61,194 nt of DNA, from positions 1 through 61,194 of the forward strand of contig NZ_CALUYG010000012.1 in NCBI RefSeq assembly GCF_944324935.1. The letters are read 5' to 3'. The first letter of the stretch is position 1. Each line of letters opens with the position of its first letter. Shown here in pieces: positions 1 through 61,194 of this stretch. The notes below the pieces were generated by a model. It saw only the letters and a program-made list of their open reading frames with translations. It made no database searches and was not told the origin of the DNA. Source of the stretch: an uncultured Desulfovibrio sp. (GTDB lineage Bacteria; Desulfobacterota; Desulfovibrionia; Desulfovibrionales; Desulfovibrionaceae). The translations under genes and the position numbers were made by a program.

Positions 1-80
1 GCTGTGCCCATACATTCCTTTCGGCAATCCATATTGCTGCCATTGTCATTTTTTACCTTTAATGAGTCCTGACCCTAACG

Positions 81-160
81 TGCGCCGGGGAGGGGTTGGG
101 GGGTGTGGGGGGATGGGGAGGTCCGCCCGCGCGAGGCGGGGGCCTCCCCTTCCCCCCACA
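81..160. repeat. G-rich palindromic intergenic repeat (family A), copy 1
   Basis: A long hairpin lies upstream of aspA. The G-rich arm at 105-121 pairs with the C-rich arm at 143-159 over 17 positions with one mismatch. An inner CCGCC/GGCGG stem surrounds a short loop. The same kind of G-run/C-run element recurs in other gaps of the window near 9.8, 10.4, 19.6, 20.65, 46.6 and 57.3 kb. Bases 1-80 hold nothing else I can name. Confidence 0.6.
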
Positions 161-279
161 GAAAAACGAATATCCCCCATCATGCGGCACGTTGCCTTGC
201 GGCGACGGTGCGGGTAGATTGCGGAGAGGAGAGGCAGCCGCCTTTCCGTCACTTCAGCCACGCATCGAAAGGATCGAGC

Positions 280-1686
280 ATGAGCGAGACACGCAAGGAA
301 CACGATTTTCTTGGGGAGCTGGATATCCCCGCCGACATCTATTACGGCATCCAGACGTACCGGGCCGTGGAGAATTTCAAGATCTCCGGCATCAGCATCT
401 CCATCCTCAGCAAGTTCATCCAGGGCATGGCCTGCGTGAAGAAGGCGGCCGCCCTGGCCAACTGCGAGCTCGGCGTCCTGTCGCAGGAAAAATGCGAGGC
501 CATCTGCAAGGCCTGCGACGAGGTGGTGGCCGGCAAGTTCGACGATCAGTTCCCTGTGGATGTCTTCCAGGGGGGCGCGGGGACCTCATGCAACATGAAC
601 GCCAATGAGGTCATCGCCAACCGGGCGCTGGAGATCATGGGACACAAGAAGGGGGAGTATCAGTACTGCCATCCCAACAATGACGTGAACCGCTCGCAGT
701 CCACCAACGACGTGTACCCCACGGCCATCCGCATCGCCCTCTACGCCAAGCTGACCCAGCTCATCGGGGATATGGACTACCTGCGGCAGGCGCTGGCCGA
801 CAAGGCGGAGGAGTTCCACGACGTCATCAAGATGGGGCGCACCCAGTTGCAGGATGCCGTCCCCATGACGCTGGGCATGGAGTTCGCGGCCTATGCCGAG
901 ACCATCCGCGAGGACATGATGCGCGTGGGCGAGGCCCGCAACCTCATTGCCGAGATCAACATGGGCGCCACGGCCATCGGCACGGGCATCAACAGCCCCG
1001 AGGGCTATGCCGCGCTGGTGACGCGCAAGCTGCGCGAAGTGTCCGGCGTGCCGGTGGAAATGGCGGACAACATGGTGGAGGCCACCTCCGATACCGGGGC
1101 CTATGTGCAGCTTTCCGGGGTGCTCAAGCGCTGCGCCACCAAGATCTCCAAGATATGCAACGACCTGCGCCTGCTCTCCTCCGGCCCGCGCTGCGGCTTC
1201 AACGAGATCAATCTCCCGCCGCGCCAGCCCGGATCGTCCATCATGCCGGGCAAGGTCAATCCGGTTATGCCCGAGGTTATGAACCAGATTTGTTTCGACA
1301 TCATCGGCAAGGACGTGACCATCACCCTGGCCGCCGAGGCCGGCCAGCTCGAACTCAACGTCATGGAGCCGGTCATCGCCTATTCTCTCTTTTCCGGCAT
1401 GAAGCGGCTGGGAGCGGGCTGCCGCAGCCTCGTGGACTACTGCATCCGCGGCATCACGGCCAATCGTGAGCGCTGCCGGGAGCTGGTCTATCATTCCATC
1501 GGCATCGTGACGGCGCTCAATCCCTATCTGGGCTATGAGACGTCGGCCTCCATCGCCCGGGAAGCGCTGGAAAGCGGCCGTTCTCTTGTGGACATCGTGC
1601 AGGAGCGCGGCCTGATGACTCGCGAGCAGCTCGACGAACTGCTCGCGCCGGATCACATGCTCCAGCCCGGGAAATGGAAGAGGTAG
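280..1686 (+). CDS. aspA: aspartate ammonia-lyase
   Basis: Deaminates L-aspartate to fumarate and ammonia in the cytoplasm, feeding fumarate to respiration or the reductive branch of the TCA cycle. The 468-residue protein has the usual family length. It carries the fumarase/aspartase signature GSSIMPGKVNP at about residues 318-328 and the GRTQLQDAVPM segment near 186. The start at 280 is chosen because AAAGGA lies just upstream and the protein then begins MSETRKEHDFLG, typical of AspA; the frame is open further upstream but runs through a G-rich palindromic repeat. A class II fumarase is the alternative, but the N-terminal DxxYYGIQT pattern favours aspartase. It is monocistronic and faces a convergent peptidase gene. 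Confidence 0.93.
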   Translation: MSETRKEHDFLGELDIPADIYYGIQTYRAVENFKISGISISILSKFIQGMACVKKAAALANCELGVLSQEKCEAICKACDEVVAGKFDDQFPVDVFQGGAGTSCNMNANEVIANRALEIMGHKKGEYQYCHPNNDVNRSQSTNDVYPTAIRIALYAKLTQLIGDMDYLRQALADKAEEFHDVIKMGRTQLQDAVPMTLGMEFAAYAETIREDMMRVGEARNLIAEINMGATAIGTGINSPEGYAALVTRKLREVSGVPVEMADNMVEATSDTGAYVQLSGVLKRCATKISKICNDLRLLSSGPRCGFNEINLPPRQPGSSIMPGKVNPVMPEVMNQICFDIIGKDVTITLAAEAGQLELNVMEPVIAYSLFSGMKRLGAGCRSLVDYCIRGITANRERCRELVYHSIGIVTALNPYLGYETSASIAREALESGRSLVDIVQERGLMTREQLDELLAPDHMLQPGKWKR

Positions 1687-1701
1687 CCAGGCCCTGACAG
1701 G

Positions 1702-1741
1702 GGAAGAAAAAAGGGGGGGCCATCCCGTGATGGTCCCCCCC
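1702..1741. terminator. terminator between aspA and the M23 peptidase gene
   Basis: An 11-bp stem (1713-1723 with 1730-1740, one G-T pair) has a six-base loop. On the minus strand the stem is followed by TTTTTTCTTC, so it is a good intrinsic terminator for the leftward peptidase gene. On the plus strand it probably also ends aspA, but the T-tract is poor. Confidence 0.75.
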
Positions 1742-1762
1742 TTGCCGTTGCCTGCCTGCCGG

Positions 1763-3082
1763 CTACTGCGCGCCGCTGAGGCGGCCCGTGATGTTGTCGC
1801 GTATCCACTTGGCGTCCAGCCATTCCAGCGGGGTCACCTCCACCCCGCCCACCAGGATGCCGAAGTGCAGATGATCGCCGAAAGCCAGGCCGGTACTGCC
1901 TGTCTTGCCGATGATGTCGCCCTTGTTGACCACGGTCCCCTTGTTCACGCTGATTTCGCTGCAATGCGAATAGAGCGACATGAGCCCCATGCCGTGATCG
2001 ATGATGATAAGATTGCCGTAAATGCCCATATCGCCGACAAAAATGACGCGTCCGTTATTGGCGGCGGGGATGTCGGCATTGCGTACCGAGGCAAGGTCGA
2101 AACCCAGATGGTAGGATTCGCCCACCTGTTTGCCCTGATAGCTGAAGAAGCGGTGGTCGGCAAAGCCCGCGCGGGGCGCGGAGCGGGGCAGGCGGGTGAA
2201 GGTCCCGTCCCAGAGCTGCCCGGCCACGGTATCCCGGCTGAGTTCGCGCAGGGCCTCCACATTGGCGGCGCGCACGTTGTTGTTGATGGTCAGGTAGCAG
2301 TCCAGCGGGGAGGAGGCCTGCGGCGCAAGATGCCCCAGCTTGTTCTGCACGTTCATAAGAAAGTCGTCGCTGATGGTGATGCTGTCACTCTTGAACTTGC
2401 GTTCAAGGGCCATGACGGTCAGGCGGTTTCGCGTGGTATTGCCGGCCAGGTCGGTGGCCGTGATCTCCACCGCGTTCTTGTACTGCACGGCGGTCATGGT
2501 GTAGGGGAAGGGGAAGTAGCAGATGTAGCTTCCGTCCTTCTGCCGGTAGCCGGGCACGAAGTAGCCCGCCACCAGCACGCCGCTGGCGACGACGTCCTCA
2601 TCGATGGTGTACTTGATGACCGTGGAGCCTCCGCGGCGCACATAGGGGGGCAGGGTCTTGACGGAGATGCGCGGCGGCTGGGTATCCAGCCGCATGGAAC
2701 GCAGCTCGGTACGGGTGTTGCCCTGTCCGAAACCGGCCAGAGAGGCGTCCGTGGCACGTATCTCGAGCTCGAAGGCGCCTTCGCGCAGGCCGGCGTCCTT
2801 GAAGGGCACTTCCACCGTGTGCTCGGTGAGGTATTGGTCGAAATGCTTGCTGAAAATGGTGTTGACCACGTTGTTTTTACGGATGCCCACGCTGAGCGAG
2901 CGTATGCCCGAGGGGTCGCTCATGGTGATGGTCAGTACGCTTGCCGGCGATATGCGGTCCGTTTCCGGGCTGACGGTGACGACAGGCCCGTCGAGATCCT
3001 TGAAAAAGACGTAGGCCGCGGCCCCCAGTGCCGCGATGACCAGCAGCATCAGAACCGAGGAGAAAACCCCTTTTTTGCGCAT
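1763..3082 (-). CDS. M23 family metallopeptidase, membrane-anchored
   Basis: Probable peptidoglycan endopeptidase of the LytM/M23 class acting in the periplasm. The 439-residue protein starts with a signal anchor (residues about 6-27) and then a long beta-rich region. The C-terminal M23 domain shows the zinc-ligand segments HLGFD and GDHLHFG, plus DHGMGLMSLYSHCSEI between them. With both metal-binding motifs present it is probably catalytic rather than a degenerate EnvC/NlpD-type activator. ATG at 3082 is preceded by AAGGAG. It is transcribed alone, convergent with aspA and divergent from pcm. Confidence 0.88.
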   Translation of the reverse strand: MRKKGVFSSVLMLLVIAALGAAAYVFFKDLDGPVVTVSPETDRISPASVLTITMSDPSGIRSLSVGIRKNNVVNTIFSKHFDQYLTEHTVEVPFKDAGLREGAFELEIRATDASLAGFGQGNTRTELRSMRLDTQPPRISVKTLPPYVRRGGSTVIKYTIDEDVVASGVLVAGYFVPGYRQKDGSYICYFPFPYTMTAVQYKNAVEITATDLAGNTTRNRLTVMALERKFKSDSITISDDFLMNVQNKLGHLAPQASSPLDCYLTINNNVRAANVEALRELSRDTVAGQLWDGTFTRLPRSAPRAGFADHRFFSYQGKQVGESYHLGFDLASVRNADIPAANNGRVIFVGDMGIYGNLIIIDHGMGLMSLYSHCSEISVNKGTVVNKGDIIGKTGSTGLAFGDHLHFGILVGGVEVTPLEWLDAKWIRDNITGRLSGAQ

Positions 3083-3240
3083 GATGCACTCCTTGTCTGC
3101 AAGATTTTCAGCCTTGCATACTTCGCCGATTTTTTCAAGAATGGGGCAGCCGCGGCGGAAAGATCCGCGGCGGCATGGGGCGGGCCCGCACGGCCGGGCC
3201 TCGTTGACTTGTACGGTAAAATCTGTTTTGTGTCGGTGTC

Positions 3241-3924
3241 ATGCAGTATCCAGGTCCTCCATCCTCCGTTTCGCCACGCCCTGTGCGGGTGGATCCCAAG
3301 CGTCAGCGCGCCCGCATGGTGCGGGAGCTGGAGGCGCGCGGCATCCGGGATGCGGCCGTACTGGCGGCCATGAACAGCGTGCCCCGGCACATCTTCGTCC
3401 AGGAGGCGTTGCGCGCCCATGCCTATGAGGACACGGCCCTGCCCATAGGTTACGGGCAGACCATCTCCCAGCCGTCCACCGTGGCCCGTATGACCATGCT
3501 GCTGGAGACCTTTCCCGGCTGCCGGGTGCTGGAGGTGGGGACGGGCTCCGGCTATCAGACGGCGGTGCTGGCGGCCCTGGGCTGTATGGTCATCACCATC
3601 GAATGCGTGCGCGAGCTGCATCAGCATACCCGCCGGCTTTTCCAGTCCCTGGGGCTGCGCGACGTGCACAGCCTGTTCGGGGACGGCACGCTGGGCCTGC
3701 CGGATGCCGCGCCCTATGACCGCATCATCGTCACGGCGGGCGGGCCGGTCGTCCCTCAGCCGCTGTTGCAGCAGCTTGACGACGGCGGCATCCTGCTTAT
3801 CCCTGTAGGGACGAAACCCCGCAACCAGCGTCTGTTGCGCCTGGAGCGCCGCGGGGACACCATCGAAGAATCGGATCTCGGCCCGGCCGCCTTCGTGGAT
3901 CTGGTGGGCGACCACGGCTGGTAG
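3241..3924 (+). CDS. pcm: protein-L-isoaspartate O-methyltransferase
   Basis: Uses S-adenosylmethionine to methylate isoaspartyl residues in damaged proteins and so starts their repair. The 227-residue length is normal. The SAM-binding motif VLEVGTGSGYQTAVL lies near residues 96-110. The upstream substrate-binding segment GYGQTISQPSTVARM and the downstream VTAGGP segment are both typical of the family. No clear ribosome site precedes ATG 3241, so the exact start is uncertain by a few codons. The gene lies 25 bp before mrp and probably shares its transcript. Confidence 0.92.
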   Translation: MQYPGPPSSVSPRPVRVDPKRQRARMVRELEARGIRDAAVLAAMNSVPRHIFVQEALRAHAYEDTALPIGYGQTISQPSTVARMTMLLETFPGCRVLEVGTGSGYQTAVLAALGCMVITIECVRELHQHTRRLFQSLGLRDVHSLFGDGTLGLPDAAPYDRIIVTAGGPVVPQPLLQQLDDGGILLIPVGTKPRNQRLLRLERRGDTIEESDLGPAAFVDLVGDHGW

Positions 3925-3949
3925 ATCCGCCGCAGCAAGGAGTTAGGCT

Positions 3950-4858
3950 ATGGCTTCCTGTTCTTCCTGTTCCTCCGCCTCGTCCTGCGCCTCGGCAGGG
4001 CATCCGGGGGGCGAGGGCTGTCTTGAAAGCGCCATGAGCAAGCAGGACGAGATGATCGCCCGGCGTCTGGAGCGCATCCGGCACAAGATATTCATTATGA
4101 GCGGCAAGGGCGGCGTGGGCAAGAGCTCGGTCACCGTCAACGTGGCCGCCGCGCTGGCCCACCGGGGTTTTAAGGTGGGCATCATGGATGTGGACATCCA
4201 CGGCCCCAGCGTGCCCAATCTGCTGGGACTGCCGTCCGGCATCGACATGAACGAGGACAATGCCCTCGTGCCCTCCCGCTACAACGGCAATCTTTCCGTC
4301 ATCTCGATGGATTCGCTTTTGCAGGACCGCAATACGGCCATCCTCTGGCGCGGCCCCAAGAAGACGGCGGCCATCCGGCAGTTCCTTTCCGACGTGGCCT
4401 GGGGCGATCTTGATTTCCTGTTCATCGACTCGCCTCCCGGCACCGGCGACGAGCACATGACCGTGCTCAAGCTCATCCCCGACGCGCTGTGCGTGGCCGT
4501 GACCACCCCGCAGGAGATCTCGCTGGCCGATGTGCGCAAGGCCATCAACTTCCTGCATCATGCCGGCGGCAAGCTGCTCGGCGTGGTGGAGAACATGAGC
4601 GGGCTGGTCTGTCCGCACTGCCATACGGAGATCGACCTGTTCAAAAAGGGCGGCGGCAAGGAGCTCGCCTCCCATTACGGCGTGCCCTTCCTTGGGGAGA
4701 TCCCGCTGGATCCGGTGACCGTGGTCTCGGCGGACAGAGGCGTCCCGGTGGTTTTCCTGGATCAGGAGAGCGCCGCCAGGGAGGCTTTCCTGAAGGTGGC
4801 CGATGCCGTGGCGGCCGCGGCGGAAGCCGGTACGGCGGCCGTCCCGCCGGCTGAATAG
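3950..4858 (+). CDS. mrp: Mrp/NBP35-family iron-sulfur carrier ATPase
   Basis: P-loop ATPase of the ApbC/Mrp family that holds and transfers Fe-S clusters to target proteins. The deviant Walker A GKGGVGKSS is at about residues 51-59. MDVDIHGPSVPNLLG and the C-terminal CPHC pair (about 221-224), which bridges an Fe-S cluster in the dimer, are all present. The N-terminus is rich in Cys and Ser (four Cys in the first 24 residues), a common extension in anaerobe homologues that may hold an additional cluster. ATG 3950 follows AAGGAG; a second in-frame ATG follows that extension. It probably forms a short operon with pcm. Confidence 0.9.
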   Translation: MASCSSCSSASSCASAGHPGGEGCLESAMSKQDEMIARRLERIRHKIFIMSGKGGVGKSSVTVNVAAALAHRGFKVGIMDVDIHGPSVPNLLGLPSGIDMNEDNALVPSRYNGNLSVISMDSLLQDRNTAILWRGPKKTAAIRQFLSDVAWGDLDFLFIDSPPGTGDEHMTVLKLIPDALCVAVTTPQEISLADVRKAINFLHHAGGKLLGVVENMSGLVCPHCHTEIDLFKKGGGKELASHYGVPFLGEIPLDPVTVVSADRGVPVVFLDQESAAREAFLKVADAVAAAAEAGTAAVPPAE

Positions 4859-4866
4859 CGATCCCC

Positions 4867-4892
4867 CCCGGAGGGGCCGCGGCCCCTCCGGG
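4867..4892. terminator. perfect 26-bp palindrome after mrp
   Basis: The half-site CCCGGAGGGGCCG at 4867-4879 is followed directly by its exact reverse complement at 4880-4892. It sits 8 bp after the mrp stop. There is no T-tract, so it may be a transcript-stabilising or weak terminating hairpin rather than a classical terminator. Confidence 0.5.
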
Positions 4893-4972
4893 AGCCATGC
4901 CGCATTTCCGCTTTTATCTCGCTGAAAAATATGCTACGTCAGGACGATTCCTCTCGGAGCCGATAACTGCCC

Positions 4973-5563
4973 ATGAAGCTGAACCTTGCCAACAAGATAA
5001 CGCTGCTGCGCATTCTGCTGGTGCCGCTGATCATCGTTCTGCTCTATTTTGAAGGGCCGGTTTTCTGCGTCCTGGCGGTCTGCGCCTTTGGCTTCGCCTC
5101 GCTGACGGACTGGGTGGACGGCTATATCGCCCGCCGCCGGAACATGGTTACGAGCATGGGGAAGTTTCTTGATCCTCTGGCGGACAAGGTGCTCATCTGC
5201 TCCGTGCTCATCATGTTCGTGCATCTGCGATGGGCGCCGGCCTGGGTGGTCATCATCATGGTGTGCCGCGAACTGGTGGTGACCGGTCTGCGGGCCATCG
5301 CCATGGACGAAGGCATCGTGCTGGCGGCCGACAAGTTCGGCAAGGCCAAGACGGTACTGCAGATATGCGCCATCATCCCCCTTACGCTGCATTATCCCTA
5401 CTGGGGGCACGAGCTGTGGCGGCTGGGGGAATGGCTGCTCTATCTTGCCATGCTCATGTCCATTTTTTCCTGTATCAATTATTGTATGGGCTTTTATGGA
5501 AAGCAACGCAAGCAAGCTTCAGCTGCGGCTGAAAAACTGCATACAGACGATCCTCGAGCTTGA
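4973..5563 (+). CDS. pgsA: CDP-diacylglycerol--glycerol-3-phosphate 3-phosphatidyltransferase
   Basis: Makes phosphatidylglycerophosphate from CDP-diacylglycerol and glycerol 3-phosphate in the inner membrane, the committed step to phosphatidylglycerol and cardiolipin. The CDP-alcohol phosphotransferase signature DGx2ARx8Gx3Dx3D reads out fully across about residues 49-72 (DGYIARRR through FLDPLADK). Four or more hydrophobic segments and a 196-residue length fit the family. Its 3' end overlaps the next small gene by 68 bp, which suggests co-transcription. Confidence 0.93.
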   Translation: MKLNLANKITLLRILLVPLIIVLLYFEGPVFCVLAVCAFGFASLTDWVDGYIARRRNMVTSMGKFLDPLADKVLICSVLIMFVHLRWAPAWVVIIMVCRELVVTGLRAIAMDEGIVLAADKFGKAKTVLQICAIIPLTLHYPYWGHELWRLGEWLLYLAMLMSIFSCINYCMGFYGKQRKQASAAAEKLHTDDPRA

Positions 5564-5756
5564 GCCGCAGATGCAGGACAGCGGCCTGGAGCAGGTTTTT
5601 GCCCGTGAGCTGGAAGCTCTGCGGGCTTTTCTGGCACAGGTGGACGGCATGGCGCTGGTCGAGGCGGACGTCTGTCGTCTGGAGACGGCGACGGCGGTCT
5701 TTTTGTCCGAATTGCGCCCCAGCATGGGAGTCGGCGGGCGCAGGGTGTTGCAGTAG
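5496..5756 (+). CDS. hypothetical protein, small helical
   Basis: I do not recognise this 86-residue protein. From ATG 5496 it is strongly helical and acidic (KNCIQTILELEPQMQ, then ELEALRAFLAQVDGM) with no membrane segment or signal peptide. It overlaps the end of pgsA by 68 bp, and its stop codon directly abuts the ATG of the FtsB-like gene, so it belongs to that transcript. The start is not well fixed: there is no clear ribosome site, and ATG 5571, just after pgsA, is an alternative. Confidence 0.55.
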   Translation: MESNASKLQLRLKNCIQTILELEPQMQDSGLEQVFARELEALRAFLAQVDGMALVEADVCRLETATAVFLSELRPSMGVGGRRVLQ

Positions 5757-6080
5757 ATGGTCGCGCGGGTCGCCATTCTCATCTCGCTGTGGACCATCAA
5801 CCTGGTATTGTTTTTTCATATGGTCTGGGGCGAGGGCGGTATCATGGTCTACCGGGACCTCAAGCATACCTATGCCTCGCTGGAGCAGGAGATCGCCAGC
5901 ATCGACGCGGAAAACCTCGCCCTGAGCCGGGAAATTCGCCTTTTGCAGACAGACAAGCAGTATGTGGAAAAGATGATCCGCGAACGTCTGCACTATGTCC
6001 GGGAAAACGAGTTGCTCTATCTTTTCTCGTCCGATAAGGACGCCGCAAACGGGACGGCTGATGATGACGGAAAAAATTGA
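5757..6080 (+). CDS. FtsB/DivIC-family septum formation initiator
   Basis: A 107-residue bitopic protein: a short N-terminus, one membrane helix (residues about 4-24), then a coiled coil (HTYASLEQEIASIDAENLAL) and a tail containing MIRERLHYVRENELLY. This is the normal layout of FtsB/DivIC, which joins FtsL and FtsQ in the divisome. The start codon touches the previous stop (TAGATG), indicating translational coupling. Its end overlaps the next gene by about 20 bp. The short family makes exact orthology hard to prove, so I leave the symbol blank. Confidence 0.85.
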   Translation: MVARVAILISLWTINLVLFFHMVWGEGGIMVYRDLKHTYASLEQEIASIDAENLALSREIRLLQTDKQYVEKMIRERLHYVRENELLYLFSSDKDAANGTADDDGKN

Positions 6081-7179
6081 ATGGTACAAGGAAGTTCTGG
6101 AGCTGGAGCCCAATTCCAAGGTTTTTCTGCCCCTGGCGCACCTCTACGCCTCGCGTAACGAGATCGATGAGGCCGTGGCCGCGCTGGAGCACGGGTTGAG
6201 CCGCCATCCCGAGCACATGGAGGCCCGCCTCTTTCTCATCGAGCTGCTCTACAAGGCCGGCCGCCAGGCGGAATGCACCGTCCATGTGCGGGAAATGAGC
6301 CGCCTGTTCTCCTCCTACGCGCATTTCTGGCAGGCCTGGGCCGTGTGTCTGCGCACGGCCGGCGAAGCGCCGGAAATGTCGGCCGCACTGCGCCTCATGG
6401 CGGTCAATTTCCTCTACGGCCCCATTTCGGTCGCCGCGCTCATGGAGAAGGGGCTGGATGCCGTGCTCGGCGAACTGACCCCGGCCGCCGGCAAGGTGGC
6501 GGACAAGGTGCTCGCGGCCATGCCGGCGGGACCTGACACGACCGCTGCGGAACCGGTCGTCGCAGCGGAAGAAGCGGCAGCGCCGGCCGCGGAGACTCCG
6601 GTCGCGGAGACGCCCGCCGCAGGCAGTCCCGTCGGGCAGGCCTTTGCCGCCGATGCCGACACGGATGAAGAAAATGATGACGACGTGCTGCCCGCGGATA
6701 TGCCCCTGCCGCGCGACGCCGAGCTGGATATGCCGGTCAGCTTTGCCGGCGATGAGGACGGTATGGATGCCGGCGAAGCCGCGGCTTCTGCCGAAGAACA
6801 GCCCGTCGCTTCCGCCGATGCGCTGACTCCCGCCGCCCCCCCGCTGGTGGTGGCCCCCGCCGCCCAGGCTGACGGCGGCACGGAGGAGAGCGGGGAGGGG
6901 GTCTCCCTGCGTACCCGCTCCATGGCCGAAGTGCTGGCCGAACAGGGCGACCTGCGCGGCGCGCTGGACATCTACCGGGAACTGGAGAACGCCGCCGCCA
7001 CGCCCGAGGAACGCGCCGATCTGCGCCAGCGCATCACGACGCTGTCCGCCCGTCTGTCGGGGCAACCCGTCCTGGAGGCCGCGACCGATCAGCCCCTTGA
7101 TGCCGTGCCCGGCAAGGAAAAGCTCATCAATGTGCTTGAAGCGCTGGCTGAACGCGTCGAAGCCAGGGCCCAGAACTGA
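6061..7179 (+). CDS. tetratricopeptide repeat protein
   Basis: Cytoplasmic 372-residue protein with no signal peptide. The first 80 residues form TPR-like helices (EWYKEVLELEPNSKVFLPLA, then YASRNEIDEAVAALEHGLSR). A long Ala/Pro/Glu-rich, probably disordered region spans roughly residues 150-280, and a last TPR-like pair (AEQGDLRGALDIYRELENAA) ends the protein. It probably serves as a scaffold; the partner is unknown. Tandem ATGs at 6061 and 6064 both overlap the end of the FtsB-like gene. The lipoprotein gene follows after 18 bp, so the genes from pgsA to that lipoprotein look like one unit. Confidence 0.8.
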   Translation: MMTEKIEWYKEVLELEPNSKVFLPLAHLYASRNEIDEAVAALEHGLSRHPEHMEARLFLIELLYKAGRQAECTVHVREMSRLFSSYAHFWQAWAVCLRTAGEAPEMSAALRLMAVNFLYGPISVAALMEKGLDAVLGELTPAAGKVADKVLAAMPAGPDTTAAEPVVAAEEAAAPAAETPVAETPAAGSPVGQAFAADADTDEENDDDVLPADMPLPRDAELDMPVSFAGDEDGMDAGEAAASAEEQPVASADALTPAAPPLVVAPAAQADGGTEESGEGVSLRTRSMAEVLAEQGDLRGALDIYRELENAAATPEERADLRQRITTLSARLSGQPVLEAATDQPLDAVPGKEKLINVLEALAERVEARAQN

Positions 7180-7197
7180 TTCAGGGGAGAGACGCGC

Positions 7198-8667
7198 GTG
7201 AAGAAAACGAGTTTTCTGTGCGGTACCGTGCTGGCGGGCAGCCTGGCCCTGTACGCCTGCAGTTCCTACCAGCCGACCAAGAATGCCTGGAAGACCACCA
7301 AGGATCTGTGGTACACGTATGTCAGCGTGCCGGCCAGGGTGGACTACAGCGAAAAGGGTGATCTTTCGCCGCGGGCCATGGCCCTGTCCACCTGCATGAT
7401 GGGCATAGATGTGGAGCTTTCCCGTTTCGAGCGCACCATGATGAACGCCGACAGGGCGCCCACGCGGGAATGGCTGGACAAGCTCTTTGCCGACTACCCG
7501 TGGGTGAGCGGTTTTGCCGGGGTCAAGTACGACGGTACGCTGCTCGGCCATGAGCCCGGTCCGAGCCTGAAAAATCTCGACTTCATCCCGCTGCTCTATG
7601 AGGACAAGAAGCAGAACAGCCGGGCCCTGCGCGGCTATGTGCAGCAAAGTCCCCTGGGCCCGGAGGTGATGCTGGCCGCCCCCCTGTATGACGGGGTGGA
7701 TTTCCTCGGCATCGTGGTGGCCCACTTCGATATGCGGGCGCTCTCCAAGTTTTCCAGCAGCCCGGAGGACCTTGTCATCCTGTCGCCCGCGGCCCTGCTC
7801 TGGCCGGGCAAGTACGACTTTGCCGCCACACCGTTGGCCGGAGTGGACTGGGAGACCGTCGCCAGCAAGAGCACCAGCGGCACATGCACCAATGAGCGCG
7901 GCAGCTTTTACTATCAGATCCGCTATCTTGGCAATCTGCCGCTCATCTTTGCCGTGGTCGAGTCCGGTTCCTTCCCCGAGGGCAACGGCGACGTCAACCA
8001 GGGCACGCCCTTCTTCCCGCAGATCACGGAAAAGCTGCCGCCACCGCCGCAGCCTGAACGCAAGAAGAAGGATGACGATACGACGTCCGCCACCCCGCAG
8101 TTCGGCGCGTCCGAGGAGTCGATGGATCCGCTGAGCGCCGTGGATGCCGAGATCCGCGCCACCCAGCAGCCGCATGACATCCAGCCGGGCAGCTCGCAGT
8201 CCGTGCTTGAACCCGGTCAGCCTGCGCCTGAGCGCAAGTCCCGCGTGCAGGAGCGGGCGCTCGAGGGCGAAAACGTACAGGTGCGTCGTCCTCAGCGTCG
8301 CCGCCTGCACATCCCCGACGAAGCGCTGGAGATGCCGGAAGCGCCCAAGCCGGAACCGCGTCCGACCATCCAGATGCCCAGCCCCTTCGGCCCGCGGCCC
8401 AGCCGTCCGGCTGAGGACGGCGCTGCCGCCCCCGCCGACACGCCGGCCGATACCGCACCGCAGGCCACGCCGGATGCCGCCGCGCCCGCGCAGGCCGGCG
8501 ACGCCGAAAAGGCCGCGCCCGCTCCCGAGGAAAAGGCCGCTCCGGCGGAACAGCCCGCCGCGGCGCAGGAAACGGCGGCGGAGGAAAAGCCCGCCGCTCC
8601 CGAGGAGCCGTCCAGGCCCGCGACGCTGCCGGGCGGACGTCCCAGCCCCTTCGGGCCGCGCAAGTGA
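7198..8667 (+). CDS. lipoprotein with a sensor-like globular domain and Pro/Ala-rich tail
   Basis: A 489-residue exported lipoprotein starting at GTG 7198 after AGGGGAGA. The signal peptide ends in lipobox LYAC (Cys21). Residues about 90-250 have a pattern reminiscent of Cache-type sensor domains (alternating hydrophobic strands with [20 protein letters not shown]). From about residue 270 the chain is charged and then very rich in Ala, Pro and Glu. Near-identical motifs PSPFGPR occur twice near the C-terminus. The function is unknown. The Cache resemblance is a visual judgement and could be wrong. Confidence 0.65.
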
Positions 8668-8702
8668 TGTCGCGCGTCGTGAGGCAGACAGGAGAAACAA
8701 GC

Positions 8703-9713
8703 ATGAATACGGAAGTCACGGTCACCGAACATCTGCTCCTGCATCAAAAGAAGTCGCCGCATGCCACGGGCCAGTTCACCGGCCTGCTGTATGACCTCAT
8801 CCTCTCCGGCAAGTCCATCGCCTTCCGCATCAACAAGGCGGGGCTGCTGGATGTGCTCGGCGGCACGGGAGAAGTCAACGTGCAGGGCGAGAACGTACAG
8901 AAACTGGACGACATCGCCAATCGCATCATGCTCTACCGCATGGAACGGTGCGGCGCGCTGTGCGCCATGTCCAGCGAGGAGGAGCCGGATCTCATCCGCG
9001 TGCGGCCCGAATTCCCGCAGGGGGACTACATCCTCATCTTCGATCCGCTGGACGGCTCCTCCAACATCGACGTCAACGTCAATGTGGGGACCATCTTCTC
9101 CATCCTGCGCCGTCCCGAAGGCAACAGCGGGGAGGTGAGCCTCGAGGAAGTGCTCCAGCCCGGCTGGAAGCAGGCCGCCGCGGGCTATGTGCTCTACGGC
9201 CCCTCCACCATGCTCGTGCTGAGCACAGGGCAGGGCGTGCACGGCTTCACCCTCGATCCCGGCGTGGGCGAGTTCCTGCTCTCGCATCCCGACCTGACCA
9301 TCCCGGAACAGGGCTATATCTACTCCGTCAACGAAGGGAACCGCCAGAACTGGGATGAGGCCACGCGCGAAGCCGTGGAATGGTTCCATACCGCGCCGGC
9401 ATCCAACGGCAAGAACTACTCCGCCCGCTATGTCGGCTCGCTGGTGGCGGACTTCCACCGCACGCTCATCTACGGCGGCATCTATATGTATCCGCCGGAC
9501 AAGGCCAAACCCAGCGGCAAGCTCCGCCTCATGTGCGAAGCCAACCCGCTGGCCTTCCTGGCCGAACAGGCGCGTGGCAAGGCCTCGGACGGTTACGGTC
9601 GCATCCTTGACCGGCAGCCCGACAAACTCCACGCCCGCACGCCGCTCTTCATCGGCTCCGCGCGGGATGTGGAAGCCGTGGAAGCCATCTACGCCAAGTA
9701 CCCTCGCCCCTAG
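8703..9713 (+). CDS. fbp: class 1 fructose-1,6-bisphosphatase
   Basis: Hydrolyses fructose 1,6-bisphosphate to fructose 6-phosphate in gluconeogenesis. The metal-binding motif of class 1 enzymes, [20 protein letters not shown], is intact near residues 115-134. The substrate-binding tail contains [18 protein letters not shown], and the 336-residue length is normal. ATG 8703 is chosen over upstream in-frame codons because AGGAGAAAC lies directly before it. It begins 35 bp after the lipoprotein gene and may be read from the same transcript. A long repeat-containing gap follows. Confidence 0.95.
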
Positions 9714-9776
9714 GGCAAAGCGTATCGCCACGACGGACGGCTTGTTTTGGCGGGGAGAGGGAGCCCCCTTCGCCTG

Positions 9777-10051
9777 GGGCCTGTTGACACCAGTTGCTGT
9801 TTGTTTGGGGGGAAGGGGAATCCCTCGCTCCGTTGTCGATGCCCGTAAGGCTCCTTCGTCGCCTGACGGGCACGGCCCGCGGTCGCCATTCGGTCGCTCC
9901 CCTTCCCCCCAAAGCCCCCATCCCTTCCCCAGCGCGCTTTTACCGGGGGGCGAGAACACGAGGCAGGCCCGCCCCAAAAGGGAAATGAAACGTGTATGGA
10001 TAATTTGCCTTATCCATTGCAATAAGATGTAAAATTTGTGTTGACAGGCCC
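9777..10051. repeat. MITE-like intergenic element with terminal inverted repeats (family A, long form)
   Basis: The stretch is bounded by imperfect inverted ends: GGGCCTGTTGACAC at 9777-9790 and GTGTTGACAGGCCC at 10038-10051. Inside, a 13-bp G/C arm pair (9807-9819 with 9898-9910) encloses a smaller TGCCCGT/ACGGGCA hairpin (9840-9846 with 9866-9872). An 8-bp stem ATGGATAA/TTATCCAT lies near 9996-10016. The right half recurs at 46700-46858, including the shared TGTAAAATTTGTGTT end. No coding sequence is apparent. The rest of the 9714-10602 gap holds further repeat fragments. Confidence 0.55.
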
Positions 10052-10164
10052 TGGCGCGAGTGGGGCTCCCTTTTTCCCCACCATTCTTCCTTCCCCAGCG
10101 CGCCGTAAAGCGCTTTGCCTTTTCCAAAAGCAAACCGCGAGGCGGCGGCACGGCACAGTCCGGC

Positions 10165-10215
10165 CTGAAGCGGAAGGCCGCACTTTTCCACGAAACGACG
10201 GGCTGTTCTGAAAAG
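10165..10215. repeat. family C intergenic palindrome fragment
   Basis: Reads, on the minus strand, as CGTCGTTTCGTGGAAAAG followed by a C/G-rich arm. It resembles the palindromes at 20533-20573, 26362-26402 and 51781-51813. It is a degenerate copy; the pairing is weaker than in the 20.5-kb copy. Confidence 0.4.
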
Positions 10216-10414
10216 GGCACTGCCGCAACTGAACGCCTCACCCGCCGGAACGGCGGCGAGGGGAGGAGGGAGTCCGGCAACTCCATCCTTCCTCACCGTA
10301 CGACGCCCGTTTTTCGCCGCACGCCGCCGCATTGCCGAATGAGGCCGACGTCCATCCCACCGGGGATGGACAGGCGAAGGGACGGCTCATGCGTCGCCGC
10401 AATTTTTACCTTCC

Positions 10415-10500
10415 CTGATAAAGCGCATTGGGGGAAGGGGAGGGGGCAGGGGGAGGGGGGAACCTCGTGCGCGCCGGCCAAGGGGGGGCCCCTTCCCTTG
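10415..10500. repeat. family A intergenic repeat, copy upstream of tsaD
   Basis: Contains the reverse-oriented core AAAGCGCATTGGGGGAAGG followed by G-runs, and a C-rich segment near 10490-10500. It lies about 100 bp before the tsaD start. The same core in the other orientation is found at 9925-9950 and 46730-46750. Confidence 0.5.
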
Positions 10501-10602
10501 AAAAAGGCTGCGACAGCAGCGCCGCAGGTGTTGCGCGCATCGACAGAGCAGAGGCCCTCCCCCGGAAAAACTGCTCGTCGAAAAAGGAGCGAGAGAGCCG
10601 AC

Positions 10603-11676
10603 ATGTTGTGCCTGGGGATAGAAAGTTCATGTGATGAAACGGCGCTGGCGCTGGTGAAGGACGGCAGGCTGCTGGACGCGGTGCTGGCCAGTCAGGCGGA
10701 CATGCACGCGTTGTTCGGCGGCGTGGTGCCGGAGCTGGCCTCACGGGAGCATTACCGCTACATGGGGCCGCTGTATGACACGCTCATGGCCCGCAACGGC
10801 TGCACGGCGGCGGATCTGGACGTGGTGGCCGTCTCGCGCGGCCCGGGCCTGCTGGGCAGTCTGCTGGTGGGGGTGGCCTTTGCCAAGGGGCTTGCGCTGG
10901 CCAGCGGGGCGCGCCTTGTGGGCGTCAATCACCTGCATGCCCATCTGTTGGCGGCGGGGCTGGAGCAGGAGCTGGTCTTCCCCGCCCTTGGCCTGCTGGT
11001 CTCCGGGGGGCACACGCATCTGTACCGGATGGAAGGGCCGGACGCCTTCGTCACGCTGGGCCGGACGCTGGACGATGCGGCCGGTGAAGCCTTCGACAAG
11101 GCGGGCAAGCTTATGGGGCTGGCCTATCCGGCCGGGCGGCTCATGGACGAGCTGGCCGCCGGCGGCAATGCCGCAGCCATCGCCTTTCCTCGCCCCTATG
11201 TGCATAATGAGACGCTGGATTTCAGCTTCAGCGGCCTGAAGACCGCGGCCGCCGCCTTTCTGGACGGCCTTCCCGCGGACTGCCGCTGGCCGCGACCGCT
11301 GCGAAGCGCTGAAGAGGCCCCGCCCATCCTGCGCGATTGCTGCGCCGCCTACACTCAGGCCATCGTGGAGACGCTGCTCATCAAGACCGGGCGGGCGCTG
11401 GACAGGCATCCCGACCTGAAAACGCTGGTGCTGGCGGGAGGGGTGGCGGCCAACAGCCATCTGCGGCGGCAGGCCGAGGAACTCATGCGCCGGCGCGGCG
11501 GACGGCTTGTCGTGCCGTCGCCCAGGCTCTGCACGGACAATGCGGGCATGGTGGCCTATGCCGGCTGGCTCCTGGCCAGGGCGGGCGGCCGGCATGACCT
11601 GACGCTGGAGGCCGTGCCGCGCGGCCGGCCGCTGCCGGACGATCTGCTGCATGATCCTCCGCGGCAGACGGCTTGA
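10603..11676 (+). CDS. tsaD: tRNA N6-adenosine threonylcarbamoyltransferase
   Basis: Transfers the threonylcarbamoyl group to A37 of ANN-decoding tRNAs, together with TsaB, TsaE and TsaC elsewhere in the genome. The Kae1/TsaD metal-binding histidines H110 and H114 appear in NHLHAHLLA. IESSCDETA at the N-terminus, LVSGGHTHL and GGVAANSHLR are all family hallmarks. The frame is open for about 540 bp upstream through repeats, but ATG 10603 with AAAAGGAGC upstream gives the canonical start MLCLGIESSCDE and 357 residues. It is followed by the trxA promoter, which overlaps its stop codon. Confidence 0.95.
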   Translation: MLCLGIESSCDETALALVKDGRLLDAVLASQADMHALFGGVVPELASREHYRYMGPLYDTLMARNGCTAADLDVVAVSRGPGLLGSLLVGVAFAKGLALASGARLVGVNHLHAHLLAAGLEQELVFPALGLLVSGGHTHLYRMEGPDAFVTLGRTLDDAAGEAFDKAGKLMGLAYPAGRLMDELAAGGNAAAIAFPRPYVHNETLDFSFSGLKTAAAAFLDGLPADCRWPRPLRSAEEAPPILRDCCAAYTQAIVETLLIKTGRALDRHPDLKTLVLAGGVAANSHLRRQAEELMRRRGGRLVVPSPRLCTDNAGMVAYAGWLLARAGGRHDLTLEAVPRGRPLPDDLLHDPPRQTA

Positions 11677-11701
11677 CACTTTGGCACGGGCAATCTACCT
11701 T
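11673..11701 (+). promoter_or_regulatory. promoter for trxA-trxB-bamD
   Basis: A perfect -35 TTGACA at 11673-11678 is followed after 17 bp by TACCTT at 11696-11701. The -35 overlaps the tsaD stop codon. This would give a leader of about 70 nt before trxA. Confidence 0.6.
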
Positions 11702-11779
11702 GTCATACCGTGTGCCGGGCCGCTGTGACGGCGCGGCGCATTCCGATGTCAACACTACATGACAACATGGAGGAAAACC

Positions 11780-12103
11780 ATGGCTGAACAGATTACCGAC
11801 GCGACCTTTGACATGCAAGTTTTGAAGTCCGATCAGCCGGTTTTGCTTGACTTCTGGGCGCCCTGGTGCGGTCCCTGCCGCGCGCTCGGGCCGGTCATCG
11901 ATGAACTTGCCTCCGAATACGCGGGCCGCGTGCTCATCGGCAAGATGAATGTGGATGAAAATCCCGTTACTCCGGGTAAATACGGCATCCGCGCCATCCC
12001 GACCCTCATCCTTTTCAAGAACGGGGAAGCCGTGGAACAGGTGACGGGCGCCGTCAGCAAGGACGCCATCAAGACCATCCTTGACAACAAGGCCCTGGCA
12101 TGA
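11780..12103 (+). CDS. trxA: thioredoxin
   Basis: Small cytoplasmic dithiol protein that reduces protein disulfides. The active site WCGPC is at residues 29-33, with the cis-proline region IPTLILF later. Its 107 residues are the classical length. ATG 11780 follows GGAGGAAAACC; an upstream in-frame ATG at 11759 lacks a ribosome site. The stop overlaps the trxB start (ATGA), so trxA and trxB are translationally coupled, matching electron donor with its acceptor. Confidence 0.97.
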   Translation: MAEQITDATFDMQVLKSDQPVLLDFWAPWCGPCRALGPVIDELASEYAGRVLIGKMNVDENPVTPGKYGIRAIPTLILFKNGEAVEQVTGAVSKDAIKTILDNKALA

Positions 12104-13026
12104 GCGCGGTGGACGCCATCGTCATCGGCAGCGGCCCCGCCGGCATCACGGCGGCGCTCTATCTGGCCCGTTCCGGCTGCTCGGTCATGCTGTACGAACA
12201 GATGGCCGCGGGCGGGCAGGTGCTCCAGACGGCCGAGCTGGAGAACTATCCCGGCTTTCCCAAGGGCATCAAGGGCTATGAGCTGGCGGATCTCCTTTCG
12301 GCGCATCTGGAAGGACTGACCGTCACCCGCTCGAGCGAGGCGGTGCAGGAGGTCAGCGGACATGCCGGGGCCTTCACCGTCAAGACGTCCACGGGAAGCG
12401 TCACCGGCAAGGTCGTGGTGGTCTGCACCGGCGCGCATCACCGGCGGCTGGGAGTGGAGGGCGAGAGCCACCTTCAGGGCAAGGGTGTCTCCTATTGCGC
12501 TCTGTGCGACGGCAACTTCTTCCGCGGACAACCCGTCGCCGTGGTGGGCGGGGGCAATTCCGCGCTGGAAGAATCCCTCTACCTGGCCAAGCTCGCTTCC
12601 AGGGTCTATGTGATTCACCGGCGCGACGCCTTCCGTGGAGCGCGCATCTACCTTGACAAGCTGGAAGCCATGCCGGACAAGGTGGAGATCGTGCGCAGCT
12701 CCACCGTGACGGCTCTGCATGGCGACAACGCCCTCGAGGGAGTGACCGTCTCCAACGTCAACACCGGCGAAAAACGCCGCCTTGATGTGCAGGGGCTGTT
12801 CATCTATGTGGGCTTCGAGCCCGGTACGGCCTTCCTGCCCGCCGCCGTCGAGCGCGACGCGCAGGGCTTCATTGTGACGGATGCGGAAATGCGTACCAAC
12901 GTGCCCGGCATCTTTGCCGCCGGGGACGTGCGCGCCAAGCTGTGCCGTCAGGTCATCACTGCCGCCGGAGACGGCGCAACAGCCGCGCAGGCGGCATTTG
13001 TCTTCCTGGAACAGCTCCATGCGTAA
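12100..13026 (+). CDS. trxB: thioredoxin reductase
   Basis: FAD flavoprotein passing electrons from a nicotinamide cofactor to TrxA. The FAD motif [14 protein letters not shown] is near the N-terminus. The redox pair is CALC at residues 133-136, where many reductases have CATC. The second dinucleotide motif GGGNSALEE and the HRRDAFR segment, associated with NADPH 2'-phosphate binding, are present. [18 protein letters not shown] closes the FAD site. It overlaps trxA by 4 bp and bamD by 8 bp, so thiol redox and outer-membrane assembly genes share one transcript. Confidence 0.95.
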
Positions 13027-13750
13027 ATCACTGCTTCGCTCGCTGGTCTTGGCCCTGTCGCTCTTCACTCTTTCCGGCTGCGGCATCATCGATATGGTCT
13101 ATCTGCCGCCGCCGGAGGACACCGCGCAGGAACTCTTCGAGTCCGGCAATGAGGCCATGAGCGAAAAGAACTATGTGCGCGCGGCGGAGCTGTACATCAA
13201 GCTGCGTGACGCCTTCCCGTTCAGCCCCTACACTCTGGAGGCGGAACTGGCGCTGGCCGACTGCTACTACCTGGACAAGGAGTACATCCTGGCCGCCGAA
13301 TCCTACAAGGATTTCGAGTCCATGCATCCGCGGCACGAGGCCATCCCCTATGTCCTCTACCAGACGGGCATGTCCCTGCTCGGACAGTTCGTCTCCATCG
13401 ACCGGGCGACCACGGAAGTGCAGGAGGCTTACGAATACTTCAACCGGCTCCAGCAGACCTATCCCGATACGCCCTATGCCAGGGACGCCACGGCAAAAAT
13501 GGCGGAGTGCCGCAAGATCATGGCCGAGCACGAGCTGTACATAGCCGACGTTTTCTGGCACATGGGCAAATACGGCCCGGCCTGGCGGCGGTACGAGTAT
13601 ATCATCACGACGTATGCCGACGTGCCGGAGGTGGCGGATCATGCCCGCGAAAAGGCTCAGGCGGCCTACCTCTACTATCGTGAGGAGCAGTCCGACGAGT
13701 TGCGGCAGCGGCGCGAAGGCACATGGAAAAACTGGTTCAATTGGCTCTAG
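13019..13750 (+). CDS. bamD: outer membrane protein assembly factor BamD
   Basis: Outer-membrane lipoprotein of the BAM complex that helps insert beta-barrel proteins. The signal peptide ends in lipobox LSGC (Cys21), and the mature protein is built of TPR-like helices ([17 protein letters not shown], then [15 protein letters not shown]). The 243-residue length fits BamD/ComL. ATG 13019 lies inside the end of trxB. An intrinsic terminator closes the transcript just after it. The autotransporter at 42.4 kb is a likely client of the BAM complex. Confidence 0.9.
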
Positions 13751-13777
13751 GGCAGGAATCCTGCCCCTTGCGGCAAC

Positions 13778-13800
13778 AAGCCCCCTCGGGGGCTTTTTTT
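13778..13800 (+). terminator. intrinsic terminator after bamD
   Basis: AAGCCCCC (13778-13785), a two-base loop and GGGGGCTT (13788-13795) are followed by five more T. A second small inverted repeat, GGGCAGG/CCTGCCC, lies at 13750-13766. Confidence 0.9.
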
Positions 13801-13814
13801 ATCGGTGGTGAAGC

Positions 13815-15245
13815 ATGCAAACTGATCACGCAGCCGCCAAGCATCGTGCGGCACTGGCCTCCGTTGTGGCGGCGCTGGCGCTGACCGCGCTCAAGCTGGC
13901 GGTGGGCCTCTACACCAACAGTCTCGGCATCCTCTCCGAAGCCCTGCACAGCGGGCTCGATCTGCTGGCGGCCATTATGACCTTCTACGCCGTGCGGATC
14001 TCCAGCCGCCCGGCGGACAGCGGACACCCCTACGGCCACGGCAAAGTGGAAAACCTCTCCGCCCTCGCGGAAACGCTGCTCCTCTTCATCATCTGCATCT
14101 GGGTGGTCTATGAGGGCGTGGACAGACTGCTGTACGGCGGCGAACCCGTGATCCCCTCCCTGTGGGGAGCGGCCGTCATGGCCATCTCCATGATCGTCGA
14201 CATCAACCGCGTGCGTATGCTGCGGCGAGTAGCGCGGGAGACCAAAAGCCAGGCGCTGGAGGCCGATGCCCTGCACTTCGCGACGGACATCCTCTCCTCG
14301 GCCGTCGTCCTGGTGGGCGTGCTGGCCGTCTGGGTGGCGGCGGCGCTGGAGGTCCCCGGACCGGTGCACGCCGTGCTCGTGCAGGCGGACACCGTGGCCG
14401 CCCTCATCGTGGCCTGCATCATCTTCCGTTCCAGCGTGCACATGGCCCGCGACGCCATCAATACGCTCATGGACTCCGGCGCGACGGACGAACAGCGCGA
14501 CGTCGCCCTGGCCGTGGCGCGCGTTCCCGGCATCACGGCCGTGAGCCGCGTCCGCGTGCGGACCAGCGGGCCGCAGTCCTTTGTGGATCTGACCGTGGGC
14601 GTGGATCCGCAGGTGCGCGTCAGCGAAGGGCACCGGCTGGCCCACGAGGCCGAGCAGGCCGTGAGCAGCCTGCTGCCCGGTGCGGATGTGACCGTGCATG
14701 TGGAGCCCATGCTGGCCTCGGCCGCGGCGGGGAACCCCGTTGCGCTGGTGCAGGCCGCTGCCGCCGCGCACGGGCTGGCTGTCCATGACGTGCATGTGTT
14801 CCAGACAGACAAGGAGGCGCGCATCGAATTGCATGTGGAAATGGACGGGGACATGCCCTTCGCTCAGGCTCACCAGCTGGTGCGCGATTTCGAGGAGCAG
14901 GTGCGGCGTCAGTGCCATGTACAGGACGTGCTGACCCATCTGGAACCCCGCGAGGCCATCTCCGCCTGCCGGGGGCTCACCGCCTCCGCCCCGCAGGCGC
15001 AAGCCGCCTGGGAGCAGATCCGGCAGGCCGTGGAACGCGACCCCCTGCTGCGCGCCGCTCACAACTTCTCCGCCTACGCCACGGCCGAACAGGGACTGTG
15101 CGTCAGCTTCCACTGCCGCGTGGCCCGCGACCTTTCCGTGGAACAGGCCCACACTCTCTCCGTCCGCCTCGAACGGCAGCTCCGCGAGCTCATGCCCTCC
15201 CTCGGACGCATCAGCATCCATCTGGAGCCGGAAGAAAACGGCTAG
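13815..15245 (+). CDS. cation diffusion facilitator with three C-terminal metal-domain repeats
   Basis: Inner-membrane divalent-metal exporter of the CDF family. About residues 1-210 hold the membrane helices, with the HxxxD-type metal sites in EALHSGLDLLAA and DALHFATDILSS and the HPYGHGKVE loop. A normal CDF has one ferredoxin-like cytoplasmic domain. This 476-residue protein has three in tandem, ending in VHVEPM (about 300), THLEPRE (about 380) and IHLEPEENG (C-terminus). The metal (Zn, Fe or Mn) cannot be told from sequence. The gene stands alone between the bamD terminator and a repeat cluster. Confidence 0.88.
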   Translation: MQTDHAAAKHRAALASVVAALALTALKLAVGLYTNSLGILSEALHSGLDLLAAIMTFYAVRISSRPADSGHPYGHGKVENLSALAETLLLFIICIWVVYEGVDRLLYGGEPVIPSLWGAAVMAISMIVDINRVRMLRRVARETKSQALEADALHFATDILSSAVVLVGVLAVWVAAALEVPGPVHAVLVQADTVAALIVACIIFRSSVHMARDAINTLMDSGATDEQRDVALAVARVPGITAVSRVRVRTSGPQSFVDLTVGVDPQVRVSEGHRLAHEAEQAVSSLLPGADVTVHVEPMLASAAAGNPVALVQAAAAAHGLAVHDVHVFQTDKEARIELHVEMDGDMPFAQAHQLVRDFEEQVRRQCHVQDVLTHLEPREAISACRGLTASAPQAQAAWEQIRQAVERDPLLRAAHNFSAYATAEQGLCVSFHCRVARDLSVEQAHTLSVRLERQLRELMPSLGRISIHLEPEENG

Positions 15246-15253
15246 ATGATTTC

Positions 15254-15372
15254 TTCCGCCGGATGCCGGGCTGAAGCCGCCGGCGCGAAAAAAGAAAAAA
15301 AGGATGTCGTCGGGAGGCGACCAAACCCCGGTGCATGGCCGAAGCCGCCGGCCAGCGGCGAAAAAGAAAAAA
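15254..15372 (-). repeat. terminator-like repeat array (family D), two units, downstream of engB
   Basis: Read on the minus strand, each unit is a GC-rich hairpin stretch (a GGCCGGCGGCTTC-type segment, then GTCGCCTCCCGACGAC) followed by a run such as ATCCTTTTTTTCTTTTTT. The two units lie head to tail directly beyond the engB stop codon. The same unit occurs in plus orientation after the phosphatase gene (30784-30915) and in minus orientation after the M18 peptidase gene (32080-32305). Confidence 0.65.
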
Positions 15373-15378
15373 CTCACA

Positions 15379-15981
15379 TCACGCCGGCGTATCTTCGCCG
15401 GCTTCCGGCATGACGCCTGCTGTCTGGTGGAGACGTTGCCAGAGCTCGCGCAGGCCGGTTTTTTTGCTGGAGGAAGTGACGAGCGGGGCGACGCCGAGGA
15501 TGTCGCGCCACTGGGCGGCGCGGGCCGCGCGTTCCCGCTGGGTGCACTTGTCTGCCTTGGTGAGGATGGGGAGGATCTCCAGACGGCACTCGCGGGCGAA
15601 GTGGGAGAGTTCGAGATCGAGTTTCTGGGGTTCGAGGCGGCTGTCCAGCAACAGGGCGAGGGCCTGCAGATGGCTGGCCCCGGCAAGATATTTTTCGAGC
15701 AGCTTCGCCCAGGCCTGACGTTCGGTGTGGCTGGCACGGGCGTAGCCGTAGCCGGGCAGATCCACGAGGTAGTAGCCCTGCGGCTCGACGCGGTAAAAAT
15801 TGATGGAGCGCGTCTTGCCCGGGGTGGAGCTGACCTTGGCCAGCTTTTTCTGGCCGGCGAGGGCGTTGATCAGCGAGGATTTGCCCACATTGGAGCGTCC
15901 GGCCAGCGCGATCTGGGGCGATTCGATGCTCAGGAGCTGGTTCAGGGTATAGATGGTATGTTCGAGTACCAGATGGGGCAT
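15379..15981 (-). CDS. engB: ribosome biogenesis GTPase EngB/YsxC
   Basis: Essential small GTPase that aids assembly of the large ribosomal subunit. G1 GRSNVGKSSL lies near residue 28, followed by TPGKTRSINFY (G2), DLPGYGYA (G3), LTKADK (G4) and the SSSKKTGL segment (G5). The start at 15981 is chosen because GGAGGAG lies just upstream on the minus strand, giving 200 residues; longer starts lack a ribosome site. It is divergent from efp across a shared promoter region. Confidence 0.94.
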   Translation of the reverse strand: MPHLVLEHTIYTLNQLLSIESPQIALAGRSNVGKSSLINALAGQKKLAKVSSTPGKTRSINFYRVEPQGYYLVDLPGYGYARASHTERQAWAKLLEKYLAGASHLQALALLLDSRLEPQKLDLELSHFARECRLEILPILTKADKCTQRERAARAAQWRDILGVAPLVTSSSKKTGLRELWQRLHQTAGVMPEAGEDTPA

Positions 15982-15999
15982 GGTCTCCTCCGGGCAAGC

Positions 16000-16075
16000 T
16001 TGACAGGGCGGGAGGCTTGATTCACAATACCAAGTTCCATCTATCATTGTAGCCCGATGCGGGCGGTTTGGCAAA
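16000..16075. promoter_or_regulatory. divergent promoters for engB and efp
   Basis: Minus strand (engB): TTGCCA at 16075-16070 and TACAAT at 16051-16046, 18-bp spacer. Plus strand (efp): TTGATT at 16018-16023 and TATCAT at 16042-16047, 18-bp spacer; also TTGACA at 16000-16005 with CACAAT at 16023-16028, 17-bp spacer. The two -10 regions overlap, so the two genes may compete for polymerase. Confidence 0.5.
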
Positions 16076-16118
16076 TGCCTTTCCCCGCCGCGCCCGGGCC
16101 AAGAGGAGAAAGCCCGAC

Positions 16119-16676
16119 ATGTATTCCACCACCGACTTCCGCAAAGGCCTGAAGATCGAAGTTGAAGGGATCCCCTACGAAATCGTGGACTTTCAGCACT
16201 TCAAGCCCGGCAAGGGCGGGGCCATGGTGCGCACCAAGCTGCGTAACATCCTGACCGGCCGCATGCAGGACATCACCTTCCGCTCCGGCGAAAAGGTGGG
16301 CAAGCCCGACATGGAGACCCGCGACATGCAGTTCCTGTATCATCAGGACACGGATCTTGTCTTCATGGACATGACCACCTTTGAACAGCTGGAAATGGCT
16401 GCCGAGATCACCGGCGGCAAGGACGCCTTCCTCAAGGACGGTCAGCAGTGCCGCGTATTGCTCTACAAGGGCAAGCCGCTGGACATCGACATCCCCCTGA
16501 GCCTGGTGCTGGAAGTGACCGCGACGGAGACCGCCGCCAAGGGCGATACCGTGAGCAACGTCACCAAGCCCGCCACCCTGGAAACGGGCGTGGTGGTGCA
16601 GGTGCCGAGCTTCGTCAACGTGGGCGACCGCATCAAGGTCGATACCCGTACCAAGGAATATCTCGGCCGCGAATAG
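16119..16676 (+). CDS. efp: translation elongation factor P
   Basis: Relieves ribosome stalling at polyproline stretches; several proteins here (the FtsK linker, RodZ linker and the 7.2-kb lipoprotein tail) are proline-rich. The 185-residue, three-domain layout is intact. The usually modified tip of domain I appears as [17 protein letters not shown], with Lys at the canonical position of PGKGGA. The C-terminal signature [12 protein letters not shown] is present. ATG 16119 follows AAGAGGAGAA. It ends 15 bp before ftsK and is probably co-transcribed with it. Confidence 0.96.
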
Positions 16677-16691
16677 GCGAGCCTCGCACGC

Positions 16692-19583
16692 ATGGCTACG
16701 GAAACGCCCCGCAAGTTCGGCCGGGAACTCTTCGGCCTCTTCCTGCTGTTCTGGTCGTTGTTGCTGCTGCTCAGCATCGTCACCTTCGATGTCAACGACC
16801 CCAGCCTCAATCATGTGGTCAGCAGCGATGCCGGCGTGGCGAACAGCGCGGGGCTTTTCGGCGCGTATGCCGCCGGTCTGCTCAATGACGTGTTCGGCAT
16901 CGGGGCCTATATCTGGCCGGTGCTTTTTGCGGCGCTGGGGGCGGCCTATGTGTCGCCCGCCTACGCCCTGCCGTGGTGGCGCTGGTGCGGAGCCTTCCTG
17001 CTGACGGTGGTCCTGCTGGTCATCGGCTCGGCCTGGGGGCTCTCCCTGGGGGACATAAGCGGCGGCGGCATGGTGGGCAATGCGCTGCACGGCAATACCA
17101 GCCGCTACCTCAGCCCGGTGGGCTCCAGCCTGGTCTGGATCTTTGTGGTGCTCATCGGGCTCCAGCTCTGCTTCGACATCTCGTGGTTCGCCTTTGCCGC
17201 CCTGGTGCGGGACGAGGCGCGCTTGCGCTGGCGGCAGTTCCGGGCGGGCGAGCTGTTCCGCGCCGGCGAGGAGGGGGACGCCGCCGGGGAAGCGGAAAAG
17301 ACGCCGCGTACCTTCCGTGAGCGGCTTGCCGCGCTAGGGCAGGCCCTGCGCGAACTGCGGCGCAAGACCAGGCGGGAGGTGGGGGAATCTTCCTTTCTTG
17401 TCCGCCTGCGCGACCGGCTGGGCAACATCCGCCCGCTGACGGACGAAGCCATGCCGGAGGTCTATGACGACACGGCGGAGGAAAACGGCCCCGCTCATGG
17501 CGGCATCAATCATCAGGCTGCCGGACGGGCGCGCTCGGCCGCCAACAAGATCAACCGCCTGCGCGACGCCCGCACCGACGCTGCGCCCGAGACGCCTGAC
17601 GTGACGCAGGAACGGGCGCCGGAAGTCTTTTTGCCCGGCGATGGGCCTGCCGACATGCCGTGGCGGGCTGAGCCGGCGCAGTCGTCGCCGGAAGATTGCG
17701 CGGCACGGACGCCGACTCCCGCGGTGACGGACGCGCCGCATCCGCCCGCCTCCTTCCTGCCGCCGGAAGGCGTCATCGTGCCCGAGGTGTTCGGCGAAGA
17801 CGGCAGGCCGCTGCCGCCGGAGGCGCAGCCCGCGCAAACGGGGATGGCGGCCGAGTTTCACGCCTCCGCCGGGCGGGACGAAACCCCGGCGGCGGATATT
17901 CCGGCGGCCGAGCCGGAGCCTTTCCGCACGACGGAGATATCCGCTCCGCCGGTGGGGCCGACGGCGGAACTGCTGGCTGATGCCTATGCGGAAGAAGCCG
18001 CCGAACCGCTGGACGTCACGGCCAATGCCCCCACCGTGCCGCCGGTCACGACGCCTCCCGCCAACACGCCGCCGGCGGCTGCTGTCGGACAGGCGGTGGG
18101 TGATGCGGTCAGACAGGCCGCGCGCACGACCCTTGCCGTGCTGGGCCGCAAGGCCCCTGTGCCGCTGCCGGGCCTTGACCTGCTTTCGCCGCCTGCGCCG
18201 GACGCCGTGCGCCCCGTGGAAGACCCGGCGCGTGCCCGGGCGCTCATGGCCTGCCTGCGGGATTTCGACATCCAGGCGGAGCTCGTGCGCGTGACGCCCG
18301 GCCCGGTGGTCACCATGTATGAAGTGCGGCCCGCGCCCGGCGTGCGCGTCAACCGCATCGCCAACCTGAGCGGCGAGATTGCGCTGGCCCTCAAGGCCAT
18401 CGCCGTACGCATCCAGGCCCCCATCCCCGGTCAGGACACCGTGGGCATCGAGATTCCCAATACCGAGCGGCAGACTGTGAATTTCCGCGAGCTGGTGGCC
18501 AGCGAGGCCTTCCGCAAGGGCTGCGGACCGCTGACTATGGTGCTGGGCAAGGACATTGCCGGACGGCCCGTGCTGGCCGACCTGGCCAAGATGCCGCATC
18601 TGCTGGTGGCCGGGGCCACCGGCGCGGGCAAGAGCGTGTGCCTCAATGGCATCTTGCTGAGTTTGCTGTACCGTACGCAGCCTTCGGAGATGCAGCTCTT
18701 GCTGGTGGACCCCAAGCGCATCGAAATGGCCGTCTATGCGGATGAGCCGCACCTCGTGCATCCTGTGGTCAAGGAGATGTCCGACGCCAAGAACGCGCTG
18801 GACTGGGCCGTGCACGAGATGGACAGCCGCTACGACGCCATGGCCCGTCTGGGCGTGCGCAACATCGCCGGCTACAATCAGAAGCTGGCCTCCTACGGTG
18901 ATGCCCTGCCGGACGATCTGCGCGATCTGGAGCCCATGAGCTATCTGGTCATCGTCATCGACGAGCTGGCCGACCTCATGCTCACGGCCGGCCGCGAGGT
19001 GGAGACCAGCATCGTGCGGCTGGCGCAGCTGGCCCGCGCCTCGGGCATCCATATGATTCTGGCCACCCAGCGGCCCAGCGTCAACGTGGTGACCGGTCTC
19101 ATCAAGGCAAACTTCCCCTGTCGCATCTCCTTCCAGGTGGCCTCGGTGCACGACTCGCGCACCATCCTCGATCAGGCCGGCGCGGAGCATCTGCTCGGCC
19201 GTGGCGACATGCTCTTCAAGCCCAGCGGCGGCCAGTTGCAGCGCCTGCACGGGCCCTTCGTCAGCGACGAGGAAGTCCACAACGTCGTCCAGTACTGGAA
19301 GCGCCACCTCAGCCCCTCCTACAAGGTGGACTTTGCCTCCTGGGGACTGGAAGCCGCAGGGCCGGGGGCCGGACGCGCCGGGGGCGGCGGCAATGCGGCC
19401 AACGACCCCGTCTATCCGGCCGTACAGGCCTTCGTGACCGAACAGGGCAAGGCCTCCATCTCGCTGGTGCAACGACGCTTCAACATCGGCTTCAACCGCG
19501 CCGCCCGCATCATGGAACAGCTGGAACAGGACGGCATCATCGGCCCCGCCTCCGGCAGCAAACCGCGATCCGTGGTCAAATAG
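16692..19583 (+). CDS. ftsK: DNA translocase FtsK
   Basis: Septal DNA pump that clears and aligns chromosome termini during division. The 963 residues comprise an N-terminal membrane region (about four helices in residues 12-170), a long Pro/Ala/Glu-rich linker (about 190-480), the RecA-like motor with Walker A GATGAGKSV near 642 and the VIVIDELADLM Walker B segment, and a C-terminal winged-helix gamma domain (last 65 residues). The chain appears intact. It sits between efp and lolA. Confidence 0.95.
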   Translation: MATETPRKFGRELFGLFLLFWSLLLLLSIVTFDVNDPSLNHVVSSDAGVANSAGLFGAYAAGLLNDVFGIGAYIWPVLFAALGAAYVSPAYALPWWRWCGAFLLTVVLLVIGSAWGLSLGDISGGGMVGNALHGNTSRYLSPVGSSLVWIFVVLIGLQLCFDISWFAFAALVRDEARLRWRQFRAGELFRAGEEGDAAGEAEKTPRTFRERLAALGQALRELRRKTRREVGESSFLVRLRDRLGNIRPLTDEAMPEVYDDTAEENGPAHGGINHQAAGRARSAANKINRLRDARTDAAPETPDVTQERAPEVFLPGDGPADMPWRAEPAQSSPEDCAARTPTPAVTDAPHPPASFLPPEGVIVPEVFGEDGRPLPPEAQPAQTGMAAEFHASAGRDETPAADIPAAEPEPFRTTEISAPPVGPTAELLADAYAEEAAEPLDVTANAPTVPPVTTPPANTPPAAAVGQAVGDAVRQAARTTLAVLGRKAPVPLPGLDLLSPPAPDAVRPVEDPARARALMACLRDFDIQAELVRVTPGPVVTMYEVRPAPGVRVNRIANLSGEIALALKAIAVRIQAPIPGQDTVGIEIPNTERQTVNFRELVASEAFRKGCGPLTMVLGKDIAGRPVLADLAKMPHLLVAGATGAGKSVCLNGILLSLLYRTQPSEMQLLLVDPKRIEMAVYADEPHLVHPVVKEMSDAKNALDWAVHEMDSRYDAMARLGVRNIAGYNQKLASYGDALPDDLRDLEPMSYLVIVIDELADLMLTAGREVETSIVRLAQLARASGIHMILATQRPSVNVVTGLIKANFPCRISFQVASVHDSRTILDQAGAEHLLGRGDMLFKPSGGQLQRLHGPFVSDEEVHNVVQYWKRHLSPSYKVDFASWGLEAAGPGAGRAGGGGNAANDPVYPAVQAFVTEQGKASISLVQRRFNIGFNRAARIMEQLEQDGIIGPASGSKPRSVVK

Positions 19584-19605
19584 GGGCCAGGACAGTTTGC
19601 CTGGG

Positions 19606-19645
19606 GGAGGGGGAGTCATCCCCAGCGCGCTTTTGCCTTTGTCCC
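19606..19645. repeat. family A repeat fragment after ftsK
   Basis: A short copy of the CCCCAGCGCGCTTTTGCC core with a preceding G-run. It lies in the 261-bp gap between ftsK and lolA, which otherwise holds nothing I can name. Confidence 0.4.
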
Positions 19646-19844
19646 CACTTGCGCCGGCAGGGCATGGCAAAGGCGCGCCCCTCGCGCTTGCTCCTGCCGG
19701 ACTTTTTGCGTACAGCGGAAGAGGGCGGCGGCCTTGCGGCGCAAGGCCCGCGTCCGCAGCGGCGCGGACATGGCCCGTGCGTCAGCCGGGGAGTCCGTCG
19801 CGCCGTCCGTATTCGAGTCTTCACGTCCAAAAAGGAGAAATCCC

Positions 19845-20525
19845 ATGCGGCAACGCATTTTTCCGCTCTTGTGTTCCCTTCTGCTGCTGGCGGCCATGAC
19901 GGCCATCGCACAGGCAGCGCCGTCCGACATCGTGAGCGGCATCCGCAAGCGTTACGACAGTCTGCAAAACTTCACGGCCACCTTTGAACAGACCCTGACC
20001 CACAAGGAAAGCGGCAATGTGGAAAAGCGCAAGGGGACCCTGCGCTTCAAGAAACCGCTGCTCATCCGCTGGGAAACGGAAGCCCCCACGCCCGAGACCC
20101 TCGTGGTCACGGAAAAGGAGATCTGGGATTACCTGCCCGATGAGGAGCTGGCCTACCGCTATCCGCCGGACCTCGTGCAGGATTCGCGCAGCATCATCCA
20201 GGTGCTCACCGGCCAGTCCAATCTTGACCGGGACTTCGACCTTGCGGAAGAGGGCAGGGAAGGCGGCCTGCGCAAGGTGCGCCTCTATCCCAAGGACCCC
20301 AGCCCGCAGATGGTGGAGGCTCTCATCTGGGTGGAGAACGATTACCTCATCCGCCGTGCGGACATCATCGACTTTTACGGCAATCATAACGACGTGCGTT
20401 TCGTGGACTTCAAGTCCAACAGCGGCGTGCCCGCCTCTGTCTTCAGCTTCACCCCGCCCAAGGGCGTGGAAGTGGAAGACCGCAGGGAAAAGGATGCCGT
20501 CCCGGAACGCGAACTGTTCAATTAG
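19845..20525 (+). CDS. lolA: outer membrane lipoprotein carrier protein LolA
   Basis: Periplasmic chaperone that ferries lipoproteins from LolCDE to the outer membrane. A Sec signal peptide ends near AQA (residue about 24), followed by the LolA pattern SLQNFTATFEQTL, RFKKPLLIRWE and a half-open beta-barrel-like strand series. Its 226 residues match the family. ATG 19845 has AAAAGGAGAAAT upstream. Lipoprotein clients in this window include BamD and the proteins at 7.2 and 57.5 kb. Confidence 0.9.
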   Translation: MRQRIFPLLCSLLLLAAMTAIAQAAPSDIVSGIRKRYDSLQNFTATFEQTLTHKESGNVEKRKGTLRFKKPLLIRWETEAPTPETLVVTEKEIWDYLPDEELAYRYPPDLVQDSRSIIQVLTGQSNLDRDFDLAEEGREGGLRKVRLYPKDPSPQMVEALIWVENDYLIRRADIIDFYGNHNDVRFVDFKSNSGVPASVFSFTPPKGVEVEDRREKDAVPERELFN

Positions 20526-20532
20526 TGCATTT

Positions 20533-20573
20533 TTTCGGCCTGTCGCTTCGCGGAAAAACCGCGGTTTTTCCGC
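20533..20573. repeat. family C intergenic palindrome, best copy
   Basis: CGGCCTGTCGCTTCGCGG leads into a perfect 24-bp palindrome at 20550-20573 with half-site GCGGAAAAACCG. It lies 8 bp after the lolA stop, where it could act as a 3' hairpin. Related copies are at 10165, 26362 and 51781. Confidence 0.55.
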
Positions 20574-20597
20574 TCCCTTTCTTCCTGCACGGCCTCT

Positions 20598-20722
20598 GCT
20601 GTTGATGCCCGTGAGGTTCTGAGTTTTGCGGGAAAGCCTACAGCATGCCCCACCTCCCCCCAGATAAAAGCGCGCTGGGGGAAGGGTGGGAGGCTTGGGG
20701 ATCCCCTCCCCCAAAAAACCGA
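20598..20722. repeat. family A intergenic repeat between lolA and the HAD gene
   Basis: Holds GATGCCCGTGAGGTTCTG, a variant of the segment at 9839 and 57134, and a hairpin of CCCACCTCCCCCC with GGGGGAAGGGTGGG around AAAGCGCGCT. It is in reverse orientation to the 9.9-kb copy. It ends about 35 bp before the HAD gene. Confidence 0.5.
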
Positions 20723-20758
20723 GCACATCGTGCCGCAGCGCAGCGTAGATGAGAGACC

Positions 20759-21415
20759 ATGACCACACCCTTTACGGATTGTTTTTTTGATCTGGACGGC
20801 ACGCTGACGGATTCCGCGCCCGGCATCCTCAATGGCGTACAACTGGCGCTGGCGCATTTTGGCCTTCGGCCGCCGCGCGAGAGCCTGACGTTTTTCATCG
20901 GGCCGCCGCTGCTGGAGTCCTTTGCCGTCTATTTTCCGGGTGAGCCGGACAAGGCGCGAACGGCCCTGCGCATCTACCGGGAATATTATCGGGAGCGGGG
21001 CATGCTCGAGAACAGCGTCTACGACGGCATAAGCGATCTGCTGGCCGCGCTGACCGCCGCGGGCGTGCGCGCGCATCTGGCCACGGCCAAGCCCGAGCCC
21101 TTTGCCCGGACCATCGTGGAACATTTCGGCCTGTTGCCGTATCTTACGGTGCTGGCCGGCGCGGAACTGGACGGCCCGCGGCACGACAAGACGGATGTGC
21201 TGCGCTATGCGCTGGGACTGGCGGCCCTGCCGCCGGGGGCCCGTCCCCTTATGATCGGCGACCGCCACCATGATGTGGAAGGGGCGCATGCCGTGGGCCT
21301 GCCCTGTGCGGGCGTGCTGTACGGCTACGGCAGCCGCGAGGAACTGACGGGAGCGGGCGCGGACTATGTGTGCGACTCGGTGAAGGCGCTGCGCCGCCTG
21401 CTGCTGCCGTCCTGA
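20759..21415 (+). CDS. HAD-family hydrolase, phosphoglycolate phosphatase-like
   Basis: Soluble 218-residue haloacid-dehalogenase phosphatase. Motif I DLDGT is at residues 11-15 (nucleophile Asp11), motif II is in the AHLATAKP segment, and motifs III/IV are represented by DKTDVL and MIGDRHHDVEGA. The helical cap of C1 type between motifs I and II is like Gph and PpaX. The true substrate could be phosphoglycolate, pyrophosphate or another small phosphoester; sequence alone does not say. Confidence 0.85.
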   Translation: MTTPFTDCFFDLDGTLTDSAPGILNGVQLALAHFGLRPPRESLTFFIGPPLLESFAVYFPGEPDKARTALRIYREYYRERGMLENSVYDGISDLLAALTAAGVRAHLATAKPEPFARTIVEHFGLLPYLTVLAGAELDGPRHDKTDVLRYALGLAALPPGARPLMIGDRHHDVEGAHAVGLPCAGVLYGYGSREELTGAGADYVCDSVKALRRLLLPS

Positions 21416-21525
21416 GGACGGGATGCCTTGCCAGACGTCCCGTGCCTGCGTACAACAGGAGGGCGGTTCCGTCATGCGCGACCGGACCGGACGTCTACTC
21501 AACCGCCGCAAGCGGAGGACAGAAT

Positions 21526-22149
21526 ATGGGTTTTGCCAATTCCAGTTGCAGTTTCACGCGCTTTCGCGTGCTGGACAGTCTGACTGACGAGCAATGGAGC
21601 GCCATCCCTGACAAGCTCCGGCAGTACGCCTTTCAGGACATCGACGAGCTGCCGGAGATGCAGGCGCACGGCTGGGTCTGCTTCGAGGATATGCTGGACA
21701 GCGCATGGCGCACGGCGCCGCCGCAGAAGGGCGCCTATTTCGTCTTTTCGCTGCGGCTGGACACGCGGCGCATCCCGGCGGGCGTGGTCAAGAAGCATCT
21801 GGCGCTGGCCCTGCGCGAGGAAAAGGAACGCATGCAGGCGCAGGGCAAGAACTTCATTTCCCGCGAACGCAAGAAAGAGCTGAAGGAACAGGTGCTTTTG
21901 CGGCTGCGACAGCGCTTTTTGCCCGTGCCGGCTGAATTCAACGTCATCTGGAACACGGCGAAGAACGAGGTCTGGTTCGCGTCCACCCAGAACAGGATGA
22001 TCGATCTGTTCATGGAATTCTTCCTCCTGAGTTTTGAGGTGCACCTGGAGCAGCTCACGCCGTACAGTCTGGCCGAGACCCTGCTGGACGAGGAGGCCAT
22101 GAGCCGCCTTGACCGCATGGAACCCACGGAATTTGCCGTCAACGCCTGA
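21526..22149 (+). CDS. RdgC-like recombination-associated protein
   Basis: A 207-residue protein with family features of RdgC: the R-x-DTRRIPAGVVKKHL segment, ERKKELKEQVLLRLRQRF and the FNVIWNTAKNEVWFAS strand pair. RdgC is a ring-shaped DNA-binding protein that restrains RecA. This version is shorter than the E. coli protein (about 300), as in several deltaproteobacterial relatives. ATG 21526 follows GCGGAGGAC. It is followed after 11 bp by a small gene that probably works with it, and recN lies three genes further on. Confidence 0.75.
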   Translation: MGFANSSCSFTRFRVLDSLTDEQWSAIPDKLRQYAFQDIDELPEMQAHGWVCFEDMLDSAWRTAPPQKGAYFVFSLRLDTRRIPAGVVKKHLALALREEKERMQAQGKNFISRERKKELKEQVLLRLRQRFLPVPAEFNVIWNTAKNEVWFASTQNRMIDLFMEFFLLSFEVHLEQLTPYSLAETLLDEEAMSRLDRMEPTEFAVNA

Positions 22150-22160
22150 GGAGAACACCC

Positions 22161-22682
22161 ATGAGCACCATCAGCGACTCCACGGACAGCATCCTCGGCA
22201 AGGAATTCCTCACCTGGCTCTGGTATCAGAGCGACGTGGCCCCCGGCGCCTTTGTGGACGCCACGGGCGCGCCCTTTGCCGTGAGCATGGAACAGCGCAT
22301 CGTGGTACAGGGCGGCGAGGGCGAGGCGCAGGAGACCGCGTCGGTCTCCGGGGCGCTTTCCCCCCTGCGGGAAGCCCGCTTCGGGCTGGGCACGGGCAAG
22401 AAGGTCTCCCGCGCGCTGGTACGCCTGGAAAAGGACGAGCTGGCCTTTCAGGTCAGCCTGCGGGCCGAGGATTTCAGCCTGAACAGTTTGAAGACGCCGA
22501 AGATCGAAAAAAGCGGCGACGATGACGATCCCGACGCGCTGCTGCTGGAAAAGATCTATCTGCTGGAAGTCTGCACCGGCCTGCTGGACAGCCTGTTCCA
22601 GCGTTTCCTGCGGCTGCGTCTGTCCGCGGACTGGCTGCGGGAAGTCAACGATATGCGGCAGTGGATGACCCGTACGGAATAG
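22161..22682 (+). CDS. conserved hypothetical protein, RdgC-like partner
   Basis: A 173-residue soluble acidic protein with no signal peptide. It begins MSTISDSTDSILGKEFLTWL; a GKEFLTWLWY start is, from memory, typical of a family found beside short RdgC-like genes. It has a beta-rich middle (RIVVQGGEGE), a DDDDPDA loop and a helical C-terminus (LLDSLFQRFLRLRLSADWL). A ribosome site GAGGAG precedes ATG 22161. No catalytic motif is visible, so a structural or DNA-metabolism accessory role is only inferred from context. Confidence 0.7.
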   Translation: MSTISDSTDSILGKEFLTWLWYQSDVAPGAFVDATGAPFAVSMEQRIVVQGGEGEAQETASVSGALSPLREARFGLGTGKKVSRALVRLEKDELAFQVSLRAEDFSLNSLKTPKIEKSGDDDDPDALLLEKIYLLEVCTGLLDSLFQRFLRLRLSADWLREVNDMRQWMTRTE

Positions 22683-22686
22683 CCAC

Positions 22687-23727
22687 ATGGGCAGCGCGTC
22701 GCTTTCTTCGGGCTCCCGGCTGCGGAGCGGCCGTCAGCTCCTGCTGCGGCTGGGGCGCAAACTGCTCTGGATGCTGCTCGTGCTCTGGGGCATCACCATC
22801 ATCAGCTTTGCGGTCATCCATCTTGCGCCCGGCTCTCCCACGGACATGGAGACCACGCTCAACCCGCTGGCGGGCGAGGCGGCCCGGCGGCAGCTCGATG
22901 CCCTCTACGGCCTCGACAAGCCGCTGCATGTGCAGTATCTGGACTGGCTTTCCCGCATGGTGCGGCTGGATTTCGGCGTGTCCATGTCGGCGGACGCCCG
23001 CCCCGTGCTGGACAAGATCCTTGAGCGCCTGCCCCTGACCGTGGGCATGAACGTGGTCTCGCTGCTGCTCACCCTCTGCATCGCCGTGCCGCTGGGCATC
23101 CTTTCGGCCTGCCGCCGCAATTCCTGGCTGGACAAGGGCGTGACCCTGCTGGTCTTTCTGGGCTTCGCCATGCCGTCCTTCTGGCTGGCCCTGCTGCTCA
23201 TGCTCTTTTTCGGGTTGGAACTGCAATGGCTGCCCATTTCCGGGCTGACCTCGCTGGACTTCCCGCATATGTCCTTCTGGGAAAAATGCGTGGACGTCAT
23301 GCGCCATCTGGCCTTGCCCATACTGGTGTATACCGTGGGTTCGCTGGCGGGCATGTCCCGCTATATGCGGGCCTGCATGCTGGAAGTGCTGCGCCAGGAC
23401 TACATCCTCACCGCGCAGGCCCGGGGGCTTTCCGGGCGCATGGTCATCTGGCGTCATGCCCTGCGCAATGCCTTACTGCCGGTCATCACCCTGCTGGGCC
23501 TGTCCGTGCCCGGCCTCATCGGCGGCAGCGTCATCATCGAATCCATCTTTGCCCTGCCGGGTCTGGGGCAGCTCTTTTATGCCGCGGTCATGGCGCGCGA
23601 TTACACCATGATCATGGGCAATCTGGTGCTGGGGGCCGTGCTGACGCTGGCCGGCAACGTGCTGGCCGACATCTGCTATGGCCTGGCTGATCCGCGCATC
23701 CGTTCCGCACAGGAGAAAAACGCATGA
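22687..23727 (+). CDS. ABC transporter permease, DppB/OppB family
   Basis: Inner-membrane permease of 346 residues with about six helices. The EAA loop, expected just before the last helices, is present as ARGLSGRMVIWRHALRNALL. The N-terminal helix and LAPGSPTDMETTLNP region are typical of peptide or nickel uptake permeases. It overlaps the DppC-type gene by 4 bp (ATGA). No substrate-binding protein or ATPase gene lies nearby, so the substrate (dipeptide, nickel or other) is open. Confidence 0.9.
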   Translation: MGSASLSSGSRLRSGRQLLLRLGRKLLWMLLVLWGITIISFAVIHLAPGSPTDMETTLNPLAGEAARRQLDALYGLDKPLHVQYLDWLSRMVRLDFGVSMSADARPVLDKILERLPLTVGMNVVSLLLTLCIAVPLGILSACRRNSWLDKGVTLLVFLGFAMPSFWLALLLMLFFGLELQWLPISGLTSLDFPHMSFWEKCVDVMRHLALPILVYTVGSLAGMSRYMRACMLEVLRQDYILTAQARGLSGRMVIWRHALRNALLPVITLLGLSVPGLIGGSVIIESIFALPGLGQLFYAAVMARDYTMIMGNLVLGAVLTLAGNVLADICYGLADPRIRSAQEKNA

Positions 23728-24560
23728 TGCCTCGTGTGCTGCGCCGCTGCCTGGGGCGGCATCTCATGTTCACGCTGGGGCTTGGCATCGTGCTCGTCAT
23801 GTCCCTTGCCGCGCTCTGCGCGCCGCTCATCGCTCCCTATGATCCCACGCAGGAGCATGGCCACGCCGTCCTCATGCCGCCGTGCGCCGAATTCTGGCTG
23901 GGCACGGACAGACTGGGCCGGGACGTGTTCTCCCGCCTGCTCTACGGCGGACAGGTCTCACTCTGGGTGGGCTTCGTGGCTGTGGGCATCTCCGTGAGCA
24001 TCGGCACGGTGCTCGGCCTCATCAGCGGCTATTTCCGGGGCTGGGTGGACGAGATCATCATGCGCGGCGTGGACGTCATGCTCTGTTTCCCGTCCTTCTT
24101 CCTCATCCTGGCGGTCATCGCCTTTCTGGAACCCAGTCTGGCCAACATCATGGTCGTCATCGGCCTCACGTCCTGGATGGGCGTCGCGCGGCTCGTGCGG
24201 GCCGAGACCCTCAGTCTGCGCGAACGCGAATTCGTGGCGGCCGCGCGACTGGCGGGCTGCTCCACGGCGCGCATGCTCTTCGGTCATATCCTGCCCAATG
24301 CGCTGGCCCCCATCCTCATCACCGCCACCCTGGGCGTGGCAGGGGCCATCCTGGTGGAGTCGAGCCTGAGCTTTCTGGGACTCGGCATGAGCCCGCCCAC
24401 CCCGAGCTGGGGCAATATGCTGCAGGACGGCAAGAACGTGCTGGAGTGCGCGCCCTGGCTCTCGCTCTATCCGGGGCTTGCCATCCTCATCACCGTTTTG
24501 GGCTACAATCTGCTGGGGGAAAGCCTGCGCGACTGGCTTGATCCGCGTCTCAAGCAGTAA
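23724..24560 (+). CDS. ABC transporter permease, DppC/OppC family
   Basis: Partner permease of 278 residues. The N-terminal GTDRLGRDVFSRLLYGG motif of DppC-type proteins and the EAA-type loop AARLAGCSTARMLFGHILPN are present, with ESSLSFLGLGMSPPTPSWG near the C-terminus. It starts with AGGAG 8 bp upstream of ATG 23724, inside the end of the DppB-type gene. Together the two would form a heterodimeric channel. recN follows after only 10 bp. Confidence 0.9.
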   Translation: MMPRVLRRCLGRHLMFTLGLGIVLVMSLAALCAPLIAPYDPTQEHGHAVLMPPCAEFWLGTDRLGRDVFSRLLYGGQVSLWVGFVAVGISVSIGTVLGLISGYFRGWVDEIIMRGVDVMLCFPSFFLILAVIAFLEPSLANIMVVIGLTSWMGVARLVRAETLSLREREFVAAARLAGCSTARMLFGHILPNALAPILITATLGVAGAILVESSLSFLGLGMSPPTPSWGNMLQDGKNVLECAPWLSLYPGLAILITVLGYNLLGESLRDWLDPRLKQ

Positions 24561-24570
24561 AGGGGGGACG

Positions 24571-26193
24571 ATGCTGGAACATCTGAGGATACGCAATCTG
24601 GCCCTCATCGAGGACATGGAGCTGGACTTCGCGCAGGGCATGAACGTGCTCACCGGCGAGACCGGCGCGGGCAAGAGCTTCATCCTCAAGGCGCTGGGCT
24701 TCTTGCTGGGCGACAGGCTGGCGGCGGACATGGTGCGCCCCGGCGCGGAACGCGCGCAGGTGGAGGCGCTCTTCCTCCTGAACGGGGAAGAGTGCATCAT
24801 CCGGCGCGAACTGCTGGCCGAGACCGGCCGCAGCCGCCTTTACGTCAACGACAGTCTGCGCTCGCAGGAGAGCGTACGCCAGCTGCGGGACGAGCTGCTG
24901 GTGCATACCAGCCAGCACGGGCAACAACAGCTCCTGCAACCGGCCTTTCAGGCCCGCCTCATGGAAAGCGCCCTGCCGGAAGCCGGTCTGCTGCGGGAGA
25001 AGGACGAGCTGCTGGGACGGTTGCGGGACGTGGCGGCCCGCCGCGAGGAGCTCAGGCAGCGGCAGACCGGGCTTGCCGACAAGCGCGACGTGCTGGAGAT
25101 GCAACAGCAGGAGATCGACAAGGTGGCCCCTGAAGAAGGCGAGGAAGAACGCCTTGAAGAAGTGCGCGCCCAAGCCCGTGCCGCCGAGCAGGCCGGGGAA
25201 CAGTACGAGGAAGCCCTCTGCCTGCTGCACGGGGAGGAGGAGCCCGGCTTGCTGGACAGGCTCGGCCGCCTTGAACGCCTGCTGCACCAGATGGCGCATG
25301 ATAACGACGAGTTGCAGGCCGATGCCGAGGCCGTGACGGCCGTACGGCAGCAGCTCCAGCATCTGAGCGGCGTGCTGCGCCGCCCGCCCGTGCCGGACGA
25401 TCTGCCGGACATGGACAGCGTGGAGGAGCGCCTCTACGAGCTGGCTCAGCTCAAGCGCAAACTGCGCCGCAGCATGGACGAGATCCTGGAACTGCGGCAG
25501 GAGATCGAGGAGAACCTCTCCTTCCTCGATGCCTGCGCGCTGGACATCTCCGCGCTGGACAAGGAAGAAGGCCGGCTTGCCGCTTCCCTGCGCGAGGTGG
25601 TGGAGCGTCTGCGCCCGCTGCGGCGGCAGGCGGCGGAAGACTTTGCCCGTCGCCTCGAGGCGGAGTTGCGGGAGCTGGGTTTCTCCGAACAGGTGCGCGT
25701 GCTGCCGGATCTTGTCCCGCAGGAGATCTGGCCCGGCATCGAGGATGACCGGGTGCGCATCCTCTGGGCCCCCAACCCCGGGCAGGCCCCGCAGCCGCTG
25801 GACAAGATCGCTTCCGGCGGCGAGCTCTCCCGTTTCCTGCTGGCGCTGGTCAGCGTGCGGCCCAAGGCCGAGAACGCCACCTTCATCTTTGACGAGGTGG
25901 ATGCCGGCGTGGGCGGCATGACGCTCAACAAGCTGGCCGACAAGCTGGCCCGGCTGGCCGAACAGCGACAGATGCTGCTCATCACCCACTGGCCGCAACT
26001 GGCGGCGCGGGCGCAGCGGCATTTCCAGGTCAGCAAGCAGATACGCGGCAACAGCACCTTCACGGTCTGTGCCCGCCTCGGTGCCGCGGATCGCCATGCC
26101 GAACTCGCCCGCATGGCCGGCGGCGGCGCACAGGGCGAAGCCGTGGCCGGCAGCCTGGAGAAGGAAGGGCAGGCGGCGGATGAGGGCCTGTAA
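24571..26193 (+). CDS. recN: DNA repair protein RecN
   Basis: SMC-like ATPase acting in double-strand break repair. The head is split: Walker A GETGAGKS at residues 29-36, and the signature ASGGELSRF with Walker B FIFDEVDAGVGG near 438. The two antiparallel coiled-coil arms lie between (about 155-380). The 540-residue length is normal. ATG 24571 lies just after AAGGGGGGACG. It continues the permease transcript. Confidence 0.94.
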   Translation: MLEHLRIRNLALIEDMELDFAQGMNVLTGETGAGKSFILKALGFLLGDRLAADMVRPGAERAQVEALFLLNGEECIIRRELLAETGRSRLYVNDSLRSQESVRQLRDELLVHTSQHGQQQLLQPAFQARLMESALPEAGLLREKDELLGRLRDVAARREELRQRQTGLADKRDVLEMQQQEIDKVAPEEGEEERLEEVRAQARAAEQAGEQYEEALCLLHGEEEPGLLDRLGRLERLLHQMAHDNDELQADAEAVTAVRQQLQHLSGVLRRPPVPDDLPDMDSVEERLYELAQLKRKLRRSMDEILELRQEIEENLSFLDACALDISALDKEEGRLAASLREVVERLRPLRRQAAEDFARRLEAELRELGFSEQVRVLPDLVPQEIWPGIEDDRVRILWAPNPGQAPQPLDKIASGGELSRFLLALVSVRPKAENATFIFDEVDAGVGGMTLNKLADKLARLAEQRQMLLITHWPQLAARAQRHFQVSKQIRGNSTFTVCARLGAADRHAELARMAGGGAQGEAVAGSLEKEGQAADEGL

Positions 26194-26361
26194 GCAGGAT
26201 CTTGCACGCAATCTCAGGAAATAGGTAAAATAAATCGTCCACGCTCGGCTTGCCGCTGGGGGGCCTTGCGTTCCGGGCGCTTCCCCGGTGCGCCGTTGGA
26301 GGGTTTTGCCATTGCAGACAGTAAAACGTGAGGTGGCGGCACAACGCCGTCCGGCCCAGAC

Positions 26362-26402
26362 CTCGCGGGAAAACCGTATTTTTCACGGAACGACAGGCCG
26401 TA
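26362..26402. repeat. family C intergenic palindrome copy
   Basis: On the minus strand it reads CGGCCTGTCGTTCCGTGA then AAAATACGGTTTTCCCGC, matching the 20533-20573 copy in layout with several substitutions in the arms. Confidence 0.45.
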
Positions 26403-26798
26403 AGGTGTGGAGCGCGAAGCGTTTCACACGGAATGTCCTCTTTCAGGAAACGGACGGGGCGGTGGTCCGCACGGCTGACGAGGGGGCTGCGTCATCATGG
26501 GATGGCGCTTTTTGAAAGGAGGTGGGGCGTTGCCTGCTGTCCGGCAGCATGCCGGCCCTGCTCGTGTCGCCTTCTGGCGGCGTTCCGCCAACCCGGCGCA
26601 TCCTGCACCGCTTTCCGTTTTTCTGCCGGTGCGAGGGAAAAATGCTTTCTTATCACCCATACGCCTCGGCAAAATTTTCCTGCTCGCCTGCCAAGACGTT
26701 TTGCGATGAACGAAGACGGGGAGCAAGCCGCCTGATTTATCAATATTTTTTTTTCAGAGGGGAGCAAACGGTACAGTATAGCTGATTTGGTATTATTT

Positions 26799-26826
26799 TT
26801 GCAAAACTGGAGAGAAATGGTATGGT
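26799..26826 (+). promoter_or_regulatory. promoter for the 26.9-kb small gene
   Basis: TTGCAA at 26799-26804, a 16-bp spacer and TATGGT at 26821-26826 lie in an AT-rich stretch. The GTG start at 26856 is 30 bp downstream with a good ribosome site between. Confidence 0.4.
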
Positions 26827-26855
26827 CAGGAAATTTCTTCTGCCCGGAGGATACC

Positions 26856-27362
26856 GTGGACTCTCACAGCTCCAATCAGCTTGCCAGCATGGCCAATGTG
26901 CTGCGTGGCATGCCGCCGGCCATCGCCTGCAGCGATGAGACGCCGCCGCTGACAGCCGCCGGTTCGCGCGCTCTTGAGCAGCTGGAGCAGCACGGCCGCG
27001 GCCTTGTCGATCATCTTGAGGCCCTGCTGGATGCCCGGCAGGAGCGCTTCATCGCGCACCTGCGGCAGCATCTTGGCGAAATGGTCATTGACAGCAAGCT
27101 GCATTTTTCCCTCAACGCCGAGGGCCAGCTCATCATCGAGGGCGAGGACGGCTCCACGGACGATCTGTGTCAGATCGTGGCGGAGATCCCTTCCCTGCAG
27201 GAAGACTTCCAGGAGATGGCCAAGCTGGCTCTCCTCAGCTACGGGCTGGACATCGCCTGCCAGGCACAGGCTGAGCTGGAGCAGGAAGGCGCACAGAACA
27301 GCCTGTTCACCCGTTTTCATATGTGCCTGAAAGGGCCGTTCTCGCATTTTTATGTACGCTGA
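26856..27362 (+). CDS. hypothetical protein
   Basis: I do not recognise the family. The 168-residue product from GTG 26856 is soluble, acidic and largely helical (LEQLEQHGRGLVDHLEALLD, then an IIEGEDGSTDDLCQI segment and EDFQEMAKLALLSYGLD). The GTG start is chosen because GGAGG lies 5 bp upstream; an ATG 69 bp earlier would overlap the promoter. It has its own promoter and lies directly before ssrA on the same strand, a neighbourhood that may simply reflect chromosomal order. Confidence 0.65.
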   Translation: MDSHSSNQLASMANVLRGMPPAIACSDETPPLTAAGSRALEQLEQHGRGLVDHLEALLDARQERFIAHLRQHLGEMVIDSKLHFSLNAEGQLIIEGEDGSTDDLCQIVAEIPSLQEDFQEMAKLALLSYGLDIACQAQAELEQEGAQNSLFTRFHMCLKGPFSHFYVR

Positions 27363-27413
27363 CCCGGTCAGCGGGCGGCTCCCCCCGGCATGAGTCGGTG
27401 CAGGGCAGACAGC

Positions 27414-27442
27414 TTGCCATCCTGAACGAAAAACGGTACAAA
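27414..27442 (+). promoter_or_regulatory. ssrA promoter
   Basis: TTGCCA at 27414-27419, a 17-bp spacer and TACAAA at 27437-27442 lie about 15 bp before the mature tmRNA 5' end. Confidence 0.55.
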
Positions 27443-27456
27443 CAGTTTCCCATCAT

Positions 27457-27835
27457 GGGGGCGCACTGGTTTCGACGGGGATGTGGAAGCCGGAGTTGCA
27501 GGTCGAGGCGCCGCTGGCCTCGTAAAAAGCGGCAACCAAGTAATTGCCAACAACGATTACGAATACGCCTGCGCTGCCTAGTCAGCAGGGCTCCTGACCG
27601 CATAGACGGTCACGTCAGACGGACTGATGCCTGATACGTCCGGCTGGCGACACATTATCAGGCTGGCGATACCCGGCGCCTGCCGGGGGCCATCGCGAGG
27701 AGTGCACCGGCGGGCTGGTGTCGTCGCGCCCGGTCAGGGGCTACCGACGGCATGAGAACCATCCCTGACCTACACCTGTAGACGCTTCGCGTGGAATGTT
27801 CTCGGACGGGGGTTCGACTCCCCCCGCCTCCACCA
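27457..27835 (+). ncRNA. ssrA: transfer-messenger RNA (tmRNA)
   Basis: Rescues stalled ribosomes and tags unfinished proteins. The 5' end GGGGGCG pairs with CGCCTCC before ACCA at the 3' end (7 bp, one G-U). The tRNA-like part has the T-arm segment GGTTCGACTCCCCCCG, and the 5' domain has CTGGTTTCGACGGG, as in other one-piece tmRNAs. The tag frame runs from GCC 27546 to TAG 27579-27581 and encodes A-NNDYEYACAA. The Cys in the tag is unusual. CCA is encoded. Confidence 0.97.
27546..27581 (+). CDS. tmRNA proteolysis-tag reading frame
   Basis: Encodes ANNDYEYACAA followed by TAG. The first Ala is the resume codon. The hydrophobic AA end is the usual ClpXP/ClpAP degron. The NNDYEYA core fits Desulfovibrio-type tags as I remember them. 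Confidence 0.9.
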   Translation, partial: ANNDYEYACAA

Positions 27836-27861
27836 ACCAAGCATTTCAGAAAGTGTGCAGA

Positions 27862-27896
27862 AGTCCGCAACGCCTTGAGCAGCGCGGACTTTTTGC
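27862..27896 (+). terminator. terminator after ssrA
   Basis: AGTCCGC at 27862-27868 pairs with GCGGACT at 27884-27890, followed by a T-tract (27890-27894) and more T-rich sequence. Confidence 0.75.
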
Positions 27897-27914
27897 TTTT
27901 GCGGCGGCCTCATC

Positions 27915-27958
27915 TGGACAAACTATATTTTTATATATGATAATATATAAAAAAGGAG
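27915..27958 (+). promoter_or_regulatory. AT-rich promoter of the tmRNA-adjacent cassette
   Basis: TGGACA at 27915-27920 is followed after 18 bp by GATAAT at 27939-27944 (TATGAT at 27936-27941 is an alternative). The region is far richer in A and T than the rest of the window. AAGGAG before ATG 27968 is a strong ribosome site. Confidence 0.5.
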
Positions 27959-27967
27959 AAACTATCC

Positions 27968-28846
27968 ATGAATATGCTTGAAGCGGCAGCCGGCTATTGC
28001 GCTGCGACCTTTCAGCCATGCGGATCATGCGGGCAGTGCACGCATCCGTCGGGCAGGTGCAGCGGCAGCTGTCGCGTCTGTTCGGAAGAGGTGAATTATC
28101 ACCGGGGCGGCAGGGCGGATTATGATTGTCAGAATTTCATGTACTACTACATGTGCCGCTATGCCTGGAAGTATTGCTCGGAAATATTGTACGCAGTGGA
28201 AGAAATTGATTTTTCCCGCCCAGCAACCTACACTATCCTCTCCCTTGGCTGCGGTGGTGCGCCGGATCTGATGGCTTTTGCTCTGCACTTTGACGAAAAG
28301 GACGGGACAAACATAAGCTATATGGGATATGATGCCAATCCATACTGGAACATCATCCATGCGCTCGTATACGGCTATGCACAGGCACACGGCATTGCGA
28401 CAAAATTTTTCATAAAGAATATATTTGACATTCTTGCTGATGATAAAACAGAGCTTTATTCATCAAATATCGTCATACTGCAATATCTTATTTCTCATTT
28501 TCCGCCAGAAAAAAGATACGAGCTGGCGGGAATGCTCTTTGATGGTCTGATCAGGAAGGTCCTGAAACATCCATCCCGAGTGTCCCCGACACTATTTTTG
28601 CTGAATGATATAGACCACGCCGACGTCAGAAAATATTACGATCTTTTTTTGGAGAAGCTGGCCAAAAGCGACTGCTCTTTTTCAAGCATGCGTCGGCATT
28701 TCAAGGAAAGGGAGAACGACTACGGCGACGGCTCGGTACAGTACGCGAGCTGCAACAATAGATTTTCCATCCCCGAAACGATAAAAAATGATTTTGATTG
28801 TGCAATAAAATGCTCAAGCGCGCAGCTATTCGTCAAGGTCGAGTAG
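27968..28846 (+). CDS. Cys-rich protein with methyltransferase-like fold
   Basis: Unknown 292-residue protein. The N-terminus carries ten Cys within 70 residues, including CGSCGQC (18-24), C31, C35 and C38, arranged as if to bind an Fe-S cluster or metal. Residues about 87-115 read TYTILSLGCGGAPDLMAFAL, a Rossmann-type SAM-binding motif I, followed by GYDANPYW (motif II-like acidic loop). The DNA is clearly AT-richer than neighbouring genes, suggesting transfer. It is 6 bp upstream of the DUF1848 gene, so the two form a bicistronic cassette. Whether it methylates anything is inference. Confidence 0.7.
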   Translation: MNMLEAAAGYCAATFQPCGSCGQCTHPSGRCSGSCRVCSEEVNYHRGGRADYDCQNFMYYYMCRYAWKYCSEILYAVEEIDFSRPATYTILSLGCGGAPDLMAFALHFDEKDGTNISYMGYDANPYWNIIHALVYGYAQAHGIATKFFIKNIFDILADDKTELYSSNIVILQYLISHFPPEKRYELAGMLFDGLIRKVLKHPSRVSPTLFLLNDIDHADVRKYYDLFLEKLAKSDCSFSSMRRHFKERENDYGDGSVQYASCNNRFSIPETIKNDFDCAIKCSSAQLFVKVE

Positions 28847-28852
28847 ATACCC

Positions 28853-29791
28853 ATGATACTAAGCGCAAGTAGGCGGACAGACATCCCCACATATTATTCG
28901 GCATGGTTCCTCAATCGTGTCAGGGAGGGGCATGTATACGTCCGCAATCCGATGAATGCGCGCCAGATCAGCAGGATAAGCCTCTCGCCCGATGTCGTGG
29001 ACGGCATCGTCTTTTGGACAAAGAATCCGCTCCCCATGCTGGACAAGCTGGATGGACTCAGGGACTATACATACTACTTTCAATTTACGCTCACCAGTTA
29101 CGGCAGAGATGTGGAAAGCAATGTCCCCAGCAAAAACGATGTCATCATCCCGGCATTTCAACGCCTGGCCGATCTGATCGGGCCTGAGCGGGTCATCTGG
29201 CGCTATGACCCCATTTTTCTCACGGAAACATATACGCCAGAGTACCACATGCGCTACTTTGAGAAACTGGTTCGCCGGCTTGCGCCGTACACGCAAAAAT
29301 GCACCATCAGTTTTCTGGACAGCTATAAGAAAATCGAAAGGAACATGGCCGCGCTCAGGCAGACCGTGCTTACCGGCGAGCAGCAAAGCCGGCTGGCCAG
29401 CGGCCTTGCGGAGATCGCCCATAGTCATGGCTTGCGGCTGGATGCCTGCGCCGAGGAGGATGCCCTGTGCCAGTATGGCATCGACCGTGCCCGCTGCATT
29501 GACGGGCAGTTGTTCGAGCATCTGTTGCACTGTCCGCTGAGTGCAAAAAAAGACAAGAACCAGCGCCCCCAATGCGGGTGTGTGGCAAGCGTGGACATCG
29601 GCGCTTACAATACATGCGGCAACGGCTGCCGGTACTGCTATGCCAACCATAGTGAAAGCTCCGTCCAGGCGAACCGGAGGAGGCATGTTCCCGATTCTCC
29701 GTTGCTGATCGGCGAAGTTGGTGAGGGGGATGTCGTCAGCGAGCGCAAGGTCGTTTCCTGCAGGGCAAGACAGCATCAATTGGCATTATGA
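28853..29791 (+). CDS. DUF1848 family protein with a C-terminal Cys cluster
   Basis: A 312-residue protein of the DUF1848 type. It begins MILSASRRTDIPTYYSAWF and ends with the diagnostic VASVDIGAYNTCGNGCRYCYAN and DSPLLIGEVGEGDVVSERK. The Cx3CxxC spacing (CGNGCRYC) resembles the radical-SAM/spore-photoproduct-lyase cluster motif, but it lies at the C-terminus. Internal segments VFWTKNPLPM and VIWRYDPIFLTE are typical. I know of no established reaction for the family. It follows the Cys-rich methyltransferase-like gene with a 6-bp gap; GC content rises toward its 3' end. Confidence 0.85.
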   Translation: MILSASRRTDIPTYYSAWFLNRVREGHVYVRNPMNARQISRISLSPDVVDGIVFWTKNPLPMLDKLDGLRDYTYYFQFTLTSYGRDVESNVPSKNDVIIPAFQRLADLIGPERVIWRYDPIFLTETYTPEYHMRYFEKLVRRLAPYTQKCTISFLDSYKKIERNMAALRQTVLTGEQQSRLASGLAEIAHSHGLRLDACAEEDALCQYGIDRARCIDGQLFEHLLHCPLSAKKDKNQRPQCGCVASVDIGAYNTCGNGCRYCYANHSESSVQANRRRHVPDSPLLIGEVGEGDVVSERKVVSCRARQHQLAL

Positions 29792-29863
29792 TTGCGCGCA
29801 AGGGGGGATGCAGCGTTTCTCCGTGGCGTGACGGCAGACCTGTGGCGGGGGAAGTATTTCAGC

Positions 29864-29893
29864 TTGACACTCCTCAGCCTGTCTGCCTACGAA
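29864..29893 (+). promoter_or_regulatory. promoter for the exported phosphatase gene
   Basis: Perfect TTGACA at 29864-29869, an 18-bp spacer and TACGAA at 29888-29893. The predicted transcript start falls at about 29900, on top of the first possible ATG (29898). Translation therefore either starts almost at the 5' end or at a later ATG. Confidence 0.5.
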
Positions 29894-29897
29894 GAAC

Positions 29898-30755
29898 ATG
29901 AGTGAAGATCTGCCGAAACCATACGGCGACATCCCTACATTGTCACACATAATGGACGCCATCAGCATGCGGAGTGATCGTCTTCTTTTCGAAAGCGATG
30001 CCCATTTGTTGCCAGGTGTATCGCGCCTGACGGCCGGCAGGCTGTGTCTCCTGCTCGTGTGCGGGGTCATCCTGCTCAGTGCGGCTGCCGGCACGGGCTG
30101 GGCCGGCGCGGCGGAGCGGCGTCCTCTGGAATGGGCGCAGCCTGTGGAGGCAAAGGGGCTGCCCAATCTGCACAGAGTCTCCGGCAAGCTGTACCGGTCC
30201 GCCCAGCCTACGGCGGAGGGCATGCGGGAGGCCGAGCGGCTGGGCATTCGTACGGTTGTTTCCCTGCGCAGCGGGCAGCGGGATGCACTGCTGGCCGTGG
30301 GGACGGATCTGGTGTTGCGGCATGTGCCCATGCGGGCCTGGAATCCGCATTTACCGGGCGCGGTGGCGGCCCTGAGCGCCATAGCCGTCTCTCCGGGGCC
30401 GGTGCTGGTGCATTGCTGGCACGGGGCGGACCGCACCGGCATGGTGGTGGCGTTGTATCGCATGGTGGAGCAGGGGTGGACGCGCGAGGCCGCCATTCGG
30501 GAAATGCTGGAAGGCGGCTACGGCTACCACAGCATATGGAAAGACATCATCACCTTTCTGGAGACTGTGGACGTGGAGGCGCTGCGTCGGACGCTGCGTG
30601 ACAATGCGGCGCTTCCCTGCCTGTCGTCTGAAGGCGGGATACCGCCTGCCGTCGGTCAGGGGGCTGTGTGCGGGAGGCAACTGCCGGGATACGCGGGGCA
30701 GAAGGCGCAGCCCGGATATAAGGAACGCCTGGCGGTCGAACCCTCCGACGGGTAG
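29898..30755 (+). CDS. exported dual-specificity/tyrosine phosphatase-like protein
   Basis: The Cys-based phosphatase P-loop HCWHGADRTGMV is intact (about residues 171-182), preceded by LYRSAQPT and a conserved RTVVSLR strand as in the DSP/Tyr-phosphatase family of exported bacterial enzymes. A hydrophobic segment at about residues 46-70 is a signal peptide or anchor. Starting at 29898 places roughly 45 residues before it; ATG 29952 or 29967 would give a more normal signal peptide, and the promoter position supports a later start. The substrate may be a phosphoprotein or inositol/sugar phosphate. It is followed by plus-oriented terminator-like repeats. Confidence 0.8.
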   Translation: MSEDLPKPYGDIPTLSHIMDAISMRSDRLLFESDAHLLPGVSRLTAGRLCLLLVCGVILLSAAAGTGWAGAAERRPLEWAQPVEAKGLPNLHRVSGKLYRSAQPTAEGMREAERLGIRTVVSLRSGQRDALLAVGTDLVLRHVPMRAWNPHLPGAVAALSAIAVSPGPVLVHCWHGADRTGMVVALYRMVEQGWTREAAIREMLEGGYGYHSIWKDIITFLETVDVEALRRTLRDNAALPCLSSEGGIPPAVGQGAVCGRQLPGYAGQKAQPGYKERLAVEPSDG

Positions 30756-30783
30756 GGGGGCCTTCTTTTTTTCTTCTTTTTTT

Positions 30784-30915
30784 GTCGTTGGCTGGTGGCT
30801 GTTGCCCGGCATCTGGGCGTGGTCGCCTGCGCGGCGACATCCTTTTTTCTTTTTTCGCGCCGGCTGGCGGCTTCAGCCCGGCGCACGGGCTTGGTCGCCT
30901 GCGCGGCGGGCGGCA
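30784..30915 (+). repeat. family D terminator-like repeats, plus orientation
   Basis: Two head-to-tail units after the phosphatase gene. The first ends with GTCGCCTGCGCGGCGAC (6-bp perfect stem) followed by ATCCTTTTTTCTTTTTTC. A further unit lies at 31302-31360. The orientation matches transcription of the phosphatase gene. Confidence 0.7.
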
Positions 30916-31175
30916 GGGGGTGAGAGGGGCGTGCCCCTCTACACCCCCTGCGACCCCCTACACCCCCTTGTCCGTGTGGCGTCGGGCGTCACTGTCGCCT
31001 GTTGTATACCTTGTCCGCCGCTCGCCGCAGGGGGCAGGTCGGCGCGCATCTTCCCGCTTCGCGGGCGATATGCGCGCCTGCTGCGGCGCTCCCGCGTTGC
31101 GGGGATCGCCTCCGCGCCCCGGCTCGCTGGGCTGACGGGGCATTTTCCCGGCCTGTGCCTTGCCCGGCGGGGAGC
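30912..31175. repeat. 264-bp direct repeat, copy 1
   Basis: Nearly identical to 31358-31622, especially over the last 160 bp. Contains the GAGGGGCGTGCCCCTC hairpin and CCCGCTTCGCGGG. The offset between copies is about 446 bp. Confidence 0.85.
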
Positions 31176-31357
31176 ATTTTTCCTTGGATGAAACGTATTC
31201 CCCAGTGCGGAGGGTGCCTTCTGACGGGAAGCCTTTTTCTGCATGGGGCATTTCTCCCGTCTGTACGCTCTTTCCTGAGAGGAAGGAGCTTTTTTCTTAT
31301 TTGCCGCCGGCTGATGGCTGTTGCCCGGCATCCGTGCGTGGTCGCCTCCCGGCGAGG

Positions 31358-31622
31358 GGCAGGGGGTGAGAGGGGCGGCCCCCTCTACACCCCCTACAAC
31401 CCCCTACACCCCCTTGTCCGCGCGGCGGTGGGAGTCTCTATCGTTTGTCATATACCCTGCCCGCCGCTCGCCGCAGGGGGGCAGGTCGGCGCGCATCTTC
31501 CCGCTTCGCGGGCGATATGCGCGCCTGCTGCGGCGCTCCCGCGTTGCGGGGATCGCCTCCGCGCCCCGGCTCGCTAGGCTGATGGGGCATTTTTCCGGCC
31601 TGTGCCTTGCCCGGCGGGGAGC
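31358..31622. repeat. 265-bp direct repeat, copy 2
   Basis: Second copy of 30912-31175. Both copies start right after a family D unit (31302-31360 here) and share AGGGGGTGAGAGGGGC at the left and TTGCCCGGCGGGGAGC at the right. A partial inverted relative of the left edge occurs at about 32036-32085. Confidence 0.85.
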
Positions 31623-32079
31623 GCGCGTCTGTTCCCCCAATGTACTGAAGTGGCAACGGACGGTTTTACCTGCGGGAGAACATACCAAGAGCTTCCCGCA
31701 TGAGGTCAGGACGATTTTTTTGCCTCACTGTGTTCTCCCGGCACAGTGCACCGAATCAGCTGGGGGAAAGCCGTTTTTCCGGCGTGCGGGCAGGGCTGTC
31801 CTTGTGGAGAAAGACAGTGCGGCAAAAAGGAGTTTCAAGCGTAAGCGCGGCAGGGCGCGGAGGAGATCGCCGCCCCGCAGGGGCGGAAGCTCCGACGCCG
31901 GACGGACGCTCGGCCCGCGCTCTGCGCGGGACAGCGGGAGGCCGAACGCCCGCTGCCGCGCGGCAGGGAGGAGGCAGGGGGACGCACTCCGCAAGCGAAC
32001 GCTCGTCAAGGATGGCTGCCCCGACGCGGGGTAAGGGGTTGTAGGGGGCAAGGGGCGGCGTAAGCCCCTGCCCCCTGCC

Positions 32080-32305
32080 CCTCGCCGGGAGGCGACCAAA
32101 CCCCGGTGCGGGGCTGAAGCCGCCGGCCAGCGACGGAAAAAGAAAGAAAAATGATGCCGCCGGGAGGCGACCCGGCCCGGCGTCCGGGCCGAAGCCGCCG
32201 GCCGGCGCGAAAAAAGAAAAAAGAAAAAAGGATGCCGCCGGGAGGCGACCTGGCCCGGATGCCGGGCAGAAGCCGCCAGCCAGCGACGGAAAAAGAAAAA
32301 AAGAA
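32080..32305 (-). repeat. family D terminator-like repeat array, minus orientation, three units
   Basis: Three units with a period of about 75 bp start at about 32080, 32155 and 32230. Each contains a GCCGGGAGGCGAC-type stem, a GCCCGG/CCGGGC hairpin and an A-rich spacer (T-rich on the minus strand). They lie beyond the stop of the leftward M18 aminopeptidase gene, in the orientation that would terminate it. Confidence 0.7.
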
Positions 32306-32371
32306 AAGGCGACCACCCCCCTGCGGGGCAGCGGTCGCCAGTCGGCGATATAAAGAGGAAAATTCCCCCAC

Positions 32372-33772
32372 CTAGCCCTCAAGGAAAGCGCGGTACGCCT
32401 CAAACGTGGCAAAAAGATCCACGCTGCTCGAGAGCTCAAAGGGACTGTGCATGGAGAGCAGAGCCGGGCCGCAGTCGATGACCTGCATGCCGTAGGCGGC
32501 GAGAAAAAGCGCCACCGTGCCGCCGCCGCCAAGATCCACCTTGCCCAGTTCGGCCACCTGCCACGGGATGCCGCGGGCATTGAGCAGGCCGCGCAGCTCG
32601 CCCAGGAATTCGGCATCGGCTTCGCTGGCCCCGTACTTGCCCCGCGAGCCGCCCACCTTGCTGAAGCAGGGGCCGTAACCAAGCTGGGCGGCGTTCTGCT
32701 TTTCATGGACTTCGGGGAAGTCGGGGTCAAAGGCGGCGGTCACGTCGGCGGACAGGGCGCGCGTGTTCATAAATACCTGTGAGACAGGCAGGGAGGGCGC
32801 CCAGGCGCGGGCGATGTCCTCCACGCAGAATTGCAGGAAGCGTGAGGAGGCGCCGGTGGCTCCGTCGGAGCCGATCTCCTCCTTGTCCCAGAAAATGACG
32901 GCCATGTTCGGCGCATTGCGGCCGGGGCGGGCGGTGAGCAGGGCTTCCAGCGCCGTGAAGACGCAGATGCGGTCATCCTGACCGTATCCGCCGATGAGGG
33001 CCTTGTCCAGCCCCACGAAGGCGGCCGGGCCTGCGGGCACGACCTGCATGTCAGCGGAGATGAAGTCTTCCTCCCGCACGCCGTATTTGTCGTGCAGCAA
33101 CTGGAGCAGATAGCTCTTGAGGGGCTCCTTTTCGTCGTCCTTGCCGCTGCGCCCGGCACGCGGGGCCGGACTGTGGGAAAGGATGATGTTCAGCTTCTCG
33201 GCCTCAAAGGCGTCATTCAGAGGCTGGGTGGACTGCTTCTGCGCCAGATGGGGCAGCAGGTCGGCGATGGTGAACACCGGATCGCCCGGTCGGTCGCCGA
33301 TGGCGATGGAGAGCGTCTTGCCGTTTTCCAGGCTGACGACGCCGCGCAGAGCCAGCGGTCGGGCCAGCCACTGGTATTTGCGGATGCCGCCGTAATAATG
33401 CGTCTTGGCCTGGGTGACGCCGGGCTGCTCGATGAAGGGGCGCTGTTTGAAGTCCAGACGGGGCGTGTCGGCATGGGCCGCGATGAGGTGCAGCCCCTGC
33501 GAGAGGGGCGCGCGGCCCCGGCGGGCGGCAAAGAGTGCCTTGCCGCGGAAGGGACGCATGAACAGACCGTCCCTGGGGTTCTCGCCGTAGCCCTTTTCGG
33601 CAAGGCGGCGCTGCACATAGGCTACGGTCTCGCGTTCGGTCTTGCAGGTGGAGATGAATTCGATGTAGCGCCTGGCGAAGCTTTCCATTTCCTTGCGGCG
33701 GGTGGCCGTGGCGGCATAGGTTTTCCAGGCGCTTTCCGGCGTGTAGGCGATATTGGGAGTGTTTTTCTTCAT
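32372..33772 (-). CDS. M18 family aminopeptidase
   Basis: Cytoplasmic zinc aminopeptidase of the M18 (aspartyl aminopeptidase/ApeA-like) family. Metal-site segments are AHADTPRLD (His100, Asp102), GYGQDDRI, the WDKEEIGSDGATGA loop with the catalytic Glu, and SMHSPFE near the C-terminus. The 466-residue length fits the family. ATG 33772 follows AAAGGA and overlaps the selA stop by 4 bp, so it is the last gene of a folC-selA-M18 operon. Its transcript runs into three terminator-like repeats. Confidence 0.93.
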   Translation of the reverse strand: MKKNTPNIAYTPESAWKTYAATATRRKEMESFARRYIEFISTCKTERETVAYVQRRLAEKGYGENPRDGLFMRPFRGKALFAARRGRAPLSQGLHLIAAHADTPRLDFKQRPFIEQPGVTQAKTHYYGGIRKYQWLARPLALRGVVSLENGKTLSIAIGDRPGDPVFTIADLLPHLAQKQSTQPLNDAFEAEKLNIILSHSPAPRAGRSGKDDEKEPLKSYLLQLLHDKYGVREEDFISADMQVVPAGPAAFVGLDKALIGGYGQDDRICVFTALEALLTARPGRNAPNMAVIFWDKEEIGSDGATGASSRFLQFCVEDIARAWAPSLPVSQVFMNTRALSADVTAAFDPDFPEVHEKQNAAQLGYGPCFSKVGGSRGKYGASEADAEFLGELRGLLNARGIPWQVAELGKVDLGGGGTVALFLAAYGMQVIDCGPALLSMHSPFELSSSVDLFATFEAYRAFLEG

Positions 33773-35178
33773 GGCTGTATCCTTTCTGTGAGCGCGGCGC
33801 GCAGCAGTGTGGCCACGCAGGCATGATCCTGCTCGCTCAGCGTGCGGGGGTCAAGGCAAAATCCGTGGTCGTCCAGCCGGCCGATCAGGGGCGGGTCGCC
33901 ATCCAGCAGGCGCTGGCGCAGCTCGACGGCGGAACAGCGCGTCGGCTCCAGACAGACGAGGGTGGTCGGCAGATCGTATTGAGGGAACGCGCCGCCGCCC
34001 ACGCGGGAGACGTCTTCGCGCAGCCGTATGGAGCAGGCGTCGCCCAGCGCGCGGCGCAGACGGGCGGCAAGACGCCGGGCCGCACGGGCCAGCGCTTCGG
34101 GAGCCAGAAAGATCATGCGCAGCGTGGGGATGCGCTCCCGCGCCAGCTCCGGGTCGCAGTAGAGGCGCAGGGTGGCTTCCAGCGCGGCCAGGGTGAGCTT
34201 GTCGCAACGCAGGGCGCGGGTGAGCTGATTGGCCTTGAGGGCGGCGATGCGCTCCCGGCTGCCCGCGATGATGCCGGCCTGTGGGCCGCCCAGCACCTTG
34301 TCGCCCGAAAAGGTGACGATGTCGGCCCCGGCGGCCAGCACCGAGGGCACGGTGGGCTCGTTGGGCAGGCCGCAGGCGCTGAAGTCCGTCAGGCTGCCGC
34401 TGCCCAGATCCTCAAAGACCGGCAGGTCGTGCTGACGGGCCAGGGCGGCCAGCTCTTCCAGCGGTACGGCGCTGTGGAAGCCCAGGATGCGGTAATTGGA
34501 GGTATGCACGCGCATGAGGGCGCGGGTCCGCTCGTTGATGGCGGCGGCATAGTCCCGCAGATGCGTACGGTTGGTGGCCCCCACCTCGCGCAGCGTGGCG
34601 CCGCTCTTGGCCATGACCTCGGGGATGCGGAAACTGCCGCCGATCTCCACCAGCTCGCCGCGCGAGACGATGACCTCGCCGCCCCGGCAGAAGGTATCCA
34701 GCACCAGCAGCACGGCCGCCGCATTGTTGTTGACCGTCATGGCGGCTTGTGCGCCGGTGAGGCGGCAGATGAGCTGTTCCGTCAGTTCCTGTCGCGACCC
34801 GCGCCCGCCGGTACGCAAGTCCAGCTCCAGAGTGGAATAGCCCTGCGCGGCCCGCAGCACGGCTTCGCAGGCTTCAGGCGCAAGGACGGATCGGCCCATA
34901 TTGGTGTGCACCACCACGCCCGTGGCGTTGATGACCGGGCGCAGCCGGGGCCGCAGGGCGGCCCGCACATGGGCCAGCAGCAAGGGCAGATGCGCCGCCA
35001 GGGCGAGCTGGTCAGGCTCGCTCACCCGACCGGCGCGGATGTCCTCGCGCTGCCTGTCCCAGTAGACGGTGACGGCTTCGCGCAGCAGGGGGCGCGGCTG
35101 CGCGCGCAGTTCCGGCGCGCGCTCCAGCAGGGCTGTCAGGCAGACATCGACGGACGGCAGGCAGCGAAAAAGATTCAT
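33769..35178 (-). CDS. selA: L-seryl-tRNA(Sec) selenium transferase
   Basis: PLP enzyme that converts seryl-tRNA(Sec) to selenocysteinyl-tRNA using selenophosphate. The PLP lysine is in TFSGDKVLGGPQAG (about Lys294). The N-terminal INATGVVVHTNMGRSVL and LRTGGRGSR segments are hallmarks. The start at 35178 is chosen for GGAGGAA upstream, giving 469 residues (typical). It is translationally coupled to folC upstream and the M18 gene downstream (4-bp overlaps). Its presence supports reading UGA as Sec in the 53-kb HesB-like gene; selB, selC and selD are not in this window. Confidence 0.96.
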   Translation of the reverse strand: MNLFRCLPSVDVCLTALLERAPELRAQPRPLLREAVTVYWDRQREDIRAGRVSEPDQLALAAHLPLLLAHVRAALRPRLRPVINATGVVVHTNMGRSVLAPEACEAVLRAAQGYSTLELDLRTGGRGSRQELTEQLICRLTGAQAAMTVNNNAAAVLLVLDTFCRGGEVIVSRGELVEIGGSFRIPEVMAKSGATLREVGATNRTHLRDYAAAINERTRALMRVHTSNYRILGFHSAVPLEELAALARQHDLPVFEDLGSGSLTDFSACGLPNEPTVPSVLAAGADIVTFSGDKVLGGPQAGIIAGSRERIAALKANQLTRALRCDKLTLAALEATLRLYCDPELARERIPTLRMIFLAPEALARAARRLAARLRRALGDACSIRLREDVSRVGGGAFPQYDLPTTLVCLEPTRCSAVELRQRLLDGDPPLIGRLDDHGFCLDPRTLSEQDHACVATLLRAALTERIQP

Positions 35179-36473
35179 GCGGGTTCCTCCGGGCTGAGGG
35201 GATCCGGCATCGTCAGATAGCGCGGGAACAGGCTGAAAAATTCCGCCAGCAGATACAGGGAGCCGCAAAGCACCACCGGAGCGTCGGCAGCGGCGGGACG
35301 AAGCGCGCCCGCGGCGGCCAGCGCGGCGGTCACGTCCGGCACGGCGCGGGCCGTGGGACGGGCCCGTCCCGCATTGCAGGCCGCCGCCACGGCGGAGGCA
35401 TCGGCGGCGCGTTCGTTGTGCAGTTGCGGCACGAGAAGGGGGATGTCCCCCAGTTCCTTTTGCAGCAGGCGCGCCGCGGGCAGCCAGTCCTTGTCGGCAA
35501 GGCAGGAGAAGACGGCGCAGCGCGGCGTCCGCCCGAGCTGGCGCAGATGGTGGACCAGCGCCTGCATGCCGTGCGGATTGTGGGCCCCGTCCAGCAGCAG
35601 GGGCGGATGGGAGGCGCAGGCGGGGAGGGATTGCAGGCGGCCCGCGATGAAGGCGCGGGCAAGGCCGTCGGCCTCGGCGGGCGTGGGCGCGGCGGAGGCG
35701 GACAGGGCGGCATGACCGAAGCGCGGGGCCAGCGAGCGCCAGGCCGCCAGGGCCACGGCGGCATTGACGCGCTGATGCGGCCCGGCCAGGCCGAGCGGCG
35801 CGGCGGGCGGCAGGGGCTCCACGAAGCTCAGTGGCGCGGCATGAGCGGCCGCCGCGGCTTCGAGCGCGGCGCGGGCCGCCGGATACTGCGGCGCGCTGAC
35901 GACGGGGGCGCTGTCGCGGATGGCCGCGGCCTTGTCGGCGGCGATGTCGGCCAGGGAGGGGCCGAGGATGGCCGCATGATCAAGGGCAATGGGCGCATAG
36001 CAAAGCGCGTCGGCCGGACAGGCGGTGGTGGCGTCGTGGCGGCCGCCGAGGCCGGCTTCGAGGATGGCCAGCTCCACGCCGTGGCGGGCAAAGGCCAGCA
36101 GGGCAAGCACGGTGAGGAATTCAAAATAGGTCAGTTCCGGGCAGGCGGCGTAGACCTCATCGGCCAGGGCCGGCCATGCCGCCTCCGGCAGGGGCACGCC
36201 GTCCAGCCGGATACGCTCGGCGGGGGAGACGAAATGCGGCGAGGTGTACAGCCCGGTACGCAGCCCGTGGCTGCGCGCCAGACTGTCCAGAAAGGCGGCG
36301 GTGGAGCCCTTGCCGTTGGTGCCGAGCACCTGCACGCAGACAAGGGGGGGGCGGACGGGGAAGAGGCGGGCAAGGGCCTGCTCCATGCGCTCGAGCCCCA
36401 GCTCCATATGGAAGAAGCCGCGGGCGTCAAGATGGGCGATGACCTGGGCAAATGAGGGAAAGGTGGTGTGCAT
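35175..36473 (-). CDS. folC: bifunctional folylpolyglutamate/dihydrofolate synthase
   Basis: Adds glutamate to dihydropteroate and tetrahydrofolate. The ATP-binding GTNGKGST is at residues 51-58, followed by SPHFVSPAERI and LEAGLGGRHDATTA, both Mur-ligase/FolC signatures; LLDGAHNPHGM marks the C-terminal domain. The length is 432 residues from ATG 36473. GTG 36497 is an alternative start; neither has a good ribosome site. First gene of the folC-selA-M18 chain, divergent from the large glycosyltransferase. Confidence 0.92.
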   Translation of the reverse strand: MHTTFPSFAQVIAHLDARGFFHMELGLERMEQALARLFPVRPPLVCVQVLGTNGKGSTAAFLDSLARSHGLRTGLYTSPHFVSPAERIRLDGVPLPEAAWPALADEVYAACPELTYFEFLTVLALLAFARHGVELAILEAGLGGRHDATTACPADALCYAPIALDHAAILGPSLADIAADKAAAIRDSAPVVSAPQYPAARAALEAAAAAHAAPLSFVEPLPPAAPLGLAGPHQRVNAAVALAAWRSLAPRFGHAALSASAAPTPAEADGLARAFIAGRLQSLPACASHPPLLLDGAHNPHGMQALVHHLRQLGRTPRCAVFSCLADKDWLPAARLLQKELGDIPLLVPQLHNERAADASAVAAACNAGRARPTARAVPDVTAALAAAGALRPAAADAPVVLCGSLYLLAEFFSLFPRYLTMPDPLSPEEPA

Positions 36474-36580
36474 GGGAGGGAGTATGCCAGAAAGCACGGG
36501 CCGTTGGCTACTGCCGGGAGGCGCAAAAAACGCGGCGCGGGGCAGGCGGTCGGTGCGGGAAGGAAAATCCGCCTGCCCGG

Positions 36581-36616
36581 TTGCTTTCCGTATCGGGCTG
36601 CCCTAGCATACGCGCA
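36581..36616 (+). promoter_or_regulatory. promoter of the GT2 gene, possibly giving a leaderless mRNA
   Basis: TTGCTT at 36581-36586, a 17-bp spacer and TAGCAT at 36604-36609. Counting seven bases from the -10 puts the transcript start exactly on the A of ATG 36616. No ribosome site precedes that ATG. Confidence 0.5.
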
Positions 36617-39501
36617 TGGAAAAAACGATCATTCCCACATTATCGACTGGGGACGTCGCCGCCCGTTGTACGGTGTTTCTGCTGACCGCCGACGCGCGTT
36701 CGCCGCGTCGCGAGGAGCTGGTCAAAGCCACGGGAGGAGCCGTGGTGCGGATCTGTACCGACGTGGCGGCGCTCAATGCGGCCGTGCGTGCCGCATCCAC
36801 ACATTATTGTCTTATCTGGAGCGAGGCCCTCGTGCCGGCGGAAGGCCTGCTGCCGCGCCTGGTGGGGCGGCTGGAAGCTGATGCGGCCTGCGTGGGGGTG
36901 TCGCCCGTCTGGACGTATACGCTGGGCGACAGGCGCATCAACGCCCTGGCCGGCATGGCCGTCACGGCGGACGGCGGGCTGTGCGCCCTGTACGAAGGCC
37001 GGGACGCGGCCTCGGCCCCGGTGCGCGGCGTGCGTCGCTGCGCGCTGGCGCCCGTACAGTCCCTGCTGTTGCGGCGGGAGGCTTTCGTGGCGCTGGGCGG
37101 CCTGTCGGAGCAGCTCGATCCGCTGCTGGCCGGGCCGGATCTCTGTTTGCGTCTGGCCGCGCAGTACAGCCGGCAGGGGAGCGGCACGGCCTTCTTCGCC
37201 GTGGAACCGGAAGCGCGGGCGGACCTGACGGACATCCTGCTGCCCCTGAAGCTGGTCGGCCTGTGGAACAGTCTGGTCTCGCGCGGGCGTCTGTCCTGCC
37301 CTGTGGCCGGGGATCTCCATACGCATTGCGCGGCGGACGGGCTGACCTGCGGCGTGAGCCGCTGGCTGGTGGACGGTCCCGCGGATCAGCTTGCCCCGGA
37401 TGTGGACGCGGCGGCCCCGTGGCAGGAAAGTTATCTCGCCTGGCGCGCCAGCGGGGATGCCGCCCTGTTGGCCCGCAGCGTGGAGGCCGCCCCGGCGGCG
37501 GAAAGGGAGCGTCTGCTGGAGCTCTGCCGCTCATTGCCGGACTGCCTGCCGCACACGGCGGCATGGTACGCCGCGCGGGCGGAAAAACTGCGCGCCTTTG
37601 CCGGCCGGCACGGGCTGGACGCCATGCAGACGGCGCTGTCGGACTGGGATGCCGCGGCCTTTCGGACGGACTGTCTCGTGCCGGCCATGCAGGCCCTGCG
37701 ACGGCAGGACGTGTACGAGGCGTCGCTGGAGGCCTGCCCGGGGACCTATGATGCCTGGCTGGAGCTGGAGGAAGGACCGCGCCGGGCCGCTGCCGCCGAA
37801 AGGACGCCCGCCGCGGTGGGGCAGGCGTCCACCGTGGAGACCGGCGCCGCCAGGCCGCGCCTTTCCGTACTCATGCCTGTCTGGAATACCGATCCCGCCT
37901 TTTTGCGGGCGGCGGTGGATTCCGTGCTCGGGCAGACGTACGCGGACTGGCGGCTCTGCATGGTGGATGACGCCTCGGACAGGCAGGAGACGCGCGAGCT
38001 GCTGGACAGCCTGAAAGATGCCGATGCGCGCATCCGCCTCGTGCGGCGGGAGACGAACGGCGGCATCGCCAGCGCCTCCCAGGCGGCGCTGGAACTGGCG
38101 GACGCGCCCTGGGCGGCGCTGCTGGACCATGACGACATGCTGGCTCCCGACGCGCTGGCGCAGGTGGCCGATGCCGTGGCCGCCCAGCCGCACTGGCGCT
38201 ATCTGTTCAGCGACGAGGACAAGATGGACGCCGCGGGCGTGCGGCGCAATCCCTTCTTCAAGCCCGGCTTTGACCGCGATCTTTTGGAGGGCGGCAATTA
38301 CGCCTGTCATCTCTCGGCCTTTGACCGGGAGACGCTCCTTGCCTGCGGCGGCTTCCGCGAAGGCTTCGACGGCGCACAGGATTTCGACCTCATCCTGCGG
38401 GTGACCGACGCGCTGGAGGACAGGCAGATCGGGCACATCCCGTCCATCCTCTACCACTGGCGCGTGCATCCCGGCAGCTGCGCCGGCCAGGTGGGGGCCA
38501 AAAAGGGCGTGGAGGACGCCTCCCGCCGGGCCCTGGCCGACCATCTGGTCCGCTGCGGACGACAGGACGAGATCTGCGGAGCCGGGCTGACCAACTTCTT
38601 CCGTCTGGGCCGCCCGCTGCCGGAAAAGGCCCCGCGCGCCAGCGTGGTGCTGCTGGCCCGCCCCGGCGTGACGGTGACGCCGGCCCTGCGGCAGACGCTG
38701 GAGGAGCTCGCCGCCCTCTGGCCCTGCGAGATCCTGTGGCAGCCGGTGGACGTCTCCATCGACGAGCCCAGCCGCGCCCCCTTTGCGGACTGGAAGGCCC
38801 TGCCGCCGGCCACCAACTGGGCGGGCGGCTGCAATGCCGCCGTGCAGGCGGCCTCCGGCGAGCTGGTGCTCTTCCTCGATGCCGCCCTGGCCCCGCTGCC
38901 GGGCTGCCGTCCTGAACAGCTCCTCATCCAGGCCATGCGGGAGGATGTGGCCGTGGCCGGAGGGATCATCCATCGTGACGGCGCGCTGTGGAACGCCGGG
39001 CTGGCTCCCGGCGCGGGCGGACTGCCCTTTGCCTTCATGCGCGGCATGCCCCGCGAGCTGCTGCGGCATGTGGCCTGGGGCCAGCTGCTGCTGACCCGTC
39101 CCAGCATCGCCGCGCCTATGGAGTGCATGGCCTTCCGGCGTGCGCTCTATCTGGATCGCAACGGCTTCAACGTGAACTTCGGGACGCTTTCCGGGGCGGA
39201 CTTCTGCCTTGGCGCGGCCCGTCGCCGCCTGAAGACGCTCGCCAGCCCGTGGGCCCAGTGGACGCTGTTGGGCGAGCATGCCGAGGACGCCCTGGCCGTG
39301 CGGACCCAGATCGCCATCCAGGAAGGCTCGGGGACGCAGTGCGGCACGCTGCGCGCCGCCGAAACGCGGGAGTCCTACATCGCTTATCAGCAGATACTCC
39401 AGCGCTTCAAGGACCGCTGGGGCGACGACATCCGCCGCAGTCCCATCCGTAATCGCCAGCTCGGCGCGGCCTTCGACAACGGCTGGCGTCTGCCGCTCTG
39501 A
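36616..39501 (+). CDS. large protein with a GT-A family 2 glycosyltransferase domain
   Basis: A 961-residue cytoplasmic protein. Residues about 415-640 are a family 2 glycosyltransferase domain: SVLMPVWNTDPAFLRAAVDS, DDASD, the DHDD metal motif near 503, FSDEDK and an acceptor-side GAQDFDL segment. The first 230 residues have a weaker GT-A-like pattern (CTVFLLTADA, then GPDLCLRLA). The last 300 residues (about 665-961) again resemble a GT2 fold but lack a clear DxD. It is possibly a multidomain surface-sugar or O-antigen enzyme. No other glycan genes are adjacent, so its substrate is unknown. Confidence 0.8.
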   Translation: MEKTIIPTLSTGDVAARCTVFLLTADARSPRREELVKATGGAVVRICTDVAALNAAVRAASTHYCLIWSEALVPAEGLLPRLVGRLEADAACVGVSPVWTYTLGDRRINALAGMAVTADGGLCALYEGRDAASAPVRGVRRCALAPVQSLLLRREAFVALGGLSEQLDPLLAGPDLCLRLAAQYSRQGSGTAFFAVEPEARADLTDILLPLKLVGLWNSLVSRGRLSCPVAGDLHTHCAADGLTCGVSRWLVDGPADQLAPDVDAAAPWQESYLAWRASGDAALLARSVEAAPAAERERLLELCRSLPDCLPHTAAWYAARAEKLRAFAGRHGLDAMQTALSDWDAAAFRTDCLVPAMQALRRQDVYEASLEACPGTYDAWLELEEGPRRAAAAERTPAAVGQASTVETGAARPRLSVLMPVWNTDPAFLRAAVDSVLGQTYADWRLCMVDDASDRQETRELLDSLKDADARIRLVRRETNGGIASASQAALELADAPWAALLDHDDMLAPDALAQVADAVAAQPHWRYLFSDEDKMDAAGVRRNPFFKPGFDRDLLEGGNYACHLSAFDRETLLACGGFREGFDGAQDFDLILRVTDALEDRQIGHIPSILYHWRVHPGSCAGQVGAKKGVEDASRRALADHLVRCGRQDEICGAGLTNFFRLGRPLPEKAPRASVVLLARPGVTVTPALRQTLEELAALWPCEILWQPVDVSIDEPSRAPFADWKALPPATNWAGGCNAAVQAASGELVLFLDAALAPLPGCRPEQLLIQAMREDVAVAGGIIHRDGALWNAGLAPGAGGLPFAFMRGMPRELLRHVAWGQLLLTRPSIAAPMECMAFRRALYLDRNGFNVNFGTLSGADFCLGAARRRLKTLASPWAQWTLLGEHAEDALAVRTQIAIQEGSGTQCGTLRAAETRESYIAYQQILQRFKDRWGDDIRRSPIRNRQLGAAFDNGWRLPL

Positions 39502-39560
39502 TTGCCGCGCAGGAGCGGAAAGGGACACGTTTGCCCGCGCGGCATACGGGTCAAGGTTAA

Positions 39561-39596
39561 AAAAATCGCCTCCGGCAGATGCCGGAGGCGATTTTT
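39561..39596. terminator. bidirectional intrinsic terminator
   Basis: A 16-bp perfect stem (39561-39576 with 39581-39596) with loop AGAT. The arms begin with AAAAA and end with TTTTTT, so it works in both directions: after the GT2 gene and, 140 bp beyond its stop, for greA. Confidence 0.9.
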
Positions 39597-39738
39597 TGCG
39601 CGGGAACCAGCGCGGAGGACGAAGGGCCAGCCGCTACGGCCGTCGCGACAAAAACAGGACCGTGTCCGCCGGGGACGGGAGCAGCGCCCCGCCGCCCGCG
39701 GCCGGGCCAAAGGCGGGACGGAGCGTCCGCGATGCCGT

Positions 39739-40233
39739 CTAGCCCAGCACGGCGGAGCCGCGGAAGGAGATGTCCACGATCTCATAGGTGACGCGTCCGC
39801 GCGGGATGTCCACGCTGACTTCGTCGCCCACTTCCTTGCCCAGCAGGGCCTGGCCCACGGGCGAGAGGAAGGAGATGGAACCCTTGGCGGGATCGGCTTC
39901 GTCCGGGCCGAGGATGGTGTAGGTGCGGCTCTCCTCGGTATCCACGTCTTCCACTTCGACGGTCGCGCCGAAAATGACCTTGTCGCCGCTCAGCTTGTCA
40001 AGATCGATGACCTGGTAGAGCGCAAGGCGGGACTCGATGTATTTGATGCGGGCCTCTGCCATGCCCTGCCGCTCCCGGGCGGCGTCATAGCCGGCATTTT
40101 CCCGCAGGTCGCCTTCTTCCCGGGCTTCCTTGATGGCCTGGATGATCTGCGGGCGTTCGCTCTTGAGGCGGGCCAGCTCGTCCTCCAGCTTCTTGTAGCC
40201 CTGTGTCGTGATGGGGATGGTGGTGACAGCCAT
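39739..40233 (-). CDS. greA: transcription elongation factor GreA
   Basis: Binds the secondary channel of RNA polymerase and stimulates cleavage of backtracked RNA. The N-terminal coiled coil carries the GreA motif LRENAGYDAARERQG with the two acidic tip residues nearby (EGDLREN). The C-terminal FKBP-like domain has VGQALLGKEVGDEV. The start at 40233 has GGGAGAAAC upstream and gives 164 residues, the usual size. It is divergent from the MprF-like gene across a 400-bp gap. Confidence 0.93.
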   Translation of the reverse strand: MAVTTIPITTQGYKKLEDELARLKSERPQIIQAIKEAREEGDLRENAGYDAARERQGMAEARIKYIESRLALYQVIDLDKLSGDKVIFGATVEVEDVDTEESRTYTILGPDEADPAKGSISFLSPVGQALLGKEVGDEVSVDIPRGRVTYEIVDISFRGSAVLG

Positions 40234-40634
40234 AATGTTTCTCCCTTGCGCGCACAGCGCGGTGAGCATGACCGCTGCCGCCGGCGTGCGGGCAGCGAGG
40301 GCAGCGCGGGGCTGCCATGTGGTTACCGGGGGCCGGATGGCAACGGCTCAAAAAAGAAGTGCCCGAAACCACCTTGGCGGCTTTGGCACAGTCAGAAAAA
40401 AAGTGTCCTCCACGGCATGAGCATGGCATGGGGACAACTCTACTGGTGGAATGACCATACGCTTTCCGGCGGTGGCGGTCAAGCCTCCACGGCTGGCGAC
40501 CGCCCACGCCCCGCCGGCCGCCGCATCCGGCGGGCGGAGCGGAGATGACGGCAGATGACCGGCCTTGCTTGCGAAATATGGGAAAATGGGCTACGCCTGA
40601 AGCAATAAAAACAATCTGTTCCGATCGAGCCGCC
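40234..40634. other. 400-bp gap between greA and the MprF-like gene
   Basis: Holds a terminator-like hairpin at about 40359-40389, in which GTGCC at the left pairs with GGCAC at the right and inner pairs are less regular. It is flanked on the minus strand by a T-run on both sides. This places it about 125 nt upstream of the greA start, where it could act as a leader attenuator. No clear gene or perfect promoter was seen. Confidence 0.4.
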
Positions 40635-42209
40635 ATGAAAAAATATTTGCGCTATCTTGGCCCTGTGCTGATCAGCTGTCTGTTTTTGCTGGCCATCTAC
40701 CTCCTGTATCAGAAGCTCAAGGCGTACAGCCTGGAAGAGATCCGGCAGAGCATCGAGCAGGTTTCCTTTTTCAGCATCGGTCTGTCCATCTTTCTGACCG
40801 CCATCAATTATCTTATCCTCGTGGGCTACGACTGGCTGGCGCTCAAGGCCATCCACAAGAGCCTGCCGCTGCCGCGTGTGGGGCTCGTCTCACTGGTGGG
40901 GCAGTCGGTCAGCTACAATTTCGGGGCCCTGCTGGGGGGCACGACGGTACGGTATCGCTTCTACTCGGCGTGGGGCTTCTCCTTTTCCGAGATCGTGCGG
41001 CTGGTGCTCATGCTGGCCGTCACCTTCTGGGTGGGGGCACTGGGCCTGAGCGGCCTCATCTTTCTCGTGGCTCCGCCCGTCATCCCCGACGAGCTGCTGA
41101 CGAAAATGCCCATCAAGGACATCCGCATCCTTGGCGTGCTGCTGTTGTTCGTGGCGGTGGTCTATCTCGTGCTCTGCTTCCGCGTGCGTAAGCCCGTGCA
41201 CATCTTCGGCAAGGAATTCGTTTTCCCCGCGCCGCGCATCGCCGTGGCCCAGATGGTCGTGGCCGGGGTGGATCTCATCGCCGCCGCTTCCTGCATGTAT
41301 GTGCTGCTGCCGCATGATCTGGGCATAAGCTTCATCGAATTTCTGCCCGGCTACCTCATGGCGCAGGTGGCGGTGGTGCTGACGCACATTCCCGGCGGGG
41401 TGGGCGTCTTCGAACTGGTCATCATCCATCTGACCCATACGCCGCGCGAGCAGGCCGTCTTTGCGGCGGTGCTGCTGTTCCGCCTCATCTACTACATCCT
41501 GCCCCTGCTGGCGGCCGCGGTGCTGCTGGCCGTCTACGAGGCCCGCCAGAGCCGTAACATGCTGCGCGAGGCGGGGCGCTGGCTGTCGGTCGTCTCCCAT
41601 TCCGTTTCCGCCTACCTGACCTTCGCGGCGGGCGTATTCCTGCTCATTTCCACGACATTGCCCATCCGTGCGGCGGCCCTGGCCCGCATGAGCGAGATCC
41701 TGCCGCGCGTGCTCATGGGGGCCGGGCACTTCGTCTGCGCGCTTTCCGGCGCGGCGCTGCTCTTCGTTTCCTACGGGCTGGAGCGGCGGCAGCGGCGGGC
41801 CTACCTTCTGGCGGCGAGCGCGCTGTCGCTGGGCATCATCGGGGCGCTGCTCAACGCCTTTTCCTGGGGCTGCGCCCTTATGAGCGCCGTGGTGCTGCTG
41901 GCCGTGGTGCTGGGGCGGCGGCGCTTCTACCGCTCCTCCTTCTTCTGGGAGGAACCCGTCCCCCTGTACTGGCTGGGAGCCGCCTTCGGGGTGCTGGTGA
42001 TCAATTTCGCCCTGGGCTGGTTCATCTACGCGCCCCACTGGGAACGGGCGGAACACTGGGGCTTCGATCAGGGCTTCAACGCGCCGCATGTGCTGCTCGG
42101 CTTTGCCGGCATCGCCGTGCTGGTCATCGTGGGCTGGCTGTGGCGCGTGAGCCTGCGCCGCCACAAGCGCAGGCGCGAACAAAAGGCGCAGGCGACGGGC
42201 GACGCGTAA
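40635..42209 (+). CDS. MprF-like (lysylphosphatidylglycerol synthase TM region) membrane protein
   Basis: Polytopic inner-membrane protein of 524 residues with roughly twelve or more hydrophobic helices. It belongs to the UPF0104/LPG-synthase transmembrane family: GQSVSYNFGALLGGTTVRYRF and VLTHIPGGVGVFE are diagnostic. It lacks the cytosolic aminoacyltransferase domain of full-length MprF, so it is a flippase-like half or a relative of unknown lipid specificity. ATG 40635 is preceded only by a weak GAGC. A terminator follows 30 bp after the stop. Confidence 0.82.
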   Translation: MKKYLRYLGPVLISCLFLLAIYLLYQKLKAYSLEEIRQSIEQVSFFSIGLSIFLTAINYLILVGYDWLALKAIHKSLPLPRVGLVSLVGQSVSYNFGALLGGTTVRYRFYSAWGFSFSEIVRLVLMLAVTFWVGALGLSGLIFLVAPPVIPDELLTKMPIKDIRILGVLLLFVAVVYLVLCFRVRKPVHIFGKEFVFPAPRIAVAQMVVAGVDLIAAASCMYVLLPHDLGISFIEFLPGYLMAQVAVVLTHIPGGVGVFELVIIHLTHTPREQAVFAAVLLFRLIYYILPLLAAAVLLAVYEARQSRNMLREAGRWLSVVSHSVSAYLTFAAGVFLLISTTLPIRAAALARMSEILPRVLMGAGHFVCALSGAALLFVSYGLERRQRRAYLLAASALSLGIIGALLNAFSWGCALMSAVVLLAVVLGRRRFYRSSFFWEEPVPLYWLGAAFGVLVINFALGWFIYAPHWERAEHWGFDQGFNAPHVLLGFAGIAVLVIVGWLWRVSLRRHKRRREQKAQATGDA

Positions 42210-42240
42210 CGAGCGGCGCGAAAGCGAGAAGAAAGATACG

Positions 42241-42276
42241 GACGGCCCCCGGCTGATGCTGGGGGCCGTCGTTTTG
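42241..42276 (+). terminator. terminator after the MprF-like gene
   Basis: GACGGCCCCC (42241-42250), a ten-base loop and GGGGGCCGTC (42261-42270) are followed by GTTTTG. Confidence 0.8.
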
Positions 42277-42339
42277 TCGCCGGGAAGGTGGGGACTGCCA
42301 ATACCCTGTCGCGCTGCGGCGGACGGGTGCGGACATCCC

Positions 42340-42378
42340 GTGAAAAGTGTGCCCGCATACTGTCATATGCGGGCACAC
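42340..42378 (-). terminator. terminator of the autotransporter gene
   Basis: A 13-bp perfect stem: GTGTGCCCGCATA at 42347-42359 with TATGCGGGCACAC at 42366-42378, loop of six. On the minus strand it is followed by TTTTCACG. Confidence 0.8.
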
Positions 42379-42408
42379 GCGGTCAGTCTGGCAAGCGGGG
42401 CTTGTTGG

Positions 42409-45165
42409 CTAGAACTCGTAACGGAAGGTGCCGAACACCCCGTGGGCCGTGGTGTGCGCCCCGGCCTGAAGGTTGTAGTTCACGCCGAAGCTCAGCGCGT
42501 CATTGCCGAATTCGATCCCGGCCTGTCCCATATAGGTGATGTAATCCAGCGTCTGGGTTTCCACCTCGGCCGTACGGTCGACGCCCGTGAAACGAACATC
42601 GCCGCGGGCCTTGATGTCACCGGCCGCCGGGATGACCGCCAGATCGAGACTGGGGGTGAAGCGCCAGCCGTTGCCCGTCTCGATATCCTTGGAAAAGGCG
42701 ACGCCCACGGGGAATGTCCAGATGTTCTGGTGCAGGGCATCGCCCTCCAGAATCGTACCGCCGCTCTTCACGTCGTAGTCATAGGTGTTCAGGCTGGTAT
42801 AGCGCACACCCACATGGGGGATGATGTCCAGCACGCTGGTCTCCAGCTTGTACTCGCCGCGCAGGCCCGCGCTGAGGGCATAGGCGTTGATGTCGCTTTT
42901 GAGATCGCCCATCTGCATACCGGAGGGCAGTTCCTGTTCCACATCATTGAAGGTGGAGGTGTAGTGGAGATCGGCCGTAAGGCTGAAGGCATTGGGAGTC
43001 CAGCCCACATAGGCTCCGATACCCCAGAAGTTCATGTTGTTGGTGGTCTTGTTGAAGTCGCCGGAACCCTCGGCATAACCGCCGCCGATGTTGAAGGTGA
43101 TGCCCGCGCGGATGGCCTCGGCAAAGGTATAGTCAGCGCCGATGGCCACGCCGCCCAGACCGCCGCTCATATCCATGTCGAAGTTGCCGCCTTCCAGCCC
43201 GAAGCCGTTCCAGCTCTGGTACAGGGGCATGATCCACATGGCGAAGCCGGTCTTGCCATTATCGACGGCTTTGCCATCTTCCCCCATGCTCTGGAGGCCT
43301 CCGTGCGGGGCCGCCAGACTGGTACGCTGGCTCACAGCCGTGCCAGCCGCGTTATGCGCGGCCCAGGTCAGCTGCGGCACACCGCCGATGACCGCCATGC
43401 GTGCCGCCCCCTCGATGGTGGACGCCGCAAGAGCGCTGTTGGTTGTGCCGATATGGGTGTCGCTCAGCGCGCGGGAAAGGAAACGCACGCCCCCCTGTGA
43501 CGACTGCACGTCCACGCCGGGGGTAAGGGCCATGCGATCCACCAGCGTCGCCATTTCGCCGGACAGTGCGGGAAAGGCGCTTGCTGCCGCGTTGGATGTG
43601 AGCGTCACGCTGTAGGCGCCGGTTGCCGTATCAAAGTCGCCGCCCGTGGCGGAAAGCAGGGCCGTGCTGGTAGTGAGGTTGGCATCCGTCCAGCCGGCGG
43701 GATCCTTGCTGGCCGTGCCGAAATTGGCGGTGACGTTCACCGTCTGGCCGCCCTGACCGCCCACGATATGCAGTTTTGCCCCGGAGGCCACGTTCAACGT
43801 GCTTGTGCCGCCCGCTTCCCCTGAAAGGGCCGTGCCGCTGCCGACGCCCGCGGCATCGACGACCAGCAGTGAGCTGTCGGCAAAGGTCGCGCTGTTGGCT
43901 GTGGCGGGAGCGCCTCCATGCACCCATGTGCCGTCCACATTGATGCCGCCTGTGGCGGCCAGCGTCTGGGGCGTGCGGATGGCCAGGGCGGCGGTGATGT
44001 CTTGCCCCCAGCTCCCCTTGCCGTCATTTTGATAGCGGATCACCTCGCTGCGGAGCCATTCGGCATCCGTGCTGCCCAGCGAGACCATGCTGTTGCGGCC
44101 GGCGGTGAGCAGGCCGTCCACCGTATCGGCGGCAAAGCTCAGGCCGCCCAAGGCGGCGTTGGAGGTATCGCCCGCCGCGATGAACGGCGGATCAAAGGCG
44201 ATCTTGCCCCCGTTCATTTGGATGTTGGCCGCCGTGAAGGACGTAGCGCCGTTGCTGGAACCCACTTTGATGTCTGTCTGTGCATTGCCGGTAAGCCCGC
44301 CATTCACAGTGATTTTTCCTTCCCCGCCCTGCGCGTTCGATCCCACAAGGATCTGGCCGCCGTTATCCTGGAGCGTTCCCTCGATGGTCAGGCTGGAAAA
44401 AAGAGGCTCCATTTTTTCCGTCATATCTCCTGTCACCTGCAGGAGCCCGCTCTCTTCCACGGAAACGTCGCCAGTGACGTTCCAGTCGCCGGACGCGACC
44501 TTCATTTCGCTGTTTATGGTCGGTCCGGCCGCTCCCACAACGACGCTGCCCTGCACGGTACCCCCCACGACGAGGGGGGAGGGGTCCGAATTCCCCAGGC
44601 GCAGCGAACCGCCGTTGAGGGTCAGCGTCCCCGTGCCGTCGCCTATCTTAAGATCCCGGTTGCCGGCGGAGGCATCCCCCGTCAGGTACAGTTTGCCCGT
44701 CGACAGCAGGAAGTTGTTGGTCGGCGAGCGCAGTTCCATGGCACTGGCTTTGAGCGTCGCTTCCATCCCGCTCGGATTGCCCTCGGCAAATTGGGTCGTT
44801 CCAAGGTTGAGGGTATTCCCCTCAAGCACGAATGTGCCGTTGATGGATATCCTCCCGTAGTCCTCCATCTTCACCTGGCCGGCGGACGGCGCGGTGGTCA
44901 CGAAGTCGCTGACGTCCATAGTCAGGGTCTCCGAGCTTTGGACTTTCACATTGGTAGCGCCGTTCACGGTCTGACCGGTCTGGAGCCAGGTATTCCAGGC
45001 CGCGGCATCAGCAAGTTCGGTCTCCGCCTGCGCTCCCGCCGGCATGCCCAGCGCCAGCGCACCGGCCAGGAGCGTGCCGCCCAGCACATTGAGCATATGG
45101 CATTTTTTGAGGATGGCGCGGTAGCGTTTTATAAGCATCCCCAGTGAACCTTGCGACATGTGCAT
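42409..45165 (-). CDS. autotransporter (type Va secretion) protein
   Basis: A 918-residue surface protein. An extended signal peptide (residues 1-47, with KRYRAILKKCHMLNVLGG before the hydrophobic core) ends at AQA. The passenger (about 48-640) is Gly/Thr/Asn-rich with repeated strand-turn patterns such as TLTLNGGSLRLGNSD and KITVNGGL, as expected for a beta-helix. The last about 270 residues form a beta-barrel and end in the outer-membrane signal TFRYEF. ATG 45165 has AAAGGAGAGG upstream. No protease triad was identified. Its 3' hairpin is dedicated, and an XRE regulator is divergent. Confidence 0.9.
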   Translation of the reverse strand: MHMSQGSLGMLIKRYRAILKKCHMLNVLGGTLLAGALALGMPAGAQAETELADAAAWNTWLQTGQTVNGATNVKVQSSETLTMDVSDFVTTAPSAGQVKMEDYGRISINGTFVLEGNTLNLGTTQFAEGNPSGMEATLKASAMELRSPTNNFLLSTGKLYLTGDASAGNRDLKIGDGTGTLTLNGGSLRLGNSDPSPLVVGGTVQGSVVVGAAGPTINSEMKVASGDWNVTGDVSVEESGLLQVTGDMTEKMEPLFSSLTIEGTLQDNGGQILVGSNAQGGEGKITVNGGLTGNAQTDIKVGSSNGATSFTAANIQMNGGKIAFDPPFIAAGDTSNAALGGLSFAADTVDGLLTAGRNSMVSLGSTDAEWLRSEVIRYQNDGKGSWGQDITAALAIRTPQTLAATGGINVDGTWVHGGAPATANSATFADSSLLVVDAAGVGSGTALSGEAGGTSTLNVASGAKLHIVGGQGGQTVNVTANFGTASKDPAGWTDANLTTSTALLSATGGDFDTATGAYSVTLTSNAAASAFPALSGEMATLVDRMALTPGVDVQSSQGGVRFLSRALSDTHIGTTNSALAASTIEGAARMAVIGGVPQLTWAAHNAAGTAVSQRTSLAAPHGGLQSMGEDGKAVDNGKTGFAMWIMPLYQSWNGFGLEGGNFDMDMSGGLGGVAIGADYTFAEAIRAGITFNIGGGYAEGSGDFNKTTNNMNFWGIGAYVGWTPNAFSLTADLHYTSTFNDVEQELPSGMQMGDLKSDINAYALSAGLRGEYKLETSVLDIIPHVGVRYTSLNTYDYDVKSGGTILEGDALHQNIWTFPVGVAFSKDIETGNGWRFTPSLDLAVIPAAGDIKARGDVRFTGVDRTAEVETQTLDYITYMGQAGIEFGNDALSFGVNYNLQAGAHTTAHGVFGTFRYEF

Positions 45166-45347
45166 GATCCTCTCCTTTGTACATGGTTATCTGTTTGGTG
45201 GGTGAATGTCCGGCTGGTCGGCGCTTTTTTGCAGCGTGCCGGGCATCCGACGGTCTGCACGACGACAGTCCGCTTCCTTATGATCATTCCGTGCGTTCCC
45301 GCACATGCGTGTGCCGCAAGGAGCGGCGTTCACTTCGCGATTACAGC

Positions 45348-45413
45348 TTGGTTATATTTTGTTGAGTATACCAACATTAGCGGCGGGTCAACGTCTCTTG
45401 GTATCATTCCAAG
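45348..45413. promoter_or_regulatory. operator-like inverted repeats between the autotransporter and XRE genes
   Basis: CTTGG at 45397-45401 and CCAAG at 45409-45413 are separated by 7 bp and abut the XRE start codon. A second TTGGT/ACCAA pair flanks 45348-45374. TATCAT at 45402-45407 could be a -10 placing the transcript start on ATG 45414. On the minus strand, TTGACC (45391-45386) and TATACT (45370-45365) with a 15-bp spacer may drive the autotransporter. Confidence 0.45.
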
Positions 45414-45791
45414 ATGGACGATCATCCGAAACTGACTGAAGCCACGGCCCGCGTGCTGACCCGCCTGCGGGAGGATGCCGGGCTGAGCAAGCGCAGGCTG
45501 GCTGCCCTGACCAGCATCGACCGCGTGTATCTGCTCCAGCTGGAGCAGCAAAAATACCGCCCGACCCTCAACGCCGTTTTTTTGCTGGCGCAGGCCCTGG
45601 GTCTGCCGCCGGGGCGTCTGGTGGACATGGTCGAGGCGGAACGGCTGCGCCTTCTGGATGACGGGGCGGAGGCGGTCACGCGGGAGGCGCAGGACGCTCC
45701 GGCCGAGCCGGGCCGGGGGCAAGCGCGGGACCAGCGAGAGGCTCCGCCAACAGGGGAAAGTCCTTCCGAAACCTCGCCTCGGCGGCGGTGA
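45414..45791 (+). CDS. XRE-family helix-turn-helix regulator
   Basis: A 125-residue DNA-binding protein. Residues about 10-68 form an HTH_XRE/Cro-CI domain (VLTRLREDAGLSKRRLAALT, then VYLLQLEQQKYRPTLNAVFL). The remaining tail is charged and low-complexity, without an effector domain. No ribosome site precedes ATG 45414; instead an inverted repeat touches it. The position facing the autotransporter suggests it controls that gene and itself. Its last 116 bp overlap the convergent gene on the other strand. Confidence 0.82.
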   Translation: MDDHPKLTEATARVLTRLREDAGLSKRRLAALTSIDRVYLLQLEQQKYRPTLNAVFLLAQALGLPPGRLVDMVEAERLRLLDDGAEAVTREAQDAPAEPGRGQARDQREAPPTGESPSETSPRRR

Positions 45792-46308
45792 GGATGTCAT
45801 GGCAGGCGGGATGGCGCAGCGCGCGCAGACGGTGCAGCACCTCGCCAGCCCCGTCGCCGTCGGCATTGCGGCAGAGCGCCTCCAGCAGCAGGGCGCCGGC
45901 ACGCGCATACAGGTACTGGGCGTGCGGCGAAAGCTCACGGCAGGGCAGGGAGCACCACAGGCGTCGCACCGGCGTAGCCGCCTGGGGCAGCAGGGAGCGG
46001 CCCATGTGCCAGAGCGCGCCCGCCCGGCCGCCCCCGCGCGGATCGTTGCGGGCCTCCAGCGCGGCAAGGCAACGGTAGACGGCCACGGCCCTGCCGCTTT
46101 TTCCCTGCCGGAGCTGATGGAGCAGAAAAAGCCGGACGGCATCCAGTTTGAGCGGAAAAAAGCCGTCGAGCCGCCGGATATGCCGCAGCACAGCCGGCAG
46201 GCGGCTGCTGTCGCCGTCATGGCACAGCCGGCGAAGATATTCCAGAACGGCTTCGCGCTGGATGTCCTCCGGCAGACACAGCAGAAGGGAAGCAAGCGTT
46301 TCGCGCAT
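45676..46308 (-). CDS. hypothetical protein overlapping the XRE gene end
   Basis: A 210-residue, helix-rich protein starting MRETLASLLLCLPEDIQREA, with repeated amphipathic helices (LEYLRRLCHDG, then AVLRHIRRLDGFFPLKLDAV) that look TPR- or HEAT-like by eye. No signal peptide is visible. ATG 46308 has an excellent ribosome site, GGAGGT, on the minus strand. The C-terminus is Pro/Ala-rich where it overlaps the XRE gene antisense by 116 bp. I do not recognise the family. Confidence 0.6.
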   Translation of the reverse strand: MRETLASLLLCLPEDIQREAVLEYLRRLCHDGDSSRLPAVLRHIRRLDGFFPLKLDAVRLFLLHQLRQGKSGRAVAVYRCLAALEARNDPRGGGRAGALWHMGRSLLPQAATPVRRLWCSLPCRELSPHAQYLYARAGALLLEALCRNADGDGAGEVLHRLRALRHPACHDILTAAEARFRKDFPLLAEPLAGPALAPGPARPERPAPPA

Positions 46309-46560
46309 GAAAGACCTCCGAAAACATGACCATATTCCAGTCTTTCAAGCAAAAAGGCTCCGCCGTCAACAGGGGCTGGATATTTCTGTATGAAAATTGA
46401 ATATTCTCGCAAGATAGTGAAATAGCAGGCGAAAAAAATTTTTTTCGTGCGGGCGGGATGGCTGCGCCCAGCGTGGCCGGAGCGTGCTGGGAGAGATATG
46501 ACGTGGACTCAGCGCATACGTCCTGTTTGCTTTGGGTGGCGAATCGCCTCGTTCTCCTGC

Positions 46561-46858
46561 CATTCCCTCGGGAAAAGCGCGCTGGGGACGGGATGTGGGG
46601 GGCGTGGGGGAAGAATGACGGGAACGCCTTTTTCGCTTCGCAGCGAAAAGACTGGGCCCTCCCGGGCCGCCTTTCGGTCGCCGCCAGCGCGGGAGCGGGT
46701 TTCCCTTCCCCCCAAGCCCCCCATCCCTTCCCCAGCGCGCTTTTACCGGAGAAGAGGCAGGAACACGTGGCAACCCCGCCCCCAAAAGCAAGCGGAGCGT
46801 GTACAGCTTATTTGTTTTATATATTGAAATTATTTGTAAAATTTGTGTTAACAGGCCC
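46561..46858. repeat. family A intergenic repeat, inverted pair plus element end
   Basis: A reverse copy at 46566-46606 (AAAAGCGCGCTGGGGAC with G-runs) faces a forward copy at 46700-46750 (CCCCAGCGCGCTTTTACCGG). The two can pair over a long stem. The right end GTGTTAACAGGCCC at 46845-46858 matches the end of the 9777-10051 element, together with the AT-rich stretch TGTAAAATTTGTG. This fills most of the 46309-46878 gap; the remaining 46309-46560 contains nothing I can name. Confidence 0.55.
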
Positions 46859-46878
46859 TAAAAAACGCGCCGGGCGTG

Positions 46879-47766
46879 TCAGCCGCGACAGGCGTCCAGT
46901 TCCCGCAGCCAGTCAGGCGTCAGGGCTTCGGGCAGGCGGCGGATGAGATCGGCCACCGGCGTGTCGGGCCGGGGCTCGCAGAGGACGGCAAGGCGGCGTG
47001 CGCTGCGGGAGGCGGCCTGACAGGCGGCGCAGAGGGGCCAGCCCGCCGCGGCGAAGGCGGTGACGAGGCCGGTCACGATGTCGCCCGTGCCGCCGATACA
47101 TTCCATAGCCGGGACGGAGGGGCTGTCGATGACGGCACGCACCTCGCCCTCACAGACGATGTGGTCCGCCGCGCCCTTGATGAGCAGATGGCGCGGGCTG
47201 TTGCCGTGCGCCAGCACGCGCGCGAGCAGGGGAGGGATGTTGTGGTCCTCGGCCAGCAGGAAGCCGCGCGTATAGAAGGGGTGCGGGGCCTTCTCGTCCG
47301 CGAGGAAGGCCAGCTCGCCCACATCGGGCGTGAAGAGGTCGTAGGCGTCGGCATAGCCGCTCATTTTGGCGGCGTACATGAAGCCCGCGTCGGCCAGCAT
47401 GAGCGGCGGCCGCGGCAGGGCCTGAAGGGCCAGCAGCACACGGTTGTGCCAGTCCGCGTCCGGGAAAAGGTAATGGAAGGTCAGACCCCGCGGCGCGAGG
47501 CGGGCGGCGTTGTCGCACAGCCAGGCATAGAGGCGGCGGCTGCCGTCGCCCGTACCGACATCCCCGGCCAGCAGGGCGCGAGGGACGTCCGTGCCGAGGG
47601 CTTCGCAGGCCAGCAGGGCCGTGGCGGCCAGCGCGGCGGTGCCGCGTTCCACGGTCACGCCGTGACCGTCCGGCAGGCGAAGGGTCGCGCCGTCCAGCCG
47701 CAGGGGGCCGTCGGGCGGGGCCAGGGAAAAGTCCGCGTCCGGCACGCTGCCCGCTATGCACCACAT
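46879..47766 (-). CDS. ribokinase-like kinase / NAD(P)HX dehydratase-like protein of the selenium cluster
   Basis: A 295-residue protein of the ribokinase/YjeF-C fold. The C-terminal anion-hole motif ECIGGTGDIVTGLV, with the Asp of GTGD, is diagnostic, and LTPDVGELAFLA matches the substrate-side segment of NAD(P)HX dehydratases. The actual substrate is unknown. ATG 47766 has GGAGG upstream and overlaps the DUF3343 gene by 13 bp. It is the last gene of a yedE-yedF-DUF3343-kinase operon, an arrangement I recall from other selenium loci. Confidence 0.75.
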   Translation of the reverse strand: MWCIAGSVPDADFSLAPPDGPLRLDGATLRLPDGHGVTVERGTAALAATALLACEALGTDVPRALLAGDVGTGDGSRRLYAWLCDNAARLAPRGLTFHYLFPDADWHNRVLLALQALPRPPLMLADAGFMYAAKMSGYADAYDLFTPDVGELAFLADEKAPHPFYTRGFLLAEDHNIPPLLARVLAHGNSPRHLLIKGAADHIVCEGEVRAVIDSPSVPAMECIGGTGDIVTGLVTAFAAAGWPLCAACQAASRSARRLAVLCEPRPDTPVADLIRRLPEALTPDWLRELDACRG

Positions 47767-48332
47767 GCGAGCTGCCTCCGGGCTTCTTCAAAGGCTTTCT
47801 GCAGGCTGTAGCAGCACAGCGTCTGGCCCAGGCGCAGCGGCTCGACGGCCGTCTCCAGCTTGCAGCCGCACAGCTTGTGCGCCAGCCACGGCACGTCCGG
47901 GCAGCCGCCGCCGGAAATGTTGACGATGCGGCCGTCCCGCGTGTCCACGGTGATCTTCATATTGGCCGCCCGCACCATGAGCCAGCGATCCAGCCGCTTC
48001 ACCTGACAGAGCGAGACGGGCTCCAGCAGCTCATCCGTGACCACGGCCACCTGACGCGGCTCCTGTCCTCCCTGCCGCAGGCATTCCAGGACGGCCGCCT
48101 GCCGCAGGAGCGGAAAGGCGATGACCATGTCGCAGCCGGTCTGCAATTGCGGGGGCGGGCCCTTGACCTCCACGGTGAAGCCGGCGTCGCGCAGGCGGCG
48201 TTCGGCCCGGATGACGTCGCCCGTCTGGTCGAAGACCAGCAGGGCCGTGGCGGCGGGTGCGGCGGACGGACGCGCGTCGCGGGAGGCGGCGGGCCGCAGC
48301 AGGGAGGAGAGGCGTTGCAGCAGGGTCGGCAT
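47754..48332 (-). CDS. DUF3343-domain protein (putative Se/S carrier)
   Basis: A 192-residue protein. Residues about 25-95 resemble the DUF3343 domain (LLVFDQTGDVIRAERRLRDA, then GPPPQLQTGCDMVIAF). The rest is a Cys-containing region with VSLCQVKRLD, GGGCPDVPWLAHKLCGCK and a final SLQKAFEEARRQLACG. Such proteins accompany YedE/YedF and are thought to carry selenium or sulfur. The gap to yedF is 65 bp; the ribosome site before ATG 48332 is weak. Confidence 0.7.
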   Translation of the reverse strand: MPTLLQRLSSLLRPAASRDARPSAAPAATALLVFDQTGDVIRAERRLRDAGFTVEVKGPPPQLQTGCDMVIAFPLLRQAAVLECLRQGGQEPRQVAVVTDELLEPVSLCQVKRLDRWLMVRAANMKITVDTRDGRIVNISGGGCPDVPWLAHKLCGCKLETAVEPLRLGQTLCCYSLQKAFEEARRQLACGA

Positions 48333-48397
48333 GGCGGTGGTCGTCTTTTTGTCGTGCGGCGGGCGGGCAGGTCGTCCGTCCGCCGCACGGTCAAGGG

Positions 48398-48610
48398 TTA
48401 CTTGTGGATGTCGAGCCGGAAATCCGGCCCGTCTTCGGTGACGTCCACCGCAAAGCCGCCGTTGCGGGCGGCGCGGCTGACGTTCTCGCGGCTGGCCTCG
48501 TTGTCCACCAGCACGGTGAAGCTGCCGTCGGGCATCTTTTTGGCGGCGGTGAGGAAGAGGAGGACAGGTTGCGGGCAGGAAAGGCCGCGCGCATCGATGA
48601 GTTCAGCCAT
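48398..48610 (-). CDS. yedF: YedF-like sulfurtransferase/selenium-metabolism protein
   Basis: A 70-residue TusA/SirA-fold protein with the family motif DARGLSCPQPV (Cys12, CPxP). TusA members carry persulfide; those next to YedE are assigned to selenium metabolism and may carry selenide at the Cys. The start codon overlaps the yedE stop by one base (TGATG), indicating coupling. Unlike some YedF proteins it lacks a fused second domain; the DUF3343 domain is on the next gene. Confidence 0.85.
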   Translation of the reverse strand: MAELIDARGLSCPQPVLLFLTAAKKMPDGSFTVLVDNEASRENVSRAARNGGFAVDVTEDGPDFRLDIHK

Positions 48611-49704
48611 CAGGCGCCTCGCTTGCAGTTGAAGAATCCGATGATCAGGCAGACGGCCAGTCCGCCCAGCGCGCCCAGCATGCCGTGGGGGCCGATGCCC
48701 GTGGCGCTGGAAGCGAACCCGAAGTTGTGGGCCACGGCCGCGCCGAGGATGAGCCCGACCACAAAGACCGCGGCGTCATTGTCGCCCTCGCCGGCCATGA
48801 AGAGCTGGCGGCCGGGGCAGCCGCCGGCCAGGGCAAAGGCCAGCCCGGCGGTGACCATGCCGAGGAAGTTCCAGAGGCTCTCGGTGTGGGCGATGGGCTG
48901 GCCTTCCATGCCGGGATGAAAGCCGCCCAGCGCGACATTGAGCACGAGGGCGCAGGCCAGCATGGCCAGCACGCCCAGGGCCAGATGCCATTGCTTGAAC
49001 AGGAGCACGTCACGGATGGCCCCCATGGTACAGAAGCGGCTGCGCTGGGCGAGCACGCCCACCACAAGGCCCGCCACCAGCGAGAGCAGCACGGGCGCGT
49101 GCGCCGCGCCGGGGCCCTTGAGGGAATAGAAGAGCACGCCGCTCTTGTCCTGCCCCTCCACCTGCGGATTGAGCAGGAGCAGGACCAGCAGGGCCAGCAT
49201 GATGCCGGGCAGGATGAGCCCGCTCACCTTGCCCTGACTCTGGCTGCGGCCCAGCGAGAAGCCCTGCCGGAAGAAGAGCGTGCCGATGCCCACGCCGACG
49301 ATCAGGCCGGCCAGCCCGAAGAGGGCGTTGGCGTCCCCGCCGGCGAGCCGCATGATGACGCGCCAGGGGCAGCCCAGAAAGACCAGCGCGCCGATGGCCG
49401 CCACCATGCCCAGCAGCAGGCGGATGATGGGCGAGGAGCCGCCGCGCGCCCGGTACTCGCCAAAGAGCAGGGAGGCGCAGAGCGCCCCCAGCACCATGCC
49501 GAGGATCTCAGGCCGCAGATACTGGACGATGGCCGCGCGGTGCAGGCCGATGGCTCCGGCGATGTCGCGATTGAAGCAGGCGACGCAGATGCCCATATTG
49601 CCGGGATTGCCCATGCGTTGCAGCAGGATGGCCAGCGCGCCCAGCACGAGCCCGGTGCAGACCACGCCCGCCGTGGTGGAAAAGAAGTTGGAACCGGTTT
49701 TCAT
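48610..49704 (-). CDS. yedE: YedE-family putative selenium transporter
   Basis: Polytopic inner-membrane protein of 364 residues with about ten helices, related to YeeE/YedE thiosulfate/selenium transporters. Conserved Cys segments are CVACFNRDIAGA, FLGCPWRVIMRLAGGDANAL, RSRFCTMGAIRD and GGCPGRQLFMAGEGD, all typical of YedE. ATG 49704 has a perfect AAGGAGGT upstream. It is the first gene of the selenium operon. With selA and a Sec-containing HesB-like gene in the same window, a selenium rather than thiosulfate role is likely but not proven. Confidence 0.88.
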   Translation of the reverse strand: MKTGSNFFSTTAGVVCTGLVLGALAILLQRMGNPGNMGICVACFNRDIAGAIGLHRAAIVQYLRPEILGMVLGALCASLLFGEYRARGGSSPIIRLLLGMVAAIGALVFLGCPWRVIMRLAGGDANALFGLAGLIVGVGIGTLFFRQGFSLGRSQSQGKVSGLILPGIMLALLVLLLLNPQVEGQDKSGVLFYSLKGPGAAHAPVLLSLVAGLVVGVLAQRSRFCTMGAIRDVLLFKQWHLALGVLAMLACALVLNVALGGFHPGMEGQPIAHTESLWNFLGMVTAGLAFALAGGCPGRQLFMAGEGDNDAAVFVVGLILGAAVAHNFGFASSATGIGPHGMLGALGGLAVCLIIGFFNCKRGA

Positions 49705-50053
49705 GAAACCTCCTTGTGATGCGGATGACACAAGGCAGCGCGGGACGTGGCGCGCGGGTCGCAACCGCGACGGCAGGGACGGAAAACCGGTCAGGAGCGG
49801 GAAGGAGGGAGCCTCTTTGCAGCCGCCGGCCGACGCTTCCGTCCGCAGGCGCTCCACACCGTGGAGCGACCGGATAGACGTCAGTTGCGATACGACGGCA
49901 TGGCGCTGCTTCCTCCGAGAATGTCCGCCCTTCCTCTCTCGGTGGAAGAGCGGCTGAAAAAGCTTAGGCAAGCCCGTGGAAAAGGTCAAGGCAGGGCGAT
50001 GGAAAAAAGCGTCCGCCCGACGTGTCCGTGTGACGGTGCGGCCCCGGCGGGCT
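49705..50053. other. 350-bp leader region of the selenium operon
   Basis: Between the ATP-grasp gene end and yedE. On the minus strand, TTGACC is followed after 17 bp by TAAGCT (about 49989-49960), a candidate promoter that would give a leader of about 250 nt. The leader holds a short inverted repeat CTCCAC/GTGGAG near 49852-49866 but no riboswitch that I can recognise. Confidence 0.35.
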
Positions 50054-51259
50054 TCATGGCAAGGAGAGGAGATAGGGGCGCAGCGTCGGGCGGGTACGGA
50101 TGTCGCCGTGATCGACGATATGTCCGATCATGGCGTCGTCGGTGGTGATGATCGGGCTGGGGCCGCGACGGAAGCCCAGCCCGCAGGGGACTTCGGCGGA
50201 AATGAACACGCCCGCCTGATAGTAGTGCGTGCCGTCGCAGACCAGTTCCGCCTTTTGCTGATAGATGAGGGGCTGTCGGGCATAAAAGCCGTCGGTGCGG
50301 GTGACCGCCTGGCCATTTTCCCAGATGGTGATGTTGCGGCCCTCGCGGCCCCAGATGGGTTTGGCCACCTGGGCCACATCCGGCAGGGGGGAGCTGGCGG
50401 CGGGCAGAAAGTGGGGATTTTCGGGAAAAAGGCGCTGCACATGGGCCAGCAGGGCCTTGCTCTGATAAACGGCCGCGTACGGGGGATTGCAGACCACAAG
50501 GCCGGGATCCCGCTCCATGCTGCGCAAAAGCTCGCGAGCCATCCGCTCGTCCTCAAGAAAGAGCAGATCCCAGGGGACCATCTTGATCATAAGATGAAAT
50601 ATCTTGTCGATATAGGCGCCGCTTTTGTCCACGGAGCACAGGCCGTGATCCCTGTCGATGCAGACGTCCGTCCAGTGCAGGCAGGTCCCCGTCAGCCCGG
50701 CGTGTTTCGCGGCGTCCTTGATGATGAAGGTGTTCAGATCATCCTCGCCGTCGGCGGCGTTGGTGAACAGGACGCCCCGTCCGGCATGGGCGGGGAGCAG
50801 TTCGGCAAAGAAATCCCGCAACTGCTCGAACAGGCTGTTGTACTGGAAATGGTCCGGGTCAAGCTCGTGGTATCTCGCAAGCGCGTACTGCAGGGAGGAG
50901 ACCTCAAAGATGGAGAAGGGCGTATCGGCGTTGAATTCCAGCAGCTTGATGGGCAGACCGGCAAGCCCGCCCGCAAAGTCGAAGCGGCCCAGCATGTGCG
51001 GATGCCGGATGTACTCGCGGTAAGTGCGCTCGATGACCGGCACGGCATAATCCGGTATGCCCAGTTCGTCCAGACGCCGTGAGGCGATGAAGTATTCCGC
51101 CGCGCTGTCCACGTCCCGAAAGCAGCGCTCAGCCGCCGCGTAATAGGCGTCGGCCTCCTCCTGTGAGATGATGAGGATGTCCGAACACTTTCCCTCCTTC
51201 GGGTAGCCGAGGGCGTCGTACAGACTGTCCGGGAACGGAGGAAAACGGAACAGATCCAT
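50054..51259 (-). CDS. glutathionylspermidine synthase family ATP-grasp protein
   Basis: A 401-residue member of the GSP_synth (YgiC/YjfC-like) group. Recognisable segments are LLEFNADTPFSIFEVSSLQ, VAKPIWGREGRNI (ATP-grasp lysine/Arg region) and the C-terminal VFISAEVPCGLGFRRG. These proteins lack the amidase half of E. coli Gsp, so the reaction is probably an ATP-dependent ligation to an unidentified peptide or amine. It begins 2 bp after the upstream small membrane-protein gene; the two form an operon like E. coli ygiB-ygiC. Confidence 0.85.
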   Translation of the reverse strand: MDLFRFPPFPDSLYDALGYPKEGKCSDILIISQEEADAYYAAAERCFRDVDSAAEYFIASRRLDELGIPDYAVPVIERTYREYIRHPHMLGRFDFAGGLAGLPIKLLEFNADTPFSIFEVSSLQYALARYHELDPDHFQYNSLFEQLRDFFAELLPAHAGRGVLFTNAADGEDDLNTFIIKDAAKHAGLTGTCLHWTDVCIDRDHGLCSVDKSGAYIDKIFHLMIKMVPWDLLFLEDERMARELLRSMERDPGLVVCNPPYAAVYQSKALLAHVQRLFPENPHFLPAASSPLPDVAQVAKPIWGREGRNITIWENGQAVTRTDGFYARQPLIYQQKAELVCDGTHYYQAGVFISAEVPCGLGFRRGPSPIITTDDAMIGHIVDHGDIRTRPTLRPYLLSLP

Positions 51260-51261
51260 GC

Positions 51262-51681
51262 TCAGCTTCCCGAGCTCATGCCGCTGAAGCTGCCGCCGCG
51301 CGCCGTGATGTTGGCCCGCTGCGCACCGGACGAGACCGCGCCTTTCGACGAGCCGAAGAAGAACGGCAAGAAGCTGGAAGACCCGCCGCTGCTGTTTTCA
51401 TCGCTGGAGTATTCCGCTGCTTTTGCCAGTTCCGCCTCCTCCCGCGCCTGCTTGGCGGAAAGCGCCTTCCAGCCCGCCCAGCCAAGCGAGGCCAGCGCCA
51501 GAACGGCAAGGCAGCCGAAGAGTTTGGGAAACTTGCCTCTTTTCGCGGCGGAGCCGTCCGCACCGGATCCCTGCTGTCCGGGGTCTTCGGGCCAGGGGGT
51601 GAGCATCGTGCCGCCCATGTGCGGATTGTCGCATGCTGTGGCCATGTCCGCCGGGCTTGTCCGGCTGAGATATACGGTCAT
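51262..51681 (-). CDS. small single-pass membrane protein, YgiB-like
   Basis: A 139-residue protein with one hydrophobic segment (about residues 55-72, LFGCLAVLALASLGWAGW) preceded by a basic patch, then a charged helix and a Ser/Gly-rich tail ending ITARGGSFSGMSSGS. E. coli YgiB (DUF1190), the partner of YgiC, likewise has an N-terminal anchor and an RGG-type tail, but I cannot show homology beyond layout. AAGGAAAGGA precedes ATG 51681. Its tail could be the substrate of the adjacent ATP-grasp ligase. Confidence 0.6.
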   Translation of the reverse strand: MTVYLSRTSPADMATACDNPHMGGTMLTPWPEDPGQQGSGADGSAAKRGKFPKLFGCLAVLALASLGWAGWKALSAKQAREEAELAKAAEYSSDENSSGGSSSFLPFFFGSSKGAVSSGAQRANITARGGSFSGMSSGS

Positions 51682-51780
51682 GTCCTTTCCTTCGTATCGA
51701 CGAAAAACAACAGTGTGGAGGACGCCGGGAGGGCGGCCTGGGGCATTTTCCTTTTGAAACGCTGCGCGTTTCCAAACGCC

Positions 51781-51813
51781 CCGTCCTTCCCGGAAAAAAC
51801 GCGGTTTTTCCGC
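51781..51813. repeat. family C intergenic palindrome copy
   Basis: CGGAAAAAACGCGGTTTTTC with flanking C/G bases is a near-perfect palindrome like that at 20550-20573. It lies between pyrR and the YgiB-like gene, both leftward. Confidence 0.5.
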
Positions 51814-51875
51814 TCACTTTGGGGCGGGCGGCGCTGTGCCGCCTCGCGTCCGGCTGTTTTTAAAGGCAAGACGCT

Positions 51876-52424
51876 CTATGCCCCGGCCTCATCTGCCCGG
51901 GAGAGGCGCACCTCGTCCAGTCCGTCCCGTTCCTCAAGGAGCACGTCGATACGCTCCTCGCGGCGCGTGGCCACGCTGCGGCCCACATAGGTGGCCTCAA
52001 TGGGCAGTTCGCGGTGGCCGCGGTCCACCAGCACGAGCAGTTCCACGCTGCGCGGCCGGCCGTAATCCTGGAGCGCCTCCAGCGCGGCCCGGATGGTGCG
52101 CCCGGTAAAGAGCACGTCGTCTACGAGAAGGATGTTCGCCGCGTTCACGGGGGCGGGGATGCTGGACTGGCCGATCTGCGGTTTGCCTTCCAGGCTCGTC
52201 CAGTCGTCACGATAGAGATTGATGTCCAGGGAGCCCAGGGGCAGCGGATGTCCCACCCGGCGGGAAAGCAGGTCGGCCAGGCGGCGGGCCAGATCCACCC
52301 CGCGGCGCTGGATGCCCACGAGCTGGAGGCTTTCGCACCGGCCGTGCCGCTCGTAGATCTGGCTGGCCAGCCGGTCGAGGATGCGGGAGATCTCTTCCCT
52401 GTTCAGGATGACATGGGCATTCAT
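51876..52424 (-). CDS. pyrR: pyr operon regulator / uracil phosphoribosyltransferase
   Basis: A 182-residue PRTase-fold protein of the PyrR family. The PRPP loop VDDVLFTGRT is at residues 101-110; LVGIQRRGVDLARRL and LDINLYRDDW are PyrR-specific segments. In Gram-positives PyrR binds pyr mRNA leaders; in Desulfovibrio-like bacteria it may act only as a uracil PRTase. ATG 52424 has GAGGAGG upstream. No pyr genes are adjacent and no obvious PyrR-binding loop was seen here. Confidence 0.93.
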   Translation of the reverse strand: MNAHVILNREEISRILDRLASQIYERHGRCESLQLVGIQRRGVDLARRLADLLSRRVGHPLPLGSLDINLYRDDWTSLEGKPQIGQSSIPAPVNAANILLVDDVLFTGRTIRAALEALQDYGRPRSVELLVLVDRGHRELPIEATYVGRSVATRREERIDVLLEERDGLDEVRLSRADEAGA

Positions 52425-52607
52425 GGGGCCTCCTCAAAAAAAGGGGAAGGGACGGCTGCGGCAACGCGGGCCCGACCTGCCGTCCCGGGCATGCGGAGGC
52501 GCGGCCGCTTGGGCGGGACGCGTCCGGCGCGGCGGCGCATCGTCCGCCGCGCTGCAAGGGGTTCTAGCCTTTTTTCCCGGACTTGAAAAGACGGCGGCAG
52601 GGCCGCA

Positions 52608-52636
52608 TTGACAAGGGCCCGGACTGGACTTACTTC
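52608..52636 (+). promoter_or_regulatory. promoter of the HesB-like gene pair
   Basis: Perfect TTGACA at 52608-52613, a 17-bp spacer and TACTTC at 52631-52636. The leader would be about 27 nt, with GGAGGAGCC before ATG 52670. Confidence 0.5.
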
Positions 52637-52669
52637 TCAACAACCCCAAAAAACATCATCGGAGGAGCC

Positions 52670-52993
52670 ATGCTCACGTTGACCGAACAGGCCATCAGGG
52701 AACTGGAAGCCTTTTTTGCCGACCGTGACCGCGAACCCATTCGCGTGTACCTTGCCCCGGGCGGATGCTCCGGGCCGCGGCTGGCGCTGGCGCTGGATGC
52801 GCCCGGCGATGACGATCAGTCGATGGAAGCCGGGGGCTTCAGTTTCTGCATCCGTAAGGATCTGCTGGATCAGGTGGAGGCCATCACCATCGATGCCTCG
52901 CCGCTGGGCTTCGAGCTGACCCCCAAGAATCCTCTGCCCAACACGGGCGGCAGCGCCTGCGGCGGTTGCTGCGGCGGCTGCGGCTCACATTAA
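52670..52993 (+). CDS. HesB/IscA-like protein, Cys form
   Basis: A 107-residue Fe-S-biogenesis-like protein. The HesB pattern is LAPGGCSGPRLALALD with Cys33, followed by a later FSFCIRKDLLDQ and a Cys-rich tail GGSACGGCCGGCGSH. GGAGGAG precedes ATG 52670. It is 18 bp upstream of a close paralogue that has UGA in place of Cys33. A GGCGC/GCGCC hairpin with loop TGGAT (52789-52803) sits 20 nt beyond the Cys33 codon, exactly where the paralogue has its SECIS-like hairpin. Unlike true IscA, the last Cys motif is not C-G-C. Confidence 0.88.
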   Translation: MLTLTEQAIRELEAFFADRDREPIRVYLAPGGCSGPRLALALDAPGDDDQSMEAGGFSFCIRKDLLDQVEAITIDASPLGFELTPKNPLPNTGGSACGGCCGGCGSH

Positions 52994-53011
52994 CATACTG
53001 AGGGAGCATAT

Positions 53012-53335
53012 ATGCTGACCGTATCCGAAGACGCCCGCAAAGAGCTTGAAGCGTACTTTGACGGGAAGGAAAAGAAGACCATCCGCATCTTTCTGGCCCC
53101 GGGAGGCTGAAGCGGCCCGCGCCTTGCGCTGGCTCTGGACGAGCCTCTCGATTCTGACGACGTCATCGAGGAAGCCGGTTTCCGCTTCTGCATCGACAAG
53201 GAACTGCTGGATCAGGTCAAGGGCGTGAGCATCGGCATAAGCTACATGGGCTTCACCCTTGATCCCGAAGTGCCGCCGGCATCTGCCGGCGATTCGGGAG
53301 GTTGCGGGTCCTGCACGTCCTGCGGAACGCACTGA
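53012..53335 (+). CDS. HesB-like selenoprotein (in-frame UGA at 53108-53110 read as Sec)
   Basis: Reads MLTVSEDARKELEAYF, then LAPGG-Sec-SGPRLALALDEP, FRFCIDKELLDQV, GISYMGFTLDPE and a GGCGSCTSCGTH tail; 107 residues with Sec33. It parallels the preceding gene residue for residue, with UGA where that has UGC. A hairpin GGCTC/GAGCC with loop TGGAC (53131-53145) lies 20 nt after UGA, with its loop G at 53137, 27 bases beyond the UGA; this fits the bacterial SECIS layout. HesB-like selenoproteins are a known family, and selA is in the window. A nonsense mutation is unlikely because the downstream frame is intact. Confidence 0.88.
53131..53145 (+). promoter_or_regulatory. candidate bacterial SECIS hairpin
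   Basis: A 5-bp stem GGCTC/GAGCC and a five-base loop TGGAC with G at loop position 2. It lies inside the coding sequence just downstream of the UGA, as SelB-binding elements do in bacteria. Confidence 0.65.
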
Positions 53336-53380
53336 TGACCGGCCCTGCCCACGGCAGGAAGCCCATGCGGCGGCCGTGAC

Positions 53381-53418
53381 GCCGGAAGGCGGGACCCGAG
53401 TCCGGTTCCGGCATTTTT
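53381..53418 (+). terminator. terminator after the HesB-like pair
   Basis: GCCGGAA at 53381-53387 pairs with TTCCGGC at 53406-53412. An inner GGAC/GTCC stem lies inside, and ATTTTTC follows. The remainder of the gap to mfd (53419-53631) holds nothing I can name. Confidence 0.7.
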
Positions 53419-53631
53419 CGCTTTCGTCGCAGTGAGAGGAGTTCACGCCGGGCATATTCTTGCCCCCCAAGGGCGGAACTCGTGAACATACGGGCGGCGG
53501 AGACGGTCTTTTCCGTTTCCGCCGTCATTCATGCCTGCGGAGATGTCGCCCCGTCTTTCCGGCGGCGGGCGCTTTCCCGGCAGGGCCGTCAGGGACACAT
53601 ACAGGCCCGAGGGCCCGGGTAGCATCTTTAC

Positions 53632-56600
53632 ATGACCGCGGAAAAACTCCTTCCCTATCTTGAGGCCCCGGCAGGGGAATGGCGTCTGGAACGCAGCGGA
53701 CTGGCCACGCGCTGCCGTCTGGCGGCCGAAGCGCTGGCGGCGGGACGCAGCGCCTGCCTGCTCGTGCGTGACCGTGACGAGCTGCACAATGCCCGTGCGC
53801 TCGTATCGCTCTTCATCCCCGAACTCTCCGTGGATGATCCCCCGCTCACCCGGCCGGCATGGGCCTCCCCCTGTCTTGCGCTGCCGGATACGGCGGGCAT
53901 ACGGCAGGGGAGGGACGTCTGGGCCGCGGGCATGGCCGCCTTTCGCGGGCTGGCGGGCGCGGGGCCGCATTGCGTGGTGGCCGGGCCGGAAAGTCTGCTG
54001 CTGCGGCATCCGCCACGAGATTTTTTCGCACAGACCGGCCTTGATCTTGCGCGCGGGCAGGACTTTCCCCCGGAGCTCCTGCTGGAGCAGGCCGTGGAGT
54101 GGGGATATGAGCGCGTGCCGCTGGTCAACCGCCCCGGCGACATGGCCCGGCGCGGGGACATCCTGGACATCTTCCCTCCCGGTTATGCCCGGCCGCTGCG
54201 GCTGGAATTTTTCGGCGACGTCATCGAGGAGATCCGCCTCTTTGACCCGGAAAGCCAGCGCTCGCTCCAGAATCTGGAGGAATTCAGTCTGCTGCCGGCG
54301 CTGCCCTTCGCCTGCGCCCCGGCCGATATGCTGCGCTGGAAAGAGCGCCTGGACGGCCTGTTCGCCCAGGGGCGGCTGAGCGAAAACCAGCATTACTGCC
54401 TCAAGAAGGCGCTGCACGGCGGCGGGGTCGGCCTGTTCCCCGGGCTGCTGCATGACGATGCCTCGTTGCTGGAAGACTGGCTGCCCGCGGACGCGCTCTG
54501 GCTCCTGCCCGGCAGGGCGGACGCCGAGGATGCCCTTCGCGAGGGCGCGCTGCGCCTGCACCGGCTGCTGGAAGAGGAGGGCGGCGATCTGGCCCAGCCG
54601 GCGTCGCTCTGCCTGCGTCCCGACCCGCAAAAGGCCCCGTGGCAGGACAGGGTCGCCATCTTTGCCGAACCGCTGGTCATGGGGATCGAAGAGCAGGGCG
54701 CGGCCCTGCCGGAACGCCGTCTGCACGGCTTTGCCGACCTCTTCCCCCTGCCCGGCGCGGCGGACAGACCGTGGCAGCAGCTTGCCACGGGCCTGCGGCA
54801 GTGGCAGGCCGAAAAGCGGCAGGTCATCCTGAGCTTTGCCTCCGGGCGCAGCCGCAACAAGTTCCTGAAGCTGGCCGAACAGGACGGCATCGTGCCGGCC
54901 CTGCGCTATGCCCCGGAACAGCACGGGCTGTTTGCGCTCGTTTCGGGCTTTCGCGGCGGCGTGGAGCTTGCCTGGGACGACAGTCTGCTGCTCGGCGAGG
55001 ACATCCTCTACCCCCGGGCGGAAAAGACGCCGCGCGTGGCCTCCCGCGCCTTCCGGGGCATGGACAGCTTCGACGACCTGAAGCCCGGCGCGCTGCTGGT
55101 GCACAGGGATTACGGCATCGGCCGCTTCGCCGGGCTGGAGCATATCGACCACAGCGGCACGGGCAATGATTTCCTGTTGCTGGAATACTCCGGCAACGAC
55201 CGCCTCTATGTGCCGGTGGACCGTCTGGGCCTTGTGCAGCGCTTCAAGGGCGGCGACGGCGCGGAGCCCGCGCTGGACAGGCTGGGCGGTCCCTCCTGGG
55301 CCAGCGGGCGGGAAAAGGCCCGCAAGGCCATTGAGAAGATCGCCGCCGATCTCGTGGAGATGTACGCTTATCGCAAGGTGGCCAAGGGCTTTCGCTATGA
55401 CCCGCCGGGCGAGCTCTACCGCGAGTTCGAGGCCACCTTCGGCTTTGAGGAGACGCCCGATCAGGCCCGCGCCATCCAGGATGTGCTGGACGATATGGAC
55501 AAGCCCGAACCCATGGACCGTCTCGTCTGCGGGGATGTGGGCTTCGGAAAGACGGAAGTGGCCCTGCGGGCCGCCTTTCGCGCGGCCTCCGAAGGGCGTC
55601 AGGTGGCGCTGCTCTGCCCGACGACCGTACTGGCCGAACAGCATTTCCAGACTTTCCGGGCGCGTCTGGCCGGCTTCCCGGTCAATGTGGGGCTGCTGAG
55701 CCGTTTCGTGCCGCGCGCCCGGCAAAAGGAAACGCTGGCCGCGGCCGCGGCAGGGCAAATAGACATCCTCATCGGCACGCACCGGCTGCTGTCGGCGGAC
55801 GTCAGCCTGCCGCATCTGGCCTTGCTCATTCTGGATGAGGAGCAGCGTTTCGGCGTGCGTCACAAGGAAAAGCTCAAGGCGCTCAAAAAAAACGTGGACG
55901 TGCTGACCCTCACGGCCACGCCCATCCCCCGCACCCTGCAATTGTCCATGTCCGGCATCCGGGATCTCTCGGTCATCGAGACCGCGCCGCAGGAGCGCAA
56001 GCCCGTGGCCACGGCCGTTCTGCGGCGGGACGAGAACGTCCTGAGGCAGGTGCTGGAGCGGGAGATCGCCCGGGAGGGGCAGGTATTCTGGGTCTACAAC
56101 CGGGTGCAGGGCCTGCCGCGCGTGGCCGACTATGTGCGGAGCCTCGTGCCCCAGGCCCGTGTGGGCATGGCGCATGGCCAGATGGGCGAGGTGGAGCTGG
56201 AAGAGAACATGCACAAGTTCTGGCACGGCGAGCTGGATGTGCTGGTCTGCACCTCCATCGTGGAGTCCGGTCTCGACTTCCCCCGTGCCAATACGCTGGT
56301 GGTGGATCAGGCGCAGATGTTCGGGCTCGGCCAGCTCTACCAGCTGCGCGGCCGCGTGGGCCGCAGCGACCGGCAGGCCTACGCCTTCTTCGTCGTGCCG
56401 GATGCCGAACGCCTGTCCGACGTGGCCGAAGAACGCCTGCGCATCATCATGGATATGGACTATCTGGGCGCGGGCTTCCAGGTGGCTATGGAAGATCTGC
56501 GCCTGCGCGGCGCGGGCAACATCCTGGGCGAGGTGCAGTCCGGTCACATGAGCCGTGTGGGCCTCGATCTCTATCTGGAGATGCTGGAGGAGGCCGTCTC

Positions 56601-57078
56601 CCGCCTCAAGGGCACGCCCGCGGCCATCGTGGCGGAAACAGAGCTCAACATCGGCTTGCCTGCCCATATCCCGCAAAGCTATATTGCGGACGGTCGCGAG
56701 CGGCTGCGCTGCTACAAGGCGCTTTCCTCCGCCGTGGGCGGGGCGGCCCGCGAAGAAGTGGCGCTCTCGCTGCGCGATCGTTTCGGCGCCTTCCCCGTGG
56801 AACTGGAGAATTTTCTGGCCGTGCTGGACTTCAAGCAGTTCCTCGGCGAAGTGCAGGTGCAGCGGGCCGACATCACGCAGGATCATGTCAAGCTCGTCTG
56901 GGCCGACGGGCAGGATGCCGTCTCCCCGGAAAAACTGGTGGCCCTCGCCGCCGAGACGCCCGGCGCGCGCCTGCTGCCCCCGGCCGGGCTCTTCTGCCCC
57001 CTGCCGCAGGGCATGAGCGTGGGCGAGGGACTGAGCGCCATCCGCAGCAGGCTTGAGACCGCCCGTCTGCCCCGTTAG
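53632..57078 (+). CDS. mfd: transcription-repair coupling factor
   Basis: Removes RNA polymerase stalled at DNA lesions and recruits UvrA. The 1148 residues show the full layout: UvrB-like N-terminal region (with the SFASGRSRNKF segment near 400), the polymerase-interacting CarD-like domain near 481-560 (LLVHRDYGIGRFAGL), the RecG-type translocase with GDVGFGKTE near 631-639, DEEQ near 734-737 and the TRG-type LRGRVGRSDR segment, and the C-terminal D7 domain. No ribosome site is evident before ATG 53632. It appears intact. Confidence 0.96.
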   Translation: MTAEKLLPYLEAPAGEWRLERSGLATRCRLAAEALAAGRSACLLVRDRDELHNARALVSLFIPELSVDDPPLTRPAWASPCLALPDTAGIRQGRDVWAAGMAAFRGLAGAGPHCVVAGPESLLLRHPPRDFFAQTGLDLARGQDFPPELLLEQAVEWGYERVPLVNRPGDMARRGDILDIFPPGYARPLRLEFFGDVIEEIRLFDPESQRSLQNLEEFSLLPALPFACAPADMLRWKERLDGLFAQGRLSENQHYCLKKALHGGGVGLFPGLLHDDASLLEDWLPADALWLLPGRADAEDALREGALRLHRLLEEEGGDLAQPASLCLRPDPQKAPWQDRVAIFAEPLVMGIEEQGAALPERRLHGFADLFPLPGAADRPWQQLATGLRQWQAEKRQVILSFASGRSRNKFLKLAEQDGIVPALRYAPEQHGLFALVSGFRGGVELAWDDSLLLGEDILYPRAEKTPRVASRAFRGMDSFDDLKPGALLVHRDYGIGRFAGLEHIDHSGTGNDFLLLEYSGNDRLYVPVDRLGLVQRFKGGDGAEPALDRLGGPSWASGREKARKAIEKIAADLVEMYAYRKVAKGFRYDPPGELYREFEATFGFEETPDQARAIQDVLDDMDKPEPMDRLVCGDVGFGKTEVALRAAFRAASEGRQVALLCPTTVLAEQHFQTFRARLAGFPVNVGLLSRFVPRARQKETLAAAAAGQIDILIGTHRLLSADVSLPHLALLILDEEQRFGVRHKEKLKALKKNVDVLTLTATPIPRTLQLSMSGIRDLSVIETAPQERKPVATAVLRRDENVLRQVLEREIAREGQVFWVYNRVQGLPRVADYVRSLVPQARVGMAHGQMGEVELEENMHKFWHGELDVLVCTSIVESGLDFPRANTLVVDQAQMFGLGQLYQLRGRVGRSDRQAYAFFVVPDAERLSDVAEERLRIIMDMDYLGAGFQVAMEDLRLRGAGNILGEVQSGHMSRVGLDLYLEMLEEAVSRLKGTPAAIVAETELNIGLPAHIPQSYIADGRERLRCYKALSSAVGGAAREEVALSLRDRFGAFPVELENFLAVLDFKQFLGEVQVQRADITQDHVKLVWADGQDAVSPEKLVALAAETPGARLLPPAGLFCPLPQGMSVGEGLSAIRSRLETARLPR

Positions 57079-57123
57079 AGCATGTTGATCCTGCTGGTTA
57101 TTGGGGATAAGGGAGACCCCGCG

Positions 57124-57385
57124 CGCTGCTGTCGATGCCCGTAAGGCTCCTGCGTCGTCTGACGGGCACGGCCCTGCGGGCCGCCATTCGGTCGCGCGCT
57201 GCCGTCGATGCCCGTAAGGTTCCTGCGTCGCCCAACGGGCACGGTCTCTGCGGCCGCCATTCGGTCGCCGCGGTGCGGGAGGGCTCAGTCCTTTCGCGAA
57301 GTGAAGCGAGAAAAGGCGTTCGCGTCACCCTTCCCCCAAAGCCCCATTCCTTCCCCGGCGCGCTTTTCTCGGAAGGGGGCGGGGC
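57124..57385. repeat. family A intergenic repeat with a tandem 74-bp unit
   Basis: Two tandem copies of a 74-bp unit begin at about 57134 and 57208, each with GATGCCCGTAAGG, a GCCCGT/ACGGGC hairpin and CCGCCATTCGGTCGC. Next come the C-rich segment and core CCCGGCGCGCTTTTCTCGG near 57355-57373. Occupies most of the 57079-57499 gap between mfd and the SurA-like lipoprotein gene. Confidence 0.6.
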
Positions 57386-57499
57386 AGGCGGCAGGCGTCC
57401 AGCAAAGAGCATCGTGCGCAGGCGTGGTCTGTCGTGCGCGTCCCCGGGAACTCTATGGAAAAACTTATGCTGACAGATACTCGCCGCAGAGAGGAAGCC

Positions 57500-58648
57500 A
57501 TGCCGCAACGCCATCCTTCCCCCGTTTCCCGCGGCGGCCGGCAGCGTCCGCCGGCGATCCTGCGCTGGCTGCTGCTTGTGAGCTGCCTGCTGACGGCCTC
57601 CTGCATGGAAGGCAGCTTGCCGGACGGGGCCGTGGCCAGCGTCAACGGCAGGACCATCACCCTGCAGCTCGTACAGGCCCTCATGGACAGTCGTTCCGTG
57701 GATATGGGCCCCCTGGAAGCCGGAGCGCCGGACATCGTCAAAAATCAGTATGGCGAAGCCCTGGGTACGCTCATCATCGCCTGTCTGGCCGAGGAGGAAC
57801 TGGCCGAACGAGGACAGTCCGTGAGCGAGGAGAGCGTCCGCCGCGAGGAGCAGATCATCCGGGAAGATTACGAGGGGGAAGACCTCAACGCCTATCTGGA
57901 ACGGGAAGCCCTCGATTATGACGTCTGGCGGCGTCTGCTGCGGGTGCATCTGACCATGCAGGCCTTTGAACGTCAGGTGCTCCTGCCGTCCATCCGCATC
58001 AGCGTGGAAGAGGTGCGCGCCTATCACGCCGCCCATGCCGACCGTTTTCGCGTGCCGGATCACATGATGCTCTGTTTCCTTTCCGGTGAAGACAAGCCCC
58101 GGATGGAGGCGTACTGCCGCCGCTTCCCCACAGGGCGCGACAACGTGCCCGACGGGCTGCGCGTGCAGTGCCTGGATATGGAGGAAGCCGAACTGCCGCT
58201 GCCGGAACGCAAGGAAGTGGCCGCCATCGCGGAAGGCAAATGCGGCAATATCCGTGAGGTGGACGGCAGCTTTCGCGCCTTCGGCGTGGTGATCCGGCAC
58301 AAGGGCGGCCTGCAGCCGGCCGCCGCCGTCTATCCGTTCATCGAGGCGGCCTTGCGCGAACAGAAACTGCGGGCCGCCTTTGCCGCCTGGCTCGAACGGC
58401 GGCTGGCGCATGCCGATATACGCGTGGCGGCGGCCCTGCGCCCGGTACTGGAAGATATGGCGCGCCGGTCCCGTGAGCGGGAGGCGAGCACGAAAGGGAC
58501 GGCGGCCGAAAGCGCCCCCGCCCCGCAGGAAAAGACCGCCACGCCGGCCGCCCCCGAGGCTTCTGAGCGGCCCGATGCGTCTGCCGCGCCAGCGACAGGC
58601 GGACAGCCCTCTGAAAAAACGGCGGAAAAACGGGAGCCGACCCCCTGA
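57500..58648 (+). CDS. SurA/PpiC-like lipoprotein
   Basis: A 382-residue exported protein with lipobox LTASC (Cys35). The N-terminal part (GAVASVNGRTITLQLVQALM) matches the SurA_N pattern found before PpiC domains. The parvulin region (about 190-285) is degenerate: YHAAHADRFRVPDHMMLCFL starts as usual, but the GGDLG-type signature is replaced. The last 70 residues are Ala/Glu/Pro-rich and probably disordered. ATG 57500 follows GAGAGGAAGCC. It probably chaperones outer-membrane proteins together with the next gene, surA. Confidence 0.78.
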   Translation: MPQRHPSPVSRGGRQRPPAILRWLLLVSCLLTASCMEGSLPDGAVASVNGRTITLQLVQALMDSRSVDMGPLEAGAPDIVKNQYGEALGTLIIACLAEEELAERGQSVSEESVRREEQIIREDYEGEDLNAYLEREALDYDVWRRLLRVHLTMQAFERQVLLPSIRISVEEVRAYHAAHADRFRVPDHMMLCFLSGEDKPRMEAYCRRFPTGRDNVPDGLRVQCLDMEEAELPLPERKEVAAIAEGKCGNIREVDGSFRAFGVVIRHKGGLQPAAAVYPFIEAALREQKLRAAFAAWLERRLAHADIRVAAALRPVLEDMARRSREREASTKGTAAESAPAPQEKTATPAAPEASERPDASAAPATGGQPSEKTAEKREPTP

Positions 58649-58746
58649 TCCGGCTGCCCGCTGGAAAAAGAGACCAGCCCATTGCCTTTTGGGCGGATTG
58701 CGGCTATTGGCAGAAGATTCAGCCTATACTGTGTGGGAGAACCGTC

Positions 58747-59685
58747 GTGAAAAAAATGCTTCTGTTTCTGTTGTGCCTGCTGGTCATGGCGACCGGCGCT
58801 CATGCTGCCCAGCTCAATACCGTTGCGGCCGTGGTCAACGGCAAGATCATCACCATGCTCGATCTGCAGAAGGCCGCCCTGCCGGATCTGGCGCGCGCCC
58901 GGCTCAATCCCAATGATCCCAAGCAGAGCAAGCAGGTCAATGAGGTGCTGCGCAAGGCACTGGACAACCTCATCATCAACATGCTGGTGGAGCAGGAAGC
59001 CAAACGCCTCGAAGTGACGGTCTCGGACAGCGAGGTGGATCAGGAACTCATCAATATCATGAAGGAACGCCGCCTGACCCGCGACCAGTTCGAAGCCCAG
59101 CTCAAGCGGCAGGGCCTTACCCTCGCCGAGCTGCGCGAGACCTTCAAAAGCAACATCATGCGGCAAAAGATCATGGGCATGCAGGTCGGCCGCAAGGTGG
59201 TGGTGACGCCGGAGGAGATCAAGGCGTACTACAACAAGCACAAGGATGAACTCTTCCTGCGCGACGGCCTGCATATGGGGCTGATCGTCTACCATCCCAA
59301 TACCAATGCCGGCAGCATCGCCGCGCAGATCAAGTCCGGCAAGCTGAGCTTCGCCGAGGCGGTCCGCAAGTATTCCGTGGGCCCCAACAAGGACAAGGGC
59401 GGCGATATGGGCCCGGTGGAGTGGGACAAACTCAATCCCGAATGGTCGGAGCGCCTGAACGGCATGCGGCCCGGCGACGTCACGCCGCCCTTCGTCATCC
59501 AGAAGAACATCAAGGCGCAAGTCATGCTGTTTCGCCCCGGGGTCACCGGCCCGGACAAGCCGCTGACGCTGGAAGAGGCTACCCCTCAGATCGACGCCAT
59601 CCTCCGGCAGCCCAAGGCCATGGAACGCTTTGAAGACTACATCGGTCAGCTGCGCAGCCGCGCCGTCATCGACATCAGGCTGTGA
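58747..59685 (+). CDS. surA: periplasmic peptidyl-prolyl isomerase SurA
   Basis: Chaperone/isomerase for outer-membrane proteins. GTG 58747 with GGGAGAA upstream; the signal peptide ends at AHA. The SurA_N domain (AAVVNGKIITMLDLQ) and one parvulin domain (about 175-270: KYSVGPNKDKGGDMGPVEW, then LRPGDVTPPF-like) are present, with a helical C-terminus. It has one parvulin domain, whereas E. coli SurA has two. TATACT at 58725-58730 could be a -10, but no matching -35 is seen. It probably works with BamD. Confidence 0.9.
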   Translation: MKKMLLFLLCLLVMATGAHAAQLNTVAAVVNGKIITMLDLQKAALPDLARARLNPNDPKQSKQVNEVLRKALDNLIINMLVEQEAKRLEVTVSDSEVDQELINIMKERRLTRDQFEAQLKRQGLTLAELRETFKSNIMRQKIMGMQVGRKVVVTPEEIKAYYNKHKDELFLRDGLHMGLIVYHPNTNAGSIAAQIKSGKLSFAEAVRKYSVGPNKDKGGDMGPVEWDKLNPEWSERLNGMRPGDVTPPFVIQKNIKAQVMLFRPGVTGPDKPLTLEEATPQIDAILRQPKAMERFEDYIGQLRSRAVIDIRL

Positions 59686-59704
59686 CCGGCGGAGGGGAGC
59701 GAAC

Positions 59705-60655
59705 ATGAATCTGGAAGAACTGGGCGCGGCCCTCAAAGCGGAACGCGAGCGGCGCGGCCTCGGCATCGAAGATGTGGCCAATACCCTCAAGATCGGCGCA
59801 CGACAACTGCGGGCCCTGGAAGAGGCGGACTTGGCATCCCTGCCGCATGTCGCCTATACACGCGGCTTTATCCGCTCCTACGCGAGCTTTCTCGGGTTCT
59901 CGCAGACCGAGATAGAAGAAGTGCTGCACTGCCTCGCGCCCCAGGAAAACATCGTGGCCTCCCAGGCCGTGTATACCCCCGCCGAAGAAAGCCACGGGGC
60001 CGCCATCGGCAGGGCGTTTTCCCTGATCGTGGTGCTGCTTGTCCTCATGGGAGGCGGCTACTTCCTCTGGAGCAGCGGTCTTGCCCAGAAAGGAATGGAT
60101 ATGCTGAGCGGCACACGCTCCGATACCCCCCAGGTGGCAAAACCCTCCGGCCTGCCGGAAGAAGTCAGGACGCCGCCTCCGGCCGCCGGCGAGAAAAAGA
60201 AGACGGACGAAACGCCGCAAGCCGCCGCCCCGACATCCGCCGCGTCGGCCCCCTCAACGCCCGTGCCCGCCGCACGGATGGAAGCGCCGGCCGCCACGCC
60301 GGCCCCGGCCGCACAGGCGCAAGCGGCCGCCCCGACCCCTTCCGCGCCCACCACGACAGCCGCTGCGCCTGAAAAGAAGGAAACGGCCGACGGCGGCAAT
60401 GATGTACAGCCCGGACAGCACAAGGTCATCATCATCGCCACCGAAGAATGCTGGATACACTCCAGCGCCGACAAGACGGACGTCCGCCAGTTCTCACTCA
60501 ACAAGGGCGATACCTTCGCCCTGACCTTCAGCACCCGCCTCGAACTCAAGCTCGGCAACGCCGGCGGCGTCCGCATCCGCTACGACGGCAAGGAAATGCC
60601 GCCCGCCGGCACGTCCGGCCAGGTGCGCAATCTCGTTTTCCCTCCTCAGGAGTAG
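59705..60655 (+). CDS. rodZ: RodZ-like helix-turn-helix membrane protein
   Basis: A 316-residue bitopic protein: an N-terminal HTH_25 domain (LGAALKAERERRGLGIEDVA, then RGFIRSYASFLGF), one membrane helix (about 104-124), a long Ala/Pro/Thr-rich periplasmic linker (about 140-250) and a C-terminal beta-rich DUF4115 domain (EECWIHSSADKTDVRQF). RodZ links MreB filaments to the elongasome. ATG 59705 follows GGAGGGGAG and is 20 bp after surA. Some species use such proteins as regulators, but the RodZ layout is complete. Confidence 0.85.
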   Translation: MNLEELGAALKAERERRGLGIEDVANTLKIGARQLRALEEADLASLPHVAYTRGFIRSYASFLGFSQTEIEEVLHCLAPQENIVASQAVYTPAEESHGAAIGRAFSLIVVLLVLMGGGYFLWSSGLAQKGMDMLSGTRSDTPQVAKPSGLPEEVRTPPPAAGEKKKTDETPQAAAPTSAASAPSTPVPAARMEAPAATPAPAAQAQAAAPTPSAPTTTAAAPEKKETADGGNDVQPGQHKVIIIATEECWIHSSADKTDVRQFSLNKGDTFALTFSTRLELKLGNAGGVRIRYDGKEMPPAGTSGQVRNLVFPPQE

Positions 60656-60719
60656 TGGGGGGAGGGATGTTTATGCGGGGGAGGAGGGGCGCTTTTTGGG
60701 CAGATTGTCAATTGAAAGG

Positions 60720-61194
60720 TAACAGAGGGCCTGCCAAAAAAAGAAAGCCCCATGACAGTTGTTTTGTGAACAAACACCTCAACAACGAGGAACTGTCATG
60801 GGGCAAAAACACCTTACCAAAACTCACAGAGAAATCATAGAGCGGCTTCTGGGGGAAAAATCCCTCAGGAGCATTGCCGGGCTTCTCGGCTACAGCCCAG
60901 CGGCCATTTCAAGGGAAGTCCGGCGAAACGCCAAGAAAAACGGCAGATATGATGCACAGGCCGCTCAAAGGCGGGCCGACTGGCGTGCCTCAAACGATAA
61001 GAACGCGGGAAAGCGGACGGCTTTTCTTACCGCCTCTGTGCGGGAGGGATTGAGGAATGACTGGTCCCCGGAGCAAATTGCGGGCCGCCTGCGACAGGAC
61101 TTTCCCGAAGATCCGGCACGGCACATTTCCTTCAAAAGCATGTATCGCTGGATCAGCAAGGATTCCCGACAATACGAGAAGGGAAGGCCGCTCA
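60720..61194 (+). mobile_element. IS30-family insertion sequence, left part
   Basis: Begins somewhere near 60720, just after rodZ, and runs off the window. The transposase start region contains a 14-bp perfect inverted repeat: 60747-60760 (GCCCCATGACAGTT) with 60791-60804, so the start codon and much of the leader would be folded in a longer transcript. The terminal repeats and target duplication cannot be fixed because the right end is outside the window. Confidence 0.7.
60798..61194 (+). CDS. IS30-family transposase (N-terminal part, cut by window end)
   Basis: Begins MGQKHLTKTHREIIERLLGE and carries an IS30-type N-terminal helix-turn-helix (SLRSIAGLLGYSPAAISREV, then RRNAKKNGRYDA). Further segments are RREGLRNDWSPEQIAGRL-like and FKSMYRWISKD, both typical of the family. 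GAGG at 60787-60790 is the ribosome site. The catalytic DDE residues would lie downstream and are not in view, so activity cannot be judged. Confidence 0.88.
   Translation, partial: MGQKHLTKTHREIIERLLGEKSLRSIAGLLGYSPAAISREVRRNAKKNGRYDAQAAQRRADWRASNDKNAGKRTAFLTASVREGLRNDWSPEQIAGRLRQDFPEDPARHISFKSMYRWISKDSRQYEKGRPL

Follow-up and report, generated by a model that had tools for sequence, protein, structure and literature searches.

The window analysed here, the whole stretch of 61,194 nucleotides from an uncultured Desulfovibrio sp., contains two adjacent IscA/HesB-like genes, the second of which has an in-frame UGA at codon 33 and very probably encodes, judging from its sequence and those of its relatives, a real selenoprotein of the known family NF038090. 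We consider it highly likely that the pair as a whole is best explained as a selenocysteine (Sec) form together with a cysteine (Cys) paralogue that does not need a SECIS element, an arrangement shared across the bacterial family; indeed, tandems of the two forms occur commonly in the Desulfovibrionaceae, in most cases next to pyrR. The case is built from computation, by which the protein family, the conservation and covariation of the SECIS, the Sec machinery of the genome and the nesting of Cys copies among Sec copies were observed.

The gene pair

Both genes lie on the forward strand with a gap of 18 nt, the Cys copy first (Table 1). The Cys copy runs from ATG to TAA, with GGAGG at 52661-52665 ahead of the ATG, and the final stop of the Sec copy is TGA. 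Over their aligned part the two proteins are 56% identical, and the genes are 60.5% identical in DNA. The initial annotation had described paralogues alike along their length, whose codon 33 is TGC in one and TGA in the other, each followed by a hairpin at 20 nt, and was accurate in all of these respects, including the coordinates.

Table 1. Features of the window that bear on the IscA/HesB-like pair
Feature	Position	Strand	Remarks
selA (Sec synthase)	33799..35166	-	TIGR00474, 581.2 bits (cut-off 267.9)
pyrR, divergent neighbour	51876..52424	-	NF003549, 221.3 bits (cut-off 138)
Cys copy of IscA/HesB-like pair	52670..52993	+	107 aa; open frame; NF038090 match
TGC codon 33 of Cys copy	52766..52768	+	
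Hairpin GGCGC-TGGAT-GCGCC in Cys copy	52789..52803	+	Starts after 20 intervening nt from TGC33
Sec copy of IscA/HesB-like pair	53012..53335	+	107 aa; in-frame TGA at codon 33; NF038090 match (C written for U)
UGA codon 33 of Sec copy, very probably read as Sec	53108..53110	+	TGA here in 205 copies of the assembled set
Bacterial SECIS-type hairpin GGCUC-UGGAC-GAGCC	53131..53145	+	Starts after 20 intervening nt from UGA33
mfd, downstream neighbour	53632..57078	+	TIGR00580, 941.9 bits

With C written for U, the Cys and Sec copies score 95.8 and 94.7 bits against NF038090 (IscA_HesB_Se), both above its cut-off of 85, and 27.5 and 45.6 bits against TIGR01911 (HesB_rel_seleno), both under its cut-off of 66.35. 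Pfam assigns both proteins to Fe-S_biosyn. Sequence relatives in the PDB are 1nwb, 2apn, 1r94 and 1s98, and in an alignment to 1nwb Sec33 falls on the Cys of PGGCSG, the first conserved Cys. An AlphaFold model of the Sec copy (C for U) has a pLDDT of 84.2, with a tail (residues 94-107) of mostly low confidence, and its top Foldseek match is 1x0g, an IscA with a [2Fe-2S] cluster (E 7e-7). By sequence and by predicted fold alike, proteins of the IscA/SufA type are the closest ones with a solved structure. Column 33 and C98 are invariant in 33/33 aligned sequences, again with C written for U.

The SECIS-type hairpin of the Sec copy

To place the hairpin among its relatives, loci were fetched from 149 family genomes and 79 genus genomes. 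The 231 copies in the fetched loci comprise 110 with TGA, 110 with TGC or TGT, and 11 with neither Cys nor TGA at the key place (one of these has no aligned key codon), the last being excluded from the state counts. Identical regions were merged for codon resampling, which reduced the 110 TGA regions to 94 and the 110 Cys regions to 104. A wider set, of 183 distinct TGA regions within the phylum, was made up of the family TGA copies, 28 outgroup TGA copies, 60 phylum TGA copies, all of them picked because a search had already shown TGA, and named relatives.

The full 5-bp stem, in register 20 nt past the TGA, is present in 177 of these 183 regions. When the 3' letters were shuffled the mean was 143.4 full stems and the maximum in 1000 trials was 150, so that 177 was never reached. 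Within the family, all five pairs form in 91 of the 94 distinct TGA regions, against 2.1 expected from synonymous-codon resampling, and RNAalifold of the 183 regions returned exactly this hairpin. The third pair is C-G in 160 regions and U-A in 19, the latter spread over six families; at the fourth, 174 regions have U-A and five, from two families, have C-G. In the listed regions with a U-A third pair, Val (GTT or GTC) with GAA or GGA replaces GCT with GAG, an amino-acid replacement on one side being matched by a change on the other. At the third position of the Ala codon 92 of the 94 Sec copies have T, and the remaining two are the TGA copies of L093 and L094, in which an intact stem lies one codon nearer the TGA (at 17 nt and not 20). 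In the TGA copies of L092, L201, L224 and L236 the usual stem is disrupted, perhaps through decay, an assembly error or the use of another structure.

The accessible part of PMC13188914 gives a bacterial SECIS (bSECIS) model with a loop of 3-9 nt, a stem of 4-16 bp, a G in the first two loop positions, 16-37 nt from UGA to loop and a minimum free energy of at most -7.5 kcal/mol. The hairpin of the Sec copy agrees with the geometry of this model (loop UGGAC of 5 nt with G second, 5 bp, 25 nt from UGA to loop); its energy is -6.9 kcal/mol alone (15 nt) and -8.4 kcal/mol in a 33-nt segment with flanks. When 53 nt were folded from the UGA it was not the minimum-energy structure (z -0.05), and with folding begun 12 or 15 nt downstream of the first base of the UGA it was. 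Such a start is nearer to what the ribosome leaves free. Taken together with the Sec machinery of the genome and the restriction of TGA copies in the genus to SelA-positive genomes (see below), the conserved stem and its compensatory changes bear out the suggestion in the initial annotation that the hairpin of the UGA gene is a SECIS element.

Arrays in the family and their history

The fetched set covers 117 genomes of the family, of which 91 carry both forms, 19 just the Sec form and seven just the Cys form. Exactly one TGA copy is found in 89 of the 90 multi-copy arrays, none in one array, and two in no array; the array loci were picked from matches, and these proportions are therefore not those of a random sample. 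With U for a Sec copy and C for a Cys copy, the orders of the arrays besides that of the window are UC in 59, CU in 18, CCU in four, UCC in four, CUC in three and CC in one, and in three of the UC pairs (L105, L110 and L124) the copies are more than 1 kb apart. Some pairs, for example those of L036, L044 and L112, are accompanied by extra paralogues whose key residue is Ala, Glu or Asp. pyrR lies within the fetched stretch of 84 of the 89 multi-copy family arrays other than that of the window. mfd is present in 45 of 48 loci of the window's own genus, as against none of 70 loci of the family's other genera. A search across the phylum gave a match in 165 of 297 genomes, and many of those listed are single TGA copies.

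A FastTree phylogeny of 266 rows contains 26 changes between Cys and Sec, compared with a mean of 87 when the states were shuffled. For a second tree we chose 101 representatives from the 266 rows after dropping those under 80 bits, and masked the columns of the key codon and of the SECIS; the alignments behind the trees are 94 to 106 columns long. The 101-row tree has 27 changes, at least 17 of them forced by its starred branches, and none of 200 bootstrap trees had a single change. Shuffled labels on that tree gave a mean of 33.3 changes, with 11-12 of 500 shufflings as low, so that state is weakly clustered. A single ancient Cys clade in the family, imposed by constraining the 42 family Cys rows of the 101, was rejected (AU p 3.4e-38). 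If Sec was never regained, the family contains 26 all-Cys clades (24-27 in the bootstrap trees), and we favour that assumption because the Sec copies share the SECIS.

Of the outgroup copies fetched, 28/33 have TGA. Since the outgroup is mostly TGA and the Cys copies are nested among Sec copies, Sec is likely the older state. The initial annotation had asked which state is ancestral, allowing that the hairpin of the Cys gene might be either a relic of a Sec ancestor or the scaffold from which Sec arose; the first direction of change is supported as the likely one, while the Cys hairpin as a conserved relic or scaffold is not supported (see below).

The nesting of the Cys copies means either that Sec-to-Cys duplicates arose recurrently or that an old pair has undergone gene conversion. 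The latter, in which the grouping of Cys and Sec copies by genus reflects conversion within one ancient tandem pair and not many duplications, is a serious rival to repeated duplication because the locus is shared, and in our judgement it falls only somewhat short of an even chance. That pyrR adjoins so many of the multi-copy arrays speaks for a locus shared by descent, and some pairs are much alike, with identity that is uneven along the gene (L019, L082 and L091). However, the order of the copies varies, even inside genus g22 and the window's own genus, and the Cys-Sec-Cys array of L082 has an old upstream Cys copy together with a downstream one that clusters with the array's own Sec copy (100/97).

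The look-alike hairpin of the Cys copy

The geometry of both hairpins was compared with the published bSECIS model, as the initial annotation had suggested, and both fit. Since the hairpin of the Cys copy also fits, geometry alone does not discriminate, and by itself it accepts a hairpin that is not conserved. Among the 104 distinct family Cys regions only six have the full stem, four of which belong to the clade of the window. In the window and its five closest relatives (L077, L078, L079, L080 and L081) the stem is present in four of six and absent in two: the stem needs GCG, and the sisters L081 (GCT) and L080 (GCC) lose it by silent differences. Silent sites are free to vary in the Cys copies at large, where the third position of the Ala codon is C in 55 regions, G in 22, T in 18 and A in nine, and RNAalifold of 110 Cys regions found no structure. 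For Leu-Ala-Leu-Asp-Ala-Pro encoded at the codon usage of six window genes, the chance of the hairpin is about 0.06. A conserved element in the Cys gene is thus rejected, and with it the proposal of the initial annotation that SECIS geometry had been retained there, for the stem shows neither the conservation nor the covariation in relatives that a retained element was expected to have. We believe that the hairpin of the Cys copy is probably a by-product of coding sequence.

A weaker form of descent deserves consideration, namely that the hairpin is a SECIS relic of a Sec ancestor which happens to have been kept in this lineage; we regard this as unlikely. The Cys copies do descend from Sec ancestors, the position and loop are those of the Sec copy, with the geometry of a bSECIS, and the Cys set lies slightly above the codon null, with six full stems against 1.0 expected under synonymous resampling (none of 2000 resamplings was as high) and 272 pairs in total against 238. 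Because of this slight excess of pairing, a faint residue of SECIS ancestry is possible in Cys copies, including that of the window. Against a relic, the stem in the window-type clade is GGCGC/GCGCC and not the near-universal GGCUC/GAGCC, two of six clade genomes have lost it silently, the pair is old at the protein identity given above, and most other Cys copies lack the stem. Furthermore, when the 3' letters were shuffled by column, the fraction paired was as high in 305 of 1000 trials and six or more full stems appeared in 17 of 1000.

L098 and L019 are better relic candidates than the Cys copy of the window. In L098, a copy on the reverse strand, TGC is followed by an intact GGCTCTGGACGAGCC, and the genome, 89% complete, has no SelA match; together with its close Sec relative L087 and the half-decayed L097 it forms a good fossil SECIS series. 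L019 is a tandem in which the Cys copy (TGT) has a complete SECIS motif and the two proteins are 83% identical.

Selenium machinery and genomic neighbourhood

In addition to selA in the window, the same genome has SelB over its cut-off on another contig, a tRNA-Sec of 78 bits, alongside a second match of 50.9 bits that likewise clears the gathering threshold, and a SelD that itself contains an in-frame TGA. By a hand tally of 79 genus genomes, a TGA copy is found in 43 of the 58 whose SelA scores above the cut-off and in none of the other 21 (Fisher 7e-10), some of the SelA-negative genomes being incomplete, down to 63%. That UGA33 is an ordinary stop, the remainder being decayed or a separate frame, is where a standard-code gene finder would end the gene, but we reject it as extremely improbable, since the protein is conserved beyond the UGA in relatives up to 95% identical, the frame reaches C98 and beyond in 33/33 aligned sequences, and TGA copies in the genus are confined to SelA-positive genomes.

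The window that holds selA and the HesB pair also contains a selenium-metabolism cluster on the minus strand (47754-49989), with a YedE-type transporter (TIGR04112, 465 bits), a YedF/TusA-like small protein and a Se/S-carrier (PF11823). A glutathionylspermidine-synthase-like ATP-grasp protein (PF03738) is encoded at 50054-51259, also on the minus strand. A search of the whole window against Rfam at the gathering threshold returned tmRNA as the sole match, and a promoter and terminator scan gave no signal above chance.

Relation to known systems

HesB-like selenoproteins in Desulfovibrio are already known, as is a remnant SECIS behind the Cys codon of a HesB-like gene. The accessible text of PMC1794560 (2006) lists D. 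vulgaris and D. desulfuricans as carriers of the HesB-like selenoprotein, in line with the statement in the initial annotation that such proteins are known, and the legend to Figure 4 of the same source describes the remnant SECIS in Desulfitobacterium hafniense (Zhang et al., 2006), so that the initial view of a Cys/Sec tandem with retained SECIS geometry as rarely remarked on is not supported as far as a remnant SECIS in a Cys HesB gene is concerned. The HesB gene of D. vulgaris Hildenborough with TGA is DVU_1382, a name given in PMC1914089. That HesB-like selenoprotein (TIGR01911; PMC1794560; PMC13188914) shares with the window proteins, as far as the accessible portions of these sources go, the UxGP motif and Sec at the first IscA cysteine, but differs in that both window proteins fall below the TIGR01911 cut-off. 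For HesB-like proteins, the available part of PMC1794560 counts two Sec-to-Cys events and no Cys-to-Sec event, whereas our sample asks for many more state changes.

Like the window pair, NF038090 holds both Sec and Cys forms, and we see no structural difference; what is added here is the tandem arrangement, in which an array has a single Sec copy. E. coli IscA and SufA (1x0g, 1r94, 1s98 and 2d2a) share with the window proteins the fold and the place of the key Cys. In contrast to these, the Sec copy of the window, 16-26% identical in its structural matches, has Sec at the key place and a longer Cys-rich tail. In Methanococcus maripaludis, one genome encodes a protein in both a Sec and a Cys form, a HesB-like selenoprotein has been shown by mutagenesis and 75Se labelling, and a Sec/Cys switch regulated by HrsM is reported for methanogenesis enzymes, according to the accessible part of PMC11097638. 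The two forms in the window, in contrast, are separated by 18 nt on one strand. Among the openly accessible papers that our literature searches listed, none deals with tandem Cys and Sec forms of HesB. How often Cys twins occur, and the pattern of one Sec copy per array, may be worth following up by specialists.

Model and implications

Based on these observations, we propose the following model for the pair. SelB with Sec-tRNA would bind the hairpin 20 nt after UGA33, and Sec would be inserted where the IscA fold has its first conserved Cys, a putative cluster or metal ligand. Both the insertion of Sec and the binding of metal or Fe-S are predicted from the genes. The upstream paralogue would use Cys at that place and would no longer need a SECIS, its hairpin presumably following from the codons for Leu-Ala-Leu-Asp-Ala-Pro. 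The pair would be one case of an arrangement, common in the family and located beside pyrR, in which a single Sec copy is accompanied by at least one Cys copy of Sec ancestry. As for a division of labour, the Cys form may serve under selenium shortage, or both forms may join in one mixed oligomer.

More tentatively, and with a little less than even confidence, we suggest that the Sec HesB gene repeatedly spawns a tandem Cys twin at the pyrR locus, that selection keeps one Sec copy per array, and that the forms act together, for example in a mixed Sec/Cys oligomer of IscA type or as selenium-replete and selenium-poor versions. If true, the change from Sec to Cys would be far commoner in one bacterial family than the few published events imply, and all stages of SECIS decay would be visible side by side. 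The Sec gene is a clean example of an RNA signal in a coding frame, in which the SECIS imposes coordinated changes on silent sites and even on amino acids (Ala-Glu to Val-Glu, with GAG to GAA). The copies of the family form a natural decay series, from a SECIS intact with Sec, through a motif intact after Cys (L098 and L019) and half-decayed (L082 and L097), to one that is lost, so that how and why bacteria trade Sec for Cys becomes testable in closely related genomes.
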